Program-made: the position numbers and the translations under genes
Part shown: positions 1-64,000 of the stretch, piece by piece
Layout of the letters: every line of letters begins with the position of its first letter
Position numbering within the stretch: the stretch's first letter is position 1
Notes under the pieces: model-generated
What the model saw: only the letters and a program-made list of their open reading frames with translations
What the model was told of the DNA's origin: nothing
Databases searched by the model: none
Source: Baekduia soli
Lineage (GTDB): Bacteria; Actinomycetota; Thermoleophilia; Solirubrobacterales; Solirubrobacteraceae
Assembly: GCF_007970665.1 (NCBI RefSeq)
Contig: NZ_CP042430.1
Coordinates: forward strand, 1,178,001 to 1,242,000
Length of the DNA: 64,000 bases
Reading direction: 5' to 3'

Positions 1-3
1 GGC

Positions 4-699
4 GTGAGCCGCCCGGTGGCGGCCCTCGCCGGCCTCCTCGGCGTCGCCACCGCCGTGGTCGTCGTCGCGATCCTGGTCTCCAGCCGCCAGGACGACGCCC
101 ACGCGCCCACCGTCGCGCGCAGCGACGTGACCGCGGTGTTCCGCGGCATCCCGCAGTCGGGCATCACGCTCGGCGACCCGGCCGCGCGCGTCGTGCTCGT
201 CGAGGTCGCCGACCCGCAGTGCCCCTACTGCCGCGAGTTCCACACCACGACGCTGCCGGCCATCGTCCGGCGCTACGTCGCCACGGGCAAGATCCGCATG
301 CAGATGCGGCTGACCGGCTTCCTCGGCCACGACTCGGTCCGCGGCGCCCGGGCGCTGGAGGCCGCGGGCCTGCAGGACCGGATGTGGGAGGCCGCTGCGC
401 GCTTCTACGCCGCGCAGGGCCAGGAGAACACGGGCTACGTGACCGACGCGTTCCTGCGCCGGGTGCTGGGCGGGGTCCGCGGGCTGGACGCCGGGCGCGC
501 GCTGGCCGACCGTGCCGATCCGCGCGTGGAGGCCGAGCTGGGGGCGGTCCACAGCCTCGAGCGCCGCTACGCGGTGGACTCCACGCCGACGCTGCTCATC
601 GGCCGCGACGTGGCCGACCTGCGCAAGGTGTCCGAGCAGACGCCGAGCATCGAGCAGATCGGCGCGACGATCGACGCGGAGCTCGCCAAGTCGACGTAG
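4..699 (+). CDS. Membrane-anchored DsbA-like thiol oxidoreductase
   Basis: Predicted thiol-disulfide oxidoreductase acting outside the membrane. Residues 5-27 are a hydrophobic signal anchor; the thioredoxin-fold domain follows. The redox motif C-P-Y-C is at residues 73-76 and the cis-proline loop S-T-P-T lies near residue 193, with the helical insert between them, as in the DsbA/Thioredoxin_4 family. A GTG at base 4 is the first visible start, but the window begins there so the true start could be upstream. Its TAG stop lies inside the inverted repeat that precedes the toxin-antitoxin pair. Family assignment is firm; the substrate is unknown. Confidence 0.85.
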   Translation: MSRPVAALAGLLGVATAVVVVAILVSSRQDDAHAPTVARSDVTAVFRGIPQSGITLGDPAARVVLVEVADPQCPYCREFHTTTLPAIVRRYVATGKIRMQMRLTGFLGHDSVRGARALEAAGLQDRMWEAAARFYAAQGQENTGYVTDAFLRRVLGGVRGLDAGRALADRADPRVEAELGAVHSLERRYAVDSTPTLLIGRDVADLRKVSEQTPSIEQIGATIDAELAKST

Positions 700-716
700 G
701 GTGCTACCCTACGTCG
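692..716. promoter_or_regulatory. Perfect 11-bp inverted repeat, likely antitoxin operator
   Basis: CGACGTAGGGT and its exact reverse complement are separated by GCT. The palindrome covers the stop codon of the DsbA-like gene and a TACCCT -10-like box, and ends 3 bases before the antitoxin GTG. Ribbon-helix-helix antitoxins usually repress their own promoter through such sites, so this is inferred to be the autoregulatory operator. It could additionally act as a terminator for the upstream gene. Confidence 0.7.
705..710 (+). promoter_or_regulatory. -10 box TACCCT, leaderless-type, for the antitoxin
   Basis: TACCCT ends 9 bases before the GTG at 720, so transcription would begin at or next to the start codon. 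It lies inside the operator palindrome. Confidence 0.6.
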
Positions 717-719
717 GCA

Positions 720-917
720 GTGCTGAAGAAGACCAGCATCTACCTCGACGAGGAGCTCGATCACCGGCTCGCCCGCAGGGCGGCCGACGAGGGGATCACC
801 AAGGCGGAGTTCATCCGCCGCACGCTGGCCGCCGCCGTGCAGCGGCCCAAGCGCACGCGCCCCGAGGCCGTCGGCCTCGAGGACCGCGGGCCGGGACGGA
901 TGACGGTCGCCGGGTGA
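720..917 (+). CDS. Ribbon-helix-helix antitoxin (CopG/VapB-like)
   Basis: A 65-residue protein with the typical RHH layout: a short beta strand (KKTSIYLDEEL, residues 3-13) that would insert in the DNA major groove, followed by two helices containing KAEFIRRTL. Start chosen at GTG 720 because it begins right at the beta strand and lies 9 bases after a -10 box. It overlaps the downstream PIN-domain gene by four bases (GTGA), so the two are translationally coupled. Expected role: bind and neutralise the PIN toxin and repress the operon through the palindrome at 692-716. Confidence 0.8.
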   Translation: MLKKTSIYLDEELDHRLARRAADEGITKAEFIRRTLAAAVQRPKRTRPEAVGLEDRGPGRMTVAG

Positions 918-1324
918 CCGTCGTCGTCGACAGCGGCTTCGTGCTCGCGCTGGCCCGGCGGCGCGACCCGCGCCACGCCGAGGCCGTCGGCATCCTCGCC
1001 GAGCTCGACGAGGACCTCGTGACCTCGCCGCTGGCGCTCGCCGACCTGGACCGAAGCGTCGCCGACGCGCTGGGCGACGAGGCACGCCACGCCGTGTGGC
1101 GGGACTTCGAGCGCGGCGCCTACGCCGTGCGCTGGTGGGCCGACGCGCTGAAGGAGACGCTCGCCATCGCCGGCGACCATCCTGGCCTCGGGCTGGCGAC
1201 CGCGTCGCTCGTCGCGCTGGCCGGCCGGGTCAACACCCGCCGCGTCGCGACGTTCGACGAGCAGTTCCGGACATTGACCACGCCTGACGGGGAAGCCTTC
1301 GTGGTCCTCCCCGCCGATCGCTGA
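914..1324 (+). CDS. PIN-domain toxin (VapC-like ribonuclease)
   Basis: A 136-residue PIN-domain protein. The first metal-binding aspartate is D6 in [12 protein letters not shown]; a later acidic site is in VATFDEQF near the C-terminus, followed by the closing strand. The middle conserved acid is an aspartate (ALADLDRSV) rather than the common glutamate. VapC toxins are magnesium-dependent RNases that cut tRNA or rRNA; the target here cannot be told. GTG start overlaps the antitoxin stop. Aconitase begins only 13 bases after the toxin stop, so the pair may share a transcript with a TCA-cycle gene. Confidence 0.75.
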
Positions 1325-1337
1325 AAGGACCACGACC

Positions 1338-4159
<2,822 letters not shown>

Positions 4160-4163
<4 letters not shown>

Positions 4164-5128
4164 CTGTTCTGCCTCAGGTCGTTCCGAACGCGGGTGATGG
4201 GCGGCCGGTTGCCGAGCGAGCTGTGGTTCCGCTCGTTGTTGTAGTGGTGCAGCCAGTGTGGCAGCGCTGCGGCTCTGGCGTCGCTTGAGCGGTAGCGCTG
4301 TCCCAGGCCCCATTCGCGTTTGAGGGTCTGCTGGTAGCGCTCGACCTTGCCGTTGTGGCGCGGCGTGCGGGGCGCGATCGTGCGATGCCGGATGCCGTGG
4401 CTGTCAAACAGGGCGGCCAGCGCCTTGTTGTGGGTGTAGGTCCAGGCGTTGTCGGTCTGCCAGCGCTCGATGATGATGCCGTGCGCAGCGAAGAACGCGA
4501 TCGCCCGCTCGGTGAAGCCGATGACGGTGGCGGCCTTCTCGTCGCGGTGCAGCTCGGTGTAGGCCAGGCGGCTGTGGTCGTCGATCGCGCTGTGGGCGAA
4601 CTCGTAGCCGACACGCTGGCGCTTCTCGGCGCCCGTGCGGTGACGGTTGCCGGTGACGGCATGGCCGGGTGAGGAGAACCGCGCGAAACGCTTGACGTCG
4701 TTTTGGATCAACGCCCCAGGGCACGGCCACTCAAAGCGCTGCACCGCCTCTCGGGGCGCCGGCGGCTGGCGCGACATGCCGCGCCGCTTCAGACAGCGCG
4801 AGACCGTCGCGTGCGCGATGCCGAGCTCGGAGGCGATCAGGCGCGGCCCCCAGCCCGTCCGCGTCCGCGCCTGGCAGACACGGTCGTGCAGCTCGTCGCT
4901 GGACCGCGTCGGCTGGCGATGCGGCGTCGAGGGTCGATCCTGCGCCCACGCGCCCGACGCTCGCTCGGCGTCTGAGGCGTTGCGGTACCGGTCGATCCAG
5001 TACTGCACCGTCGACACGCTCACCCGCCGACGGGCCGCTGCCTGGCGTCGAGGAAGTCCCTCGCCAAGACACCAATCAACCAGCTCGACACGCTGCCAGC
5101 TGGGCAGCCACCTACGCTTGCACTGCAT
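4160..5128 (-). CDS. IS481-family DDE transposase
   Basis: 322 residues. N-terminal helix-turn-helix region (about residues 8-48, [19 protein letters not shown]) followed by a second HTH and an rve-type integrase core. Likely catalytic acids are D144 (IQNDVKRF), D226 (QTDNAWTY) and E263 (GKVERYQQT), a D-D(35-36)-E spacing. The last sense codon straddles the IS end and the TAG stop is contributed by the duplicated CTAG target, not by the element. ATG start at 5128 leaves about 114 bp of untranslated IS sequence upstream. Confidence 0.92.
4165..4191. repeat. Left terminal inverted repeat of the IS
   Basis: 27 bases starting TGTTCTGCC; pairs with 5216-5242 with six mismatches (positions 3, 4, 5, 12, 15 and 27). 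Confidence 0.85.
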
Positions 5129-5215
5129 CCGGGCTGATGACCTCCGAGGCCGTTGGATCCTTGAGAAGACCCACAGCCTCTGTCTCAGCCCGGATGCCTC
5201 AACTTCAGCCCTCAG

Positions 5216-5242
5216 ACGTTCGGAACGTCCCGAGGCACGTCA
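5216..5242. repeat. Right terminal inverted repeat of the IS
   Basis: Read on the minus strand it begins TGACGTGCC and continues through CGTTCCGAACG, matching the left end at 21 of 27 positions. Confidence 0.85.
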
Positions 5243-5248
5243 CCTAGC
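5243..5248. repeat. IS target-site duplication, right copy (CCTAGC)
   Basis: Exact copy of 4159-4164 immediately outside the right inverted repeat. Confidence 0.85.
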
Positions 5249-5264
5249 CGCCCCCGCGGGGCGG
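5248..5264. terminator. Hairpin, original aconitase terminator
   Basis: CCGCCCC / GGGGCGG, a perfect 7-bp stem with a 3-base loop, no T tract. Without the IS it would begin 1-2 bases after the aconitase stop. It now separates the IS from the receiver gene, for which it can also serve as a bidirectional terminator. Confidence 0.55.
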
Positions 5265-5271
5265 GCCGGGC

Positions 5272-5652
5272 CTAGGCGACCACGCCGTGGCGCCGGCCCG
5301 CCACGCGGATGGCGTCGAAGAGCACGTCGACGTCGACGGCCTTGTCGACCAGGCCGGCGGCGCCGGCCGAGATCGCCTCGGCCCGCAGCGCGGCCGTGGG
5401 GTCGGCGGTGTAGAGCAGGATCGCCGGCGGCACGGGCTCGGCGCGCAGCGCGCGGCACAGCACCACGCCGTCCTCGGAGCCCAGGCGATGGTCGAGGACG
5501 ACGACGTCCGGGCGCGTGCGGCGCAGGATGCGCCACATGGCGTCGCCGTCCTGCGCCGCGCCGACGCAGCGGAAGCCGGGCTCGGCGCGGAGCACGGCCT
5601 CCAGGCCGGCGCGCAGGACGGGGTGGTCGTCGACGACGAGGACGCGGATCAT
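5272..5652 (-). CDS. Stand-alone response-regulator receiver protein
   Basis: 126 residues forming one receiver (CheY-like) domain: acidic pair D8-D9, phospho-acceptor D54 in VVVLDHRLG, T82 and K104. No output domain follows. ATG at 5652 is preferred over a longer start because it begins directly with the first beta strand (MIRVLVVDD) and has GGAAGG 5 bases upstream. It lies downstream of the membrane GGDEF-EAL gene on the same strand, 99 bp apart, so a joint signalling role is plausible; no histidine kinase is seen in the window. Confidence 0.85.
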   Translation of the reverse strand: MIRVLVVDDHPVLRAGLEAVLRAEPGFRCVGAAQDGDAMWRILRRTRPDVVVLDHRLGSEDGVVLCRALRAEPVPPAILLYTADPTAALRAEAISAGAAGLVDKAVDVDVLFDAIRVAGRRHGVVA

Positions 5653-5751
5653 GGGACCTTCCCCGGCATGCTGGTGGGCGCCGGGCACGGTGTCGATACG
5701 GCTGGCACCACCCCCGTCAACGGTGGCGCCCGCCGGAGGTCACGCCGCGCG

Positions 5752-8013
5752 TCAGGCCGCCTCGCGCCGGGAGCGCTCGGCGTCGCGCTGCTCGAGCAGC
5801 GCGGCGAGCTCGATCGCGGGCATCGGGCGCCCGAGGCCGAAGCCCTGGGCCACGTCGCAGCCCAGCGCGACCAGGACCTCGCGCTCCTGCGCGGTCTCGA
5901 TGCCCTCGGCCACGACCCGCAGGCCCATGCTGCGGCCCATGGAGACGACGAGGCGCACGACCTCGTGGTCGAGCGGGTCATCGGCCATCCCCTTGACGAA
6001 GCTGCGGTCGATCTTGAGCTCGTCGGCGGGGAGGTGGCGCAGCTGGGCCAGCGACGACTGCCCCGTCCCGAAGTCGTCGACCGAGATCTCCACGCCGAGC
6101 TGGGCGATCCGCTCGAGCACGTCCAGGCAGCGGCGCTGGTCGTTCATCACCGCGTCCTCGGTGACCTCGACGACGAGCCGCGCGGGCGGGACGCCGTGGC
6201 GGCGCAGGGCGGTGTCGATGCGCTCGGGCAGGCCGATGTCGACGAGCGTGACCGCCGAGACGTTGACGCCGACGCGCAGCTCGAAGCCCTGGTTGGCCAG
6301 GCCGGCGCACTCGCTGAGCGCGCGGTCCAGGATCCAGTCGGTCAGCGCGGCCATCTGGCCGCTGCGCTCGGCGACGGGCAGTAGCTCGGCGGGCGACACC
6401 GGGCCGCGCTGCGGATGGTGCCAGCGGATGAGGGTCTCGGCGCCGATGATGCGGTCGGTGGCCAGCTCGACCTGCGGCTGGAACGCGGCCCACAGGCCGC
6501 CGCAGTCGCGGGCGGCCAGCGCGCGGCGCAGGTCATCGGCGAGCTCGAGCCGGTCGCGCGAGTGCTCGTCGCGATCGGCGTGGTAGCGGACGATGCCGAC
6601 GCGGCGGCGCTTGGCGTCCGACGTGGCGACGTCGGCGCGGCGGGCCAGCTCCCCGGCGTCGTTGGCGTCGTCGGGGAAGCTCGCGACGCCGACGCTGGCC
6701 TCGATCGCGACGGTCACGTCGTCGAGCTCGATCGGGATGGCGACGGCCTCGCGGATGTCGCGGGCGATCTGGGCCGTGTCGGCGGGCGGGCGCAGGACGG
6801 CGGCGAACTCGTCGGCGCCCAGGCGCACGAGCAGATCGTCGCCGACGACCGGCTTGAGGCGGTCGGCCGCCGTGCGCAGCAGCACGTCGCCGGCCTCGTG
6901 GCCGAGCGTCTCGTTGAGCTCGCGGAAGCCGTCGAGGTCGATGACCAGCAGGTCGGCGCGCTCGCCGCTGCGGCCGCCGTCGCGGGTCAGGATGTCCAGG
7001 GCGCGGAACAGCGCGCGGCGGTTGGGCAGGCCGGTCAGGTCGTCGGTCAGCGCCTCCCGGCGCTGGACGACCACGCGGCGCACGTCGCGGAGCATGAGCA
7101 TGCTGCGCACGACGCCGCCGGCGAGCGAGAGCAGGGCCAGGCCGACGGCGACCGGGTCGAGGTCGGTGAACTCGCCGACGGTCAGGATGCCCGCGCCGAC
7201 GCCGAGCAGCAGCATCGTCGGCACCGACTCCCACCAGCCGCCCATCCGCAGCGTGCCGGCCGCGCCGGGGCGCGACCACGCCGCCACGCCCAGCAGCAGG
7301 AGCTGCAGCTCCCACCCCGTGTCGAACCAGACCCCCGCGGCGGGGGCGTGGCCGGCCAGGGAGAGCACGTAGACCGTGTCGGTGACCACGGCGACGGCGA
7401 ACGTGGCGCCGAGGAGGATGTCCTCGCCGCGCATGCGGCGGCCGCTGAAGCTCGCCACGACGAACGGGATGGACGCCAGCGCGGCATCGGCGGCGGGGTA
7501 GATCAGGTTGGCGGCCGCGGTGAAGCGCGAGATCCCGCTGTGGTCGCGCACGTCGGTCAGCAGGACGGCCGTGAGGATCGACCCGAGGTAGACGGCGACG
7601 CCGACGGCGTCGAGCCAGAACGTCGGCAGCGCGTCGCCGACGCGGCGGCGCAGGTAGATCAGCAGGCCGGCCCAGAACAGCAGGTCGCCGCCGAAGAACA
7701 TGAGGTCGGCCGGCGTGTCCAGCGACTCGTGGTAGGACCAGCCCCAGAACGCGAGGCCGCCGCCGTAGAGCACCGCCCCGGCGGCCATGGCGATCCACAT
7801 CCGCCGGTCGCGCGAGACGCGCACCGCGCGCGCGACGATCAGCCCGGCCGCGAGCGCCAGCACGAGCGTGTGCCGGACGTGGTCCAGCGTGTCCGGCGCG
7901 GTCGTCATCCCGCGCACCGCGCCCGCGACGACGCCGGCCAGCAGCAGGCCGGCGCCCACGGCCGCGAGGAGCGGGACCGCGGGCAGGGGCAGCGCGGGGC
8001 GACGGGCGCTCAT
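5752..8013 (-). CDS. Membrane GGDEF-EAL protein (c-di-GMP turnover)
   Basis: 753 residues. Residues 1-305 contain a run of hydrophobic helices (roughly eight to nine), a membrane sensor module. The GGDEF domain (about 320-480) has GADEF at 399-403 in place of GGDEF and no RxxD inhibitory site five residues before it. The EAL domain (about 490-745) has ETL at 526-528, DDFGTG and KIDRSFV, so metal and substrate residues look present. The protein may be mainly a c-di-GMP phosphodiesterase with a weak or regulatory cyclase domain; this is inference. ATG start at 8013. Confidence 0.9.
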   Translation of the reverse strand: MSARRPALPLPAVPLLAAVGAGLLLAGVVAGAVRGMTTAPDTLDHVRHTLVLALAAGLIVARAVRVSRDRRMWIAMAAGAVLYGGGLAFWGWSYHESLDTPADLMFFGGDLLFWAGLLIYLRRRVGDALPTFWLDAVGVAVYLGSILTAVLLTDVRDHSGISRFTAAANLIYPAADAALASIPFVVASFSGRRMRGEDILLGATFAVAVVTDTVYVLSLAGHAPAAGVWFDTGWELQLLLLGVAAWSRPGAAGTLRMGGWWESVPTMLLLGVGAGILTVGEFTDLDPVAVGLALLSLAGGVVRSMLMLRDVRRVVVQRREALTDDLTGLPNRRALFRALDILTRDGGRSGERADLLVIDLDGFRELNETLGHEAGDVLLRTAADRLKPVVGDDLLVRLGADEFAAVLRPPADTAQIARDIREAVAIPIELDDVTVAIEASVGVASFPDDANDAGELARRADVATSDAKRRRVGIVRYHADRDEHSRDRLELADDLRRALAARDCGGLWAAFQPQVELATDRIIGAETLIRWHHPQRGPVSPAELLPVAERSGQMAALTDWILDRALSECAGLANQGFELRVGVNVSAVTLVDIGLPERIDTALRRHGVPPARLVVEVTEDAVMNDQRRCLDVLERIAQLGVEISVDDFGTGQSSLAQLRHLPADELKIDRSFVKGMADDPLDHEVVRLVVSMGRSMGLRVVAEGIETAQEREVLVALGCDVAQGFGLGRPMPAIELAALLEQRDAERSRREAA

Positions 8014-8107
8014 TGCTCAGGTGAGTCGGCCGACGCGCCCAGGGCTGAACCCCGGGCGTCCGGGTGAGCGCCTGCGCGCCACGCCGAGGGCCGCGGGGAC
8101 GCAGCGG

Positions 8108-8113
8108 TAGCCT
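8108..8113 (+). promoter_or_regulatory. -10 box TAGCCT, leaderless-type, for the M42 peptidase
   Basis: Ends 7 bases before the GTG at 8121. Confidence 0.55.
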
Positions 8114-8120
8114 GCCGGGC

Positions 8121-9176
8121 GTGCCGATCCCCGACGTCCTCAACCAGCTCCTGACCGCCGGCGGTCCCTCCGGCTACGAGACCGCGCCGGCCCGCGTGTT
8201 CGCGGAGGCCTGCGCGCCGTTCGCCGAGGTCCGGACCGACGTCATGGGCAGCGTCACCGCCCGGGTCAAGGGCACCGGGGACGGCCCGACCGTCGCGCTC
8301 GTCGGGCACATCGACGAGATCGGGCTCATCGTCACCCACATCGACGACAAGGGCTTCCTCAGCTTCACCGGCGTCGGCGGCTGGGATCCCGTGATCCTCG
8401 TCGGCCAGCGCGTCGAGCTGACGACCCGCGAAGGCGTGCTGGCCGGCGTCGTGGGCAAGAAGCCCATCCACCTGCTCAAGGACGAAGAGCGCAAGCGGGC
8501 GGCCGAGATCAAGGACCTCCACATCGACATCGGTGCCAGGGACGGCGACGAGGCCAAGGGCCTCGTGCGCATCGGCGACGTCGCGGTGATCGCCGGCGGG
8601 CCCGTGGAGCTGCGCAACGACCGGGTCATCTCGCGCTCGCTCGACAACCGCCTGGGCTGCTACGTCGCCCACGAGGCGGCGCGGCTGGTCGCCGAGGCCG
8701 GCGGTGCGGTGGGCGACGTCGTCGCCGTCGCCGCGGTGCAGGAGGAGATCACCTTCGCCGGGGCGCGCACCGTCGCCCACGCGCTGCGTCCCGACGTGGC
8801 GATCGTCATCGACGTCACGCACGCCACCGACGCGCCGGGGATCGACGAGCGCGAGGTCGGCTCGCACCCGTTCGGCTCCGGGCCGGTCATCGAGCGCGGC
8901 TCAACGCTGCACCCCGCGGTCTTCGAGCTGCTGCACGAGGCCGCCGAGGCCGAGGACGTGCCGTTCACCGTGTCGGCCTCCGCGCGCTACACCGGGACCG
9001 ATGCCGACGCGATCCACGTCAGCCGCGACGGCATCCCCACGGGCCTCATCGGCCTGCCGCTGCGCTACATGCACTCGCCGGTGGAGATGGTCCAGCTCGA
9101 CGACATCGCCAACGCGGCCCGCCTGGCCGCGGCCTTCGCCCGGCGCCTGACCGCGGGCCAGGTCTTCGAGCGCTGA
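8121..9176 (+). CDS. M42-family aminopeptidase (PepA/FrvX-like)
   Basis: 351 residues, a co-catalytic metallo-aminopeptidase of the M42 family, usually a cytosolic dodecamer that trims peptides. Metal ligands and catalytic residues can be read in order: H-D in VGHIDEIGL, bridging D in SRSLDNRLG, catalytic E-E in AVQEEITF, D in VIDVTHATD, and the final H in RYMHSPVE. GTG at 8121 is chosen because it gives the usual short N-terminus and follows a TAGCCT box. Two inverted repeats follow its stop. Confidence 0.92.
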   Translation: MPIPDVLNQLLTAGGPSGYETAPARVFAEACAPFAEVRTDVMGSVTARVKGTGDGPTVALVGHIDEIGLIVTHIDDKGFLSFTGVGGWDPVILVGQRVELTTREGVLAGVVGKKPIHLLKDEERKRAAEIKDLHIDIGARDGDEAKGLVRIGDVAVIAGGPVELRNDRVISRSLDNRLGCYVAHEAARLVAEAGGAVGDVVAVAAVQEEITFAGARTVAHALRPDVAIVIDVTHATDAPGIDEREVGSHPFGSGPVIERGSTLHPAVFELLHEAAEAEDVPFTVSASARYTGTDADAIHVSRDGIPTGLIGLPLRYMHSPVEMVQLDDIANAARLAAAFARRLTAGQVFER

Positions 9177-9180
9177 CGCC

Positions 9181-9196
9181 GGGCGGCCGGCCGCCC
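9181..9196. terminator. 16-bp perfect palindrome after the M42 gene
   Basis: GGGCGGCC followed directly by GGCCGCCC, 5 bases after the stop codon. Together with the next hairpin it could end transcription; no T tract. Confidence 0.4.
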
Positions 9197-9201
9197 CTGA
9201 C

Positions 9202-9231
9202 GCGAACGCCTCGCAGGTGCGGGGCGTTCGC
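9202..9231. terminator. Hairpin terminator after the M42 gene
   Basis: GCGAACGCC / GGCGTTCGC, a perfect 9-bp stem around a 12-base loop, 26 bases after the M42 stop codon. Confidence 0.55.
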
Positions 9232-9240
9232 CCGCCGTCC

Positions 9241-9455
9241 GTGATCCGAGTCCCCATCCCGGCCCGTCGCAAGGGGTGGACGTACCGGTTCGACGACCGC
9301 GCCTCGTACTCCATCGACGTGGACACCACAGGCTACGGCGTCCACGACGTCCGCTGTCGCTTGAGGTTCCATGCGAAGGTCCGCAACAGGGACTCGCTCC
9401 TGTACGCGCTGCGAAGGCGCTGGGCGCCCTGGCCGCGGTGCCGTACGTGTTCTAA
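9241..9455 (+). pseudogene. Short coding-like stretch with an apparent one-base deletion
   Basis: From the GTG at 9241 the frame has G or C at nearly every third position to about 9412, giving a polar peptide containing GWTYRFDDRASYSIDVDTT. Near 9411-9416 the coding pattern appears to pass to another frame, which ends [12 protein letters not shown] and a TAA at 9453-9455. One inserted base would join them into about 71 residues. I do not recognise the family. It may be a small real gene with a sequencing error, a decayed gene, or chance. Confidence 0.3.
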
Positions 9456-9464
9456 TGCGCCGGA

Positions 9465-10163
9465 GTGCTCCTGCTCTTCGACATCGACGGCACCCTGCTG
9501 CTCAAGGCCTCACGGGAGCACGCCGAGGCGGTGCACGCCGCGCTGCGCCGCGTGCACCGGATCGAGATCCCGACGGCGCGCGTCGAGGCCGCGGGGCGCA
9601 CCGACGGGGCCATCGCCAAGTCGATCCTCACGCTCGCCGGGGTCTCGGCGGAGCGCATCGACGCCCGCGCCGACGACGTGCGGGCGGCGACCTGCGAGGA
9701 GTTCGCGCGCCGCTGTCCCGCCGACCTTCGCGACCACCTCAACCCCGGCATCGTCGAGGTGCTCGAGGGCCTGCACGCCGACGCGGGCAAGCACCTCTCG
9801 CTGCTGACGGGCAACATGGAGCCCGTCGCGCGGCTCAAGCTCCAGCGCGCCGGGATCGCCCACTTCTTCGGCCCCGGCCAGGGCGCGTTCGGCTCCGACG
9901 ACGACGACCGGGCCGCGCTGCCGGCGATCGCCCGCGCCCGCGCGGGTGCCGACGGGCGCCCCTGGCCGCGCGAGGACGCCGTGGTCATCGGCGACACGCC
10001 GCGCGACATCGCCTGCGCACGCGCCGACGGCGTGCGCGTGGTCGCCATCGCGACGGGCCCGTTCGCGGCGCAGGACCTCGGTGGGGCCGACGCGGTCGTG
10101 CACCGTGCGCACGACCTGCCCGGCGCGTTGGAGGGCCTCGCCGGCGCTACCATCGACCCGTAG
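9465..10163 (+). CDS. HAD-superfamily hydrolase (phosphoglycolate-phosphatase-like)
   Basis: 232 residues with the full HAD motif set: DIDGT near residue 6 (nucleophile aspartate), the threonine motif in SLLTGN, and [10 protein letters not shown] (motif III/IV) near residue 178. The helical cap between motifs I and II is of the Gph/PGP type. Members are small-molecule phosphatases; the exact substrate is not evident. GTG start begins two residues before the first strand. No TANNNT box or clear ribosome site is seen just upstream. Confidence 0.85.
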
Positions 10164-10166
10164 GCC

Positions 10167-10301
10167 ATGTCGCTCTCCGGCCCCTCGCGCACCATCGTCG
10201 TCGAGCCCCTGCGCACCCCCGCCCAGGCGCCGGCGCCCGCCGTCCCGGCCCCCGCGCCGACCGCTCCCGCACGGCCGGCGCCCGAGCCCGCCCGCACCTG
10301 A
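10167..10301 (+). CDS. Small proline/alanine-rich peptide
   Basis: 44 codons from ATG 10167 to TGA, 3 bases after the HAD gene stop. It begins [14 protein letters not shown] and then becomes a run of Pro and Ala. Third positions are almost all G or C, as in neighbouring genes. The next gene begins one base after its stop, consistent with an operon. Function unknown; it could be non-coding. Confidence 0.4.
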
Positions 10302-10302
10302 C

Positions 10303-10842
10303 GTGCTCCGCGCCCCGGACATCGCCGCCCCGGTCGTGGGGTTCCGGGCGTGGCGGATCCTCGGCGACCGGCTCATGTCCCCCTACATCCCGTGCCGCTG
10401 GGAGGGCCGCGTCCTGCACGCCGCGTGCTACGACGCCAACCGCGTGCTGCAGCGCGGGCGCGGCTGGCTGTCGGCGCCGCACGACTCGCCCCACCCCGAC
10501 TGCCAGTGCGGCATCTACGCCTACCACCGTCCCGGCACGCAGGGCTACTACGGCGAGTGGCTGTGGACGGAGGGCGTGCTCTCGGCGTGGGGGCGCGTCG
10601 AGGTCCACGCCGACGGCCTGCGCGCCGAGCACGGGCGCATCGAGGCCCTGGCGCTCCCGCCGCGCAACGACCCCGAGCGTCGCGAGGCCGTCGGACGCGT
10701 GGCCCGGCGGCTCGGGGTCCCGACCGTGGCGCGCGACGAGCTCGAGGCCGTGCGGGCGCGGCTCGGCGGCGGGCTGCCCGCGACGCTGATCCCGGACGGC
10801 GCCGCTCAGGCGGCGGCGCGCAGCGTCCAGAACCCGTCGTAG
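10303..10842 (+). CDS. Conserved-looking hypothetical protein with C-x-C-G-I-Y-A motif
   Basis: 179 residues, no signal peptide or membrane segment. It starts with a FRAWRI segment, contains a cysteine in [10 protein letters not shown] and a paired-cysteine DCQCGIYAY motif near residue 65, then [18 protein letters not shown], reminiscent of a compact beta-rich domain. I do not recognise a named family. GTG 10303 follows the small peptide gene by one base. Its last 37 bases overlap the 3' end of the convergent DsbA/FrnE-like gene. Confidence 0.65.
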
Positions 10843-11660
10843 CCCAGCGGCCGCAGGTCGGCCACCCGGCTGAGCTCCTCGTGCGCCTCGTCGAAGGAGA
10901 TGTCGCGAACGACGGCGACCTCCTGCGTGGCCAGCGGGGTCCCCGTCCACGCCAGGACCTCCTCGGCGGCGGAGGCGGGCTCGCGGCGCTCGAGGCCCGG
11001 CACGAGGTTGGCGGTGATCACGTCGTAGACCGCGAAGGGCTGGAAGCCCGGAACGGCGATCTTCACGCCGTCGGAGATCCGCACGATCTCGTAGGACGGG
11101 CACGTGTACCGGCGCCCGCCGGACCAGTTGGCCAGCTTGTCGTCGAGGATGCGTGCGGCCGGCAGCGGTGCGCGCGACGCCGCCATGTCCTCCTCCAGCG
11201 CGGCGGTGACGTCGTCGCCCTCGGCCCAGGCCTGCAGCTGCGCGGGGTCCAGGCCCGCGTCGGCGGCCGCTCCCGCGATCGTCTGCGGCGTGTCGAGCAG
11301 CTCGCCGGAGAAGTTGCGGATCCGCAGGCGGCGCAGCAGGGCGCGGGTCGCCTCCGGCGCGTGCAGGCGCGCGGCGATCACCGCGCGGCACGCGGGGATC
11401 GTGGCGGCCATCCGCTCGCGCTCGCGCGTGTCGATCGGCATGCGGTGCTCGCGGCTGATGGTGCGGAACGCGGCGGCCTGCCGGGCCGGCGTGAAGCCCT
11501 TCTCGGCGTACTCCTCGGGCGACGCGGCCAGGCCGACCATCCGCACCCGCCACTCCAGCGCGTCGCCGTAGAGCCAGGACAGCCGCCGCCGGAACGGCTC
11601 GGCACTGTAGGCCCAGGGGCAGCCGGGGTCGGTGTACTCGGTGATGCAGACGTCGGCCAC
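10806..11660 (-). CDS. DsbA-family / FrnE-like thioredoxin-fold protein
   Basis: 284 residues. The N-terminal strand leads into TDPGCPWAYSAEP near residue 10, a C-P-W-A variant of the DsbA/2-hydroxychromene-isomerase active site with only one cysteine, followed by the all-helical insertion and the returning thioredoxin half. Such proteins include FrnE-like isomerases and oxidoreductases; the missing second cysteine argues against simple disulfide oxidation. It lies 7 bases downstream of EttA on the same strand, so is probably cotranscribed. 3' end overlaps the convergent neighbour. Confidence 0.75.
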   Translation of the reverse strand: MADVCITEYTDPGCPWAYSAEPFRRRLSWLYGDALEWRVRMVGLAASPEEYAEKGFTPARQAAAFRTISREHRMPIDTRERERMAATIPACRAVIAARLHAPEATRALLRRLRIRNFSGELLDTPQTIAGAAADAGLDPAQLQAWAEGDDVTAALEEDMAASRAPLPAARILDDKLANWSGGRRYTCPSYEIVRISDGVKIAVPGFQPFAVYDVITANLVPGLERREPASAAEEVLAWTGTPLATQEVAVVRDISFDEAHEELSRVADLRPLGYDGFWTLRAAA

Positions 11661-11667
11661 GCGACAC

Positions 11668-13325
11668 TCAGGTGCGCGTGAGCTTCTTGTAGGTGATGCG
11701 GTGCGGCCGGTCGGCCTCGTCGCCGAGCGTCGCGCGGCGCCACTCCTCGTAGGCCTCGAAGTTGCCCTCGAACCACGTCACCTTGGAGTCGCCCTCGAAC
11801 GCGAGCACGTGCGTGGCGACGCGGTCCAGGAACCAGCGATCGTGGGAGATGACCACGGCGCAGCCCGTGTAGCTGAGCAGCGCCTCCTCGAGGGCGCGCA
11901 GCGTGTCGGTGTCGAGGTCGTTCGTGGGCTCGTCGAGCAGGAGCAGGTTGCCGCCGGTGCGCAGCAGCTTGGCCAGGTGCACGCGGTTGCGTTCGCCGCC
12001 GGACAGCATCTTGATCTTCTTCTGCTGCTCGGCCTTCTTGAAGTTGAAGCCCGAGGTGTAGGCCCGCGAGTTCATGACCCGCTCGCCGACCTTGATCTGC
12101 TCCAGGCCGCCCGAGATCTCCTCCCACACCGACTTCTCGCCGTCGAGCGCGTCGCGGCTCTGGTCGACGTAGGAGAGCTGCACGGTATCGCCGATGCGCA
12201 GGGTCCCGTCGTCGGGCTCCTCCTGGCCGGCGATCATCTTGAACAGCGTGGTCTTGCCCGCGCCGTTGGGCCCGATGACGCCGACGATGCCGCCGGGCGG
12301 CAGGTCGAAGCTCAGGTCCTCGATGAGCAGCTTGTCGCCGAAGCCCTTGCGCAGCCCCTCGGCCTGGACGACGACGTTGCCGAGGTGCGTCGCGACGGGG
12401 ATGTGGATCTGGACGTCGTCGAGCTTGATGTTCTTCTCTTCGGCGACCAGGGCCTCGTAGTTGGAGATACGGGCCTTCTGCTTGGTCTGCCGGCCCTTGG
12501 GGTTCTTGCGGACCCACTCGAGCTCGGCCTTGATGACGCGCTCCTTGGCCAGGTCGCGCCGTTCCTGCATCTCCAGGCGCTTCTCCTTCTGCGCGAGCCA
12601 GGAGGTGTAGTTGCCCTCGTAGGGGATGCCGCGGCCGCGGTCGAGCTCGAGGATCCAGCCGGCGACGTTGTCCAGGAAGTAGCGATCGTGGGTCACGGCC
12701 ACGACGGCGCCCTTGTAGTCGGCGAGGTAGCGCTCGAGCCAGCCGACCGACTCGGCGTCGAGGTGGTTCGTGGGCTCGTCGAGGAGCAGCAGGTCGGGGC
12801 GCTGAGCAGCAGCCGGCACAGGGCGACGCGGCGACGCTCGCCGCCGGAGAGCGTCGTGACGTCGGCGTCGGCCGGCGGGCAGCGCAGCGCGTCCATCGCG
12901 TAGTCGATGGTCGTGTCGAGGTTCCAGCCGTCGGCCGCGTCGATCTTGGCCTGCAGGTCGGCGAACTCGTCGGCCGTCTCGTCGGAGTAGTTCATGGACA
13001 GCTCGTTGAAGCGGTCCATCAGGGCCTTGACCTCGGCCACGCCGTCGAGGACGTTCTCGCGCGCGGTCTTGTCGGGGTCGAGCTGGGGCTCCTGCTCGAG
13101 CAGGCCGACGGTCGCGCCGGGGGCCAGCTGCGCGTCGCCGCTGCGGAAGTCGGTGTCGATGCCCGCCATGATCTTCAGGAGCGTCGACTTGCCGGCGCCG
13201 TTGTAGCCCAGCACGCCGATCTTCGCCCCCGAGAGGAACGACAGGCTCACGTCGTTGAGGATCGGCTTCTCCGGCCCGTAGGCCTTCGTCAGCCGCTGCA
13301 TCTGGAAGATGTACTGAGGCGCCAT
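11668..13325 (-). CDS. ettA: EttA-type ABC-F translation factor, frameshifted in this sequence
   Basis: ABC-F ATPase that binds the ribosomal E site and senses energy state. First half: Walker [10 protein letters not shown] and signature [11 protein letters not shown]; second half: [33 protein letters not shown] and DEPTNDLD, closely resembling EttA. Frame is lost at about 12796-12799, where one C is missing from a C run just before the first DEPTNHLD Walker B; both halves are otherwise perfect. A one-base correction yields a normal product of about 552 residues. ATG start with a TATCCT box 9 bases upstream. MurB lies 48 bp upstream. Confidence 0.9.
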
Positions 13326-13334
13326 GAACCCCTC

Positions 13335-13340
13335 AGGATA
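13335..13340 (-). promoter_or_regulatory. -10 box TATCCT, leaderless-type, for ettA
   Basis: On the minus strand TATCCT ends 9 bases before the ATG at 13325. GAGGGG between them could instead act as a ribosome site if transcription starts further upstream. Confidence 0.5.
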
Positions 13341-13373
13341 GGAGGCGCGCCGCCGTGGTGGTGCGCGGGGCGC

Positions 13374-14414
13374 TCAGCGCCAGGCGTGCCCGGCGAACAC
13401 CGGCTCCGGAACGAGCACCACGCCGAAGGCCGCGTGCACGCCTGCGGCGATCTCCCGGGCCAGGGCCACGAGCGCGGCCGTCGTCCCCGCGCCGCGGTTG
13501 GTGAGCGCGAGCACGTGCTTGGAGGAGATCGCGATGCCGGCGGGATCGCCGTGGCCGCGCCGGAAGCCCGCGCGCTCGATGAGCCACGCCGCCGAGGTCT
13601 TCACGCGCCCGTCGGCCTCCGGGAAGGCCGGTGGCCGCGCGCCCTCGCCCAGGCGCTCCTGCGCGCGTGCGGCCAGCGCCGCGAACGCCTCGCCGGTGAG
13701 GATCGGGTTCGTGAAGAACGACCCGGCGCTGGCGGTGTCGGGGTCGCCGGGGTCCAGCACCATGCCCTTGGCGCGGCGCAGCCCGAGGACCGCCGCGCGG
13801 GCGGCGGCCAGGTCGACCCGGTCGCCGATGCCGACGTCGAGCGCCCGTGCCAGCTCGGCGTAGCGGATGGGCTGCGAGCGCCCGCCGGCGTGCAGCGCGA
13901 AGCGCACCGACAGCACGACGAACCGCCCGGGGTCGCGCTTGAACGCGCTGGAGCGGTAGGCGAACGCGCAGGCCGCGGGGTCCAGCTCGACGACGACGCC
14001 CGTCGTGCGGTCCAGCGCCCGGACGCCGGTGATGACGTCGGCGACCTCCTGGCCGTAGGCCCCGACGTTCTGGATCGGCGTGGCGCCGACCGAGCCCGGG
14101 ATGCCGGCGAGGCACTCGATGCCGGCGAGGCCGTCGGCCACGGAGGCCGCGACCAGCGCGTCCCAGGACTCGCCCGCGGCGGCCTCGAGCACGTCGCCGT
14201 CGCGCCGCACCCCGGACGTCAGGACCCGGACGACCGTGCCCCGCACGCCCGCGTCGGCCACGACGAGGTTCGACCCGCCCGCGAGCAGCAGCAGCGGCGC
14301 GCCGGCGCCGTCGGCCTCGGCGACGGCGTGAAGGAGCTCGGCCTCCGTCGTGGCCGTGACCAGCCGCTCGGCGGGGCCGCCGAGGTGCAGCGTCGTGTAC
14401 CGCGACAGATCCAC
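13374..14414 (-). CDS. murB: UDP-N-acetylenolpyruvoylglucosamine reductase
   Basis: NADPH- and FAD-dependent second committed step of peptidoglycan precursor synthesis. 346 residues, with the type I MurB features: an N-terminal YTTLHLGGPAERL, FAD-binding LLAGGSNLVVADAG, GIPGSVGATPIQNVGAYGQE, catalytic serine in SAGSFFTNP and final glutamate in LVPEPVF. GTG 14414 chosen because the protein then begins at the usual family N-terminus and a TACGCT box sits 8 bases upstream. Divergent from the J-domain gene. Confidence 0.95.
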   Translation of the reverse strand: MDLSRYTTLHLGGPAERLVTATTEAELLHAVAEADGAGAPLLLLAGGSNLVVADAGVRGTVVRVLTSGVRRDGDVLEAAAGESWDALVAASVADGLAGIECLAGIPGSVGATPIQNVGAYGQEVADVITGVRALDRTTGVVVELDPAACAFAYRSSAFKRDPGRFVVLSVRFALHAGGRSQPIRYAELARALDVGIGDRVDLAAARAAVLGLRRAKGMVLDPGDPDTASAGSFFTNPILTGEAFAALAARAQERLGEGARPPAFPEADGRVKTSAAWLIERAGFRRGHGDPAGIAISSKHVLALTNRGAGTTAALVALAREIAAGVHAAFGVVLVPEPVFAGHAWR

Positions 14415-14422
14415 GACGAGGG

Positions 14423-14428
14423 AGCGTA
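14423..14428 (-). promoter_or_regulatory. -10 box TACGCT, leaderless-type, for murB
   Basis: Minus-strand TACGCT, 8 bases before the GTG at 14414. Confidence 0.55.
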
Positions 14429-14451
14429 GGGGCTGGCCGCGTCGGGGCCGG

Positions 14452-14457
14452 TACCCT
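14452..14457 (+). promoter_or_regulatory. -10 box TACCCT, leaderless-type, for the J-domain/TPR gene
   Basis: TACCCT ends 8 bases before the GTG at 14466. Confidence 0.55.
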
Positions 14458-14465
14458 CGATCGTC

Positions 14466-15713
14466 GTGCCGCAGGTCCTCGACATCGAACAGGCGCTGCT
14501 CCTGCTGGAGCTCGACCCGCCGTTCGAGAAGCGCGACGTCCAGCTCGCGCGGCGCCGGCAGGCCAAGATCTGGCACCCCGACCTGGCCCCGCCGGGCAAG
14601 CAGGTCGAGCACGAGCGCCACCTCAAGGCCATCAACGAGGCCGCCGACCAGCTCGAGAGCCTCGCGGAGGGCTCGCGCGGCGGGCGCGTGTCGCGCAACG
14701 CGGTCAAGGTCAGCGCGGCGGCCGCGCGCGAGGCGCGGGCCGAGGCCGGCCGGCGCAACTACGAGGAGCAGCAGCGCCGCCAGGCCGCCGAGGCCGAGCG
14801 CGAGCGCCACGACCCGTTCGGCACGCGGGTGCCCGACCACTCCGTCGTGCACCGCTACGCGCGCTGCCTGTCCTACCCGGAGTGGGGCGTGGGGGAGGTC
14901 GCGGGCATCTACTTCACCGGCGCCGAGGACGACGTGCAGCAGTGGGCGCGCGTGCGCTTCCAGCCCGGCGTGCGCACCGTCCCCGCCGGCTCGCTGCAGT
15001 TCGTGGACTTCTCCAAGCCCGACCCCGGCCACGAGCGCGTTCAGCGGTTCATGACCGCCGCCCAGCACGCGATGCACGACAACGACTTCAAGCTCGCCGC
15101 CCAGCGCCTCATCTACGCGCGCGACGCCGAGCCCGCCAACGTGTCGGTGCTGCGCCTGCTCACGCTGGCGTTCTGGCAGGCCGGCGACCTGCCCGCGGCG
15201 GGCCGCTCCGTCCGGGACTGGGCGCGCGCCGACCCGTCGCGCCCGGCGGCGCACCGCTACGCCGCGCGCATCTACGAGGACATGGGCGCGTTCGACCTCG
15301 CCGTGGAGGCCGCGCTGCGCGCCGCCGAGCGCGGCCCGCAGGACGCGGGCGCGTGGGAGCGCGTCGGCCGGCTGCGGCTGCGGCTGCTGGACCGCGCCGG
15401 CGCGCTGGACGCGCTGGAGCGCGCACGGCGCCTGGGCCCCAGCGTCGAGGGCCTGCTCGACCTCGCCCTGGCCCTCCACCTCGGCGGCGACCTCGGCGGT
15501 GAGGTCACCGCGACCGAGCAGGCGACGCTCCTGGACGCCGAGCACCCCGCGGCGTGGAACCGCTACGCGCACGCGCTGGCACGGACCGACCGCGTCAGCG
15601 ACGCGATCGCCGCGGCCGAGCGTGCGCGGCGCCTGGCGCCCGACGACCTCGACGTCGCCGACCTGCTCGAGCGCCTGCATGCCGCCCAGCCGCGGGTGCT
15701 CCCCGCGGCCTGA
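14466..15713 (+). CDS. J-domain protein with C-terminal TPR array
   Basis: 415 residues. Residues 1-70 look like a J domain: LDPPFEKRDVQLARRR, then IWHPDLAP with the HPD tripeptide that stimulates DnaK ATPase. A basic, alanine-rich linker follows, then a beta-rich segment (about 115-180; VHRYARCLSYPEWGVGEVAG), and from about residue 195 five or so helical repeats with TPR spacing. No zinc-finger or DnaJ C-terminal domain. It may recruit Hsp70 to clients held by the TPR array. Leaderless-type start at GTG 14466. J-domain assignment is good, the middle domain unrecognised. Confidence 0.75.
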   Translation: MPQVLDIEQALLLLELDPPFEKRDVQLARRRQAKIWHPDLAPPGKQVEHERHLKAINEAADQLESLAEGSRGGRVSRNAVKVSAAAAREARAEAGRRNYEEQQRRQAAEAERERHDPFGTRVPDHSVVHRYARCLSYPEWGVGEVAGIYFTGAEDDVQQWARVRFQPGVRTVPAGSLQFVDFSKPDPGHERVQRFMTAAQHAMHDNDFKLAAQRLIYARDAEPANVSVLRLLTLAFWQAGDLPAAGRSVRDWARADPSRPAAHRYAARIYEDMGAFDLAVEAALRAAERGPQDAGAWERVGRLRLRLLDRAGALDALERARRLGPSVEGLLDLALALHLGGDLGGEVTATEQATLLDAEHPAAWNRYAHALARTDRVSDAIAAAERARRLAPDDLDVADLLERLHAAQPRVLPAA

Positions 15714-15728
15714 GCGCCCGCCGCCGGC

Positions 15729-17933
15729 CTACAGGACGCGGGCCCCGTCGCGCTCGCGCGCCGGGGCGATCCGGTGCAGGAGCGTCCGGGCGGCGGCGAT
15801 GACGAGGTCGCGGTCGTAGACCGTCGCGAAGAGGAACCGGCGGTCGCGGTCGGGGCCCTCGTCGCCGAGGTCCATGGCGACCAGCGCGCCCGCGAAGTGC
15901 GGGCCGAGCACCACGACGCTCCACTCGCCGGCGAGGATGTCGTCGGGCGCGATGCACGCGCCGCGCACGCCGCGGACGGGCTCCTCGCCCAGGCCGACGC
16001 CGAAGGCGGCGACCAGGCTCGAGCTGCGCGCGAGCGTCTCGTAGCGGCGGACGGTGGCCGGGGTGAAGTGCCGAGCCTGCTGGAAGGCCGACAGGATCAC
16101 CGCGCCCTCGCCGATGCGCATCGCCCGGTTCTCGAGGTGGTGGCTCATCGGCAGCAGCAGGCGCTTGCTGGCCTCGGCCATGTCGCGCTGGCCGCGGACG
16201 ACCTCGAACGGCGAGCCGCCCGGGTAGGCGATCGCGCGGCGCGTGCCACCCGTGATCGGACGGCGCATGAGCACGTCGCGGGGGGCGCCGGGCAGCGGGC
16301 CCGGGCGGCCCCACAGCCAGCCCTGGCCCAGCGTGGCCCCCAGGGTCCGGGCGACGCTGCAGTGCGCCTCGGTCTCGATGCCCTCCGCGAGGATGAGCGC
16401 GCCGGTGCGCTCGCGCTCGGCCGCGACGGCGCTGACGATGGCGGCCTGGTCGGTCGACGGGCGGTCCTGCACGAGGCGCAGGTCGAGCTTCATGACGTCG
16501 GGTGCCACCAGGGGCAGCAGGGCCAGCGAGCGGACGTCGGCGCCGATGTCGTCCAGCGCGATGCCGCGGCCGGCGTCGCGGTGGCCGGCGACGACGCGCG
16601 AGAGCTCGGCGGGACGGTCGGTGACCGCGCGCTCGGTGATCTCCAGGACGAGGTCGAGCTCGGCCAGGCCGCGCTCCCAGACCGCCAGGTGCTCGGGCGG
16701 GCACGGCGCGTCGATCGTGGTCGGCTCGCAGTTGAGGAACAGCGACGCGCTGCGGCCCAGGCCGGCCTCCAGGGCGCCCGTGACCGCCGCGACCCGGCAG
16801 GCCCAGTCGAGCTCGACCACGCGCCCGGCCGCGACCGCGGCCGCGAAGAGGCGGTCGGGGTGGTGCAGCGGCGAGCCCTCGGGGCCGCGGGCGAGCGCCT
16901 CGTAGGCCACGACGGCCCCACCGGCGATCTCGACGATGGGCTGGTAGGCCGTCATCAGCGCGCCGTCGCGCAGGATCCGGTCCAGCTCGCCCGCGAACTC
17001 GGCGGCGCCGAACGCGTCGTCGGGCTGATGGCCGGCGCCCACGGCGCGCGAGCGGTAGACGTGGAAGCCGTCCTTGCCGCCGCCCTTGGCGACGTACATC
17101 GCGGCGTCGGCGTGGCGCAGGAGGTCCTCGGCCGAGGTCGCGTCGCGCGGGAACGTGCTGACGCCCACGCTGGCCCGGACCTCGAGGGGGCGCCCCTCGA
17201 TCTCCAGCGGCTCGCGCAGTGCGGCGACGACGCGGCCCGCGAGGTCGGTGCCGATGGCCGAGGCCTCGCCGCCGACGTCCTTGACCAGGAGCGTGAACTC
17301 GTCGCCGCCCGGACGGGCGAGGAGGTCCTGCGGGCGCACCACGGCGCGCAGGCGCTCGGCGACCGCGCGCAGCACCTCGTCGCCGACGTGGTGGCCGCGG
17401 CCGTCGTTGATGCGCTTGAAGTCGTCGAGGTCGACGAACAGCAGGGCGACCTCGCGGTCGTGGACGCGCGCGCGGTGCAGGGCCGAGCGCAGCTCGTCGT
17501 GCAGCGCGGCGCGGTTGGCCAGGCCCGTGAGGGTGTCGAAGTAGGCGAGCTCGTGGATGCGCGCCTCGGCGCGCATGCGGGCGGTGACGTCGCGCTGCAC
17601 GCCGAGGTAGCGCACGACCGTCCCCTGCTCGTCGCGCTGGGGGGAGATCGCGACCTCGTTCCAGAACGGGGTGCCGTCGGCGCGGTAGTTCAGCAGCGTG
17701 ACGTACGCGTCGCGGCCCTCGGCCAGCGCGGCGCGCAGCACGGCGACGGTGCGCGGGTCGGTGTCCGGGCCCTGCAGCAGGTTGCAGCTGCGCCCCAGCA
17801 CCTCGTCGGCGCCGTGGCCCGTGAGCTGCTCGAACCCCGGGCTCACGTAGGTCAGCGGGTACCCGGGCTGCGTGGCGTCGGCCACGACGATGCCCGAGAC
17901 GCCCTCGGGGTCGTATCCCTGCGTCGGCTCCAT
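15729..17933 (-). CDS. LOV-GGDEF-EAL-DICT blue-light c-di-GMP protein
   Basis: 734 residues from ATG 17933; a GTG at 17951 is an alternative. Residues 12-118 form a PAS/LOV domain: GRSCNLLQGPDTDP carries the flavin-adduct cysteine (C50), with conserved asparagines N82 and N92 and the glutamine Q113 of GVQRD. GGDEF at 209-213 is canonical, with an RPQD inhibitory site at 200-203. EAL at 345-347, LEITE, DDIGAD, KLDL and AEGIET keep the catalytic set. Residues 575-734 look like a DICT sensory domain. Predicted to couple blue light to c-di-GMP. The usual N of the LOV motif is S here. Convergent with the J-domain gene. Confidence 0.85.
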   Translation of the reverse strand: MEPTQGYDPEGVSGIVVADATQPGYPLTYVSPGFEQLTGHGADEVLGRSCNLLQGPDTDPRTVAVLRAALAEGRDAYVTLLNYRADGTPFWNEVAISPQRDEQGTVVRYLGVQRDVTARMRAEARIHELAYFDTLTGLANRAALHDELRSALHRARVHDREVALLFVDLDDFKRINDGRGHHVGDEVLRAVAERLRAVVRPQDLLARPGGDEFTLLVKDVGGEASAIGTDLAGRVVAALREPLEIEGRPLEVRASVGVSTFPRDATSAEDLLRHADAAMYVAKGGGKDGFHVYRSRAVGAGHQPDDAFGAAEFAGELDRILRDGALMTAYQPIVEIAGGAVVAYEALARGPEGSPLHHPDRLFAAAVAAGRVVELDWACRVAAVTGALEAGLGRSASLFLNCEPTTIDAPCPPEHLAVWERGLAELDLVLEITERAVTDRPAELSRVVAGHRDAGRGIALDDIGADVRSLALLPLVAPDVMKLDLRLVQDRPSTDQAAIVSAVAAERERTGALILAEGIETEAHCSVARTLGATLGQGWLWGRPGPLPGAPRDVLMRRPITGGTRRAIAYPGGSPFEVVRGQRDMAEASKRLLLPMSHHLENRAMRIGEGAVILSAFQQARHFTPATVRRYETLARSSSLVAAFGVGLGEEPVRGVRGACIAPDDILAGEWSVVVLGPHFAGALVAMDLGDEGPDRDRRFLFATVYDRDLVIAAARTLLHRIAPARERDGARVL

Positions 17934-17988
17934 GCCCCGGGGTATCGGCACCGCGCACCGCGGCCGTAGCGGGCGTGTCTGCCCGGTG

Positions 17989-19349
17989 TCAGGGCAGCCG
18001 GAAGCCCAGGTCGGCCTCGATCTCGGCCGTGTCCATCTGGGCCTTCTGCAGCCGCCCGGAGAAGTCCCAGTTCAGCGACTGCCAGCGGGTGAACTGGTCG
18101 AGCACCCAGATCCCGGACTGCCGGGAGCCGTTGCCCGAGCGCCCGTTGCCTCCGAAGGGCAGATGCGCCTCGGCGCCCGAGGTCGACGTGTTGACCGACA
18201 CCATCCCCGCCGAGATGCGCTCGCGGAAGCGGAAGGCATGGCCCGGGTCGGTCGTGTAGATCGACGACGACAGGCCGTAGCCGTGGGCGGCCAGCGCCAT
18301 GGCCTCCTCGACGTCGCCGAACCGCGCGACGCCCACCAGCGGGCCGAACGTCTCCGTCCGGGCCATCTCGTCGTCGATCCGCACGCCCGTGACCAGCGTG
18401 GGGTGCACGAACAGCCCGCGCTCGGGGTCATCGCCCACGAAGCCCGCGCGCGGGTTGGCGGTCGTGATGCGCCCGGTGCCCGTCGACCCGTGGACCGCGT
18501 GGTGGTCTCGGACGAGGCCCAGGTCGTGGTCGCAGAAGCGCTCGAGGATGTGCCGAAGCCGCCGAACAGCGCGCCCTCGACGGCCAGGTCGACGTCGGCG
18601 TCGGCCATCACGACCATGGGGTTCTTGCCGCCCAGCTCGAGGCACGGCGACTGCAGGTGGCGGCCGCAGAGCGCGCCGACCTCGCGCCCGACCTCGCTGG
18701 AGCCCGTGAAGCCGACCTTGTCGACGGTCCCCTCCTGCAGCGCGCGCTCCAGGCCGGCGAACGTGGACGGCCCGTCGGCCTGCACGACCTGGAGGATCCC
18801 GTCGGGCAGGCCCCCGGCTCAGAGCAGCTCGGCGAGCGCCTGGCCGGTGGCCGGCGCGTACTCGGCCGGCTTGAACACCACGCCGTTGCCGCACAGCAGC
18901 GCGGGGATGAGGTACCAGGACGGCACCGCGACCGGGAAGTTGCCCGCGGTGATGGTCGCCGCCACGCCGACGGGCGCGCGGAACGTGAAGAGCTGCTTGT
19001 CGGGCATCTCCGACGGGACGGTCTGGCCGTAGAGGCGCCGCCCCTCGCCGGCGAAGAAGCTGCACGTGTCGATGATCTCCTGGACCTCGCCGAGCGACTC
19101 GGCCAGCGGCTTGCCGATCTCGCGCGTGACCAGGGCCGCCAGGGCGTCCTTGTTGGCCTCGACGATCCGGCCGATCTGCTGGATCGCGCGCCCGCGGACC
19201 GGCGCGGGGGTGGCCGCCCAGCCCGCCTGGGCGTCGCGGGTCCGGCGGCAGGCGGCGGCGAACGCCTCCGCGTCGCCCGCGGCGACCTCGAGCACGACGT
19301 CGTCGAGGTCGGCGGGGTTCGTCGAGCGCAGCGGCGGGGACGTGGGCAT
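17989..19349 (-). pseudogene. Aldehyde dehydrogenase pseudogene
   Basis: NAD-dependent aldehyde dehydrogenase broken in two places. The first part reaches ATGQALAELL and meets an in-frame TGA (18819-18821), after which the same frame goes on as AGGLPDGILQVV. Near 18548-18556, right after GALFGGFG, the frame shifts and about 50 codons are missing, including the catalytic cysteine segment (GQRCT in relatives); the other frame resumes as ILERFCDHDLGLVRDHH. The C-terminal part (FVHPTLVTG, SAGMVSVNTSTSG) is well preserved. ATG 19349 is the probable original start. Confidence 0.9.
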
Positions 19350-19356
19350 GCGGGCC

Positions 19357-19362
19357 ACGCTA
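19357..19362 (-). promoter_or_regulatory. -10 box TAGCGT before the aldehyde dehydrogenase remnant
   Basis: Minus-strand TAGCGT, 7 bases before the ATG at 19349; the promoter has outlived the gene. Confidence 0.5.
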
Positions 19363-19480
19363 CCGGCGCGGGAGCGCGCCCGGAGGCGTCCAAAGGTGTC
19401 CGTCGGCGGACGGAATCGGGTCAAGCGAGGGTGGCGACGCTCCGACTCCTGGAGGGACCCCGCCTCCGCTTCCGCCTGCC

Positions 19481-21217
19481 ATGAACCTGCTCAAGATCCT
19501 CCCGCTCGCCGCCGCGATCACCGCGCTGATGGCCCCGGCCGCCCACGCGGCCTCCCCCGGCATCAACATCGCCGGCGCGCCGACCCCCGACCGCGTGTCG
19601 GAGGCCATCGCCACCGGCGCCAAGACCGTGCGGATCTTCGCGCTGTGGAAGGACTTCGAGCCCGACGCGCGCGGGCAGTACCCGTCCCACGACGTCAACC
19701 TGGCCAACACGATCAAGGTCTACGACGACGCGATCCACCAGCTCAACGCCGCGGGCGCCAAGCCGCTGTTCGTCGTCACGGAGGCGCCGGCCTGGGCCAG
19801 CGGGTCGACCGACGTCGACGTGCCGCCGGCCAACCCGGCGGACTTCGCCGACTTCCTCAAGCGCTTCGCGGCCCACAACAGGACCGTGGGCGCGGTCGCG
19901 GGTTACGAGGTGTGGAACGAGCCCGACGAGAACATCTTCTGGCACCCGGCCCCCGACGCGACCCAGTACGCCGCGATGCTGCGCGCCGCGTACGCCGGGA
20001 TCAAGGCCGGCGACCCGGCCGCGACCGTCGTGGCCGGCCCGATGACGGGCAACGACTACCAGTGGCTGGAGAACCTCTACACCGCCGGCGCGCAGGGCTC
20101 GTTCGACGTCGTGGCCGTGCACACCGACACGGCGTGCCTGGACCGCGGGCCCGACGCGTTCTACCGCGAGAACGACGGCAAGCTGGCGCGCTTCACGTTC
20201 CTGGGCTACCGCACCGTGCACGACACCATGGTCGCCCACGGCGACGGCGGCAAGCCGATCTGGATGAGCGAGCTGGGCTGGTCGTCGACCGGCGGCGTCC
20301 CGAACTCCTGCACCCGCGGCCAGTGGGCCGGGCTCAAGCCCTCGGGGGTCACGGAGGCCCAGCAGGCCGGCTACCTCGCCAAGGCCTACGGCTGCCTGGC
20401 CAACGACCCCTACGTCACGCAGGCGCTGTGGTTCACCATGCGCGACACGAGCACCGAGCCCGTCGACGAGCTCAACCACTACGGCCTGCTGCGCACCGAC
20501 GGCTCGGCCAAGCCGGCGCTCGGGACGTTCCGCGACATCGTCGCCGGCGACGGCGGCCCGCCCGGCAGCTGCGGCGACTTCGACCCGCCGTCGATCCGCG
20601 TCGTCAAGCCGGTGCCCGGCCAGCAGTTCGTCGACAAGCTCGACCTCTCGGCGGCGGCGACCGACACCGGCGTCGGCCTGGCGCGCATCACGTTCAGCTA
20701 CGACGGCGGCACCGAGATCCGCAACTTCACCGACGGCCTGACCGGCAACGTCCCGGTCGGCCTGGCGCCGTGGCAGGGCTCGGGCAAGCTCGGCCTGGGC
20801 AACCACACGATCGAGGTCACCGCGCTGGACGCCAACGGCAACACGTCGACGCAGACCATCCCGGTGGTCAAGGTCAGGACGCTGGCCGCGACGCTGACGC
20901 CGCTCTTCAAGCTCAAGACGAAGAAGGTCACGTGCAGGAAGCGCGTGTGCCGCGTGGCCGGCTCGCTGTCGCGTTCGGCCGCGGCCGCCGCGGGCCCGAC
21001 GCCGTCCATCGGCGGCAAGGTCGCCGTCGAGTGGCAGTACCGCAACAAGAAGGGCAAGTGGCGCAAGCTCATCGGCGGCCTCAAGCCGGCCGCCAAGCCC
21101 TTCTCGTTCTCGGCCAGGCTCAAGCTGGCGGGCGCGTGGCGGGTGCGGCTCGTCTACCGGGGCCAGGCGCCCTGGAGGAAGACGACCTCGCGCTACCTCA
21201 CGTTCCGGGTGAAGTAG
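19481..21217 (+). CDS. Secreted glycoside-hydrolase-like protein (clan A, GH39/GH5-like)
   Basis: 578 residues with a Sec signal peptide (residues 1-23, ending A-H-A-A). A TIM-barrel domain of about 350 residues follows: GYEVWNEPDE near residue 145 gives the acid/base glutamate and WMSELGW near 265 the nucleophile. An Ig-like/cadherin-like domain (about 370-465; DPPSIRVVKPVPGQQF) and a basic C-terminal beta domain with paired cysteines (KVTCRKRVCRVAG) complete it. Likely acts on an extracellular polysaccharide; the substrate is unknown. No TANNNT box near the ATG, so a leadered transcript is likely. Confidence 0.78.
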   Translation: MNLLKILPLAAAITALMAPAAHAASPGINIAGAPTPDRVSEAIATGAKTVRIFALWKDFEPDARGQYPSHDVNLANTIKVYDDAIHQLNAAGAKPLFVVTEAPAWASGSTDVDVPPANPADFADFLKRFAAHNRTVGAVAGYEVWNEPDENIFWHPAPDATQYAAMLRAAYAGIKAGDPAATVVAGPMTGNDYQWLENLYTAGAQGSFDVVAVHTDTACLDRGPDAFYRENDGKLARFTFLGYRTVHDTMVAHGDGGKPIWMSELGWSSTGGVPNSCTRGQWAGLKPSGVTEAQQAGYLAKAYGCLANDPYVTQALWFTMRDTSTEPVDELNHYGLLRTDGSAKPALGTFRDIVAGDGGPPGSCGDFDPPSIRVVKPVPGQQFVDKLDLSAAATDTGVGLARITFSYDGGTEIRNFTDGLTGNVPVGLAPWQGSGKLGLGNHTIEVTALDANGNTSTQTIPVVKVRTLAATLTPLFKLKTKKVTCRKRVCRVAGSLSRSAAAAAGPTPSIGGKVAVEWQYRNKKGKWRKLIGGLKPAAKPFSFSARLKLAGAWRVRLVYRGQAPWRKTTSRYLTFRVK

Positions 21218-21417
21218 CGCCGGGCCCGTCCAGGGTCTCGGCCCCAGGAGCGGCGGGGGAGCGAGGGGAGATCGCGCTGAGGGCCTGGGCGCGCCCGGTC
21301 GTCCGCCGCGGTTGCCGTTCTGTGACGGTCGGTGGCGGATTGACGGGCGACATGCAGGTCAAGGTGTCCAGGAGGGCGCGGGGAGGACGAGGCGCCCAAG
21401 GACCGCACGGCGCGAGG

Positions 21418-21423
21418 TAGGGT
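21418..21423 (+). promoter_or_regulatory. -10 box TAGGGT, leaderless-type, for the flavoprotein
   Basis: Ends 10 bases before the GTG at 21434. Confidence 0.5.
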
Positions 21424-21433
21424 CGCAATCCTC

Positions 21434-22543
21434 GTGCCGTTCTCCGTCGTCATCGTGGGCGCCGGCGTGCTCGGCGCCGCCCTCGCCGACCGCCTCGCGC
21501 GCTCCGGGCACCCCGTCACGCTCGTCGAGCAGTACAGCCCCGGCCATGTCCGGTCGGGCAGCGGCGACGAGTCGCGCCTCATCCGCAGCGCCCACGGCGA
21601 CGACCGGTTCCACGCCGAGCTCTCGCGCCGCGCGCTCGTGCTGTGGCGCGAGCTGGACCCGGCGCTCGTGGCGCCCACCGGGGTCGCCTGGTTCGCCCGG
21701 CGCGACGACGGCTGGGAGGCGGCCAGCGAGCGCACGCTGACCGACCTGGGGATCCCGTGCGAGCGCGTCGACGCGACCGGGCTCTACCCCAGCGTCTGCA
21801 CCGACGACCTGCGGTTCACGCTGCTGGAGCCCGAGGCCGGCGTGCTGCGCGCCCGCGACGCGGTCCGCGCCCTGACGCGGCGGGCGGTGCAGGCCGGCAC
21901 CGAGTTGCGCGCGGCGCGGGCGCGTCCCGACGGCGAGCGCGTCGTCCTCGACGACGGCGAGGTGCTCGAGGCCGACCGCGTCGTCTGGGCCTGCGGGGCG
22001 TGGCTGCCCGCGCTGTTCGGCGAGCTGCTGCCGCTGCGCATCACCCAGCAGGACGTCTTCTACTTCGGCGCCGACAGCCGCTGGGTCGCCCCCGGGATCC
22101 CGGCCTGGGTGGACTACGACGGCGCCGCCTACGGCCTCGGCGATCTCGACGGGCGCGGCGTCAAGGTCGCCCCGGACATCGACGGGCCGCCGTTCGAGCC
22201 GGAGTCCGCCGAGCGCGTCCCCCGCCCCGAGCACGAGCGGCTGGCGCGCGACTACCTCGCCCACCGATTCCCGGGGCTGGCGGGCGCCCCGATCATCGGC
22301 ACGCGGGTGTGCCAGTACGAGCTGACGCCGGACTCCCGGTTCATCGTCGCGCCGCACCCCGAGCACGGCGACCGGGTGTGGCTGGTGGGCGGCGGCTCGG
22401 GCCACGCGTTCAAGCACGGCCCCGCGCTGGCCGAGCGCCTGGAGCGCTGGCTGCTGGGCTCCGAGAGCCCCGAGACGCGGTACGGGCTCGGGCCGCGCAG
22501 CGCCGACGTCGTGCTGCGGACGGCGGGAAAAACCCCGCAATGA
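21434..22543 (+). CDS. FAD-dependent amine oxidase, monomeric sarcosine oxidase-like
   Basis: 369 residues of the DAO family. N-terminal dinucleotide-binding motif VVIVGAGVLGAALADRLA, then SGSGDESRLIRSAHG as in sarcosine and N-methyltryptophan oxidases. VCQYELTPDSRF near residue 300 contains the cysteine at the place of covalent flavin attachment in monomeric sarcosine oxidase, and GSGHAFKHGP near 335 keeps the active-site lysine. It should oxidise a secondary amine with oxygen to give an imine and hydrogen peroxide; the substrate is open. Followed by a gene-poor 650 bp. Confidence 0.88.
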   Translation: MPFSVVIVGAGVLGAALADRLARSGHPVTLVEQYSPGHVRSGSGDESRLIRSAHGDDRFHAELSRRALVLWRELDPALVAPTGVAWFARRDDGWEAASERTLTDLGIPCERVDATGLYPSVCTDDLRFTLLEPEAGVLRARDAVRALTRRAVQAGTELRAARARPDGERVVLDDGEVLEADRVVWACGAWLPALFGELLPLRITQQDVFYFGADSRWVAPGIPAWVDYDGAAYGLGDLDGRGVKVAPDIDGPPFEPESAERVPRPEHERLARDYLAHRFPGLAGAPIIGTRVCQYELTPDSRFIVAPHPEHGDRVWLVGGGSGHAFKHGPALAERLERWLLGSESPETRYGLGPRSADVVLRTAGKTPQ

Positions 22544-22587
22544 GCGGGAATCGCCCTCTGGCACCGCGCAACCGCGCAATGCACCGG

Positions 22588-22614
22588 TTCGACGTTTCCG
22601 CCCGAAATGTCGAA
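22588..22614. repeat. Imperfect 11-bp inverted repeat
   Basis: TTCGACGTTTC / GAAATGTCGAA around CGCCC, one mismatch (a G-T pair in RNA). In an A/T-richer setting; could be an operator or a weak hairpin. Confidence 0.4.
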
Positions 22615-22733
22615 TGCCCGATATGGGCCTAAGGTTCTGCTCGCAGGTGTCGATGGGGTGGGGGAAGGCAGGGCACGGAAGCCCGGAACGGACGCCGCCG
22701 CCTTTCTGGGCATGAACGCTTTTCGCTCCTCGG

Positions 22734-22759
22734 CCCCTGCACCCCTCCCGGTGCAGGGG
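22734..22759. terminator. Perfect 10-bp hairpin
   Basis: CCCCTGCACC / GGTGCAGGGG with the loop CCTCCC. About 190 bases after the flavoprotein stop. No T tract follows. Confidence 0.45.
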
Positions 22760-22861
22760 TCGAGGCCGTTAAGCGCCGCACCGACCCGGCGCACGAAGCA
22801 GGAGCAGACGGGGCGCGGGGCGGCCTGACCGAGGAGCCCCGCGGGCTCCGGCCCACAGCGG

Positions 22862-22891
22862 GCCCCCGAGAACATCCCTGCTCTCGGGGGC
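22862..22891. terminator. Perfect 10-bp hairpin
   Basis: GCCCCCGAGA / TCTCGGGGGC with a 10-base loop (ACATCCCTGC). Could end transcription from either side. Confidence 0.45.
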
Positions 22892-23197
22892 TCAGATGCT
22901 GTGGTGGCCCCTGTCCCGAGGGCCCACGCTGCCGTCACCCTGGCCAGCGACCGGCACGCGGTCGTGGCCATCCGGTGATCGCCGGCGGGCAACACGACGT
23001 TCACCCCGGCCCGCCCCGGACCCGTCACGCTGGGAGGCGCGAGGTCGTCCTCCTCTCCTCCGGCCTCGCCCCGTCGCCCCCACGCGCCGCCGCCCCGCAC
23101 CGGCCGGCCCGGGGCGACCATCCGCCACGCGGCGGGCGCGGGGGCCACCAGCCCCCGCCGCCCGCCGCCCGGCGGATCACGGCGGCGGTGCGCCTGC

Positions 23198-25309
23198 TCA
23201 GTCCTGGCGACGGCGCAGCACGCGCAGCGAGCGCCCCGGCAGGATCATCGAGCGCACCTCGGCGCCCTCCTGCGCGTCGTCGTCGGAGGCCAGCTCGACG
23301 GTCCACCCCTCGCCGAGCTCCGGGTCGATCGTGAACTCCACGCCCTCGTGGTGGGCGTTGAACGCCACGAGGAACGTGCCGGCGTGGGCGTGGTCGCCGT
23401 CGTCGGTGCGCCGCGCCCCGCGGCCGTTGAGGAAGACGGCGAGCGCACGGGCACCCTCGTGCTCCCAGTCGCCGTCGGACAGCGCGGGGCCGTCGGGGCG
23501 CAGCCACAGCACGTCGGGCAGATCGGAGCCGGGCTGCTCGTCGCCCGTCAGGAAGTCCCGGCGCCGAAAGACCGGCTCGTCGCGGCGCAGCGCCACGACA
23601 CGGCGCGTGAAGTCCACGAGCCCGGCGTCCAGGCCGTCCCAGTCGTGCCAGGAGCTCTCGTTGTCCTGGCACCAGGCGTTGTTGCTGCCGCCCTGCGTCC
23701 GGCCGCCCTCGTCGCCGCCGAGGATCATCGGCACGCCCTGCGACAGGACGAGCGTGGCCAGGAGGTTGCGCTGCTGGCGGGCGCGCAGCGCGAGCACCTC
23801 CGGGTCGTCGGTCTGGCCCTCGGCGCCGCAGTTCCACGACCGGTTGTCGTCGGCCCCGTCCTGATTGTCCTCCAGGTTGGCCTCGTTGTGCTTGTCGTTG
23901 TAGGACACGAGGTCGCGCAGTGTGAAGCCGTCGTGGGCGGTGATGAAGTTGATGGAGGCGCCCGGGCGGCGTCCGTCGTCGGCGTACAGGTCGGCCGAGC
24001 CCGCGAAGCGCTCAGCGAAGGTGGCCAGCGGCAGCTCGCCGCGCCAGAAGTCGCGGAGGTCGTCGCGGTACTCGCCGTTCCACTCGCTCCAGAGCACGGG
24101 GAAGTTGCCGACCTGATAGCCGCCGGGGCCGACGTCCCACGGCTCGGCGATGAGCTTGACCTGGGAGAGGACCGGGTCCTGGTGGATCGTGTCCAGGAAG
24201 CCCGAGAGCCGGTCGGCCTCGTGCAGGCCGCGGGCCAGGGCCGCGGCGAGGTCGAAGCGGAAGCCGTCGACGTGGCACTCCTGGGCGAAGTAGCGCAATG
24301 AGTCCATGATGAGGCGCAGCACCTGGGGATGGGTCGGGTCCAGGCTGTTGCCCGTCCCCGTGTAGTCCATGAAGAACCGCGGGTCCTCGGTCTGGCGGTA
24401 GTAGGCCAGGTTGTCGATGCCCTTGAAGGCGAGCATGGGACCGAGGTGGTTGCCCTCGGCGGTGTGGTTGTAGACGACGTCGAGGATCACCTCCAGGCCG
24501 GCGCGGTGCAGTGCCTTGACCATGTCCTTGAACTCGCGGACCTGGTCGCCGCGTGACCCGGCGGCCGCGTAGGGGCCGTGCGGGGCGAAGAATCCGATCG
24601 AGCTGTAGCCCCAGTAGTTGGTCAGCCCGCGCTCGGCCAGGAAGCTCTCGTCGATGAAGTGGTGGACGGGGAGCAGCTCGACGGCCGTGACGCCCAGGCC
24701 CGTGAGGTGGTCCAGGACGGCCGGGGAGGCCAGGCCCGCGTAGGTGCCGCGCAGCTCCTCGGGCACGCCGGGGTGGCGCATGGTGAGCCCGCGGACGTGG
24801 GCCTCGTAGATCACGGTCTGCTCCCACCGGTGCTGCGGCGGCTCGTCCCCCTCCCAGTCGTAGCTGCGGTCGGCGACCACGGACTTGGGCATGGCCGGGG
24901 CGCTGTCGGTCTCCTCCGGCGTGAGGTCGGCGTCGTCGCCCTCGCCGGGCACGTAGGGCAGCAGGGTCGGGCCGTCCCAGTCCACGGTCCCGTCGATGGC
25001 CGCCGCGTAGGGGTCCAGCAGCAGCTTGGACGCGTTGAAGCGCAGGCCCCGCGCCGGGTCGTAGGGCCCGTGCACGCGGTAGCCGTAGCGCTGGCCGGGA
25101 CCGACGCCCTCCACGTGGCAGTGCCACTGATGGGCGGTGCGGTCGGGCACCTCGATCCGCGTCTCGCGGCCGTCGTCGTCGAACAGGCAGAGCTCGACGC
25201 GCTCGGCGCCGCCCGACCACAGCGAGAAGTTCGTGCCCTGGGCGTCGGCGAACACACCCTGGGGGAACGCGCGGCCGGGACGGACCACGGGGTCGGGGGA
25301 GTCGGGCAC
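23198..25309 (-). CDS. glgX: Glycogen debranching enzyme GlgX
   Basis: 703 residues, a GH13 isoamylase-type enzyme that hydrolyses alpha-1,6 branches of glycogen. N-terminal CBM48-like domain (FPQGVFADAQGTNFSLWS), then the GH13 barrel: DVVYNHTAEGN, nucleophile aspartate in DGFRFDLAA, acid/base glutamate in KLIAEPWDVG, and third aspartate in ITAHDGFTL. GTG 25309 is preferred over longer starts because the family begins here and CGGAGG lies about 11 bases upstream. No other glycogen genes are nearby. The gene stands alone between two gene-poor gaps. Confidence 0.93.
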   Translation of the reverse strand: MPDSPDPVVRPGRAFPQGVFADAQGTNFSLWSGGAERVELCLFDDDGRETRIEVPDRTAHQWHCHVEGVGPGQRYGYRVHGPYDPARGLRFNASKLLLDPYAAAIDGTVDWDGPTLLPYVPGEGDDADLTPEETDSAPAMPKSVVADRSYDWEGDEPPQHRWEQTVIYEAHVRGLTMRHPGVPEELRGTYAGLASPAVLDHLTGLGVTAVELLPVHHFIDESFLAERGLTNYWGYSSIGFFAPHGPYAAAGSRGDQVREFKDMVKALHRAGLEVILDVVYNHTAEGNHLGPMLAFKGIDNLAYYRQTEDPRFFMDYTGTGNSLDPTHPQVLRLIMDSLRYFAQECHVDGFRFDLAAALARGLHEADRLSGFLDTIHQDPVLSQVKLIAEPWDVGPGGYQVGNFPVLWSEWNGEYRDDLRDFWRGELPLATFAERFAGSADLYADDGRRPGASINFITAHDGFTLRDLVSYNDKHNEANLEDNQDGADDNRSWNCGAEGQTDDPEVLALRARQQRNLLATLVLSQGVPMILGGDEGGRTQGGSNNAWCQDNESSWHDWDGLDAGLVDFTRRVVALRRDEPVFRRRDFLTGDEQPGSDLPDVLWLRPDGPALSDGDWEHEGARALAVFLNGRGARRTDDGDHAHAGTFLVAFNAHHEGVEFTIDPELGEGWTVELASDDDAQEGAEVRSMILPGRSLRVLRRRQD

Positions 25310-25780
25310 GCAGGAGCCTCCGGAGGGCGAGGGGGACGGACGGGGACCGCCGGGCACGGACCTCGACCGGCGGAGGTCAGGTACCCGGCGGCGGCAGGCC
25401 GCATGCGGTGCGCGGCGACGCCAGGACAGCGGCTCGGGCAGCGCGTCGGGGCCCATCTTCACCGGCCCGGAGATCCCGGCCCACGGGGTGCTCGGAGCGC
25501 AGCATGAGCGCCCCGCCCGATGGGACGGAGCCGTCGGCGTCGGGGACCAGCGCGGGACCGCCGCCTCTGGTCGTCGATCAGGGCGGCGTACTTCCGCAGC
25601 GTGCGGTAGAGCGCCTGCGGCGGCAGGCTCAGGCCGGCGGCATCGCCACGGGCGGCCGGAGGGCGACCCGCATGCCCTCCACGGGCGCCATGCCGGGGGC
25701 GTTGCCGTCGCTGTCGCGGCCCGGGCACCGGCCGGCGCTCACGCGCCCGCCATCCGCTCGGCCCCGTACGATCGCCCGCG
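25310..25780. other. Gene-poor interval upstream of glgX and nucS
   Basis: About 470 bp between divergent glgX and nucS. No complete gene was found. On the minus strand a short frame contains LSLPPQALYRTLRKYAAL, which faintly resembles a Fis-type helix-turn-helix tail, but there is no start or supporting context. It must contain the glgX promoter region. Confidence 0.45.
25767..25772 (+). promoter_or_regulatory. -10 box TACGAT, leaderless-type, for nucS
   Basis: Ends 8 bases before the ATG at 25781. Confidence 0.6.
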
Positions 25781-26464
25781 ATGCGCCTGATCGTCGCCCG
25801 CTGCGAGGTCCGCTACTCGGGCCGCCTGGATGCGCTGCTGCCCGAGGCGCTGCGCCTGCTCATGATCAAGTCCGACGGGTCGGTGATGGTCCACGCCGAC
25901 ACGGGCGGCTTCAAGCCCCAGAACTGGATGACCCCGCCCACGGTCGTCGAGCTCGACGGCGATCCGCTGCAGCGGATCGTGGTGCGCAAGCGCGCCGGGG
26001 CCACCGAGGACCGACTCGACATCGCGATCTTCGAGGTCGTCTCCGACGTCACCCACGACATGGGGGAGGCCGCGGCCCTGGAGAAGGACGGCGTGGAGGC
26101 CCACCTCCAGGAGCTGCTGGCCGAGCAGCCCCACCGCTGCGGCGAGGGCTTCCGCCTCGTGCGTCGCGAGTGGCCGACCGACATCGGCCCCGTCGACCTC
26201 ATGTGCCGCGACGAGGACGACGGCTGGGTCGCGGTCGAGATCAAGCGCGTCGCCACGATCGAGGCCGTCGAGCAGCTCACCCGCTACCTCGAGCGCCTGC
26301 GCGGCGACCCGGCCCTGGCGGACTGCCGGGGCGTCCTCGCCGCCCAGCAGATCAAGCCGCAGGCCCGCGTCCTGGCCGAGTCGCGCGGGCTGCGCTGCGT
26401 CGAGGTCGACCTCGCGGTCCTGCGCGGCGAGCGCGAGCCGGACCTGACGCTGTTCGTCGCCTGA
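25781..26464 (+). CDS. nucS: Mismatch-specific endonuclease NucS/EndoMS
   Basis: 227 residues. NucS replaces MutS/MutL in most Actinobacteria and some Archaea: it cuts both strands at mismatched bases, helped by the sliding clamp. N-terminal dimerisation domain starts MRLIVARCEVRYSGRL; the C-terminal PD-(D/E)xK nuclease domain has GPVDLMCRDEDDG, VAVEIKR and QLTRYLERL. The C-terminus ends LTLF-VA. Length is normal. Leaderless-type ATG start. Its presence is strong evidence for an actinobacterial host. Confidence 0.95.
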   Translation: MRLIVARCEVRYSGRLDALLPEALRLLMIKSDGSVMVHADTGGFKPQNWMTPPTVVELDGDPLQRIVVRKRAGATEDRLDIAIFEVVSDVTHDMGEAAALEKDGVEAHLQELLAEQPHRCGEGFRLVRREWPTDIGPVDLMCRDEDDGWVAVEIKRVATIEAVEQLTRYLERLRGDPALADCRGVLAAQQIKPQARVLAESRGLRCVEVDLAVLRGEREPDLTLFVA

Positions 26465-26591
26465 CCCGGGCGCGCCGGAGGTTCCAGGTCCCGACCAGCC
26501 AGGGCGGCACGCTGGGCGCCCCGAAGGACGTGCCCGTGCTCTTGGCGGTCTGGGGCGTCGCTGTTCACGGAGTCCTTCTCGTGCCGCCGCC

Positions 26592-26948
26592 TGGCCACCG
26601 AGCCCGACCGTGTTCGACGGCCGCTCGGACCACGGGCCGTTCATCGAGGCCGGCATCCCCGCCGGCGGCACGTTCTCCGGCGCCGAGGAGATCAAGGCCG
26701 CCGAGGAGGCCCAGGCCTACGGCGGCGCCGCCGGGGTGGCCTACGACACGTGCCGCCATCAGGCGTGCGACACGCTGGCCGACCCGAACCTGCAGGCGTT
26801 CGACGAGTTCTCCGACGCGGCGTCCCACGCCGTGGCGACGCTCGCGCAGCGCCCGACGGACCTCACCGACGAACGAGCCCCGGCCCCTGGCGCGCCTCAG
26901 CCGCCCGGCGCCGGAGTTCCTCAGGCCGGACGCCGGGCGCTGAGCTGA
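26592..26948 (+). pseudogene. C-terminal remnant of an M28 aminopeptidase
   Basis: The encoded stretch FDGRSDHGPFIEAGIPAGG, then FSGAEEIKAAEE, GGAAGVAYDTC and HQACDTL matches the C-terminal part of secreted zinc aminopeptidases of the Streptomyces type (M28). The whole N-terminal two thirds, including signal peptide and most metal ligands, is missing; upstream bases to nucS show no continuation. A GTG at 26610 could in principle start a 112-residue product, but it would lack the active site. Confidence 0.8.
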
Positions 26949-26972
26949 CGGTGGGATCGGGCATGGCGCCGG

Positions 26973-26978
26973 TAGATT
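26973..26978 (+). promoter_or_regulatory. -10 box TAGATT, leaderless-type, for the crotonase gene
   Basis: Ends 7 bases before the ATG at 26986. Confidence 0.6.
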
Positions 26979-26985
26979 GCGCGCC

Positions 26986-27756
26986 ATGTCCGATCAGCCC
27001 GCCGTCCTGACCGAGCGCCGCGACGGCGTCCTGGTCATCACCATCAACCGGCCCGAGGTCCGCAACGCGATCAACGGCGCCGTGTCGGAGGGCGTCGGCG
27101 CCGCCCTCGACGAGCTCGACGCCGACGACGGCCTGCAGATCGGCATCGTCACCGGGTCCAGCGGCTACTTCTGCGCCGGGATGGACCTCGGGGCCTTCGT
27201 CAAGGGCGAGTCGATCTACCACCCCGAGCGCGGCTTCGGCGGCATCACGCGGCGCGCCTCGGCCAAACCGCTCATCGCGGCCGTCGAGGGCTTCGCCGTG
27301 GCCGGCGGCTTCGAGATCGTCCTGTCGTGCGACCTCGTCGTGGCGGCCAAGGGCGCCAAGCTCGGCATCCCGGAGGCCAAGCGCTCGCTCGTGGCCGCGG
27401 GCGGCGGCCTGCTGCGGCTGCCCCGGCGCATGCCCTACCACGTGGTCATGGAGCTCGCCCTGACCGGCGACCCGCTGCCCGCCCAGCGCTTCCACGAGCT
27501 GGGCATCGTCAACCGCGTCACCGAGGTGGGCGGCGCGCTGGACGGCGCGCTCGAGCTCGCCGCGACCCTGCGCAAGAACGGCCCGCTGGCGCTCGTGGCC
27601 TCCAAGCGCATCCTCCAGGAGCAGTTCGACTGGTCCACGGAGGAGATGTGGGACAAGCAGGCCGAGATCACCGGCCCGATCTTCGCGTCGGCCGACGCCA
27701 AGGAGGGCTCCTCGGCGTTCAAGGAGAAGCGCGAGCCCGTCTGGCAGGGCCGCTGA
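26986..27756 (+). CDS. Enoyl-CoA hydratase/isomerase (crotonase family)
   Basis: 256 residues of the crotonase fold. CoA-binding and oxyanion segments are visible: ITINRPEVRNAIN at the N-terminus, SGYFCAGMDLGAF near residue 65, and AVEGFAVAGGFEIVLSCDL near 105. The glutamate of PEAKRSLVAAGG is at the second catalytic-Glu position. C-terminal SKRILQEQFDW helix is normal. It would act on enoyl-CoA esters in fatty-acid or related degradation. Flanked on both sides by protease remnants. A hairpin follows the stop. Confidence 0.9.
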   Translation: MSDQPAVLTERRDGVLVITINRPEVRNAINGAVSEGVGAALDELDADDGLQIGIVTGSSGYFCAGMDLGAFVKGESIYHPERGFGGITRRASAKPLIAAVEGFAVAGGFEIVLSCDLVVAAKGAKLGIPEAKRSLVAAGGGLLRLPRRMPYHVVMELALTGDPLPAQRFHELGIVNRVTEVGGALDGALELAATLRKNGPLALVASKRILQEQFDWSTEEMWDKQAEITGPIFASADAKEGSSAFKEKREPVWQGR

Positions 27757-27757
27757 G

Positions 27758-27778
27758 CCGGCGGCCCCGGACCGCCGG
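27758..27778. terminator. Hairpin after the crotonase gene
   Basis: CCGGCGG / CCGCCGG, a perfect 7-bp stem with a 7-base loop starting 1 base after the stop codon. Confidence 0.5.
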
Positions 27779-27840
27779 TCGGCCCCGGTTCGGACCGTGC
27801 GTATGAGCGGGGTCCGGTGGGTCGCGGGCATCCTGGGGCC

Positions 27841-28168
27841 ATGTCGATGCGGCCACCGCCCAGCGTCGCGTCCGTCGGCGGGGGGTTCTCCATGAAGGCC
27901 GGCAACCCGCTGCTGGACGACGACGTGCTGGGCATCACCGGCGCCGACCGGCCGAAGGTCTGCCGCGTCCCCACGGCGTCGGGCGACGCCGACCACTCCG
28001 TGGACACGATGCTCAAGCGCGTGGCGCCGCGGCGCGAAGCTGTGCGGCCTGTCGGCCGTGCGCCTCGACGCCGTGGGCGGCGAGCTCGTGCGTCGCCGGC
28101 TCGAGCCAGAGCTGCCGGGGGCGGGGCCGCTGGGCACCCGCCCGATGCCCGACGGCATCAGGAGCTGA
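27841..28168 (+). pseudogene. Peptidase E (S51) remnant
   Basis: The first part reads VGGGFSMKAGNPLLDDDVLG and RPKVCRVPTASGDADH, the N-terminus of the S51 dipeptidase E family. After about 28019 the frame is lost; another frame continues as GAKLCGLSAVRLDAVGGELV to a TGA at 28166-28168 and may be its C-terminal tail. The central region with the catalytic serine (G-x-S-A-G) is absent. An internal deletion with a frame change explains this best. Confidence 0.75.
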
Positions 28169-28178
28169 GGAGGCAGCG

Positions 28179-28874
28179 CTACGGCCGCTGAGGCACAGCT
28201 CGCAGCACGAGCACGAACTGCAGGGCGAGGAACCCGGGACACCGGCGTACGAACGGGTCGCGGACCCGTCGCAATGACGGGACCCGTGACTCCAGGGGCA
28301 GCGGGGCGCCTGCCGGAAGCACCGTCCGGACGTCGAAGCCTGCACGGCGCGCCAGCTCCAGGGCGCTGTCGTACGTGAAGAAGCGCAGGTGCGTGCGGTC
28401 GAAGAGGCCGAAGTCCGCGTAGGGGAAGCGGCCGCGCAGCACCTCGCGCCGGGCGGTCCAGTGGCCGATGTTCGGCACGGAGATCACCGCGACCCCGTCC
28501 GGCGCCAGCAGGGTGCGCAGCCACGCCAGCACCGTCCACGGGTCGCGCAGGTGCTCGAGCACGTCGGCGCAGAGCACGACGTCGACGCCCGGCGCGGCGG
28601 CGGCGGCCACCGCGTCGTGCGTCTCGGGTGCCTCGAGGTCGCCGACGACGACCTTCGCGCACCAGGCGCGGGCCTGGGCCGCGGCCTCCGGGTCGACCTC
28701 GGCGCCGATCACCGTGCATCCGCGGCGCGTCAGATCGGCGGCCAGGTAGCCCGTCGCGCAGCCCACGTCGAGCACGCGCGCGCCGTCGGGCACCGCGGCC
28801 AGCGTCAGGCGGTGGCTGGCGGCCAGGCCGTGCTCGGCGACCAGGCCGGCGTAGGGGCCGCGGACGCCGCTCAC
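28179..28874 (-). CDS. Class I SAM-dependent methyltransferase
   Basis: 231 residues. SAM-binding motif I is VLDVGCATGYLAADL near residue 35, with the acidic loop IGAEVDPEA following, then VDVVLCADVLEHLRDP (motif II/post-II) and a C-terminal substrate part with a hydrophobic tail (GFLALQFVLVLRAV). The pattern resembles UbiE/Coq-type or glycan-linked methyltransferases (LRFFTYDSALEL is typical of the latter). Substrate unknown. GTG start overlaps the stop of YjbQ by four bases, so the two are coupled. Confidence 0.88.
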   Translation of the reverse strand: MSGVRGPYAGLVAEHGLAASHRLTLAAVPDGARVLDVGCATGYLAADLTRRGCTVIGAEVDPEAAAQARAWCAKVVVGDLEAPETHDAVAAAAAPGVDVVLCADVLEHLRDPWTVLAWLRTLLAPDGVAVISVPNIGHWTARREVLRGRFPYADFGLFDRTHLRFFTYDSALELARRAGFDVRTVLPAGAPLPLESRVPSLRRVRDPFVRRCPGFLALQFVLVLRAVPQRP

Positions 28875-29287
28875 TCGCCCCAGAGGGTCGCCAGCAGCGA
28901 CCGCGCGCCCCCTCGGTCACGGTGTTCGCACAGGTAGATGCCCTGCCAGGTGCCCAGCGCCAGGCGGCCGTCGCCGACCGGCAGGGTCAGCGACGGGCCC
29001 ATGAGCGAGGCCTTGATGTGGGCGGGCATGTCGTCGGCACCCTCCAGCGTATGGGTCCAGGGCAGGTCCTCGGGAACCGCGGCGTTGGCCCAGGTCTCGA
29101 AGTCGTCGCGGACGTCGGGAGAGGCGTTCTCGTTGAGGGTCAGCGACGCCGAGGTGTGCAGGATGTGCAGGTGCAGCAGGCCGATGCGGACGCCGGCCAG
29201 CTCGGGCAGCGCGCCGGTCACCTCGCGCGTGACGAGGTGGAAGCCGCGCGGGCGGGCCTGGAGGGTCAGCTCGCGCCGGGTCCACAT
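28871..29287 (-). CDS. YjbQ/UPF0047 family protein
   Basis: 138 residues. Signature HTSASLTLNENASPDVRDD and the closing GTWQGIYLCEHRDR, with the conserved histidines thought to form a metal site. Family members show weak thiamine-phosphate-synthase activity in vitro, but the physiological role is uncertain. ATG 29287 is the family start; CACACT lies 8 bases upstream, a weaker version of the leaderless -10 box. Coupled to the downstream methyltransferase. Confidence 0.9.
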   Translation of the reverse strand: MWTRRELTLQARPRGFHLVTREVTGALPELAGVRIGLLHLHILHTSASLTLNENASPDVRDDFETWANAAVPEDLPWTHTLEGADDMPAHIKASLMGPSLTLPVGDGRLALGTWQGIYLCEHRDRGGARSLLATLWGE

Positions 29288-29306
29288 GCCGCCAGTGTGG
29301 CGCAGA

Positions 29307-29603
29307 TCACGCCGGCTCCACGTCGCGGGGGATGCGGGCCACGCGCAGGTCGACGCGCGCCCCGGCGAACGGGACGCCCTCGGCCTCCAGCAGGGCGCGC
29401 TGGCGCGCGCCCTTGGCCAGCGAGCCGTCGGCGCGCACCACCCGCCACCACGGCACCTCCGCGGTGGTCGTCCGCAGGACCGTGCCGGTGAAGCGCGGAG
29501 CGCCGGGCGAGAGGTCGCCGTAGGTGCGCACGAAGCCCTCGGGGATCGCCCGCACGCGGTCCAGGACGTCCTGGGAAGCTGTGGCGATGGTCCGCACGGG
29601 CAC
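29307..29603 (-). CDS. Alkyltransferase-like (ATL) DNA-damage protein
   Basis: About 98 residues of the O6-alkylguanine-DNA alkyltransferase C-terminal domain. The DNA-binding helix-turn-helix (EGFVRTYGDLS) is present, but the reactive-cysteine motif P-C-H-R-V is replaced by P-W-W-R-V, so the protein cannot accept alkyl groups. ATL proteins instead flag O6-alkylguanine for nucleotide-excision repair. GTG 29603 or 29597 may be the start; either way the gene overlaps the start of the divergent DUF1028 gene by 11-17 bases. Confidence 0.82.
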   Translation of the reverse strand: MPVRTIATASQDVLDRVRAIPEGFVRTYGDLSPGAPRFTGTVLRTTTAEVPWWRVVRADGSLAKGARQRALLEAEGVPFAGARVDLRVARIPRDVEPA

Positions 29604-30483
29604 GTACTCGATCGTCGCACGCGACCCCGACACGGGCGAGCTGGGGGCCGCGGTGCAGTCGCACTGGTTCTCGGTCGGATCCATCGTGACGTGGGCGCGC
29701 CCCGGCGTCGGCGCGGTCGTCACGCAGTCCATCGCCGAGCCCGCCTACGGCCCGCGCCTGCTCGACGCGCTGGCCGCCGGGGCGGCGCCGCAGGCCGCGC
29801 TCGACGCGCTGCTGGCCGACGACGGCGCAGCCGGATACCGCCAGATCGCCGTCGTCGGGCCGGCCGGCGGGCCCGCGGTCCACACCGGGCCGGCCTGCAT
29901 CGCGTTCGCCGGGCACGCCACCGGCGACGGGTTCAGCGCCCAGGCCAACATGATGGCCTCCGAGGAGGTCTGGCCCGCGATGGCCCGGGCCTTCGCGGCG
30001 GCGGCCGGGCCGCTCCCGGCCCGCCTGATGGCCGCGCTGCGCGCCGCCGAGGCCGCGGGCGGCGACGCGCGCGGGCGCCAGTCGGCGGCGATGGTCGTCG
30101 TGCCGGCCTCCGGCGAGCCGTGGCAGCGCACCGTCGACCTGCGGGTCGAGGACCATCCCGAGCCGCTGGACGAGCTCGCGCGCCTGCTCGTCCTGCACGA
30201 CGCCTACGCGCTGGCGACGGAGGGCGACGACCTGACCGGGGAGGGCCGCCACGCCGAGGCCGCCGAGCGCTACCGCGCCGCCGCAGCGCTGGCGCCCGGC
30301 AACCACGAGCTGCTCTTCTGGGCCGGGCTGGCCGAGTTCACGCAGGGCGACCGCGAGGCCGGGCTGGCCAAGGTCCGCAAGGCCGTCGCGCTGCAGCCCG
30401 GGTGGCGCGAGCTGCTCGGCCGCCTGGGCCCGGACATCGCGCCCGGCGCCGGGGCGGTGCACGCGGCGTTGGAGCTCCGATGA
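29587..30483 (+). CDS. DUF1028 family protein (Ntn-hydrolase-like) with C-terminal helical part
   Basis: 298 residues. Residues 4-205 form the DUF1028 domain: TYSIVARDPDTGELGAAV, GAVVTQS, GFSAQANMM and RGRQSAAMVVV, a fold related to Ntn hydrolases. Residues 205-298 are helical and TPR-like (YRAAAALAPGNHELLFWAG), ending in a WRELLGRL segment. Biochemical activity is not established for the family. ATG 29587 with GGGAAG 9 bases upstream. The 180 bases after its stop hold no recognisable gene. Confidence 0.85.
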   Translation: MVRTGTYSIVARDPDTGELGAAVQSHWFSVGSIVTWARPGVGAVVTQSIAEPAYGPRLLDALAAGAAPQAALDALLADDGAAGYRQIAVVGPAGGPAVHTGPACIAFAGHATGDGFSAQANMMASEEVWPAMARAFAAAAGPLPARLMAALRAAEAAGGDARGRQSAAMVVVPASGEPWQRTVDLRVEDHPEPLDELARLLVLHDAYALATEGDDLTGEGRHAEAAERYRAAAALAPGNHELLFWAGLAEFTQGDREAGLAKVRKAVALQPGWRELLGRLGPDIAPGAGAVHAALELR

Positions 30484-30661
30484 GCCAGATGTGTGTGATC
30501 TCAGCCATGCAACGCGCTGCTGGCGGCCGGCCAGCCCTTCACGCCGATCACCGACGCCGTGGGGGCCTGCTCGCCGGCGAGCGCGTCGGGTGGGCCGGGC
30601 CGGCGGCGGCCACCCGGTGCGTCGCGATCGCCGCGGCCGCGTACCTGTGGGCCCGCCGCCT

Positions 30662-31042
30662 CTACGACCGCCGGGACGCCCGGAACGCCGGGTCGTCGGG
30701 CGCGGCGTAGCCGCCGGGGCCCTCGCGCAGCACGGCGGTGCGCAGCACGGCGCCGACGTCGATCGTCCCGTAGACGTGGGGGAAGGCCTCCCCGACGACG
30801 TCGGCGGTCTCGTGGCGCAACGGCGCGGTCAGGCGCGCCGGATCGACCACGAGCACCAGGAGGTCCCCGGCGCCCGCGAAGATGCGGTCGGCGGTCGCGA
30901 CGACCTGCGCGGGCGTCGAGCAGTGCAGGAAGCCCTCCGTCGCCAGCGAGTCCGCGGTCACGAACCCGTCGGCCCGGGCGCGCGCCCACGCCTCGGGCGT
31001 CGTGATGTGGAGGACGACCGCGTCCTCCGGGCGAGCGCTCAG
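30662..31042 (-). CDS. DUF952 family protein, probable CTG start
   Basis: About 126 residues. The family core is clear: VVLHITTPEAW, then SLATEGFLHCSTPAQV and AFPHVYGTIDVGAV. DUF952 proteins are small cytosolic proteins of unknown activity. No ATG, GTG or TTG precedes the conserved N-terminus in frame; the first in-frame GTG would remove it. A CTG at 31042-31040 overlaps the kgd stop as CTGA, the same four-base geometry used at other gene junctions here, and is taken as the start. Confidence 0.8.
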   Translation of the reverse strand: MSARPEDAVVLHITTPEAWARARADGFVTADSLATEGFLHCSTPAQVVATADRIFAGAGDLLVLVVDPARLTAPLRHETADVVGEAFPHVYGTIDVGAVLRTAVLREGPGGYAAPDDPAFRASRRS

Positions 31043-31053
31043 CGCTCGCCCGG
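31027..31053. repeat. 27-bp palindrome across the kgd stop / DUF952 start
   Basis: CCGGGCGAGCGCT and its exact complement around one C (13-bp arms). It covers the kgd stop codon and the probable CTG start. In RNA it would form a 12-bp stem with a 3-base loop, able to act as a terminator or to hide the DUF952 start until ribosomes finishing kgd open it. Confidence 0.65.
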
Positions 31054-34000
31054 GGTCTTGACGGGGTACATCGAGACCGGCACCGACAGGTCCAGCGCGG
31101 TGCGCAGGATGCGGTTCTGCTCGCCGGTGTGGGCGGCCGGGTAGCCCTCGCCCGGGCTCGCGCGCTCGGGGCGCCCGATGTAGCCGAAGGCGAGGTGGTC
31201 GGGCAGCACCTGCAGCAGGCGCGGCGACATGTGGGCACGGGCGCCCATGTTGCGCGGCTCCTCCTGGACCCAGACGACCTCGCGGAGGTTCGGGTAGGTG
31301 TTGATGAGCTCGAGCACCTGGCCCTCGGGGAAGGGGTACAGCAGCTCGATGCGCCCGATCGCGACGGCCTCGTTGTCCTCGCGCTGCGGGTGGCTGACGA
31401 GGTCGTAGTAGATCTTGCCCGTGCACAGCACCAGCCGCGTGACCTTCTCGATGGGCACGCGCGGCTCGCCGAGCACAGGGAAGAACTTGGACTCGGCCAG
31501 GTGCTCGATGCGGTTGGTGGCCTGCGGCAGGCGCAGCAGCGACTTGGGCGTGAAGATGATCAGCGGCCGCTGCTTGGTGATCCGCGCCTGGCGGCGCAGC
31601 AGGTGGAAGTACTGCGCCGGCGTGGTGAGGTTCGCCACGCGGATGTTGCCCTCGGCGGCCAGCTGCAGGAACCGCTCGATGCGGGCGCTGGAGTGCTCGG
31701 GGCCCGAGCCCTCGTAGCCGTGGGGCAGCAGGAGCGTCAGCCGCGAGGTCTGGCCCCACTTGGCCAGGCCCGAGATGATGAACTGGTCGATGATGACCTG
31801 CGCGCCGTTGGCGAAGTCGCCGAACTGCGCCTCCCACAGCACGAGCGTCTCGGGCGCCTCGGCCGAGTAGCCGTACTCGAACCCGAGCGCGGCGGTCTCG
31901 CTCAGCGGCGAGTTGTGCATCTCGATCGGGGCCAGCGCGCCGGGCAGGTTCTGGATCGGCGACACGGTCTGGCCGGTCTTGGCGTCGTGCAGGACGAGGT
32001 GGCGCTGGCTGAACGTGCCGCGCTCGACGTCCTGGCCGGTGAACCGGATCGGCGTGCCCTCCGTCAGCAGCGACGCGTAGGCCAGCGCCTCGGCGTGGGC
32101 CCAGTCGATGCCCCCGTCGGGCCCAGGGCCACGCGCCGGCGCTCGAGCTGCTTGACGAGCTTGGGGTGGACGGTGAAGCCCTCGGGCACCCGCAACAGCT
32201 CCTCGTTGAGGACGCGCAGGCGGTCGGCGTCGACGGCCGTGGGCACCTCGGGCGACGGCGAGCGGTCGAGCTGGTACTCGCCGGTCTGCTGCGTCACGCC
32301 GCCGGCGGCCTCGGCGGCCTTGATCTTGGCCTTGAGGTCCTGGTGCAGCGTGGTGAGCTCGTCCCAGATCGCCTGGGTCTGGCCGTCGACCTCGTCCTGG
32401 GTGACGGTGCCGTCGGCGACCAGGCGCTCGGCGAACAGCTCGGCGACGCGCTTGTGGCCCTTGATCTGGGCGTACATCTCGGGCTGCGTGTAGGCGGGCT
32501 CGTCGGCCTCGTTGTGGCCGAAGCGCCGGTAGCCGATGAGGTCGATGACCACGTCGTGGCCGAACTCCTCGCGGAACGCGAAGGCCAGGCGCACGGCGGC
32601 GATGGAGGCCTGCACGTCATCGGCGTTGACGTGGATGATCGGGACGTCGTAGCCCTTGGCGATGTCCGAGGCCCAGCGGGTCGAGCGCGACTCCTCCGGG
32701 TCGGTGGTGAAGCCGACCTGGTTGTTCTGCACGATGTGCAGCGTGCCGCCGACCTTATAGCCGTCGATGGCCTGGAGGTTCAGCGCCTCGGCCACGACGC
32801 CCTGGCCCGGGAAGGCCGCGTCGCCGTGCAGGACGATCGGCATCGCCGCGTCGGTGTCGCGGTGGGCGTGCGGGCCCTGGCGCGTGGTCTGGGCGGCGCG
32901 GGCGGCGCCCACGACCACGGGGTGGACGAACTCGAGGTGCGACGGGTTGCTCTCGAGGTTGACGAGGATCGACTCGCCGTTGGGCAGCTGGTAGGAGCCC
33001 TGCGCGCCGTGGTGGTACTTGACGTCGCCGGTGCCGCCCTGCGGGATCGTCGTGATCGCCTCGAGCGTCGAGGCGCCCTCGAACTCGGCGAAGATCGTCG
33101 CGTAGGGACGGCCGAGGTTGTGGGCCAGCACGTTGAGCCGGCCGCGGTGCGCCATGCCGACGACGACCTCGCGCGCCCCGTGGGCGGCGGCGAGCTGGAT
33201 CATCTCGTCGAGCATCGGGACGGTCATGTCCAGGCCCTCGACCGAGAACTGCTTCTGGCCGAGGTAGGCCTTGTGCATGAAGCGCTCGAAGGCGTCGACC
33301 TCGATCAGGCGCTTGAGCAGCGCCTTCTGCTCCTCGGTGGTCAGCGGCTTGCGGAACGCGCCGCCCTCGATCTTCTCGCGCAGCCAGGTGCGCTGGCGGT
33401 GGGAGGCGAGGTGCTCGATCTCGTAGGCGATCGTGCCGCAGTAGGTCTCGCGCAGGTGGGGCAGCGCGTCGGCCAGCGTCGCGCCCGGCACGTGCATCCG
33501 CAGGATCTTGGCGGGGATCTTGGCCAGGAGCTCGGGGGTGAGGCCCACGGTGTCGGGATCCAGCGCCGGGTCGCCCTCGGGCTCGGTGCCCAGCGGGTCG
33601 AGCCGGGCGGCCAGGTGGCCGTGGGTGCGGTGGGCCTTGAGCAGCGACGTCGCCGCCTGCACGGCCTGCAGCAGCTCCTCGTCGATGACGTTGGCGCGGC
33701 GATCGCCGGCGCGGGCGTCGCGCGCGGCGGCCGCGGCGGCGGCGGGCGCGGGCGGCGAGGGGACCGGCCCGAGCTCGGCGCCCAGCGAGGCGAAGACGCC
33801 GTCGTAGAAGCCGTTCTCGCCCTGGAGGTAGCCCTCGACGACCTGCAGGAAGCGGCCGGACTCGGCGCCCTGGATCACGCGGTGGTCGTACGTCGAGGTC
33901 ATGGTCATGACCTTCTCGGCGCCGATCATGTCGCCGATGTTGCCCAGGCCGACGGGGTAGGCGATCGAGCCGGTGGCCACGATCGTGCCGTTGCCCTTCA

Positions 34001-35350
34001 TGAGCCGCGGGACCGAGGCGATCGTGCCGATGCCGCCCGGGTTCGTCAGCTGGACGTTGGCGCCCGTGAGGTCGTCGGCGGTCAGCTTGTTCTCGCGCGC
34101 CTTGGCGATGAGGTCGTCGAAGGCGGCCTTGAAGTCCTGGAAGCTCAGCCGGCCCGCGTCGCGGATGACCGGCACCATGAGCGTGCGGCTGCCGTCCTTC
34201 TTCTCGACGTCGACGGCGATGCCCAGGTGGACGGCGTCGTCGTCGATGCGCGTCGGCTTGCCGTCGATCGTGTCGAAGTGGTGGGCCATCACCGGCATGT
34301 CCTGCTGGGCGGCCAGCGCGATCGCGTAGGCGATCAGGTGCGTGAAGGACACCTTCTGGCCGGCGTCCTTGAGCTGGCGGCGCCGCGCGTCCATCGTCGT
34401 GACGGTGATCGTGCGGAAGGACGTCGCGGTCGGGATCTCCCGCGAGTCGTCCATGTACTTGGCGAGCATCGCCGCGGCGCCCTTGAGCACCGTGTGCGAG
34501 CCGGCGGCCGGCGCGGCGGCGGACGCCGCGGCGCCGTTGCCCGACCGTGCGTCGAGCACGTCGCCCTTGGTGATGCGGCCCTGCGGGCCCGTGCCGGCGA
34601 CGCCGGCGAGGTCGATGCCCTCGGCGGCCGCGACGCGCGCCGCGACGGCCGAGACCTTGGAGAGGTCGGCGGGGGCGGTCGTCTCGGCGGGGCCGGTGGC
34701 GGCCGCGGCCGGGGTGCCGCCGCCGGGCACGGCGGGGCCGGCGCCGGCGCCGAGCTGCATCCGCGCGATGACCTGGCCGACGACGACCGTCTCGCCCTCG
34801 TCGGCGAGGATCTCGGTGATGGTGCCCGCGGCGGGGGCGGGCAGCTCCATGTCGACCTTGTCGGTGGAGATCTCGACGACCGTGTCGCCGTCGGAGACGT
34901 GGTCGCCGACCTTGACCGCCCACTCGAGGATCGTGCCCTCGGTGACCGACTCGCCGCCGGCGGGCGTCGTGATGTCGACGATCTCGCCCGTCGCGTCGCC
35001 GTCGCCGTCGCCGTCCGCCTGCTCGGGGCCTCGGGCAGCGTGGTCGCGGACGCACCACTCCCGTTGGCGCGGTTGCCGTTGGCCGTCGCCGCGCCGTCGC
35101 CGACGCTGATCTCGGCCAGCACGGAGCCCACCTGGACGGTGTCGCCCTCGGCGTGATGGATCTTCACGATGGTCCCGCTCGTGGGAGCGGGGACCTCGGC
35201 ATCCACCTTGTCGGTCGAGATCTCGACGAGCGTCTCGTCGGCCTCGATGGTGTCACCTTCCTGCTTGTGCCACTCCAGGATGGTGCCTTCCGTCACCGAC
35301 TCGCCCATGGCGGGGAGGGTGACCTCGATCACTGCGGCTTCGACGGCCAT
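31039..35350 (-). CDS. kgd: Fused 2-oxoglutarate dehydrogenase E2-E1 (Kgd) with two lipoyl domains, two frameshifts
   Basis: About 1437 residues once two single-base losses are repaired (35025-35028 and 32119-32121, both in C runs of the coding strand). In order: lipoyl domain 1 ([12 protein letters not shown]), lipoyl domain 2 ([12 protein letters not shown]), peripheral-subunit-binding domain ([18 protein letters not shown]), E2 catalytic domain ([13 protein letters not shown] keeps the histidine), then the thiamine-diphosphate E1 domain ([43 protein letters not shown]). It oxidatively decarboxylates 2-oxoglutarate to succinyl-CoA. Mycobacterial Kgd lacks the lipoyl and binding domains. ATG 35350; TAATAC promoter box about 30 bases upstream. 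DUF952 overlaps its stop. Confidence 0.93.
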
Positions 35351-35366
35351 GTCTCTTTGCTCGACT

Positions 35367-35675
35367 CTAGCGCTCGTTCGTATTAGCGGCGGTTAGGTTC
35401 CGGCGTCGCTCTTCCCGGATGAACTCCCACGAACCGACGAACGGTCCGACCGCGCCGATGACGGCCACGGCGACGGCGAGGCGCAGGGAGATGACGCGTG
35501 AGCGCAGGGCCTCGAGGCACAGCACGCACATGAGGATCCAGCCGACGCCGTGCGCGAGCCCGAAGACGAACTCGAAGGTGTGCAGTCCCGGGACCAGCCA
35601 GACGGTGAGCAGGATCGCGTACACGGTCGAGTGCGCGAAGGAGAGGTGCTTGAGGGTCTGGAAGGTGAGGCTCAC
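35367..35675 (-). CDS. DUF3817-type small membrane protein
   Basis: 102 residues with about three hydrophobic helices (roughly residues 14-33, 35-55 and 63-83) and a positively charged tail. [12 protein letters not shown] and [12 protein letters not shown] match the DUF3817 pattern of actinobacterial integral membrane proteins. GTG 35675 overlaps the Nudix stop by four bases. Its last codons contain a TAATAC box that may drive kgd. Function unknown. Confidence 0.75.
35380..35385 (-). promoter_or_regulatory. -10 box TAATAC for kgd
   Basis: Minus-strand TAATAC, about 30 bases before the kgd ATG, inside the end of the DUF3817 gene. This implies a short leader, unlike the leaderless genes nearby; AAAGAGA lies just before the ATG. 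Confidence 0.45.
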
Positions 35676-36325
35676 GCCAGCAGCCGCGCCATGCGGCGCA
35701 GCGGTTCGTCGGCCTCGGGGGGCCATGCATCGATGTCGGCCGGCCACCAGGCATGCTCGTCGTGCTCGTCGTCGGGGACGACCGTGGCGCCCTCGGGCAG
35801 CCAGGCCTGGCCCACGAACATGACCGCCTGATGGGGCAGGCGCACCAGCGCCTCGCCCACGACACGATTCGGCGTGACCGACCACTCCTCCTGCAACTCG
35901 CGCGTGAGGGTGTCGAACGGGCTCTCGCCCTCGTCGACCGCGCCGCCCGCGCCCAGCGCCCAGCGCCCGGCCCAGGTCGACAGCCACGCCGCCCGCCGCC
36001 CGGCCAGCCAGCGGCCCTCGCTGTCGCGCGTGACGCAGAGCGCCGAGATCGACTGGGAGGCGTCGCCCTCCACCAGGCGCAGGGCCCAGCGCAGCGGCTG
36101 CAGCTCGAGCTCGAGCCCCGCGCCGGTGGCGCTGAAGCCCACCAGGCGCGCGGCGACACCGTCGTGGCTGGGCGAGCCGCGGTCGCGCAGGGCCCGGATC
36201 GCGGCGTCCGCGGCCTGCACGGTCGGCGCCGCGGGCTCGAACGGCTCGGGCCGCCAGACCACGCGCACCTGCGCGGCGTCCCAGGGGCCGCGGGCCAGCA
36301 GCGCGGGTGCGGGCGCTTGCGTCAT
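35672..36325 (-). CDS. Nudix hydrolase family protein
   Basis: 217 residues. The Nudix box fits G-x5-E-x7-R-E-x2-E-E: GAVDEGE, then seven residues, then RELQEEW near residue 140, which binds magnesium for pyrophosphate hydrolysis. The first 90 residues form a non-Nudix N-terminal part. Substrate unknown. ATG 36325 with TACCTT 9 bases upstream. Divergent from the DUF35 cluster with overlapping -10 boxes, and coupled to DUF3817 downstream. Confidence 0.85.
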   Translation of the reverse strand: MTQAPAPALLARGPWDAAQVRVVWRPEPFEPAAPTVQAADAAIRALRDRGSPSHDGVAARLVGFSATGAGLELELQPLRWALRLVEGDASQSISALCVTRDSEGRWLAGRRAAWLSTWAGRWALGAGGAVDEGESPFDTLTRELQEEWSVTPNRVVGEALVRLPHQAVMFVGQAWLPEGATVVPDDEHDEHAWWPADIDAWPPEADEPLRRMARLLA

Positions 36326-36334
36326 CGACGCTAC

Positions 36335-36340
36335 AAGGTA
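36335..36340 (-). promoter_or_regulatory. -10 box TACCTT, leaderless-type, for the Nudix gene
   Basis: Minus strand, 9 bases before the ATG at 36325; shares bases 36339-36340 with the -10 box of the divergent DUF35 gene. Confidence 0.55.
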
Positions 36341-36344
36341 CGCT
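36339..36344 (+). promoter_or_regulatory. -10 box TACGCT, leaderless-type, for the DUF35 cluster
   Basis: Ends 9 bases before the TTG at 36354 and so supports that unusual start. Confidence 0.55.
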
Positions 36345-36353
36345 CGCGACGCT

Positions 36354-36704
36354 TTGGAGCGCTCTCCCGCCGACGTCTTCGCCGAGCACTGCCGCCGTCA
36401 CGAGCTGGCCTACCAGGTCGATCGCGAGGGCCATCCGGTCTTCCGCCCGCGCGTGGGCCACGACACCTGGCGCGTCAGCGCCGGCCTGGGCACGGTGTAC
36501 GCGGTGACCGTCGTGCGCCGTCGCGGCGAGGACCCGCACACCCTGGCGCTCATCGACGTCGACGAGGGCTTCCGCATGATGAGCACGGTGGTCGGGCCTG
36601 CGCCCGAGGACGTCCGGGTCGGCCTGCGCGTGCGCCTGGCCTGGCGCGAGGACGGCGAGGTGCCCGTGCCCGTCTTCGAGCCGGCCGACGAGGTGGCGGC
36701 GTGA
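36354..36704 (+). CDS. DUF35 OB-fold protein, partner of the thiolase-like gene
   Basis: 116 residues, starting at TTG. The fold follows the DUF35 pattern: short helix, a stretch where a zinc ribbon normally sits, then an OB fold (SAGLGTVYAVTVVRR, ALIDVDEGFRMM, VRVGLRVRLAW). The zinc-ribbon cysteines are missing. DUF35 proteins bind CoA esters and form complexes with thiolase-like aldolases, as ChsH2 does with Ltp2 and BbsA with BbsB. The gene overlaps the thiolase-like gene by four bases (GTGA), as expected for complex partners. Confidence 0.78.
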   Translation: MERSPADVFAEHCRRHELAYQVDREGHPVFRPRVGHDTWRVSAGLGTVYAVTVVRRRGEDPHTLALIDVDEGFRMMSTVVGPAPEDVRVGLRVRLAWREDGEVPVPVFEPADEVAA

Positions 36705-37909
36705 TCGCGATCGCCGGCGCGGCCGAGGTCCAGCTCGGCAAGGCGCTGCCCGGGCTGAGCGCCTCCGACGTGATGGCCGACGCGGCCCTCGCCGCGCTGG
36801 ACGACGCCGGGCTGACCACGCAGGACGTCGACGGGCTCTTCGCCTCGAGCACGCAGATGCCCTGGGCGACGGTCAACCTCGGCGAGGACCTGCGGATCCA
36901 GCCGCGCTACTCGGACTCCACGATGCTCGGCGGCTCATCGCCCATGGCGCACCTGGAGCACGCGCGCGCCGCGATCGCGGCCGGGCTCTGCGAGGTCGCG
37001 CTCATCGCCTACGGCTCCACGCAGCGCTCCGTCGGACGCTCCAAGGCGTCCGTCCAGGAGATCGACCCGTGGGAGGCCCCGTACCACCCGTGGTTCCCCG
37101 TCGCCGCCTACGCGCTGGTGACCTCGCGTCACATGTACGAGTACGGCACGACGCCCGAGCAGCTGGCGTGGGTGGCGGTCAGCGCGCGGCGCTGGGCGCA
37201 GCGCAACCCCGACGCGTGGTCGCGCGACGACCTGACGATCGCCGACGTGCTCGCCGCCCCGCGCGTCTGCGATCCGATCGGCACGCTGGACTGCTGCCTG
37301 GTGACCGACGGCGGCGGCGCGTTGGTCGTCACGTCGGCCGAGCGCGCGCGGACGCTGCGCCGCAAGCCCGTCCACGTGCTCGGCACCGGCGAGGCCCACA
37401 GCCACCGCGCCATCTCGGCCATGCCGTCGTTGACGCGCACCTGCGCGGTGGAGTCGGGCGCCCGCGCGTTCGAGGAGGCCGGCCTGCGGCCCGAGGACGT
37501 CGACAGCCTCCAGCTCTACGACGCGTTCACGATCACGCCGATCCTGTTCCTCGAGGACCTCGGGTTCTGCGCCAAGGGCGAGGGCGGGGCGTTCGTGGCC
37601 GACGGGCGGATCGCCCCCGACGGCGTGCTGCCGGTCAACACGAGCGGCGGCGGCCTGAGCTACGCCCATCCGGGCATGAACGGGATGCAGCTGCTGGTCG
37701 AGGCCGTGCGCCAGATCCGCCACCACGACCGCGACGTCGTGCTGGCCCACGGCAACGGCGGCGTCCTCAGCACGCAGTGCACGGTCCTGCTGGGCAGCGA
37801 GGCGGCCGCCGGGCAGCGGCCGAAGGCCGGGCGCATGCGCGTCGCGCGCCCGGCGGAGCCCGCGGCGCGCCGCCGCCGCGGCCCGGTGGTCCGCGTCCGC
37901 GCGCGATGA
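36701..37909 (+). CDS. Thiolase-like protein (Ltp2/BbsB type)
   Basis: 402 residues of the thiolase superfamily, SCP2-thiolase branch. The nucleophilic cysteine region reads LFASSTQMPW, without a cysteine, whereas the C-terminal HGNGGVLSTQ and the tyrosine motif SLQLYDAFTITP are kept. That tyrosine is catalytic in Ltp2-type retro-aldolases. The enzyme may therefore cleave or form C-C bonds of a hydroxyacyl-CoA together with the DUF35 protein. An arginine-rich tail of about 25 residues is unusual. GTG start, coupled both upstream and downstream. Confidence 0.82.
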   Translation: MIAIAGAAEVQLGKALPGLSASDVMADAALAALDDAGLTTQDVDGLFASSTQMPWATVNLGEDLRIQPRYSDSTMLGGSSPMAHLEHARAAIAAGLCEVALIAYGSTQRSVGRSKASVQEIDPWEAPYHPWFPVAAYALVTSRHMYEYGTTPEQLAWVAVSARRWAQRNPDAWSRDDLTIADVLAAPRVCDPIGTLDCCLVTDGGGALVVTSAERARTLRRKPVHVLGTGEAHSHRAISAMPSLTRTCAVESGARAFEEAGLRPEDVDSLQLYDAFTITPILFLEDLGFCAKGEGGAFVADGRIAPDGVLPVNTSGGGLSYAHPGMNGMQLLVEAVRQIRHHDRDVVLAHGNGGVLSTQCTVLLGSEAAAGQRPKAGRMRVARPAEPAARRRRGPVVRVRAR

Positions 37910-39474
37910 GCCGGCGGCGGGCGTCGTGGGGCTGGGGCTTCGCCGACGCCAAGCTCGATCCCTCGGCGCTCGGCCCGCTCGTGGCCGGCGAGCTCGGCGT
38001 CGCGCTCCGCACGCCCGAGGCGCCGGCCGACCCCGGGGCGATCGCGCTCCCCGCGCCGCGCGTGCCGGTCCCGGCCCGCGCGCCGTTCTCCATCGACCAC
38101 GGCGACCGCGTCGCGCACGCCCGTGGGTGCTCGTTCCCCGACACGCTGGCCTCCCTGCGCGGGCGGGTGCCCGACGCGCCCGACGCCGTCGCCTTCGCCC
38201 GCAGCGAGGACGACGTGGAGCAGGTGCTGGCGTGGGCGGCGGCCGAAGACGTCGCGGTGGTCCCCTACGGCGGCGGCACGAGCGTGGTGGGCGGGGTGAC
38301 GCCGCGGGTCGGTCCCGCGTTCGCCGGCGTGGTGTCGCTCGACGTCTCCGGGCTGGACCGCGTGCTGGAGGTCGACCACGTCTCGCGGGCGGCGCGGATC
38401 CAGGCCGGGGCGTCCGGGCCGCGCCTGGAGGCCCAGCTGGCCGAGCACGACCTCACGCTACGGTTCTTCCCGCAGTCGTTCGAGCTCTCGACGCTGGGCG
38501 GCTGGATCGCCACCCGCGCCGGGGGGCACTTCGCCACGCTGTGGACGCACATCGACGACCTCGTCGAGTCCGTCCGTGCGATCACGCCATCCGGGGCCTG
38601 GGAGAGCCGCCGGCTGCCGGGCAGCGGCGCCGGCCCCTCGCCGGACCGGATGCTCCTGGGCTCCGAGGGCGTCCTGGGCGTGGTCACCGAGGCGTGGATG
38701 CGCGTGCAGCCTCGGCCGCGCTTCCGCGCCGGCGGCGTCGTGCGCTTCGCCGGCTTCGGCACGGGCGCGCAGGGCGTCCGCGCGATCGCGCAGTCCGGGC
38801 TGCACCCGGCCAACTGCCGGCTGCTGGACCCGCTCGAGGCCCGCGGCACGGGCGCCGCGGCCGGCCCGGGCGAGGACCGCGCGGTGCTCGTGCTCGGCTT
38901 CGAGTCCACCGACCACGAGGTGCAGGACGCGCTCGGGCGGGCGCTGGCGATCTGCCGCGACCACGGCGGCGAGCCCGACGCCCCCACGGCGGCCGGCGGC
39001 CCCGGGGCGGCGGGCGCCTGGCGCGAGGCGTTCCTGGCGATGCCCTACCTCCGCGACGCCCTGCTGCAGCTCGGCGTGCTGGCCGACACGTTCGAGACCG
39101 CGGTGACGTGGGACCGCTTCGACGCGTTCCACGCGGCGGTCACGGGCGCGGTGCGCGAGGCGCTGGGCGAGCCGTGCCGCGTGACGTGCCGGTTCACGCA
39201 CGTCTACCCCGACGGGCCGGCGCCGTACTACACCGTGCTGGCCCCGGCGCGCCACGGCGACGAGCTGGCACAGTGGGAGGCGATGAAGCGCGCAGCGTCC
39301 GACGCCATCCTCGCCGCGGGCGGGACGATCACCCACCATCACGCGGTCGGGCGCGACCACCGGCCCTGGTACGACGAGCAGCGCCCCGACCTGTTCGCCG
39401 CCGCGCTGCGGGCGGCCAAGCGCGCCGTCGACCCGGCGGGCCTGCTGAACCCCGGCGTGCTGGTCGACGCGTGA
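37906..39474 (+). CDS. FAD-linked oxidase, alkyl-dihydroxyacetonephosphate synthase-like
   Basis: 522 residues. It matches the alkyl-DHAP synthase (AGPS) subgroup of the vanillyl-alcohol-oxidase family: RGCSFPDTLASLRG, FAD-binding PYGGGTSVVGGV, FFPQSFELSTLGGWIATRAG, and the C-terminal histidine cluster THHHAVGRD. In eukaryotes and some bacteria AGPS replaces the acyl chain of acyl-DHAP with an alkyl chain, making ether lipids. Whether this homologue does so is untested. ATG start overlaps the thiolase-like stop (ATGA), its stop overlaps the LOG start (GTGA). Confidence 0.88.
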   Translation: MSRRRASWGWGFADAKLDPSALGPLVAGELGVALRTPEAPADPGAIALPAPRVPVPARAPFSIDHGDRVAHARGCSFPDTLASLRGRVPDAPDAVAFARSEDDVEQVLAWAAAEDVAVVPYGGGTSVVGGVTPRVGPAFAGVVSLDVSGLDRVLEVDHVSRAARIQAGASGPRLEAQLAEHDLTLRFFPQSFELSTLGGWIATRAGGHFATLWTHIDDLVESVRAITPSGAWESRRLPGSGAGPSPDRMLLGSEGVLGVVTEAWMRVQPRPRFRAGGVVRFAGFGTGAQGVRAIAQSGLHPANCRLLDPLEARGTGAAAGPGEDRAVLVLGFESTDHEVQDALGRALAICRDHGGEPDAPTAAGGPGAAGAWREAFLAMPYLRDALLQLGVLADTFETAVTWDRFDAFHAAVTGAVREALGEPCRVTCRFTHVYPDGPAPYYTVLAPARHGDELAQWEAMKRAASDAILAAGGTITHHHAVGRDHRPWYDEQRPDLFAAALRAAKRAVDPAGLLNPGVLVDA

Positions 39475-40064
39475 GCTCGCGCTGGGTCTGCGTCTACGCG
39501 GGGTCGGCGGAGGGCGCCGACCCGACCTACGCGCGGGCGGCGTCCGCGCTGGCCGGCGAGCTGGCCCGGCGCGGCGCCGGCGTCGTCTACGGCGGCGGCA
39601 GCCTCGGGCTCATGGGCGTCGTCGCCGACGCCGCGCTGGCCGCGGGCGGCGAGGTCGTCGGCGTGATCCCGCGGTTCCTCGACGAGCGCGAGATCGCCCA
39701 CCCCGGCCTGACCGCGCTGCACGTCACGGAGACCATGCACGACCGCAAGATGCGCATGGCCGACCTGGCCGATGCGTTCGTCGTGCTGCCCGGCGGCATC
39801 GGGACGCTCGAGGAGGTCGCCGAGATGCTGTCCTGGTCGCAGCTCGGGCTGCACCGCAAGCCGATCGGCCTGCTGGACACCGCCGGGTTCTGGGGGCCGC
39901 TGGTCGCGCTGCTGGACCACATGACCGTCGAGCGCTTCGTGGGCCTGGACCACCGCCGGCTGCTGCTCGCGCGTGCCGACCCCGTGGAGCTGCTCGACGC
40001 GATGGACGCGTGGGAGCCGCCGCCGATCGCCCGGCGCTGGCTGCACGAGGGCGACGAAACCTAG
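39471..40064 (+). CDS. LOG family protein (nucleotide phosphoribohydrolase-like)
   Basis: 197 residues with a Rossmann-like fold. Signature GGGSLGLMGVVADAAL near residue 40 and VLPGGIGTLEEV near residue 105, the P-G-G-x-G-T-x-x-E motif of the Lonely Guy family, which removes ribose 5-phosphate from nucleotides such as cytokinin monophosphates or AMP. Last gene of the overlapping cluster; its place after thiolase and AGPS-like genes has no obvious metabolic reason. Its TAG stop is part of the next gene's -10 box. Confidence 0.9.
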   Translation: MSSRWVCVYAGSAEGADPTYARAASALAGELARRGAGVVYGGGSLGLMGVVADAALAAGGEVVGVIPRFLDEREIAHPGLTALHVTETMHDRKMRMADLADAFVVLPGGIGTLEEVAEMLSWSQLGLHRKPIGLLDTAGFWGPLVALLDHMTVERFVGLDHRRLLLARADPVELLDAMDAWEPPPIARRWLHEGDET

Positions 40065-40067
40065 GTT
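40062..40067 (+). promoter_or_regulatory. -10 box TAGGTT, leaderless-type, for the PanE-like gene
   Basis: Ends 9 bases before the ATG at 40077; the first three bases are the LOG stop codon. Confidence 0.55.
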
Positions 40068-40076
40068 CCGCGCTCC

Positions 40077-40937
40077 ATGCCGACCATCGCCATCCTCGGG
40101 TCCGGCGCCGTGGGCGCCCTGTTGGGCGCCGCCCTGGCGCGCGGGGGCGCCGACCCGGTCCTCGTCACCCGCGAGGAGACCGCGGCGCTGCTGGCACGCG
40201 CCGGGCTGCGGGTCGACAGCCCGCTGCTGGGCGACCACCACGTCCGGGTCCGCGTCGCCGCCCGCCTCGACGACGAGGCCGACGCGCTGGTGGTCGCCGT
40301 CAAGGCGCCGCACCTGCCCGCCGCCCTGCAGCGCATCCGCGCCGAGCCCGGGGTCGTCGTGCCGCTGCTCAACGGCACGGAGCACATGGCGGCGCTGCGC
40401 GCGCGCTTCGGCGACCGCGTCGTCGCCGGCGTCGTGCGCGTGCAGGCCCACCGCGACGGGCCCGCGCACGTCGTGCACCGCTCCCCGATGCTCTCGGTCG
40501 CGGTGGCCGCCCCCGGCGCCCCGGCGCTGACCGACGCGCTGCGCGCCGCCGGCGTCGAGGTGGCGACCGGCGCCCCGGAGGCCGACGTGCTCTGGGGCAA
40601 GCTGACGCGCCTGGCGGGGCTGGCGCTGGCGACGACCGCAGCCGACGCCCCGCTCGGCGACGTGCGCGCCGACGCCGAGGCCGTCGCCCGCGAGGTTGCG
40701 GCCATCGCGGCGGCCGAGGGCGCGGCCGTCGGCGCCGAGGCCGTCGTGGCCGAGCTGCGGGCCCTGCCCGACGCCGCGTCGTCCTCGCTGCGCGCCGACG
40801 TCGGCGCGGGCCGCGCCGACCACGAGCTCGACGCGATCGGCGGCGCGGTGCTGCGCGCGGGCGCCCGGCACGGCCTGCCCATGCCCCGCACCGCGGCGCT
40901 TGTCGCGCAGGTGGAGACCCGCGCCGTGGCGCGTTAG
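40077..40937 (+). CDS. Ketopantoate reductase-like protein (ApbA/PanE family)
   Basis: 286 residues. N-terminal NADP-binding motif IAILGSGAVGALLGAAL, the ApbA hallmark lysine in VAVKAPHLP, the asparagine of LLNGTEHM, and a C-terminal helical domain with LWGKLTRLAG that keeps the second catalytic lysine and a distal SSSLRADVGAG segment. The reaction in the family is NADPH reduction of 2-dehydropantoate for CoA synthesis; many paralogues act on other 2-keto acids, so panE is not asserted. Leaderless-type start. Confidence 0.85.
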   Translation: MPTIAILGSGAVGALLGAALARGGADPVLVTREETAALLARAGLRVDSPLLGDHHVRVRVAARLDDEADALVVAVKAPHLPAALQRIRAEPGVVVPLLNGTEHMAALRARFGDRVVAGVVRVQAHRDGPAHVVHRSPMLSVAVAAPGAPALTDALRAAGVEVATGAPEADVLWGKLTRLAGLALATTAADAPLGDVRADAEAVAREVAAIAAAEGAAVGAEAVVAELRALPDAASSSLRADVGAGRADHELDAIGGAVLRAGARHGLPMPRTAALVAQVETRAVAR

Positions 40938-40940
40938 CCT
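40935..40940 (+). promoter_or_regulatory. -10 box TAGCCT, leaderless-type, for the 110-residue gene
   Basis: Ends 8 bases before the ATG at 40949; its TAG is the stop of the PanE-like gene. Confidence 0.55.
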
Positions 40941-40948
40941 CCAGGGCG

Positions 40949-41281
40949 ATGTCCGACACGTCGAAGATCGCCAAGAACCTCAAGGCCTTCCAGATCGCGA
41001 TCAACGCCCACGACCGCGAGAACCCGACGCACAACGCGTACGGGATCGGCCTGGCGCACTTCGACCTCGAGCGCCTCGGGTTCGACGAGGGCGAGGAGAT
41101 CCTGCCGGGCATCACGATCCACGCCGACAGCGGCGTGACCGGCAACTTCCGCGTGCTGTGCGACGGCCAGCACGACGAGAACCTCGAGCGCGAGGCCGAG
41201 GAGGCCGACATGGTCGAGGCGGTCGCCGCCGAGCGGGGCATCACGATCGCGCCCGGCGGCGGCGAGCGGCGGGACTGGTAG
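40949..41281 (+). CDS. Small acidic hypothetical protein
   Basis: 110 residues, strongly acidic in the C-terminal half. It starts with a helix (SKIAKNLKAFQIAINAHD) followed by YGIGLAHFDLERLGFDEGEE, ILPGITIHADSG and a cysteine in RVLCDGQHDEN. No signal peptide, membrane segment or family I recognise. A clear -10 box and normal codon use support it as a real gene with its own promoter. Confidence 0.7.
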   Translation: MSDTSKIAKNLKAFQIAINAHDRENPTHNAYGIGLAHFDLERLGFDEGEEILPGITIHADSGVTGNFRVLCDGQHDENLEREAEEADMVEAVAAERGITIAPGGGERRDW

Positions 41282-41370
41282 CAGCGGCCCGTCCCGCGGC
41301 GGCGCCGTCGATCCGACGAGACGGCGCCCCGCGGTTCAAGTCACCGACGGCGACGGCCGACCCTGGGGAC

Positions 41371-43050
41371 ATGGGTCCGACGCAGGGGCACGTCGAGCGC
41401 TTCTTCGAGCGCTCCCCCGACCTCCTGGCCACGGCCGACCGGCGGGGACACTTCACGTGCCTGAACCCGGAGTGGGAGGCCGTGCTCGGCTGGTCCCGGG
41501 AGGAGCTCATGGCCGAGCCCTACCTGAACCTCGTGCACCCCGAGGACCTCGAGCGCACCTGCCAGGAGATCGCGCGCGCCACCGACTCGGCACCCTGCGT
41601 GACCCGCTACGAGAACCGGCTGCGCGCCCGCGACGGGACCTGGCGCTGGCTGCTGTGGGGAGCCCGCTGGGACGGCGAGGGCTGGACCGCGGTGGCCAAG
41701 GACATCACCACGCGCAGGGAGCTCGAGCGCCAGACGCTGCACGACCCGCTCACGGGTGCGGCCAACCGGGCGCTGGCGACCGACCGCCTCCGCGCGGCGA
41801 TCGCGCGGCTGGGGCGCTCGGCCGGTGCCGCGGTCGCGCTGCTCGTCGACGTCGACGACCTCGCGGCGATCAACGACGCCCACGGGCACGCCGCCGGCGA
41901 CGCCGTGCTGCGCGCCGTGGCCGACCGCCTCGTGGAGCGCCTGCGCGCCGCCGACACGGTGGGGCGCTTCGGCGGCGACCGCTTCCTCGTCGTGGCCGAG
42001 GGCCTCGGCGACGGCGGCGCCCACGGCATCGAGGCCGTCATCGAGCGCGTGCACGGCGCCTTCGCCCGGCCCGTGCCCACGCGCACCGGCCTCGTCGGGA
42101 TCACGGGCAGCGTCGGCGTCGCCGTCGCCCGCGAGCCCGACGTCGACCCCGGCGACCTCATCCGCGACGCCGACGTCGCCCTGCGCCGCGCCAAGCGCCG
42201 CGGGCGTGGGTTCGCCGAGGTCTACGACGCCACGCTGGCCGCCGAGGTGGCCGCCCGGCTGCAGCTCGCCGCCCAGCTGCGCGGCGCCCTGCAGCGCCAT
42301 GAGCTGCGCGTCGTGTTCCAGCCGCTGGTCGCGCTGGCCGACGGCGCCCCCATCGGCTGCGAGGCGCTCCTGCGCTGGGATCACCCCACCCAGGGCGAGC
42401 TGGCGCCCGGCGCGTTCCTGCGCATCGCCGAGGACGACGGGCTCATCGTCCCCATCGGCGCCTGGGTCCTGGAGGAGTCCTGCCGCCAGCTGGCGCAGTG
42501 GCGCGCCGACGGCCACGACCTCTGGGTGTCGGTCAACGTCTCGGCCCGCCAGCTCGGCCACCCCGACTTCATCGCCGTCGTCGAGCGCGCCCTGCGCCAG
42601 ACCGGCGTGCCGCCGCACGCCATCTGCCTCGAGGTCACCGAGACGACGGTGCTGCGCCGTCCCGAGGTGGCCCGCCAGGTCCTCGACGCGCTGCGCCGCC
42701 TGGGCGTGCGCGTCGCGCTGGACGACTTCGGCCTGGGCTACTCCTCGCTGACGCACCTCAAGGCGCTGCCGGTCGACGTCGTCAAGGTCGACCGCTCCTT
42801 CGTGGCCGACCTCTGCGCCAGCACGCAGGACCGCGCGGTCGTCGAGGCCGTGCTCACCCTCGCGCGCCGCATGGGCCTGACCGTCATCGCCGAGGGCGTC
42901 GAGACCGCCGGCCAGGACGAGCTGCTGCGCGAGATGGGCTGCCCCGTCGTGCAGGGCTACCTCTACGGGCGCCCGGTCCCACCGGGCGAGGTGGCGCTGC
43001 CGCCCGCGGCCGCGCCGCCGGCTCAGGCGATCGCCAGCTCGCGCCCGTAG
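41371..43050 (+). CDS. PAS-GGDEF-EAL protein with degenerate GGDEF
   Basis: 559 residues, predicted soluble. PAS domain at about 8-115 (FFERSPDLLATADRRGHF to VAKDITTRREL). The GGDEF motif reads GGDRF at 201-205, replacing the essential glutamate, so diguanylate cyclase activity is unlikely. EAL at 331-333, SVNVSARQ, LEVTET, LDDFGLGYSS, KVDRSFV and EGVET are all intact, suggesting a c-di-GMP phosphodiesterase with a regulatory GGDEF domain. ATG 41371 begins just before the PAS helix. Its last 28 bases overlap the 3' end of the convergent Ppx gene. Confidence 0.9.
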   Translation: MGPTQGHVERFFERSPDLLATADRRGHFTCLNPEWEAVLGWSREELMAEPYLNLVHPEDLERTCQEIARATDSAPCVTRYENRLRARDGTWRWLLWGARWDGEGWTAVAKDITTRRELERQTLHDPLTGAANRALATDRLRAAIARLGRSAGAAVALLVDVDDLAAINDAHGHAAGDAVLRAVADRLVERLRAADTVGRFGGDRFLVVAEGLGDGGAHGIEAVIERVHGAFARPVPTRTGLVGITGSVGVAVAREPDVDPGDLIRDADVALRRAKRRGRGFAEVYDATLAAEVAARLQLAAQLRGALQRHELRVVFQPLVALADGAPIGCEALLRWDHPTQGELAPGAFLRIAEDDGLIVPIGAWVLEESCRQLAQWRADGHDLWVSVNVSARQLGHPDFIAVVERALRQTGVPPHAICLEVTETTVLRRPEVARQVLDALRRLGVRVALDDFGLGYSSLTHLKALPVDVVKVDRSFVADLCASTQDRAVVEAVLTLARRMGLTVIAEGVETAGQDELLREMGCPVVQGYLYGRPVPPGEVALPPAAAPPAQAIASSRP

Positions 43051-44519
43051 GCGCGGCGGAACAGCACGCCCTCGCGCCGGGCGGCCCAGCGCGCGACGCG
43101 CACGTCGCCGTCGGCGCGCAGCGTGAGCGTCACCGTGTCACCGTCCAGGCCGACGTCCACGTCGCGCACGAGCTGGTCGCGGCTGCGCTCGAGGTCCTCG
43201 GCCAAGCGCAGCAGCAGCGCGCAGCGGTCGAGCACCGCCGCGTCGCCCTTGCGCATCAGCGCGTCGAAGCCGCCGAGATCCGGCATGCCCTTGCGGTGGT
43301 AGCGCACGGCCTGGCCGATGAGTGCGACCTCGCGCTGGTCCCAGCCGGGCAGGCCGGAGTTGAAGACGAGGTAGCGCGAGTGCTTGTGGTGGTCGTCGTA
43401 GTCGACGGTCACGCCGATGTCGTGCAGCAGGCACGCAGCCCAGAGCAGCTCCCGCTCGCGGGCGTGGCCGGGGTGCAGGCCGGCCTCGGCCAGGGCGTCG
43501 AAGAGGCCGAGCGCGAGGTGCGCGACGTGCTCGGTGTGCGCCGGGTCGACGTGGTACTGGCCGGCGACGTTGAGCACCGAGCGCCGCCGGACGTCGTCGA
43601 ACAGCGGGGGCTCGCCGCCGATGTGGCGGGCGAAGAAGACGCCCTCGCGCAGGCCGGCCTCCGTGACCTCGACGGCGTCGAAGCCGCCGAGCTCGACCAC
43701 GGTCTGGATGACGACCGCGCCGGCGAGGATGAGGTCGGCGCGGGCGGGCTTGATGCCCGGAACGCGGCCGCGGTCGGCGGGCTCGAGGTCGGCCAGGCGC
43801 GCGACGAGGTCGTCGAGCGCTCCGCGGGAGATCTCGAAGCCCTGGACCCCGAACTCGGGGACGCCCTCGGCGCGCTGCACGGCCGCGGCGAGGTTGCGCA
43901 CCGTGCCGCCGATGCCGACCAGGCGCTGGCCCGCCTTGGGCAGCCACGGGGCGTCCTGCAGCTCGGAGGCGACGTGGTCGCGCAGCGCACGCAGCGCCTT
44001 CTTGGAGGCGGTTCCCTCGCCGAGGCCGAAGCGCTCGGTCATCCGCACGGCGCCCAGCGGCCAGGACTGCAGCTCGGTGGCGTGTCGCGAGCGGACGCGG
44101 ACGAGCTGCATCGAGCCACCGCCGAGGTCGAGCACGGCGCCGTCGGCCAGGGTCGTGGAGTTGACGGCGGCGAGGTAGCCCTTGCGGGCCTCCTCCTCGC
44201 GGCTGAGCACGCGCACGGGCAGCGCGGCGTGGTCCAGGAAGGCGTGGGCGTTGCGCGCGTCGCGGATCGCGCTCGTGGCCACGGCGTCGACCTCCTCGAT
44301 GCCGCTGGCCTGGCAGAAGTGCGCGAAGACCTCGGCGGTGGCCAGCCCGCGCGCGATGCCGTCCTCGCTCAGCTCGCCGGTCTCGGCCAGGCCCGCACCG
44401 ATGCGGACCGGCTCGTAGATCTCGTCCGTGCGCCGCCACCACGTGTCCGCGGCGGTGAACACGACCAGGCGGAACGAGTTGGACCCCAGGTCGCAGACGG
44501 CGATGCGGCGTTCGGGCAT
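43023..44519 (-). CDS. Ppx/GppA-type exopolyphosphatase with HD-like C-terminal domain
   Basis: 498 residues. The actin-like ATPase-fold core shows IAVCDLGSNSFRLVVF, SAIRDARNA, LDLGGGSMQL and GIGGTVRNLA, as in exopolyphosphatase and pppGpp phosphohydrolase. Residues from about 310 form the helical HD-like domain with LLHDIGVTVDYDDHHKHS. It would degrade polyphosphate or pppGpp, linking to the stringent response. The ATG lies 8 bases after TTTAAT. A 15-bp hairpin separates it from the upstream winged-helix gene. Confidence 0.9.
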   Translation of the reverse strand: MPERRIAVCDLGSNSFRLVVFTAADTWWRRTDEIYEPVRIGAGLAETGELSEDGIARGLATAEVFAHFCQASGIEEVDAVATSAIRDARNAHAFLDHAALPVRVLSREEEARKGYLAAVNSTTLADGAVLDLGGGSMQLVRVRSRHATELQSWPLGAVRMTERFGLGEGTASKKALRALRDHVASELQDAPWLPKAGQRLVGIGGTVRNLAAAVQRAEGVPEFGVQGFEISRGALDDLVARLADLEPADRGRVPGIKPARADLILAGAVVIQTVVELGGFDAVEVTEAGLREGVFFARHIGGEPPLFDDVRRRSVLNVAGQYHVDPAHTEHVAHLALGLFDALAEAGLHPGHARERELLWAACLLHDIGVTVDYDDHHKHSRYLVFNSGLPGWDQREVALIGQAVRYHRKGMPDLGGFDALMRKGDAAVLDRCALLLRLAEDLERSRDQLVRDVDVGLDGDTVTLTLRADGDVRVARWAARREGVLFRRAYGRELAIA

Positions 44520-44527
44520 CCGACGCC

Positions 44528-44533
44528 ATTAAA
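44528..44533 (-). promoter_or_regulatory. -10-like box TTTAAT for the Ppx/GppA gene
   Basis: Minus strand, 8 bases before the ATG at 44519; a variant of the TANNNT pattern. Confidence 0.45.
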
Positions 44534-44537
44534 GACA

Positions 44538-44572
44538 GCCCGGGCCGGCCGCGGAGTGCGGCCGGCCCGGGC
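44538..44572. terminator. Perfect 15-bp hairpin
   Basis: GCCCGGGCCGGCCGC and its exact complement around GGAGT. It stands about 95 bases after the winged-helix stop and just before the Ppx promoter box on the minus strand, so probably ends the winged-helix transcript. Confidence 0.65.
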
Positions 44573-44666
44573 GGGTGCTGCGGGGAGCAGGAGACGGGCT
44601 CGGCGGGAGGGGGTCCAGGCGCGCCCGGCCGGCAGCGCGAGGCCCGGGCGGCGATCCGCCGCGGCC

Positions 44667-45869
44667 TCATCGACCGAGCAGCTCGCGCTCGACCGGCGAA
44701 TAGCCCCGGGCCCGCGGCGCCAGCCGGGCGTCGCCGAGGCGCGGGGCCAGCGCGGCGGCCTCCGCCGCGATCGCCGCGCGGGCCTCGGCGCCCACGTCCT
44801 CCAGCAGCGTGAACGCGAGCTCGCCGGAACCCGGCGGCCGCGCCCAGCCGCCGACGATCCGCCCGTCGCACCAGACGGTGGGACCGACGTTGCCGTTGGC
44901 GTCGAAGACCCGCTCGGCGTGCTCGCCGAGGTAGAACCCGCGGCGCTTCCAGCCCATGGGCGTCGCGTCCAGCGCCGGGAGCAGGGCGACCCAGGGGTCG
45001 GCGTCGACGTCGTCGAGGTCGTCGGCGGCCACGACGCCTGGCGCGCCGTCCTCCAGCGTGCACGCCGTCACGGCGTCCTGGTCCAGCGCCCGCCGCGTAC
45101 GGGCCGCCGGCCAGCCGGTCCACCACTGCAGGTCCTCGGGGCTCGCCGGGCCGTAGGCGCACAGCCACCGCAGCGCCAGGGCGGCGTCGGCCCGGGCGGG
45201 CTCGAGCTCCTCCAGCGGCGCGCCGGCCCACGCCGGCAGGGCCGCCCAGCGGAACTGGGTCGAGGCCCAGCCGCCGCGCGGGCGGGTGCGGACGACCCGG
45301 CCCTCGGCGGCCAGCACGGTCAGCACGCGGCTGGCCACGCGCACGCGGGCCTCGTAGGCGCGGCCCGGGGCCAGGACGATCTCCGTGCCCAGCCGGGCGT
45401 CGGCGTCGGCGAGCTGGACCGCGGTCAGCTCGTCGCCGGAGGCCAGCGCCTCGAGCAGGGCCGCCTCGGCCTTGGCCAGCCAGGCGGCGCGGCGCCGGCC
45501 GCCGATCCCGGCCTCCTCCAGGAGCTTGAGCAGCTTGGCCCGCTCGCGTGCGGCGACCGTCAGCGAGCACGCGGCGTGCACGATCGGCGCGACCGCGCGG
45601 TCGACGACGAACATCGTCCGGCGCATCGCCAGCAGCCGCAGCAGCGTGCGCTCCTCGTACAGCGCGCGCTCGAGCTCGGCGGCGGTGGCGGTCCGGTCGG
45701 CCAGCCGGGCCCACGTGCCGACGACGACCGACGACGGGTCGGTGCTGTGGATCGCCACGACGCCCGCGGCGACGTCCTCGGCGTGCGGCGCCCGTGCGCC
45801 CGGCGCGAGGTGGTGGCGCACGCCGAGCCGGGCCCGGCGCTGCGCGACGTCGAAGCGCCGCGGCGTCAG
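44667..45869 (-). CDS. Winged-helix DNA-binding protein (AlkZ/YcaQ-like), probable CTG start
   Basis: About 400 residues of the HTH_42/AlkZ-like family. Visible: AQRRARLGVRHHLAPG at the N-terminus, AIHSTDPSSVVVGTWARL, LAMRRTMFVV, and the C-terminal LPALDATPMGWKRRGFYLG and FDANGNVGPTVW. AlkZ members are glycosylases that unhook interstrand crosslinks; the glutamine motif of AlkZ is not evident here, so activity is unproven. A GTG at 45821 would cut off the conserved first 16 residues; the CTG at 45869 overlaps the glyoxalase stop as CTGA and is preferred. Confidence 0.8.
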   Translation of the reverse strand: MTPRRFDVAQRRARLGVRHHLAPGARAPHAEDVAAGVVAIHSTDPSSVVVGTWARLADRTATAAELERALYEERTLLRLLAMRRTMFVVDRAVAPIVHAACSLTVAARERAKLLKLLEEAGIGGRRRAAWLAKAEAALLEALASGDELTAVQLADADARLGTEIVLAPGRAYEARVRVASRVLTVLAAEGRVVRTRPRGGWASTQFRWAALPAWAGAPLEELEPARADAALALRWLCAYGPASPEDLQWWTGWPAARTRRALDQDAVTACTLEDGAPGVVAADDLDDVDADPWVALLPALDATPMGWKRRGFYLGEHAERVFDANGNVGPTVWCDGRIVGGWARPPGSGELAFTLLEDVGAEARAAIAAEAAALAPRLGDARLAPRARGYSPVERELLGR

Positions 45870-46243
45870 GGCCGCTCGATGAGCTCGATGCGGTAGCCGT
45901 CGGGGTCGCGCACGAAGCAGATGAGCGACCCGCTGCCGCCGCCGACGCGGTAGGGCGGCTTCTCGGGGCTGATGCCGCGGCCGCCGAGCTCGTCCAGCGT
46001 GCCCTGCAGGTCGGGCACCGTCAGCGCGATGTGGTTGTAGCCCGTGCCGAGGTCGTAGGACTCGACGCCGGGGTTCCAGGTCAGCTCGAGGCGGTCGCCG
46101 TCGCCGGGGATCCCCATGAACACGTTGATGGCGCCGTCGGGCAGGTCCATGCGCCGGCGCTCCTCGAACCCGAGCGCCTCGTAGAAGGCCACGGAGCGGT
46201 CGATCTCGCCGATGCGATAGCAGGTGTGGATGAGCTCGGCCAT
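45866..46243 (-). CDS. Glyoxalase I-like protein (lactoylglutathione lyase family)
   Basis: 125 residues of the VOC fold. ELIHTCYRIGEIDRSVAFYE gives the first metal histidine; RLELTWNPG, YNHIALTVPDL and DPDGYRIELIER supply the other three ligands in the usual order. Actinobacteria use other thiols than glutathione, so the substrate may be a mycothiol or free 2-oxoaldehyde adduct. ATG 46243 with TACATT 9 bases upstream. Divergent from a glyoxalase II-like gene, 21 bp apart. Confidence 0.9.
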   Translation of the reverse strand: MAELIHTCYRIGEIDRSVAFYEALGFEERRRMDLPDGAINVFMGIPGDGDRLELTWNPGVESYDLGTGYNHIALTVPDLQGTLDELGGRGISPEKPPYRVGGGSGSLICFVRDPDGYRIELIERP

Positions 46244-46252
46244 GAGACTGTC

Positions 46253-46258
46253 AATGTA
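46253..46258 (-). promoter_or_regulatory. -10 box TACATT, leaderless-type, for the glyoxalase I-like gene
   Basis: Minus strand, 9 bases before the ATG at 46243. The divergent gene's nearest -10-like bases (CAATGT, 46252-46257) overlap it. Confidence 0.5.
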
Positions 46259-46264
46259 CCCGGC

Positions 46265-47008
46265 ATGATCCTCGAGCGATCGATGCACCCGCAGTTCCTG
46301 TCGAACACCTATCTGGTCGCCGCCCGAGAGGGCGGCGAGGCGTTCTTCGTCGACGCCGGCGGCCCCATGGAGCCGCTCTTCGAAGCCGTCGAGCGCCACC
46401 GCCTCACGCCCACGCACGTGCTGCTGACCCACCATCACCACGACCACGTCTGCGAGGTTCCCGCGATCCTCGAGCGCTGGCCCGACGTGCAGGTGCTCAT
46501 CCACCCCACCGAGCGCGACCTCGTCGACACCGCCACGGGCACGATGGAGGCGGGCACCACGGTCCGCGCGGGCGGGCTCGACGTGCAGACCCTGCACACC
46601 CCCGGGCACACCTCGGGCATGCTGAGCCTCCTCGTCGACGGCAACGTCTTCACGGGCGACACGCTGTTCAAGAACTCCGTCGGCGGGGTGCGCGCCCCCG
46701 ACAGCACCTCCTACGCCGACCTCAAGCACTCCGTCATGGACGTCCTGCTCGCGCTGCCGCCCGAGACGATCCTGCGCCCGGGCCACACCGACCCCTCCAC
46801 GGTGGCCGAGGAGCTCGAGCACAACGCGTTCGCGCGCGTCTGGCGCGGCGTGGACCCCGAGGGCGACGAGCCGTGCACGGCGCTGGGCGAGCGCGCGACG
46901 CTCGTGCTGCTCGGCGACGACTACGACGGCGGGCACAAGGCCTGGGTCCGCTGGCCCGACGGCCGCGACGACATCGTCCCCGGCAGCAAGGTGCAGCGCG
47001 GCGCCTGA
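46265..47008 (+). CDS. Metallo-beta-lactamase-fold hydrolase, glyoxalase II-like
   Basis: 247 residues. The binuclear-metal motif is THHHHDHV near residue 55, with later ligands in HTPGHTSGM, FTGDTLF and RPGHTDP. The order and spacing fit the glyoxalase II / hydroxyacylglutathione hydrolase group. The C-terminal 60 residues (ALGERATLVLLGDDYDGGHK) are an extension not typical of glyoxalase II. Divergent partner of the glyoxalase I-like gene, which suggests a 2-oxoaldehyde detoxification pair. Its stop overlaps the AarF start by one base (TGATG). Confidence 0.87.
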   Translation: MILERSMHPQFLSNTYLVAAREGGEAFFVDAGGPMEPLFEAVERHRLTPTHVLLTHHHHDHVCEVPAILERWPDVQVLIHPTERDLVDTATGTMEAGTTVRAGGLDVQTLHTPGHTSGMLSLLVDGNVFTGDTLFKNSVGGVRAPDSTSYADLKHSVMDVLLALPPETILRPGHTDPSTVAEELEHNAFARVWRGVDPEGDEPCTALGERATLVLLGDDYDGGHKAWVRWPDGRDDIVPGSKVQRGA

Positions 47009-48381
47009 TGGCCCGCGAGGACCGCATCCCGACCTCGCGCTGGGCGCGGGCGGCCAAGGTGGGTCGCCTGGCGGCCACGCAGGGGGCCAAGCAGGCCGGC
47101 ACGCGGGCCATGAACCTGACGCGCGACGAGCAGGCGTCCCAGGACGCGATGGCGCGCCGGCAGGCCGAGACGGCCAAGCAGATCGTCGCCGCGCTGGGGA
47201 CGATGAAGGGCGCGGCGATGAAGCTGGGCCAGGTCATGTCGTTCCTCGACGTCGGCCTGGTCCCCGAGGAGTTCCGCGAGGAGTTCCAGGCCGAGCTGGC
47301 CAAGCTGCGCGACGCCGCGCCCAAGGTCTCGTTCAAGGACATGAAGAAGGTCCTGGAGGGCGAGTACGGCGAGCCGCTGGACCGCGTCTTCGAGTCCTTC
47401 GACCCCGCGCCGATCGCCGCCGCGTCGATCGGGCAGGTCTACCGGGCGCGCTACGAGGGCCGCGACGTCGCGGTCAAGGTCCAGTACCCCGGCGTGGCGA
47501 CCGCCGTGCGCTCCGACCTCCAGAACCTCGGGCTCATCCTGCGGCTCATGAAGAGCGTGGCGCCGGGGCTGGACCCCAAGGAGCTGGGCGCCGAGATCCG
47601 CGGGCGCGTCGAGGAGGAGCTCGACTACGAGCTCGAGGCCCAGAACCAGCGCACCCTGGCGCGCATCTACCGCGACCATCCGTTCGTGGTCATCCCCGAC
47701 GTGTACACGTCGCTCTCGCACGAGCGGGTCATCGTCAGCGAGTACGTCTCCGGTCGCCGGTTCGAGGAGTTCAAGACGTGCCCCGCGCCCGAGCGCGACC
47801 GGATCGGGGAGATGATCTTCCGCTTCTACTTCGGGTCGATGTACCGCCACCACCAGTTCAGCGGCGACCCGCACCCGGGCAACTGCCTCCTGCTCGACGA
47901 CGGGCGGATGGCCTTCCTGGACTTCGGCCTGTTCAAGCGCATCTCCGCCGACGTCGCCGAATACGAGCTGCAGACCCAGCGGCTGGGCATCGAGGGCCGC
48001 GGCGAGGAGCTCATCGCCCACCTGCACGAGGGTGGCTGGCTCGGCCAGCCCGAGTACTACGACGCCGCGTCGATCCTCGAGCAGTTCCACGACCTGACGG
48101 GCTGGTACACGCTGGACGCCGAGATCGAGCTCTCGCCCGAGATCGCCACCGACGTCATGATCCAGATGAGCGACCCGCGGTCGCGCTGGTGGGGCAAGCT
48201 GCGCCACGAGACGCTGCCGCCCGAGCACCTCTTCGGCCGGCGCCTGGAGATGCTCACGCTGGCGGTCATCAGCCAGCTGCGGGCCTCGGGCAACTGGCAC
48301 CGCGTGGCGCGCGAGTGGATCTACGGCGACGAGCCGCAGACCGAGCTCGGTCGCCAGGAGGCGGAGTTCAACGCGCGCTGA
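47008..48381 (+). CDS. AarF/ABC1/UbiB-family atypical kinase
   Basis: 457 residues. The family hallmarks appear in order: the K-x-G-Q motif in AAMKLGQVMS, AAASIGQVYRA replacing the nucleotide-binding loop, the lysine of VAVKVQYPG, EELDYELEAQNQ, and the catalytic GDPHPGNCLL and LDFGLFKR. Members support quinone or other isoprenoid-lipid metabolism, and those studied act as ATPases. Probably cotranscribed with the upstream metallo-hydrolase and downstream TVP38 protein. Confidence 0.92.
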   Translation: MAREDRIPTSRWARAAKVGRLAATQGAKQAGTRAMNLTRDEQASQDAMARRQAETAKQIVAALGTMKGAAMKLGQVMSFLDVGLVPEEFREEFQAELAKLRDAAPKVSFKDMKKVLEGEYGEPLDRVFESFDPAPIAAASIGQVYRARYEGRDVAVKVQYPGVATAVRSDLQNLGLILRLMKSVAPGLDPKELGAEIRGRVEEELDYELEAQNQRTLARIYRDHPFVVIPDVYTSLSHERVIVSEYVSGRRFEEFKTCPAPERDRIGEMIFRFYFGSMYRHHQFSGDPHPGNCLLLDDGRMAFLDFGLFKRISADVAEYELQTQRLGIEGRGEELIAHLHEGGWLGQPEYYDAASILEQFHDLTGWYTLDAEIELSPEIATDVMIQMSDPRSRWWGKLRHETLPPEHLFGRRLEMLTLAVISQLRASGNWHRVAREWIYGDEPQTELGRQEAEFNAR

Positions 48382-48388
48382 CCCCGCC

Positions 48389-49048
48389 GTGGCCGCGCTG
48401 CGGCGACGCGCACTGGTGCGGCTGGCCGTCCTCGCCGCGCTCGTGGCGGCGGCCTTCCTGATCGTCGCGAGCTCCGGGTCGCTGTCGGCCCGCCGGGTGC
48501 AGGGCTGGGTCGACGGCTACGGGATCGCCGGGCCGCTCGTGTTCGTCGCGGTCTCCTCGGCGCTGACGGTCTGCCTGTTCCCGGGGCCGCTGCTGGCGGG
48601 CGCCAGCGGGCTGCTGTTCGGGACCGCGCTGGGCACGCCGGTGTCCATCGCGTCGGCCACGCTCGGCGCGACGCTCGCCTTCGGCCTGGCGCGCGGCCTC
48701 GCGCACGACGCGGTGACCCAATTGCAGGGACGTCGTGTGGCCGCCCTGCGTGCCTTCGTCGGGCGCCGCGGCTTCCTGTCGGTCCTCTACGCGCGGATCG
48801 CGCCGGGCGTCCCCTACAACCTGGTCAACTACGCGGCCGGCCTCTCGCCCGTGGCGTTGCGCGCGTTCGTGGCCGCGACGGCGCTGGGGTGCGCGCCCCG
48901 GGCGTTCGCCTACACCGCGCTGGGCGGCAGCCTCGACGACCTCGGCTCGCCTGAGGCGCTGATCGCCGTCGGCGTCCTGGCGGCGATGGCCGTGGGCGGC
49001 CTGCTGCTCGCGCGCCGCGACCTGCGCCGCGGGCGGGCGGCCGCCTAG
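48389..49048 (+). CDS. TVP38/TMEM64 (DedA-like) membrane protein
   Basis: 219 residues with about five hydrophobic segments. The SNARE-associated/VTT domain is recognisable by FPGPLLAGASGLLFG, GATLAFGLARGLA, and YARIAPGVPYNLVNYAAG with its conserved arginine and proline. Members are suspected lipid scramblases or transporters. GTG start 8 bases after the AarF stop. Its TAG stop shares CTAG (49045-49048) with the stop of convergent pyruvate kinase. Confidence 0.88.
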   Translation: MAALRRRALVRLAVLAALVAAAFLIVASSGSLSARRVQGWVDGYGIAGPLVFVAVSSALTVCLFPGPLLAGASGLLFGTALGTPVSIASATLGATLAFGLARGLAHDAVTQLQGRRVAALRAFVGRRGFLSVLYARIAPGVPYNLVNYAAGLSPVALRAFVAATALGCAPRAFAYTALGGSLDDLGSPEALIAVGVLAAMAVGGLLLARRDLRRGRAAA

Positions 49049-50484
49049 GAGCGCCGCCGGGCGGCCGGGTCGCGCAGCTCCTGGACCTGGAACAGGCTCG
49101 TGGTGCCCGGACGGCCGCTGGGCAGCCCCGCGGTGATCCCCACGCGCATGCCCGGCGCGCACCAGCCGAGCTCGACGACGCGCGCCGCCGCGTCGGCGAT
49201 GAGCTCCTCGGTGACCTCGTGGCGGCGCATCGACGCGGCGCGCACGCCCCACATGAGCATGCAGCGCCGCACGGTCTCCTTGCCCGGCGACAGGGCGTAG
49301 ATCGGCACGTTGGGCCGGTGGGCGGAGATGAGGCGCGCCGAGCGGCCCGACAGCGTCGGGACGACCAGCGCGTCGAGCTGCAGCTCGCTGGCCGCCTGGC
49401 AGGCGGCGTGGGCGACGGTGTACGACGGGTCGCGGCGGTCGCGGACGACGCGCGTCTCGCGCCAGCGGTCGTACGGGGCGTGACGCTCGGTGTGGACCGC
49501 GATCGCGGCCATCATCTCGATCGCCCCGACGGGGTGGGCGCCGACCGCGCTCTCCTGGGACAGCATGATGGCGTCGGTGCCGTCGAGGATCGCGTTGGCG
49601 ACGTCGGCGACCTCGGCGCGCGTGGGGCGCGAGGAGGTGACCATCGAGTCGAGCATCTGGGTCGCGGTGATGACGGGGCGCGCGTGGGCGCCGGCCAGCG
49701 CGATGAGCTTCTTCTGGACGATCGGCACCTCCTCGATCGGCAGCTCGATGCCCAGGTCGCCGCGGGCGACCATGATGCAGTCCGCGACCCGCACGATCTC
49801 CTCGGCCAGGTCGACGGCCTGCGGCTTCTCGATCTTGGCGATGAGCGGCACGCGGGTGTGCTCGCGCACGGTCAGCACGTCCTCGGGGCGCCGGACGAAG
49901 CTCAGCGCCACGAGGTCGACCCCGATGCGGTTGCCGGCCTCGAGGTGGGCGAAGTCCTCCTCGGGGACCGAGGGCAGCTCGTCGGCGGGGCCGGGGATGT
50001 TCAGGCCCTGGCGCGAGGCGACGGTGCCGCCGACCTCGACCTCGGCCTCGACCTCGAGCTCGCCGATGCGCACCGCCGTGGCGCGCAGGCGCACGGAGCC
50101 GTCGGCGAGGTAGAGCGCCTCGCCGACGTCGATGGCGCGGGGCAGGCCCTCCCAGGTGATCGACATGCGCCGCGCGTCGCCGGCGCCGTCGTCGCGGCCG
50201 CACTCGAAGACGACCTTGTCGCCGACCTTGAGCTCGACGGTGCCCTCGACGAGCGCGCCGATGCGCAGCTTGGGCCCGGGCAGGTCCTGCAGCAGCGCCA
50301 CCGGGCGCCCGGCGCGGTTGGCCGCGTCGCGCACGAGCTGGGCCGTCTCGGCGTGCTGCTCGTGCGACCCGTGGCTGAAGTTCAGCCGCGCGACGTCCAT
50401 GCCGGCCTCGATCATCCGCACGAGCGTCTCGGGGTTGCCCGAGGCGGGGCCGATGGTGGCGACGATCTTCGTGCGACGGGTCAC
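49045..50484 (-). CDS. pyk: Pyruvate kinase
   Basis: 479 residues. Converts phosphoenolpyruvate and ADP to pyruvate and ATP. Motifs: TKIVATIGPASGNPETL at the N-terminus, MDVARLNFSHGSHE, the lysine of LIAKIEKPQAV, MVARGDLGIELP, and the ATQMLDSM/SRPTRAEV active-site signature near residue 310. The C-terminal allosteric domain is present. GTG start with TACCCT 7 bases upstream. Convergent with the TVP38 gene. Confidence 0.97.
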   Translation of the reverse strand: MTRRTKIVATIGPASGNPETLVRMIEAGMDVARLNFSHGSHEQHAETAQLVRDAANRAGRPVALLQDLPGPKLRIGALVEGTVELKVGDKVVFECGRDDGAGDARRMSITWEGLPRAIDVGEALYLADGSVRLRATAVRIGELEVEAEVEVGGTVASRQGLNIPGPADELPSVPEEDFAHLEAGNRIGVDLVALSFVRRPEDVLTVREHTRVPLIAKIEKPQAVDLAEEIVRVADCIMVARGDLGIELPIEEVPIVQKKLIALAGAHARPVITATQMLDSMVTSSRPTRAEVADVANAILDGTDAIMLSQESAVGAHPVGAIEMMAAIAVHTERHAPYDRWRETRVVRDRRDPSYTVAHAACQAASELQLDALVVPTLSGRSARLISAHRPNVPIYALSPGKETVRRCMLMWGVRAASMRRHEVTEELIADAAARVVELGWCAPGMRVGITAGLPSGRPGTTSLFQVQELRDPAARRRS

Positions 50485-50491
50485 GCCCGCG

Positions 50492-50497
50492 AGGGTA
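50492..50497 (-). promoter_or_regulatory. -10 box TACCCT, leaderless-type, for pyk
   Basis: Minus strand, 7 bases before the GTG at 50484. Confidence 0.6.
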
Positions 50498-50532
50498 CTG
50501 GGCGCGCCTCACCACCCCGCGGGGGCCGGCGC

Positions 50533-51636
50533 CTACAGGACGAAGCGCCCGTCCTCCTGGACGACCTGGCCGTCGGCGCTCAGCCGGCCGCCCTCGCGCA
50601 GGTCGCAGATGAGGTCCCAGTGCAGGGCGCTCGCGTTGCGCCCGCCGGTCTCGGGGTAGCTGCGCCCGAGGGCGACGTGCACCGTCCCGCCGATCTTCTC
50701 GTCGAACAGGATCGCGCCGATCGCGCGGTCGATGCCGTAGTTGGTGCCGATGCCGACCTCGCCGAGGCGCCGGGCGCCGTCGTCGGTCCCCAGCGCGCGG
50801 CGCAGGTACTCCTCGCCGCGCTCGGCGGTCGCGGTCATGACCTCGCCGTCGCGGAACTCGAGCGCGACGCCGGCCACGTCGACCCCGGCCGGCGAGGAGG
50901 GGACGGTGAACCGGATGCGCCCGGTGGCCGAGGCCTCGTGGGGCCCGGTGAAGACCTCGCCGGAGGGCATGTTTCGCCGTCCGTCGCTGTTGACCCACGT
51001 GCGTCCCGAGACGTCCAGGCGCAGGTCGGTGCCGTCGGCCTCGATACGCAGCTCCCGGGCCCGGGACACCCGCGCGATGAGCGCGTCGTGGAACTGCGAG
51101 AGCTCGCCCCAGCCCGCGACGGGGTCGCGGCGGTCCAGGAAGAGCGCGCGGTTGACGAACGCCGCGAACTCGCCGAGCTCCATCCCGGCCAGCGCCGCGC
51201 CGGCCGGGGTCGGCCACAGCGACGAGCACCAGCGCTTCTTGAGCATCTGCTCGCGCACGTCGCGGCGCCCGCGCGAGGCGCGGGCGATGAGCTCGGGGTC
51301 GACGCCGGCCAGCGCGCGTGCGTCGTCGGGGGCCTGGATGCCGACGGTCGCGTCGATCTTGCGGGCCTCGTACAGGGCCAGCGGCGGGTAGCCGTCCAGG
51401 TGGCGATCCCGCGCGTGGCGGTAGAACCCGGCGGCCTCGCCGGGCAGCTCGACGCGCAGGAAGCACCAGGCGTCGCGCTCGAGGATCGCGCGCTGCAGCT
51501 CGACGAGCAGCGGCGCCGCCTGGGCGGTGGAGCGCACGAGCACCTGCTGCCCCGGGGCGACCTCCAGGCAGTAGCCCGCCAACAGGTCGGCGAAGGCCGC
51601 GGGGTCCAGGTGCGCGGTCACGTCGTCCATCGTCAC
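50533..51636 (-). CDS. M29-family aminopeptidase (thermophilic type)
   Basis: 367 residues. The M29 fold is indicated by YCLEVAPGQQVLVR near the start, metal-binding glutamates in TATAERGEEYLRR and LGEVGIGTNYGID, and the HVALGRSYPE / ALHWDLICDLR end that carries two histidines, a tyrosine and an aspartate. These are cobalt- or zinc-dependent cytosolic aminopeptidases. GTG 51636 overlaps the upstream stop as GTGA; an ATG two codons inside (51630) is an alternative start. Confidence 0.92.
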   Translation of the reverse strand: MTMDDVTAHLDPAAFADLLAGYCLEVAPGQQVLVRSTAQAAPLLVELQRAILERDAWCFLRVELPGEAAGFYRHARDRHLDGYPPLALYEARKIDATVGIQAPDDARALAGVDPELIARASRGRRDVREQMLKKRWCSSLWPTPAGAALAGMELGEFAAFVNRALFLDRRDPVAGWGELSQFHDALIARVSRARELRIEADGTDLRLDVSGRTWVNSDGRRNMPSGEVFTGPHEASATGRIRFTVPSSPAGVDVAGVALEFRDGEVMTATAERGEEYLRRALGTDDGARRLGEVGIGTNYGIDRAIGAILFDEKIGGTVHVALGRSYPETGGRNASALHWDLICDLREGGRLSADGQVVQEDGRFVL

Positions 51637-52004
51637 GGCACCCTCACGTCGGGGAACCACTCCGCGCAGTGGGCGCGGAGCACCTGGGTGACCCAGTCGC
51701 GCTCGTCGCGCGTCGCGGCGCGGTAGCGCGCCAGCAGGAGCTTGGCGCCCTCCGTCGGCACGTCGTGCACGGTCCAGCGCAGGACGAGGCGCTCGAAGAG
51801 GAACTCCAGCGCCCGGGCGCGGACGTCCTCGACGCCCGCGGCGGCACGCGCCTGCGCCGGGTCGGCGGCCCGGGCGTACTCGGCGCGCGACTTCGGCGAC
51901 AGCGCCCCGCGCAGCGTGAGGACGTGCCCGTCGGGCGACGGGTAGTCCGTCGTGGGCGCCTCGAGCTTGTCGGTGCGTCCACGCTGGCGGCTGCGGCGGC
52001 CCAT
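51633..52004 (-). CDS. Small hypothetical protein, partner of the M29 gene
   Basis: 123 residues. A basic N-terminus (MGRRSRQRGRTDKLEAP) followed by HVLTLRGALSPKSRAEY and helices ending in a hydrophobic-aromatic AHCAEWFPDVRVP. No recognised domain. ATG 52004 with TAGGAT only 6 bases upstream suggests a leaderless mRNA. It overlaps the M29 aminopeptidase by four bases, so the two proteins are made together. Confidence 0.7.
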   Translation of the reverse strand: MGRRSRQRGRTDKLEAPTTDYPSPDGHVLTLRGALSPKSRAEYARAADPAQARAAAGVEDVRARALEFLFERLVLRWTVHDVPTEGAKLLLARYRAATRDERDWVTQVLRAHCAEWFPDVRVP

Positions 52005-52010
52005 CCCCGG

Positions 52011-52016
52011 ATCCTA
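52011..52016 (-). promoter_or_regulatory. -10 box TAGGAT, leaderless-type, for the 123-residue gene
   Basis: Minus strand, 6 bases before the ATG at 52004. Confidence 0.5.
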
Positions 52017-52018
52017 GG

Positions 52019-52798
52019 TCAGCCCGCGCGGCTGGCCCGCTCCAGCGTCCCCGCCACGTCGCCCGTGACGGGGTCGGCGTGCCCGGCCCAGGCGGCCGCG
52101 GGCGCCAGCGCCGCGAGCTTGCGCATCGAGGCGCGGGCCTGGTCGGTGTCGCGGTTGAACGCGACGTGGGGCACACGGGCCGGGCCCTTCCGGGCGGTCT
52201 GGGGGTCCAGCGTGTAGAAGCAGTCGCTGACCAGCGCGAGGCGGTCGGACTCGCGCCACAGGGCGATGAGCCCCGGCGCGTGGCCGGGCAGGTGCACGAC
52301 CCGGAAGCCCGCCACGTCGTCGCCCTCCTCCACGGTGCCGGCGATCTCCACCGGTCCGCCGTCCCACTTGGCCAGCAGCCTGGCCATGAGCAGCCGGCCC
52401 GCGAGGTCCAGCGTCGAGAGGTCGAAGGCGGCCGTGCCGCCGTCGCCCTCGGCGTCGGCGCGCTCGTCGGGGTGGCACAGCACGGGCGCGCCGAGCCCGG
52501 GCGCGGCGCCGCGGTGGTCGGCGTGGGCGTGGCCCAGCACGACGCGGGTGATCCCGCCCAGCGGGGCGGCCGCGGCCCTGATGCCGCCGGCCATCTCCTC
52601 GATGCCCGCGTCGAAGACGAGGACGCCGTCGCCGTCGCGCACGAGGTAGACGTTCATGATGCGCAGCGGGAAGCCCCCGCGCACCACCCACACCCCCTCG
52701 GCGATCGGCTCGGCGGGGCCGGCCGAGAACCGGGCCGCGGGCTTCTCGCGCATCCCCGCCGGCTGGGTGCCGGCCTCCTGCTCGCCTTCGTCGGTCAT
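52019..52798 (-). CDS. Metallo-beta-lactamase-fold hydrolase
   Basis: 259 residues. Metal ligands HAHADHRG near residue 90, HLPGHAPGL near 170, and an aspartate in LVSDCF, with a closing histidine in WAGHADPV. Low similarity to named subfamilies is visible; it is a general MBL-fold hydrolase. GGAGGG lies 9 bases before the ATG, so unlike its neighbours it probably has a short leader, with TAGACT (52838-52843, minus) as a likely -10 box. Divergent from another MBL-fold gene. Confidence 0.85.
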   Translation of the reverse strand: MTDEGEQEAGTQPAGMREKPAARFSAGPAEPIAEGVWVVRGGFPLRIMNVYLVRDGDGVLVFDAGIEEMAGGIRAAAAPLGGITRVVLGHAHADHRGAAPGLGAPVLCHPDERADAEGDGGTAAFDLSTLDLAGRLLMARLLAKWDGGPVEIAGTVEEGDDVAGFRVVHLPGHAPGLIALWRESDRLALVSDCFYTLDPQTARKGPARVPHVAFNRDTDQARASMRKLAALAPAAAWAGHADPVTGDVAGTLERASRAG

Positions 52799-52837
52799 AC
52801 CTGGTTTCCCTCCGTCGCCGTGGTCCGCGCCGCCGGC

Positions 52838-52847
52838 AGTCTAGATT
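52838..52847. promoter_or_regulatory. Overlapping divergent -10 boxes of the two MBL genes
   Basis: The plus strand has TAGATT (52842-52847), 8 bases before the ATG at 52856. The minus strand has TAGACT (52843-52838), facing the other way. They share two bases, so only one polymerase can occupy the site at a time. Confidence 0.55.
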
Positions 52848-52855
52848 CCCCTCAG

Positions 52856-53857
52856 ATGTCCCAGCCCAGCCGCAAGCGCGAGGTCGGTCGCGGAGAGCGC
52901 GTCCTGCCCGGCGTGTGGCGGCTGCGCCTGCCGCTGCCGTGGCCCGGGATCCCGCACTGCAACGCCTGGGCGCTGGCCGCCGGCGACGGCATCGTGCTCG
53001 TCGACACGGGCCTGCACGAGCCCGGGTCCATGGGCCACCTGGAGCGGGCGCTGGCCCAGGTCAACCTGCGCCTGGACCTCGTCCGGCTGCTCGTCTGCAC
53101 CCACGCGCACGCCGACCACTACGGCCAGGCCGCCACGATCGTGGAGCGCACGGGGTGCGAGCTGTGGATGCACCCGCGCCACCAGCACATGCTGCTCTCC
53201 GCGGGCGACCCCGAGGCCGCCGTCGAGCACCGGATCGAGATCGCCCGCCAGAGCGGTGTGCCCGACGCGGCGCTGCGCGGCTACGGCGAGCGCTCGGGCG
53301 GCGCGCGCTCCGGCGTCGCCGCCGTCGTCGCGCCCGACCGCCCGCTGGTCTCCGGCGTGGAGATCCACACCGACCTGGGGACCTTCCGGGTCTTCGAGAC
53401 GCCGGGCCACGCGCCGTCGCACGTCTGCCTCTACCAGGAGGACCGCCGGCTGCTCATCTCCGGCGACCACCTCCTCGGGCGCGTCTCGCTCTACTACGAG
53501 TACGGCTACTCGCCCGACCCGACCGGCGAGTTCCTGCACTCGCTCGACCTCGTCCAGGAGCTCGACGCCCGCCTGTGCCTGGCCGGGCACGGGCGCACGT
53601 TCACCGACGTGCAGGCCCATGTCGACGCCAACCGCTCGCTCGTGCACGAGCGCCTGGACCGCGTGGCGGAGGTCCTGGCCTCCGGCGACGTTCTGACCGC
53701 CTACGAGGCCATCCCGCGCATCTACGGCCGCGAGATCACGCCCGAGACGGCGAACTGGTGGCTGTCGGAGACGCTGAGCTACCTGCGCCACCTCGAGCTG
53801 ACGGGCCGTGCGCACCGCCTGGACGGCCTGCCCGAGCGCTGGCGCGCCGCGGCCTGA
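52856..53857 (+). CDS. Metallo-beta-lactamase-fold hydrolase with C-terminal winged-helix-like tail
   Basis: 333 residues. Motif HAHADHYG near residue 83, HAPSHVCL near 183, ISGDHLLG near 202 and the last histidine in LAGHGRTFTD. The C-terminal part (ERLDRVAEVLASGDVLTAYE to LSYLRHLELTGRA) resembles the LACTB2-type tail of MBL proteins. Substrate unknown. Leaderless-type ATG start; divergent from the MBL gene at 52019-52798. Confidence 0.87.
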   Translation: MSQPSRKREVGRGERVLPGVWRLRLPLPWPGIPHCNAWALAAGDGIVLVDTGLHEPGSMGHLERALAQVNLRLDLVRLLVCTHAHADHYGQAATIVERTGCELWMHPRHQHMLLSAGDPEAAVEHRIEIARQSGVPDAALRGYGERSGGARSGVAAVVAPDRPLVSGVEIHTDLGTFRVFETPGHAPSHVCLYQEDRRLLISGDHLLGRVSLYYEYGYSPDPTGEFLHSLDLVQELDARLCLAGHGRTFTDVQAHVDANRSLVHERLDRVAEVLASGDVLTAYEAIPRIYGREITPETANWWLSETLSYLRHLELTGRAHRLDGLPERWRAAA

Positions 53858-53879
53858 GCGCCGCCCCGCCAGAACCTTG

Positions 53880-53891
53880 ACACAGTTGTGT
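53880..53891. promoter_or_regulatory. Inverted repeat ACACA-GT-TGTGT upstream of metF
   Basis: A 5-bp dyad immediately before the TAGGGT box of metF and overlapping TTGACA (53877-53882). The position suits a repressor or activator site. It resembles simple TetR-type half sites, but no regulator can be named. Confidence 0.4.
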
Positions 53892-53897
53892 TAGGGT
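53892..53897 (+). promoter_or_regulatory. -10 box TAGGGT, leaderless-type, for metF
   Basis: Ends 9 bases before the ATG at 53907. Confidence 0.55.
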
Positions 53898-53906
53898 TGG
53901 CGGACG

Positions 53907-54833
53907 ATGCGGATCGACCAGCTCCTGGGCGGCGACGAGCCGACGTTCTCCTTCGAGTTCTTCCCGCCCAAGACCCCGGAGGGCGAGGCCAACTTCCAGC
54001 GCGCCCTGCGCGAGCTGGCCCCCCTGGAGCCGTCGTTCGTCTCCGTGACCTACGGCGCGGGCGGCACGACGCGCGAGAAGACCGTCGAGACCGTCCGCCA
54101 GATCAAGGACGAGCTCGGCCTGGAGGCGATGGCGCACTTCACGTGCGTCGGCGCGACGACCGACGAGCTGCGCGTCACGCTCGAAGAGATCCGCGCCGCC
54201 GGCATCGACAACGTGCTGGCCCTGCGCGGCGACCCGCCCCGCGGCCAGGAGGAATGGGTGGCCTCCGAGGGCGGCCTGGAGTACTCGCACCAGCTCGTGG
54301 CGCTGCTGCGCGAGGACTACGACTTCAGCATCGCCGCCGCGTGCTTCCCCGAGGGCCACATCCACGCCACGTCGCCCGAGGACGACCTGCGCCACCTCAA
54401 GGAGAAGGTCGACGCCGGCGTCGACTACCTGATCACCCAGCTCTTCTTCGACAACGCGCTGTACCGGGACTTCGTCGACCGCGCCCGGGCCATCGGCATC
54501 ACCGTGCCGATCATCCCCGGCGTCATGCCCATCACGGGCTACGGCCAGATCGCCCGCATCACGGCGATGTGCGGCGCCACCATGCCCGAGCACGTGCTCG
54601 CCGAGCTCGACGCCCGCAAGGACGACCCCGAGGCCGTCGCCGACTTCGGCGTCTCCTTCGCGACGATGCAGTGCGCCGACCTGCTGGCCGGCGGGGCGCC
54701 GGGAATCCACTTCTGCACGCTGAACCGCTCGCCCGCCACGCGGGCCATCCTCAGCACGCTGCGCCTCTGGCGCCCGTGGGACGCCGCGCACACGGGCCTG
54801 GGCGAGCCCCGCCGGCCGCCCGCCGTCGCCTGA
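53907..54833 (+). CDS. metF: 5,10-Methylenetetrahydrofolate reductase
   Basis: 308 residues. FAD-dependent reduction of methylene-THF to methyl-THF for methionine synthesis. TFSFEFFPPKTPEGE carries the catalytic glutamate; VSVTYGAGGTTR, LALRGDPPRG (folate-binding aspartate), AAACFPEGH, ITQLFFDN and PIIPGVMPI follow in the expected order. Length is normal for bacterial MetF. The TIM barrel is complete, with a short proline-rich end. A possible regulator dyad overlaps its promoter. Confidence 0.96.
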   Translation: MRIDQLLGGDEPTFSFEFFPPKTPEGEANFQRALRELAPLEPSFVSVTYGAGGTTREKTVETVRQIKDELGLEAMAHFTCVGATTDELRVTLEEIRAAGIDNVLALRGDPPRGQEEWVASEGGLEYSHQLVALLREDYDFSIAAACFPEGHIHATSPEDDLRHLKEKVDAGVDYLITQLFFDNALYRDFVDRARAIGITVPIIPGVMPITGYGQIARITAMCGATMPEHVLAELDARKDDPEAVADFGVSFATMQCADLLAGGAPGIHFCTLNRSPATRAILSTLRLWRPWDAAHTGLGEPRRPPAVA

Positions 54834-54851
54834 GCGACGGTGCCGGCGGCC

Positions 54852-55133
54852 TCAGCCGTCGTCGGGCTCGATGTCCAGGCCCTCGGCGACCATCGGCCGG
54901 CCGTTGAGCGTGTACCGGATGTCGACGGAGTCGTTCTGGCGGTAGGTGCCCACGCCCCAGGCTCCTAGGAGCCACCGCCAGCCGCTGACCTTGTCCTTGA
55001 CCAGCGCCCGGTCGAAGACCAGGGCGTCGTCCTCGCGGGTGTAGTCGACGCCCTCGCGCTGGGGCACGCCCGAGATGTAGACCTCGTAGGGCGGCTGGAC
55101 CTGCGGCGGGAGGCGGACGATCGAGCGGGGCAC
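54852..55133 (-). CDS. Small conserved-looking hypothetical protein
   Basis: 93 residues from a GTG. Pattern: RLPPQVQPPYEVYISGVPQ, then VDYTREDDALVFDR, WRWLLGAWGVGTYRQNDSVD and YTLNGRPMV, a compact beta-rich fold with a tryptophan-rich centre. No signal peptide or membrane helix. I do not recognise a named family. It is convergent with metF (18 bases apart) and divergent from a decarboxylase remnant 8 bases away. Confidence 0.7.
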   Translation of the reverse strand: MPRSIVRLPPQVQPPYEVYISGVPQREGVDYTREDDALVFDRALVKDKVSGWRWLLGAWGVGTYRQNDSVDIRYTLNGRPMVAEGLDIEPDDG

Positions 55134-55141
55134 GGAGCGGG

Positions 55142-55598
55142 ATGATGGCGGATCTCGTGGATCCGATCACGTCCCCGATCACGCCGTCGCCGATCGTCGC
55201 CGTCCTCGACGAGCAGGTCGGGCGCCATCGCGGCCGCGGTCCACGACCGCTCCGAGCGCTGCAGGTCGTCGTGGACGAGGCGTGGGGCGGGCACCTGCAC
55301 TTCCACCCCGGGCTGCGCCGCTCGGCGATGGACGCGGGCGCCGACCTCTGCGTGCAGTCGACCCACAAGCTCGCCGGCGGCCTGCAGCGGACAGGCCTGA
55401 CGTCACGCTGACGGGCTACGAGGTGGCCGACGCGCTCGTGCCGCGGGGGACCGTCATCGAGCAGGCCGGCGTGCCGGCGATCACGCTCGTCACGACGTTC
55501 CCGCACGCCGAGGAGGCCGTGGCCGCCACCGCGCGGCGGGCGGCTCGATCGTGGCGCGCGACACGGCGCTGCAGACGCTGCGAGTGTTGCCGGTCATG
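55142..55598 (+). pseudogene. Orn/Lys/Arg decarboxylase remnant
   Basis: Fragments of a PLP-dependent decarboxylase in three frames. VVDEAWGGHLHFHPGLRRSA and AGADLCVQSTHKLAGGLQ carry the PLP-binding lysine (THK). A second frame reads LTGYEVADALVPRGTVIEQAG and LVTTFPHAEEAV, from the C-terminal domain, and a third, VARDTALQTLRVLP, looks like its end. N-terminal part and much of the centre are gone. The TPR gene begins within the last bases, as if once overlapping. Confidence 0.82.
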
Positions 55599-56447
55599 AG
55601 CGACGAGTTCCTGATCCGGGGCCAGCACGCCGAGCAGGCCGGCGACGCCGAGGCGGCCGAGACGCTCTACCGCCGCGCCCTCGACGGGGGCGAGCCGCAC
55701 GCCGGGTACTTCCTGGGCGAGCTGCTCATCGAGCTCGGGCGCCCCGAGGAGGCGATCACGCTCCTGGAGGCCGCGGCCGGGGACGGTGACGCCCACCTCC
55801 CGCTGGGCAACGCGCGGTGGGACCTCGACGACCTCGACGGCGCCGAGGAGCAGTTCCGGCTGGCCGCCGACCTGGGGCAGCCCGCCGGCCTGCACAACCT
55901 CGGGCTGCTGCTGCACGACCGCGACCGCGTCGACGAGGCCGTGCCGCTGCTGCGCGAGAGCGTCGCGGCGGGGCACACCGAGCCCCGCCTGCTGGCCGAG
56001 GCGCTGGCCGATCTCGGCGCCCAGCTCCAGGACGAGGACCGCCTCGACGAGGCCGAGGCCGTCCTGCGCGAGGCGCTGGAGGGCGGCGCGACCGAGGCCT
56101 ACGTCTACCTCTCCTCCGTCCTGGCCCGCCTGGGCGAGGACGAGGAGGCCGACCGCGTGCTGCGCGCCGGGGCCGACCTGGGCGTCCCGTCGGCCGAGCT
56201 GCAGCTCGGCAACGTGCTCAGCGACGACGACCCCGCCTCGTCCGATGCCGAGGCGCTGTACCGGCGCGCGATCGAGCACGGCGAGGTCGGCGGCCACAAC
56301 AACCTGGGGGTCCTGCTCTGGGACGCCGGGCGGCTCGACGAGGCCGAGGCCGAGCTGCGCGTCGCGATCGGCCTGGGCGACGAGATCGCCCAGCAGAACC
56401 TCGACGGCCTGCTGGCCGAGCGCGGCCACACCAACGGCCGGACCTAG
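55596..56447 (+). CDS. TPR/Sel1-like repeat protein
   Basis: 283 residues made almost entirely of helical repeats of about 33-36 residues with the TPR/Sel1 pattern (for example GDAEAAETLYRRALDGGEPH, LDDLDGAEEQFRLAADLGQP, GRLDEAEAELRVAIGLGDE). Acidic overall, no signal peptide. Such proteins are adaptors in complexes; the partner is unknown. ATG 55596 chosen because upstream codons belong to the decarboxylase remnant. Confidence 0.82.
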   Translation: MSDEFLIRGQHAEQAGDAEAAETLYRRALDGGEPHAGYFLGELLIELGRPEEAITLLEAAAGDGDAHLPLGNARWDLDDLDGAEEQFRLAADLGQPAGLHNLGLLLHDRDRVDEAVPLLRESVAAGHTEPRLLAEALADLGAQLQDEDRLDEAEAVLREALEGGATEAYVYLSSVLARLGEDEEADRVLRAGADLGVPSAELQLGNVLSDDDPASSDAEALYRRAIEHGEVGGHNNLGVLLWDAGRLDEAEAELRVAIGLGDEIAQQNLDGLLAERGHTNGRT

Positions 56448-56470
56448 GCGGGCGCGTCGGGCGTTGCCCG

Positions 56471-56476
56471 TAGCCT
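56471..56476 (+). promoter_or_regulatory. -10 box TAGCCT, leaderless-type, for the YgjP-like operon
   Basis: Ends 8 bases before the GTG at 56485; the first promoter of the four-gene overlapping operon. Confidence 0.6.
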
Positions 56477-56484
56477 GCACGCCC

Positions 56485-57153
56485 GTGCCCGAGGCCGCCG
56501 TCCCGTTCGACTACTCCGTCCGCCGCTCGGACCGCGCGCGGCGGGTGCGCGTGCGCGTCGACCCGCGCGACGGGGCCGTCGAGGTCGTGCTCCCGCGCCG
56601 CGCCGCGCAGCGCGAGGCCGCCGCGGCCGTCGCCCAGCTCGGCGGCTGGATCGCCCGCCGTCGTGCGGAGGCCGCGGCGGCGCGGGCGCGCGTGGCGGCG
56701 CGCGACGGCACCGTGCCCTACCTCGGCACCGACCTGCGCCTCGTGCCCGAGCCCGGGCGCACGCGCGTGCACCGCCGTGGCGACGTCCTCCTCGTCGGCG
56801 ATGGCGACCCGGGCGCGGCGCTGGAGCGCTGGTACCGCCGCCAGGCCCGCGTCGAGATCGCCCCCCGCCTGGACCGGGCCGCCGGCGCCGTGGGCCGGCC
56901 GTACACGCGCCTGACGATCCGCGACCAGCGGACGCGCTGGGGATCGTGCTCGGCGACCGGCGCGATGTCGTTCAACTGGCGCCTGCTGCTCGCGCCCGAG
57001 CGCGTCCTGGAGTACGTCGTGCGCCACGAGGCCGCCCACCTGGTGGTCATGGACCACTCGCCGCGCTTCTGGGCCCTGATGGAGCGCCTCATGCCCGGCC
57101 ACGAGGAGCCGCGGCGCTGGCTGCGCACCCACGGGGCGACGCTGGTCCTGTGA
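56485..57153 (+). CDS. YgjP-like metallopeptidase-domain protein (DUF45/SprT-like)
   Basis: 222 residues. The N-terminal half is the basic beta-rich DUF45 part (SVRRSDRARRVRVRVDP); the C-terminal half has the family signature RTRWGSCSATGAMSFNWRL and the zinc motif VVRHEAAHLVVMDHS (H-E-x-x-H with a further histidine). Close relatives in bacteria are predicted metallo-hydrolases, some next to type I restriction systems, but none are seen here. First gene of a chain with four-base overlaps: PfkB kinase, AraC regulator and a cyclase-like protein. Confidence 0.87.
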   Translation: MPEAAVPFDYSVRRSDRARRVRVRVDPRDGAVEVVLPRRAAQREAAAAVAQLGGWIARRRAEAAAARARVAARDGTVPYLGTDLRLVPEPGRTRVHRRGDVLLVGDGDPGAALERWYRRQARVEIAPRLDRAAGAVGRPYTRLTIRDQRTRWGSCSATGAMSFNWRLLLAPERVLEYVVRHEAAHLVVMDHSPRFWALMERLMPGHEEPRRWLRTHGATLVL

Positions 57154-58001
57154 CCGTCGCGGTCGTCGGGCACGTCGAGTGGGTCGACTTCCTCGTCCTG
57201 CCCCGCCTGCCGCGACCCGGGGAGATCGTCCACGCGACCGGCGCCCACGAGGGACCGGGCGGGGGCGGCGCGATGGCCGCCCGCGCGCTCGCCGCCCTGA
57301 CCGGCGTTGCCACGTTCCTCTGCGCCGTGGGCGACGACGCCCGCGGGGAGCGGACCGCCGAGGGCCTGCGCGCGGCGGGGATCGACGTGCGCGCCGCGGT
57401 GCGCGCCGGCGTCGCGCAGCGGCGCGCGGTGGCCTGGCTGACCGGAGACGGCGACCGCTCGATCACCGTGGTCGGCGAGGACGTCGTGCCCCGCGGCGAC
57501 GACCCGCTGGACTGGCCGGCCCTGGCCGGGTGCGACGGCGTGCTGCTCATGGCCGGCGACGCGGGCGCCGTGCGCGCCGCGCGGGCGGTGCCGCTGCTCG
57601 TGGCCTCACCGCGGGCGCGCGGGCCCGTCGTCGCGGCCGGGGTCGCCGTCGACGTGCTCGTCGGCAGCGCCGTCGATCCCCTCGAGGCGATCGACGACGA
57701 GCTGCTCGCGGCGGCGCGGCCCCGCCACGTCGTGCGCACGGAGGGCGCGGCCGGCGGGTCGTGGCGCGCGGCGGACGGCACGACCGGGCGCTGGGTCGCG
57801 ACCCCGCCGCCCGGCGCGCGCGTCGACGACTACGGGTGCGGCGACGCCTTCGCCGCCGCGCTGACCGCCGCGCTGGCGGCCGGGCGCCCGATCGCGGACG
57901 CGTGCGCCCTGGCCGCCCGCGTCGGCGCGGCGCTGCTGTGTCAGCGCGCCCCCGCGGTCGGCGGCCTGGGAGCGCTGTGGGTGGCACACTGCGGAGGGTG
58001 A
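57150..58001 (+). CDS. PfkB-family sugar kinase
   Basis: 283 residues of the ribokinase fold. N-terminal AVVGHVEWVDFLVL and GPGGGGAMAARALA (sugar-binding glycines), GDDARGERTAEGLRAAGI, and the C-terminal active-site motif DDYGCGDAFAAALTAAL, in which the catalytic aspartate is in G-C-G-D. It phosphorylates a sugar or nucleoside; which one is not evident. GTG overlaps the upstream stop and its own stop overlaps the AraC start. Confidence 0.87.
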   Translation: MTVAVVGHVEWVDFLVLPRLPRPGEIVHATGAHEGPGGGGAMAARALAALTGVATFLCAVGDDARGERTAEGLRAAGIDVRAAVRAGVAQRRAVAWLTGDGDRSITVVGEDVVPRGDDPLDWPALAGCDGVLLMAGDAGAVRAARAVPLLVASPRARGPVVAAGVAVDVLVGSAVDPLEAIDDELLAAARPRHVVRTEGAAGGSWRAADGTTGRWVATPPPGARVDDYGCGDAFAAALTAALAAGRPIADACALAARVGAALLCQRAPAVGGLGALWVAHCGG

Positions 58002-58801
58002 GCGGCTACCGCGAGCACGCCCCGCCGCGCGGCACCGACGCGCAGATCGCGTGCCTGTGGACCGCGGACGGCGCCGGGGCGCGCGTGCTGCCCGACGCCT
58101 GCGTCGACGTCGTGTTCAGCGGCGGCCGGCTCGTCGTCGCCGGGCCGGCCACGCGCCAGGTGCTCGTCGGTGCCACGCCGGGCCAGGACCGCTGTGGCGT
58201 GCGCTTCCGGGTCGGGTGGGCCGGCCGCGGCCTCGGCGTGCCCGCCGCCGCGCTGCGCGACGAGGCCGCCGTGGACCTGCGTGAGCTCTGGGGCGCCGAG
58301 GGCCGGCGCCTGGAGGACCGCGTGCTCGCGGCGCCGGGCGCGGCAGCCGCGGTGCAGGTGCTCGCCGCCGGCCTCGCCGAACGGCTGCCCGCCGCGCGCG
58401 AAGGCGACGCGGAGGTCCGCGCCGTGGCGCGCGCGCTCGGCCGCCCCGCCCCGGCCGCGGGCGGCGAGGCGGCGGTGGCCGCGCTGGCCCGTGGGGTCGG
58501 GCTCAGCGAGCGCCAGCTCCTGCGGCGCATGCTGCGGGCCGTCGGCTACGGTCCCGCGACCCTGGCGCGGGTCCAGCGCTTCCAGCGCTTCCTGGCCCTG
58601 GCCGCCGGCGCGCCCGGGACGACCCTGGCGCGCCTGGCCGCCGACGCCGGCTACGCCGACCAGGCCCACCTGGCCCGCGAATGCCGGCGCCTGTCGGGCC
58701 TGGCGCCGGCGGCGCTGCTGGCCACGGGGGCCGGGCCGGCGGGGGAGAGGTCCGAACCGTTCAAGCCCGCGGCGCTCGCACCCGGCACCCTGGCGGCATG
58801 A
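57998..58801 (+). CDS. AraC-family transcriptional regulator
   Basis: 267 residues. The C-terminal half is an AraC-type double helix-turn-helix: GVGLSERQLLRRMLRAVGYGP and LAADAGYADQAHLARECRRL with the F/L-x-R-x-F-K-like end. The N-terminal domain (DAQIACLWTADGAGARVLPD, VDVVFSGGRLVVAGP) is the DUF6597-type sensor common in AraC regulators. It lies inside a four-gene overlapping operon, suggesting it controls that operon. Confidence 0.88.
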   Translation: MSGYREHAPPRGTDAQIACLWTADGAGARVLPDACVDVVFSGGRLVVAGPATRQVLVGATPGQDRCGVRFRVGWAGRGLGVPAAALRDEAAVDLRELWGAEGRRLEDRVLAAPGAAAAVQVLAAGLAERLPAAREGDAEVRAVARALGRPAPAAGGEAAVAALARGVGLSERQLLRRMLRAVGYGPATLARVQRFQRFLALAAGAPGTTLARLAADAGYADQAHLARECRRLSGLAPAALLATGAGPAGERSEPFKPAALAPGTLAA

Positions 58802-59667
58802 CCATCGACCTCGCCGGCGCACGGCGCTTCGTGCGCAGCCACGGCCGCCTGCTGGAGCGGCGGCGGATGGACCACCTGCTGGGCGGCGCCCCCGCGACCG
58901 GCGTCCTGTCCGCGCTGGCGGCCTACCGCAACGCCGACGGCGGCATCGGGGCGCTGGAGCCCGACCTGCGCACGGACACCAGCCAGCCGTCGGCCGTGAT
59001 GTACGCCCTGGAGATCCTCACCGAGCTCGGGCCCGTCGACGACGGTGGCCTGGCCAGCGGCGCACTGGACTGGCTGCAGACGGTGACCGCTCCCGACGGG
59101 TCCGTGACGTTCGTGCTGCCCACGGCCGCCGACGCCCCGCACGCGCCGTGGTGGACGCCGCAGGACGCGCCGCCCGCCTCGCTGCTCATGACCGCGGGGA
59201 TCGCCGCGGTCGCGCTGCGCGTGGCGCCGGCGCATCCCTGGATCGGGCCCGCCACGGCCTGGTGCTGGGAGCGCCTCGGCACGCTGCCCGCGACCGAGCC
59301 CTACACCCTGCGCGCCGTCGTCGACCTCCTCGACGCCGTCCCGGACCGGGCGCGCGCCGACGCCGAGCTCGACGTGCTGGCCGACCGGCTGCCGGACGAC
59401 GGCGTGCTGCGCGTCGCCGCCGGCGTCGAGGGCGAGACGCTGCGGGCCCTGGACATCGCGCCGCACCCCGGCCACGCGGGCCGGCGCCTGTTCGGCGATG
59501 CGCTCATCGGCCGCGAGCTCGACGCGCTGGCCGGCGCGCAGGCGCACGACGGCGGCTGGACGTTCTCCTGGCCGGACTGGAACCCGGCGGGCGGCCACGA
59601 GTGGCGCGGCATCGTCACGGTCAAGGCGCTGCGCACGCTGCGCGCCTACGGGCGCCTTGACCCCTGA
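58798..59667 (+). CDS. Prenyltransferase/squalene-cyclase-like repeat protein
   Basis: 289 residues, alpha-helical. It has repeats ending in QW-like segments (YRNADGGIGALEPDLRT, AQAHDGGWTFSWPDWNP), typical of the alpha/alpha barrel of squalene-hopene cyclases and prenyltransferases, but it is much shorter and lacks the D-x-D-D catalytic motif. It is therefore probably not a cyclase. Last gene of the overlapping operon (ATGA with AraC). Confidence 0.7.
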   Translation: MTIDLAGARRFVRSHGRLLERRRMDHLLGGAPATGVLSALAAYRNADGGIGALEPDLRTDTSQPSAVMYALEILTELGPVDDGGLASGALDWLQTVTAPDGSVTFVLPTAADAPHAPWWTPQDAPPASLLMTAGIAAVALRVAPAHPWIGPATAWCWERLGTLPATEPYTLRAVVDLLDAVPDRARADAELDVLADRLPDDGVLRVAAGVEGETLRALDIAPHPGHAGRRLFGDALIGRELDALAGAQAHDGGWTFSWPDWNPAGGHEWRGIVTVKALRTLRAYGRLDP

Positions 59668-59719
59668 CCGAGCCGCGCCCGGGTCACACGACGCTCACAC
59701 CCGCGGCGCCGGCGCGGCC

Positions 59720-59725
59720 TACCGT
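59720..59725 (+). promoter_or_regulatory. -10 box TACCGT, leaderless-type, for the CpsB-like gene
   Basis: Ends 10 bases before the ATG at 59736. Confidence 0.5.
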
Positions 59726-59735
59726 CGGCGGCGAC

Positions 59736-60491
59736 ATGCACGGACGAGCCGAGCTGCACTTCCACCTGCTCCCCGACCTCGACGACGGGCCGGCCGGCGT
59801 CGCGGAGGCCGTGGCCCTCGCGCAGGCCGCGGCCGCCGAGGGAACGCAGACCATCGTCTGCACCCCGCACGCGCGCTTCCTGAGCGGCGCGCGCGACCTG
59901 GCCGACCGGGTCGCGGCGCTGCGCCGCGAGCTCGGTCATGCCGGCGTGGCGATGGACCTGCGCCCCGGCGCCGAGCTGCTGCCCGCCGACGTGGCGCGCC
60001 TGCACGACGACACGCTCGACGCCTACAGCCAGGGACCACCGACCGCGCCCTGGCTGCTGCTGGAGGCCCCGCTGGAGCCGGGCGGCCTCGATGGGCTGCA
60101 TGCCGCCGTCGACGCGCTGGCCGACCGCGGCTTCGGCGTCCTGCTCGCCCATCCGGAGCGCTGCCCCGAGCTCCTGGCCCGCGGGTCGCACGGGCGGCCC
60201 GTGGACACGCTGTGCGCCCAGGGCGTGCGGCTGCAGGTCAACGCGACGTCGCTGACCGGCCTGCACGGTCCGCAGGCGCAGGCGGCCGCGCTGGCGCTCG
60301 TGCGCCGCGGCGTGGCGACCGTCCTGGCCTCGGACGCCCACGGCCGCGACCGACCGCCGAGCCTGGTCGCGGCGCTCGCCGTCCTGCGCGAGGCCGGCGT
60401 GGAGGGCGCCGAGCGGCTGGCCGGCCCGGCGCCCCGTGCGTTGCTGCGGCGCGGGCTGGCCGCGCCGGTCGTCCTGGCCCGCAGCGCCTAG
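59736..60491 (+). CDS. CpsB/CapC-like PHP-domain tyrosine phosphatase
   Basis: 251 residues of the PHP fold. [15 protein letters not shown] gives the first two metal histidines and aspartates, VCTPHARF the third, PGAELL a glutamate, [11 protein letters not shown] a histidine and [10 protein letters not shown] the last pair. This is the pattern of CpsB/Wzb-type manganese-dependent phosphatases that control exopolysaccharide synthesis. No capsule genes are nearby. Leaderless-type ATG. Its stop shares CTAG with the aldo-keto reductase stop. Confidence 0.88.
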
Positions 60492-61363
60492 CGGGAGGAG
60501 GCGGCGTCGAGCGTCTCGATCTCGGCCTCGGTGAGCTGGAGGTCGGCGGCGGCGACGTTCTCCTCGAGGTGCTCGACCGAGCCCGTGCCCGGGATGGGGA
60601 GCATCACCGGGCTGCGGGCCAGCAGCCAGGCCAGGGCGACCTGGCCCGTCGTGGCGTCGTGGGCCCGGGCGATCTCGGCGACCGGGCCGCCCGGCTCGGC
60701 GAGCTTGCCGGCCGCGAGCGGGAACCACGGGATGAAGCCGATGCCCTCCTGCTCGCAGTACTCCAGGACGTCCTCGGCCTTGCGGTGGTTCAGGTTGTAC
60801 AGGTTCTGCACCGTGGCGACGGTGAAGACCTCCTGGGCGGCCTTGATCTCGTCGACGGTGACCTCGGAGAGGCCGAGGTGGCGCACGACGCCCTCCTCCT
60901 GCAGCCGGCGCAGCTCGGCGAACTGGTCGGCCTGCGGCGTGTCCGGGTCGATGCGGTGCAGCTGGAAGAGGTCGATGCGCTCCACCCCGAGCCGCTGCCG
61001 GCTGAGGATGGCCTCCTGGCGCAGGTAGGCGGGGCGCCCGACCGGGTGCCACTCCTCGGGGCCCGTGCGCGTCAGCCCCGCCTTCGTGGCGACGACGACG
61101 CCGGAGTAGGTCCCGTCGTCGGCCAGCAGCGCCTCGCGGATGAGCTCCTCGGAGACGTAGGGGCCGTAGGAGTTGGCGGTGTCGATGAAGTCCACGCCCA
61201 GCTCGGGGAGGCGGCGCAGGACGGAGACGGCGCGGTCGTGGTCGGCCGGAGGCCCCCAGATGCCGTCGCCGGTGATGCGCATCGCGCCGTAGCCGAGGCG
61301 GGTGACCTCGAGGTCGCCGCCGATGGAGAACGTGCCGGATGCCGCTGCGGAGATGGTGGCCAT
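60488..61363 (-). CDS. Aldo-keto reductase
   Basis: 291 residues of the AKR barrel. Catalytic tetrad: aspartate and tyrosine in [11 protein letters not shown], lysine in VVVATKAGL and histidine in [14 protein letters not shown]-binding loop near [15 protein letters not shown]. The subgroup is YajO/oxidoreductase-like; substrate unknown. ATG 61363 with TAACGT 7 bases upstream. Convergent with the CpsB-like gene, sharing CTAG. Confidence 0.9.
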
Positions 61364-61370
61364 CGAGACG

Positions 61371-61376
61371 ACGTTA
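61371..61376 (-). promoter_or_regulatory. -10 box TAACGT, leaderless-type, for the aldo-keto reductase
   Basis: Minus strand, 7 bases before the ATG at 61363; overlaps the stop region of the upstream gene. Confidence 0.55.
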
Positions 61377-61724
61377 GCGGCCGTCCGGCGCCGCCACGCG
61401 CCGCAGGGCGGCATAGACGTCCTCGCCGGCCTCGCGCGGCACGACCTGGCGCGAAAGCCTCCCCGTGAAGGCCTCCGCGGAGCCGTCGCCGCGCACGTCG
61501 ATCCCCGCGTTGAGGCCGCGCGGCCCGCGCAGCTCGCCACGCACCGCGACCTGGTCGCCGGGCTCGACCTCGCGCAGGAACGCCCGCTCGACGTGGGGCC
61601 GCTGCCGGTTGGCCAGCTCCTGCAGCCGCGCCTGCAGCGCGTCGAGCGCGCCCTCGAGCGTGTCGTGGCGCGTCTTCTCCGTCTTGCCTCGCCGGCGGAC
61701 GACGACACGGTATGCGGACCCCAT
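61374..61724 (-). CDS. Small basic hypothetical protein
   Basis: 116 residues. Starts [19 protein letters not shown], then a helix ([17 protein letters not shown]) and a beta-rich end ([38 protein letters not shown]). Length and charge suggest nucleic-acid or protein binding, but there is no recognisable domain. ATG with TAGGCT 9 bases upstream supports a real gene. Confidence 0.7.
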
Positions 61725-61733
61725 GACCGCGCG

Positions 61734-61739
61734 AGCCTA
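61734..61739 (-). promoter_or_regulatory. -10 box TAGGCT, leaderless-type, for the 116-residue gene
   Basis: Minus strand, 9 bases before the ATG at 61724. Confidence 0.5.
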
Positions 61740-61753
61740 GCGGCCGGGCGCCG

Positions 61754-62251
61754 TCAGGCGGCCGCGGGGGACGCGGCCCGGCGCGCCCGGGCGCAGGCGA
61801 GGTCGCGCGCCATGCCGGCCATGAGCCGCTGTGCGGCCGTGTTGGACGGCAGCATGGTCGCGATGAACGCCTCGACGCCGCGCTCGGCGCCGGCCTGCGC
61901 CAGCGCGGCGCCCAGGCGCCGGCCCACGCCGCGGCCCTGCAGGTCGTCGGCGACGACGACCGCGACCTCGGCGCGCTGCGGCGCGTCGGCCTCGCGGACC
62001 CAGCGCCCCACGGCGACGATGACGCCGGGGCTGCGGGCCAGGACGGCGACCAGGGCGTGGTGGTCGTGGCCGTCGATCTCGGTGAGGTAGGCCAGCTCGG
62101 AGCGGCTCAGCCTCGGCTTGGGGGAGAGGAAGCGCTCGTAGACCGAGCGGTCCGAGAGCCGGCCCAGCCCGGCGACCAGGGCGTCCTTGTCGTCCGGGCG
62201 GATGGGACGCAGGACGATCTCGGGGAGCTGGGCATCGGCGGGCACGGTCAT
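61754..62251 (-). CDS. GNAT-family N-acetyltransferase
   Basis: 165 residues of the GNAT fold. VLRPIRPDDKDALVAGLGRL at the N-terminus, the beta-bulge strand AEVAVVVADD and the acetyl-CoA loop LQGRGVGRRLGAAL (Q-x-x-G-x-G pattern). The domain resembles the one appended to acyl-CoA synthetases and used in protein lysine acetylation (YERFLSPKPRLS). Substrate unknown. ATG with TACCGT 9 bases upstream. Confidence 0.87.
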   Translation of the reverse strand: MTVPADAQLPEIVLRPIRPDDKDALVAGLGRLSDRSVYERFLSPKPRLSRSELAYLTEIDGHDHHALVAVLARSPGVIVAVGRWVREADAPQRAEVAVVVADDLQGRGVGRRLGAALAQAGAERGVEAFIATMLPSNTAAQRLMAGMARDLACARARRAASPAAA

Positions 62252-62260
62252 GCCACGGAC

Positions 62261-62266
62261 ACGGTA
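62261..62266 (-). promoter_or_regulatory. -10 box TACCGT, leaderless-type, for the GNAT gene
   Basis: Minus strand, 9 bases before the ATG at 62251. Confidence 0.5.
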
Positions 62267-62286
62267 CCCCGCTCGGGACGCACCGT

Positions 62287-62315
62287 GAGGCCCGTCACCG
62301 ACGGTGACGGGCCTC
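62287..62315. terminator. Perfect 13-bp hairpin, citrate synthase terminator
   Basis: GAGGCCCGTCACC / GGTGACGGGCCTC with loop GAC, 19 bases after the gltA stop. The strongest terminator-like stem in the window except 44538-44572; no T tract. Confidence 0.7.
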
Positions 62316-62333
62316 CGGGCGCAGCTGCGGGCG

Positions 62334-63665
<1,332 letters not shown>

Positions 63666-63707
63666 GATCGGATGCCCTCTTCTCCGGGGTGGGGGGATCG
63701 TTCTCGC

Positions 63708-63713
63708 ATACTA
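63708..63713 (-). promoter_or_regulatory. -10 box TAGTAT for gltA
   Basis: Minus strand, about 42 bases before the GTG. Implies a leader of roughly 35 bases containing a purine-rich ribosome site. Confidence 0.45.
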
Positions 63714-63755
63714 GTGTTCCTGCGCGGGCGAGCCCGTCACTCGCGCGGCGGGTGT

Positions 63756-64000
63756 TCAGCGGCGGTCCCAGCGATCGCGCAGCTCGCGCCCCGCGCGGCG
63801 GGCGCGGCGGACCGTCCCGGCGTTGCGCAGGCGCCGCGCCATCGGCGATCCGCGGTCCTGCACGTGGTCGTCGGCGTGGGCCAGCGCGAACGTGACGGTC
63901 ACCTGTCGCTCGGTGATCCGGGCGACCTCGGGCGCGTCGACGAAGCGCACGCCCTCCTTGGTGTCGACGTCGATGCCGTCGAAGATGTTCTCCCGCGCGG
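63756..64000 (-). CDS. Partial gene at the window edge, function unknown
   Basis: The last 81 codons of a minus-strand gene whose start lies beyond the window. It reads NIFDGIDVDTKEGVRFVD, then RITERQVTVTFALAHADD and a strongly basic tail (MARRLRNAGTVRRARRAGRE). Codon use fits the neighbourhood. An ATG/GTG inside the fragment (63950) is possible but the frame continues upstream without a stop. No domain recognised. Confidence 0.55.
   Translation of the reverse strand, partial: ARENIFDGIDVDTKEGVRFVDAPEVARITERQVTVTFALAHADDHVQDRGSPMARRLRNAGTVRRARRAGRELRDRWDRR

What the first reader, a model, noticed from the sequence alone, without database searches (positions are those of the whole stretch)
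36354..40064. Overlapping cluster DUF35 / thiolase-like / alkyl-DHAP-synthase-like / LOG
Four genes joined by four-base overlaps. The thiolase-like protein lacks the cysteine but keeps the Ltp2-type tyrosine, so pairs with DUF35 as a C-C lyase or ligase. The AGPS-like enzyme next to it suggests handling of a lipid or polyketide-like acyl-CoA. I know of no described pathway joining these four.
Basis: partly seen in the sequence, partly recalled or inferred. Interest (0 to 1): 0.6.

Follow-up and report, generated by a model that had tools for sequence, protein, structure and literature searches.

The report
Cysteine-less thiolase pair beside ether-lipid synthase
Four overlapping soil-bacterium genes turn out to be three separate modules that came together stepwise (a widespread cysteine-free thiolase-like enzyme with its small partner, a much older ether-lipid-type enzyme, and a late-arriving nucleotide-hydrolase-like gene), so this is probably not one four-step pathway, although the thiolase-like enzyme has an active site unlike its studied relatives.

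Summary
Window 36354-40064 (+) holds DUF35, thiolase-like, AGPS-like and LOG genes, each overlapping the next by 4 bases. Such overlaps are common here (10 of 43 same-strand neighbours).

Conservation shows three modules of different age. (1) The AGPS-like gene is a syntenic, order-wide gene (175/232 genomes), normally beside NUDIX and kgd, with all AGPS catalytic residues. (2) The DUF35-thiolase pair is a widespread two-gene unit (DUF35 directly upstream in 79/79 scanned loci), usually among acyl-CoA catabolic genes. It entered the NUDIX|AGPS gap once (12 sequences form one clade, 97/83) and was kept in two genera. (3) LOG joined in only three genomes. DUF35-thiolase-AGPS is therefore a real, lineage-limited operon; a four-gene pathway is not supported.

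The thiolase-like protein lacks the nucleophilic Cys (Gly77) and has Tyr273 in YDAF, as in Ltp2 and Sal. But its second residue is the thiolase-type His323, not Ltp2's Tyr344 or Sal's Cys304. This Tyr/His combination is invariant across the family. The most likely chemistry is retro-aldol (or reverse) C-C cleavage of a 3-hydroxyacyl-CoA; the substrate is unknown. The partner DUF35 has lost its zinc ribbon.

The parts
36354..36704 (+). DUF35 / OB_ChsH2_C protein (116 aa, TTG start), partner subunit of the thiolase-like enzyme; zinc ribbon deleted, no CxxC
   Evidence: PF01796 E 2.5e-15; ChsH2 6ok1_B and Sal-partner 9myr_B by phmmer; start conserved and Cys lost
36701..37909 (+). thiolase-like C-C lyase/ligase candidate (402 aa); Gly77 in place of the nucleophilic Cys, Tyr273-Asp-Ala275-Phe, His323 of the HP motif
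   Evidence: NF004811 (PRK06158) 526 bits, cut-off 421; closest solved structure 4u4e 362 bits; residues invariant in relatives
37906..39474 (+). alkyl-DHAP-synthase (AGPS)-type FAD enzyme (522 aa)
   Evidence: phmmer E 4e-62 to the AGPS structure 2uuu; Arg305, Arg383, Tyr441 and HHH 477-479 conserved
39471..40064 (+). LOG-type Rossmann protein (197 aa), PGGIGTLEE motif
   Evidence: TIGR00730 179.8 bits, cut-off 96.35; 5zbj 228 bits
40077..40937 (+). PanE/ApbA-like reductase; downstream of AGPS in many genera of the order
   Evidence: TIGR00745 149 bits, cut-off 141; synteny
35672..36325 (-). NUDIX gene, divergent; the ancestral neighbour of AGPS that marks the insertion site of the DUF35-thiolase pair
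   Evidence: PF00293; direct NUDIX|AGPS adjacency in genomes without the pair

Best explanation
A composite operon of independent modules. DUF35 (36354-36704) and the thiolase-like protein (36701-37909) form a heteromeric acyl-CoA enzyme of the PRK06158/4U4E family. It probably cleaves (or joins) a C-C bond by aldol chemistry: Tyr273 takes the proton from the 3-hydroxyl of a 3-hydroxyacyl-CoA, and His323 (the place of Ltp2's acid Tyr344 and of the thiolase GHP His) stabilises and protonates the acyl-CoA enolate, giving acetyl- or propionyl-CoA plus an aldehyde or ketone. The pair was inserted once, in an ancestor of the thiolase clade found in two genera, upstream of an older, vertically inherited AGPS-type gene that makes alkyl-DHAP or a similar ether-lipid precursor by FAD chemistry. 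LOG was added later in a sub-lineage. Shown: gene content, overlaps, synteny, single origin of the insertion, conserved residues. Inferred: complex formation, aldol chemistry, AGPS activity, co-transcription. Unknown: the substrate, and whether the two enzymes share metabolites.
For: AGPS ortholog in 175 of 232 genomes of the order at NUDIX/kgd synteny, usually with no pair. Pair elsewhere without AGPS/LOG beside it in most genomes that have it; thiolase ortholog in only 31 of 232. G018 (99% complete) has the pair and no AGPS ortholog. Twelve insertion-site thiolases form one clade, 97/83 support. LOG between AGPS and PanE only in the own genome, G001 and G006. DUF35 directly upstream of the thiolase in 79/79 loci across phyla; AGPS in 1/80, a genus-g8 relative, and LOG in 0/80. 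Acyl-CoA enzymes within six genes in 31 of 41 called loci; MaoC-type hydratase directly before the pair in three Bordetella/Achromobacter loci. Tyr273 and Asp274 invariant, and Gly77 and His323 invariant where the column is read, in 110 relatives of 45% identity or more. Tyr294/Tyr344 in Ltp2 and Tyr302/Cys304 in Sal: PMC12329534. AGPS residues R352, R447 and Y508 (PMC3509576) kept in every full-length order member read.
Against: The DUF35-thiolase-AGPS order and the thiolase/AGPS 4-base overlap persist across two genera, and G013 (genus g8) lacks all three genes together, so some functional coupling is possible. No experiment known to me shows aldol activity for any YDAF/His member. His323 sits where a thiolase His also acts, so other acyl-CoA chemistry is possible. 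Ala275 was part of one search pattern, so its invariance among the scanned loci is partly ascertained.
Confidence: 0.6

Rival explanations
1. A dedicated pathway: the DUF35-thiolase pair releases a long-chain aldehyde from a 3-hydroxyacyl-CoA, the aldehyde is reduced to an alcohol, and the AGPS-like enzyme exchanges it into acyl-DHAP to make ether lipids; the operon ties chain supply to ether formation.
For: Three-gene unit kept in two genera after one insertion, with the overlap kept in G001, G005, G006 and G207; joint absence in G013; AGPS residues intact; reductase-type families related to fatty acyl reductases exist in the genome.
Against: AGPS persists without the pair in most of the order and the pair without AGPS elsewhere. 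The joint absence in G013 is one event. No aldehyde reductase is in the operon except possibly PanE, which is present at AGPS loci without the pair.
Confidence: 0.12
2. The thiolase-like protein carries out different acyl-CoA chemistry: a Cys-free Claisen-type condensation or decarboxylation, or it is a catalytically weak binding subunit.
For: Both thiolase cysteines are gone but the GHP-type His is kept; related DUF35 complexes include Friedel-Crafts acylases and thiolases (PMC12329534).
Against: Tyr273 is invariant and matches the proven catalytic base of two aldolases; a MaoC-type hydratase beside the pair in some species fits a 3-hydroxyacyl-CoA substrate.
Confidence: 0.25
3. The AGPS-like protein is a FAD dehydrogenase for a 2-hydroxyacid or similar substrate, not an ether-bond former.
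For: It belongs to the vanillyl-alcohol-oxidase/GlcD superfamily and also matches GlcD profiles, well under their cut-offs. The genome has two further AGPS homologs, one followed by a PlsC-type acyltransferase and one near a GlpD-like gene, which look better placed for ether lipids.
Against: Much stronger match to eukaryotic AGPS (4e-62) than to glycolate or lactate dehydrogenases (5e-24 and weaker), and R352/R447/Y508/HHH are all kept.
Confidence: 0.2

Closest known systems
PRK06158 / NF004811 'acetyl-CoA acetyltransferase' and the thiolase structure 4U4E
   Same: Same family over the full length (526 bits over a 421 cut-off; 362 bits to 4u4e); same GG, YD-A/S-F and HPGM motifs
   Different: No paper on 4U4E was found in the held library; the family name implies a Cys thiolase, which the sequence excludes
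Ltp2-ChsH2 steroid side-chain aldolase (6OK1)
   Same: Thiolase-fold protein plus DUF35 subunit, Cys nucleophile gone, Tyr base in YDxF
   Different: Acid Tyr344 is His323 and the YDHF His is Ala275; DUF35 here is a free-standing small protein without the ChsH2 hydratase half and without the Cys4 zinc ribbon
Sal-Shy bile-acid aldolase (9MYR)
   Same: Gly at the Cys position, Tyr base, DUF35 partner
   Different: Cys304 (required in Sal) is Ala275; Gln352 is His323; no MaoC fusion in the partner
Eukaryotic AGPS (2UUU, 4BBY) and Myxococcus Agps
   Same: Two-domain FAD protein with R352/R447/Y508 and HHH equivalents
   Different: Lacks the long N-terminal region of the peroxisomal enzymes; activity untested in this order as far as I found
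LOG cytokinin riboside 5'-monophosphate phosphoribohydrolases (5ZBJ)
   Same: Full-length similarity, RK..M and PGGxGT..E motifs
   Different: Below the NCBIfam LOG equivalog cut-off (126.7 of 300 bits)

Membership tests
Ltp2-type steroid aldolase | DUF35 partner encoded with the thiolase-fold subunit | tested here: met
Ltp2-type steroid aldolase | YDHF motif with base Tyr294 and oxyanion His296 | tested here: not met
   YDAF: Tyr kept, His is Ala275
Ltp2-type steroid aldolase | general-acid Tyr344 | tested here: not met
   aligned residue is His323, invariant in the family where read
Ltp2-type steroid aldolase | retro-aldol cleavage of steroid side-chain CoA | not testable with these tools
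   no assay
Sal-type aldolase | catalytic Tyr302 and Cys304 (YDCY) | tested here: not met
   Ala275 at the Cys304 place
Cys-nucleophile thiolase | nucleophilic Cys in the N-terminal half | tested here: not met
   Gly77; Gly in every relative read down to 45% identity
PRK06158/NF004811 subfamily | score over the curated cut-off | tested here: met
   526.4 against 421
ChsH2-type DUF35 | OB-fold domain over cut-off | tested here: met
   56.6 against 27.1 bits
ChsH2-type DUF35 | Cys4 zinc ribbon | tested here: not met
   no ribbon Cys, loop shortened, in the window and its clade
AGPS | full-length similarity to eukaryotic AGPS | tested here: met
   E 4e-62 and 3e-60
AGPS | catalytic R352, R447, Y508 (Dictyostelium numbering) | tested here: met
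   Arg305, Arg383, Tyr441; a numbering offset of 3 between chain and paper is inferred
AGPS | alkyl-DHAP formation | not testable with these tools
   needs an assay
LOG | TIGR00730 subfamily and PGGxGTxxE | tested here: met
   179.8 bits over 96.35; LPGGIGTLEE
LOG | NCBIfam LOG equivalog cut-off (NF058542) | tested here: not met
   126.7 of 300 bits

The most novel reading that the evidence does not exclude
A Tyr/His thiolase-fold aldolase class, widespread under the label 'acetyl-CoA acetyltransferase' with a DUF35 partner that has often lost its zinc ribbon, has in two Solirubrobacterales genera been wired upstream of an AGPS-type enzyme so that aldol-derived chains feed ether-lipid synthesis.
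Probability: 0.1. Interest if true: 0.6.

Novelty: new variant of a known kind. Interest (0 to 1): 0.3.

Why it matters
A large, cross-phylum protein family is annotated as acetyl-CoA acetyltransferase although no close member read here keeps the cysteine that this activity needs. Its invariant Tyr/His pair differs from both studied aldolase active sites, so it is a clear, testable third solution in the thiolase fold. The cluster also shows how a two-gene enzyme can slip into a conserved locus and look like a pathway with an unrelated neighbour.

Tried and rejected
Four-gene pathway: rejected as the default because each module has its own distribution. Ltp2 membership: rejected on two of the catalytic residues. 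Plasmalogen desaturase as a pointer to ether lipids: PF10520 found nothing in 61 relatives, but the controls found nothing either, so this is uninformative. PF07993 for fatty acyl reductase: hits in the own genome, but the family is broad and matches in all controls. Paper searches for 4U4E, for YDAF/YDSF motifs and for Solirubrobacter ether lipids gave nothing relevant. AGPS beyond the order: no genome outside the order was listed at E 1e-120 in the class sample. Structure prediction was not run: fold and closest structures were already clear by sequence, and co-folding of the pair was not on offer.
Full report
What is there. The window lies in a 5.21-Mb single-contig genome. Loci of the same genus, family and order codes match records named Solirubrobacterales, so the organism is very probably of that order; the tool gives codes, not names. 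Four-base overlaps occur in 10 of 43 same-strand neighbour pairs of this window, so the overlaps alone are weak evidence.

Families. DUF35: PF01796, 56.6 bits. Thiolase-like: NF004811/PRK06158, 526 bits over a cut-off of 421, closest solved structure 4u4e. AGPS-like: FAD_binding_4 plus FAD-oxidase_C, E 4e-62 to the AGPS structure 2uuu. LOG: TIGR00730. A PanE/ApbA-like gene follows.

Active site of the thiolase-like protein. Alignments to 9myr (Sal), 6ok1 (Ltp2), 7yvy and 7pxp put Gly77 at the nucleophilic Cys, Tyr273 at Ltp2 Tyr294 / Sal Tyr302, Ala275 at Ltp2 His296 / Sal Cys304, and His323 at Ltp2 Tyr344 / Sal Gln352, which is also the thiolase GHP His. The roles of the Ltp2 and Sal residues are from PMC12329534; that paper also states that Sal has Gly in place of the Cys. 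In 110 relatives of at least 45% identity Tyr273 and Asp274 are invariant, and Gly77 and His323 are invariant wherever the column is read; the four more distant relatives have YDC and mostly lose the His. His323 was not part of the search patterns, so its invariance is not an artefact of the scan; Ala275 was part of one of the two patterns. I therefore read this as a third active-site type in the thiolase-fold aldolase group. Aldol chemistry is inferred, not shown.

The DUF35 partner. It lies directly upstream of the thiolase in 79 of 79 loci with enough sequence. In the window clade the zinc ribbon is deleted and no Cys remains. Elsewhere the ribbon ranges from four or five Cys (25 sequences) through one or two (23) to none (up to 59, several of which are cut short in my alignment). 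Loss of zinc is thus a wide trend and not special to this genome.

The AGPS-like gene. A homolog at E up to 1e-80 is found in 175 of 232 genomes of the order, in most of them an ortholog of 55-76% identity. In 14 of 20 fetched AGPS loci NUDIX lies nearby, usually directly divergent, with the kgd-like gene beyond, and PanE, a small gene and PPX often follow. Only three of those 20 also carry the thiolase (L088, L092 and L093, all genus g8); L090 and L100 are from genomes whose pair lies elsewhere. Arg305, Arg383, Tyr441 and three histidines, equivalent to residues shown to matter in Dictyostelium AGPS (R352, R447, Y508; PMC3509576), are kept in all order members read and in the paralogs of the own genome. 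Agps is needed for alkenyl ethers in Myxococcus and homologs are reported from many phyla including Actinobacteria (PMC11868695), so an ether-lipid role is the natural reading, not a demonstrated one.

How the cluster arose. Thiolase orthologs (E up to 1e-100) are in 31 of 232 genomes of the order. Those beside NUDIX, that is at the AGPS locus, come from genera g1 and g8: the own genome, G001, G002, G003, G005, G006, G034, G048, G204, G205, G206 and G207. AGPS follows the thiolase directly in eight of these; spacers or inserted genes separate them in G034 and G048; the contig ends in G003; and in G206 AGPS is not in the 1.1 kb left on the contig. These twelve thiolases form one clade with support 97/83, so one insertion explains them. 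Genomes on the neighbouring branches (G018, G010, G009, G148, G149, G078) carry the pair elsewhere, with no AGPS or LOG beside it. G018 and G010 have a NUDIX locus without AGPS; G009 and G078 have both modules at separate places. LOG sits between AGPS and PanE only in the own genome, G001 and G006.

Is there a functional link? For: the three-gene order and the overlap are kept within genus g1 and in part of g8, and G013 lacks all three together. Against: neither module needs the other across the order, and a contiguous block can be lost in one event. In the wider family the pair keeps company with acyl-CoA dehydrogenases, enoyl-CoA hydratases, CoA transferases, acyl-CoA synthetases and MaoC-type hydratases (31 of 41 called loci; these names are my reading of the sequences, not a family scan), not with AGPS (1 of 80, a g8 relative) or LOG (0 of 80). 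The balance favours independent enzymes sharing a transcript, with the linked ether-lipid idea left open at about 0.1.

Limits. Gene calls outside the window are from a simple codon-usage caller written here, checked by tblastn for the genes that matter. Genome completeness varies; absence claims rest mainly on genomes of 94% or more (G013, G010, G018). Co-transcription, complex formation and all activities are inferred.

Noticed in passing
window 31039-35350 (-): The kgd/sucA-like gene is read in three ORFs here but is one 1420-aa ORF in G006 (L035): two apparent frameshifts near 35.0 kb and 32.1 kb, either assembly errors or a recent lesion.
   Followed up: partly
L232 7775-9349 (-) and L233 about 6839-8478 (+), own genome C1 5.11 Mb and 2.81 Mb: Two further AGPS homologs with all catalytic residues: one near a GlpD-like (DAO_C) gene and a TetR-like gene, one followed by a PF01553 acyltransferase; the second lies in two frames.
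   Followed up: partly
window 40949-41281 (+): Small 110-aa protein (MSDTSKIAKNLKAF...), no Pfam match, strongly conserved beside PanE/AGPS in many genera of the order; a possible distant relative (about 31% identity) takes its place in genus g8.
   Followed up: partly
window 35367-35675 (-): 102-aa predicted membrane protein with no Pfam match, conserved between NUDIX and kgd across the order.
   Followed up: no
L099 10282-11066 (+): Between AGPS and PanE in this genus lie an ArsR-type regulator and a second small gene, in the slot that LOG takes in the window: the gap after AGPS seems to collect different genes.
   Followed up: no
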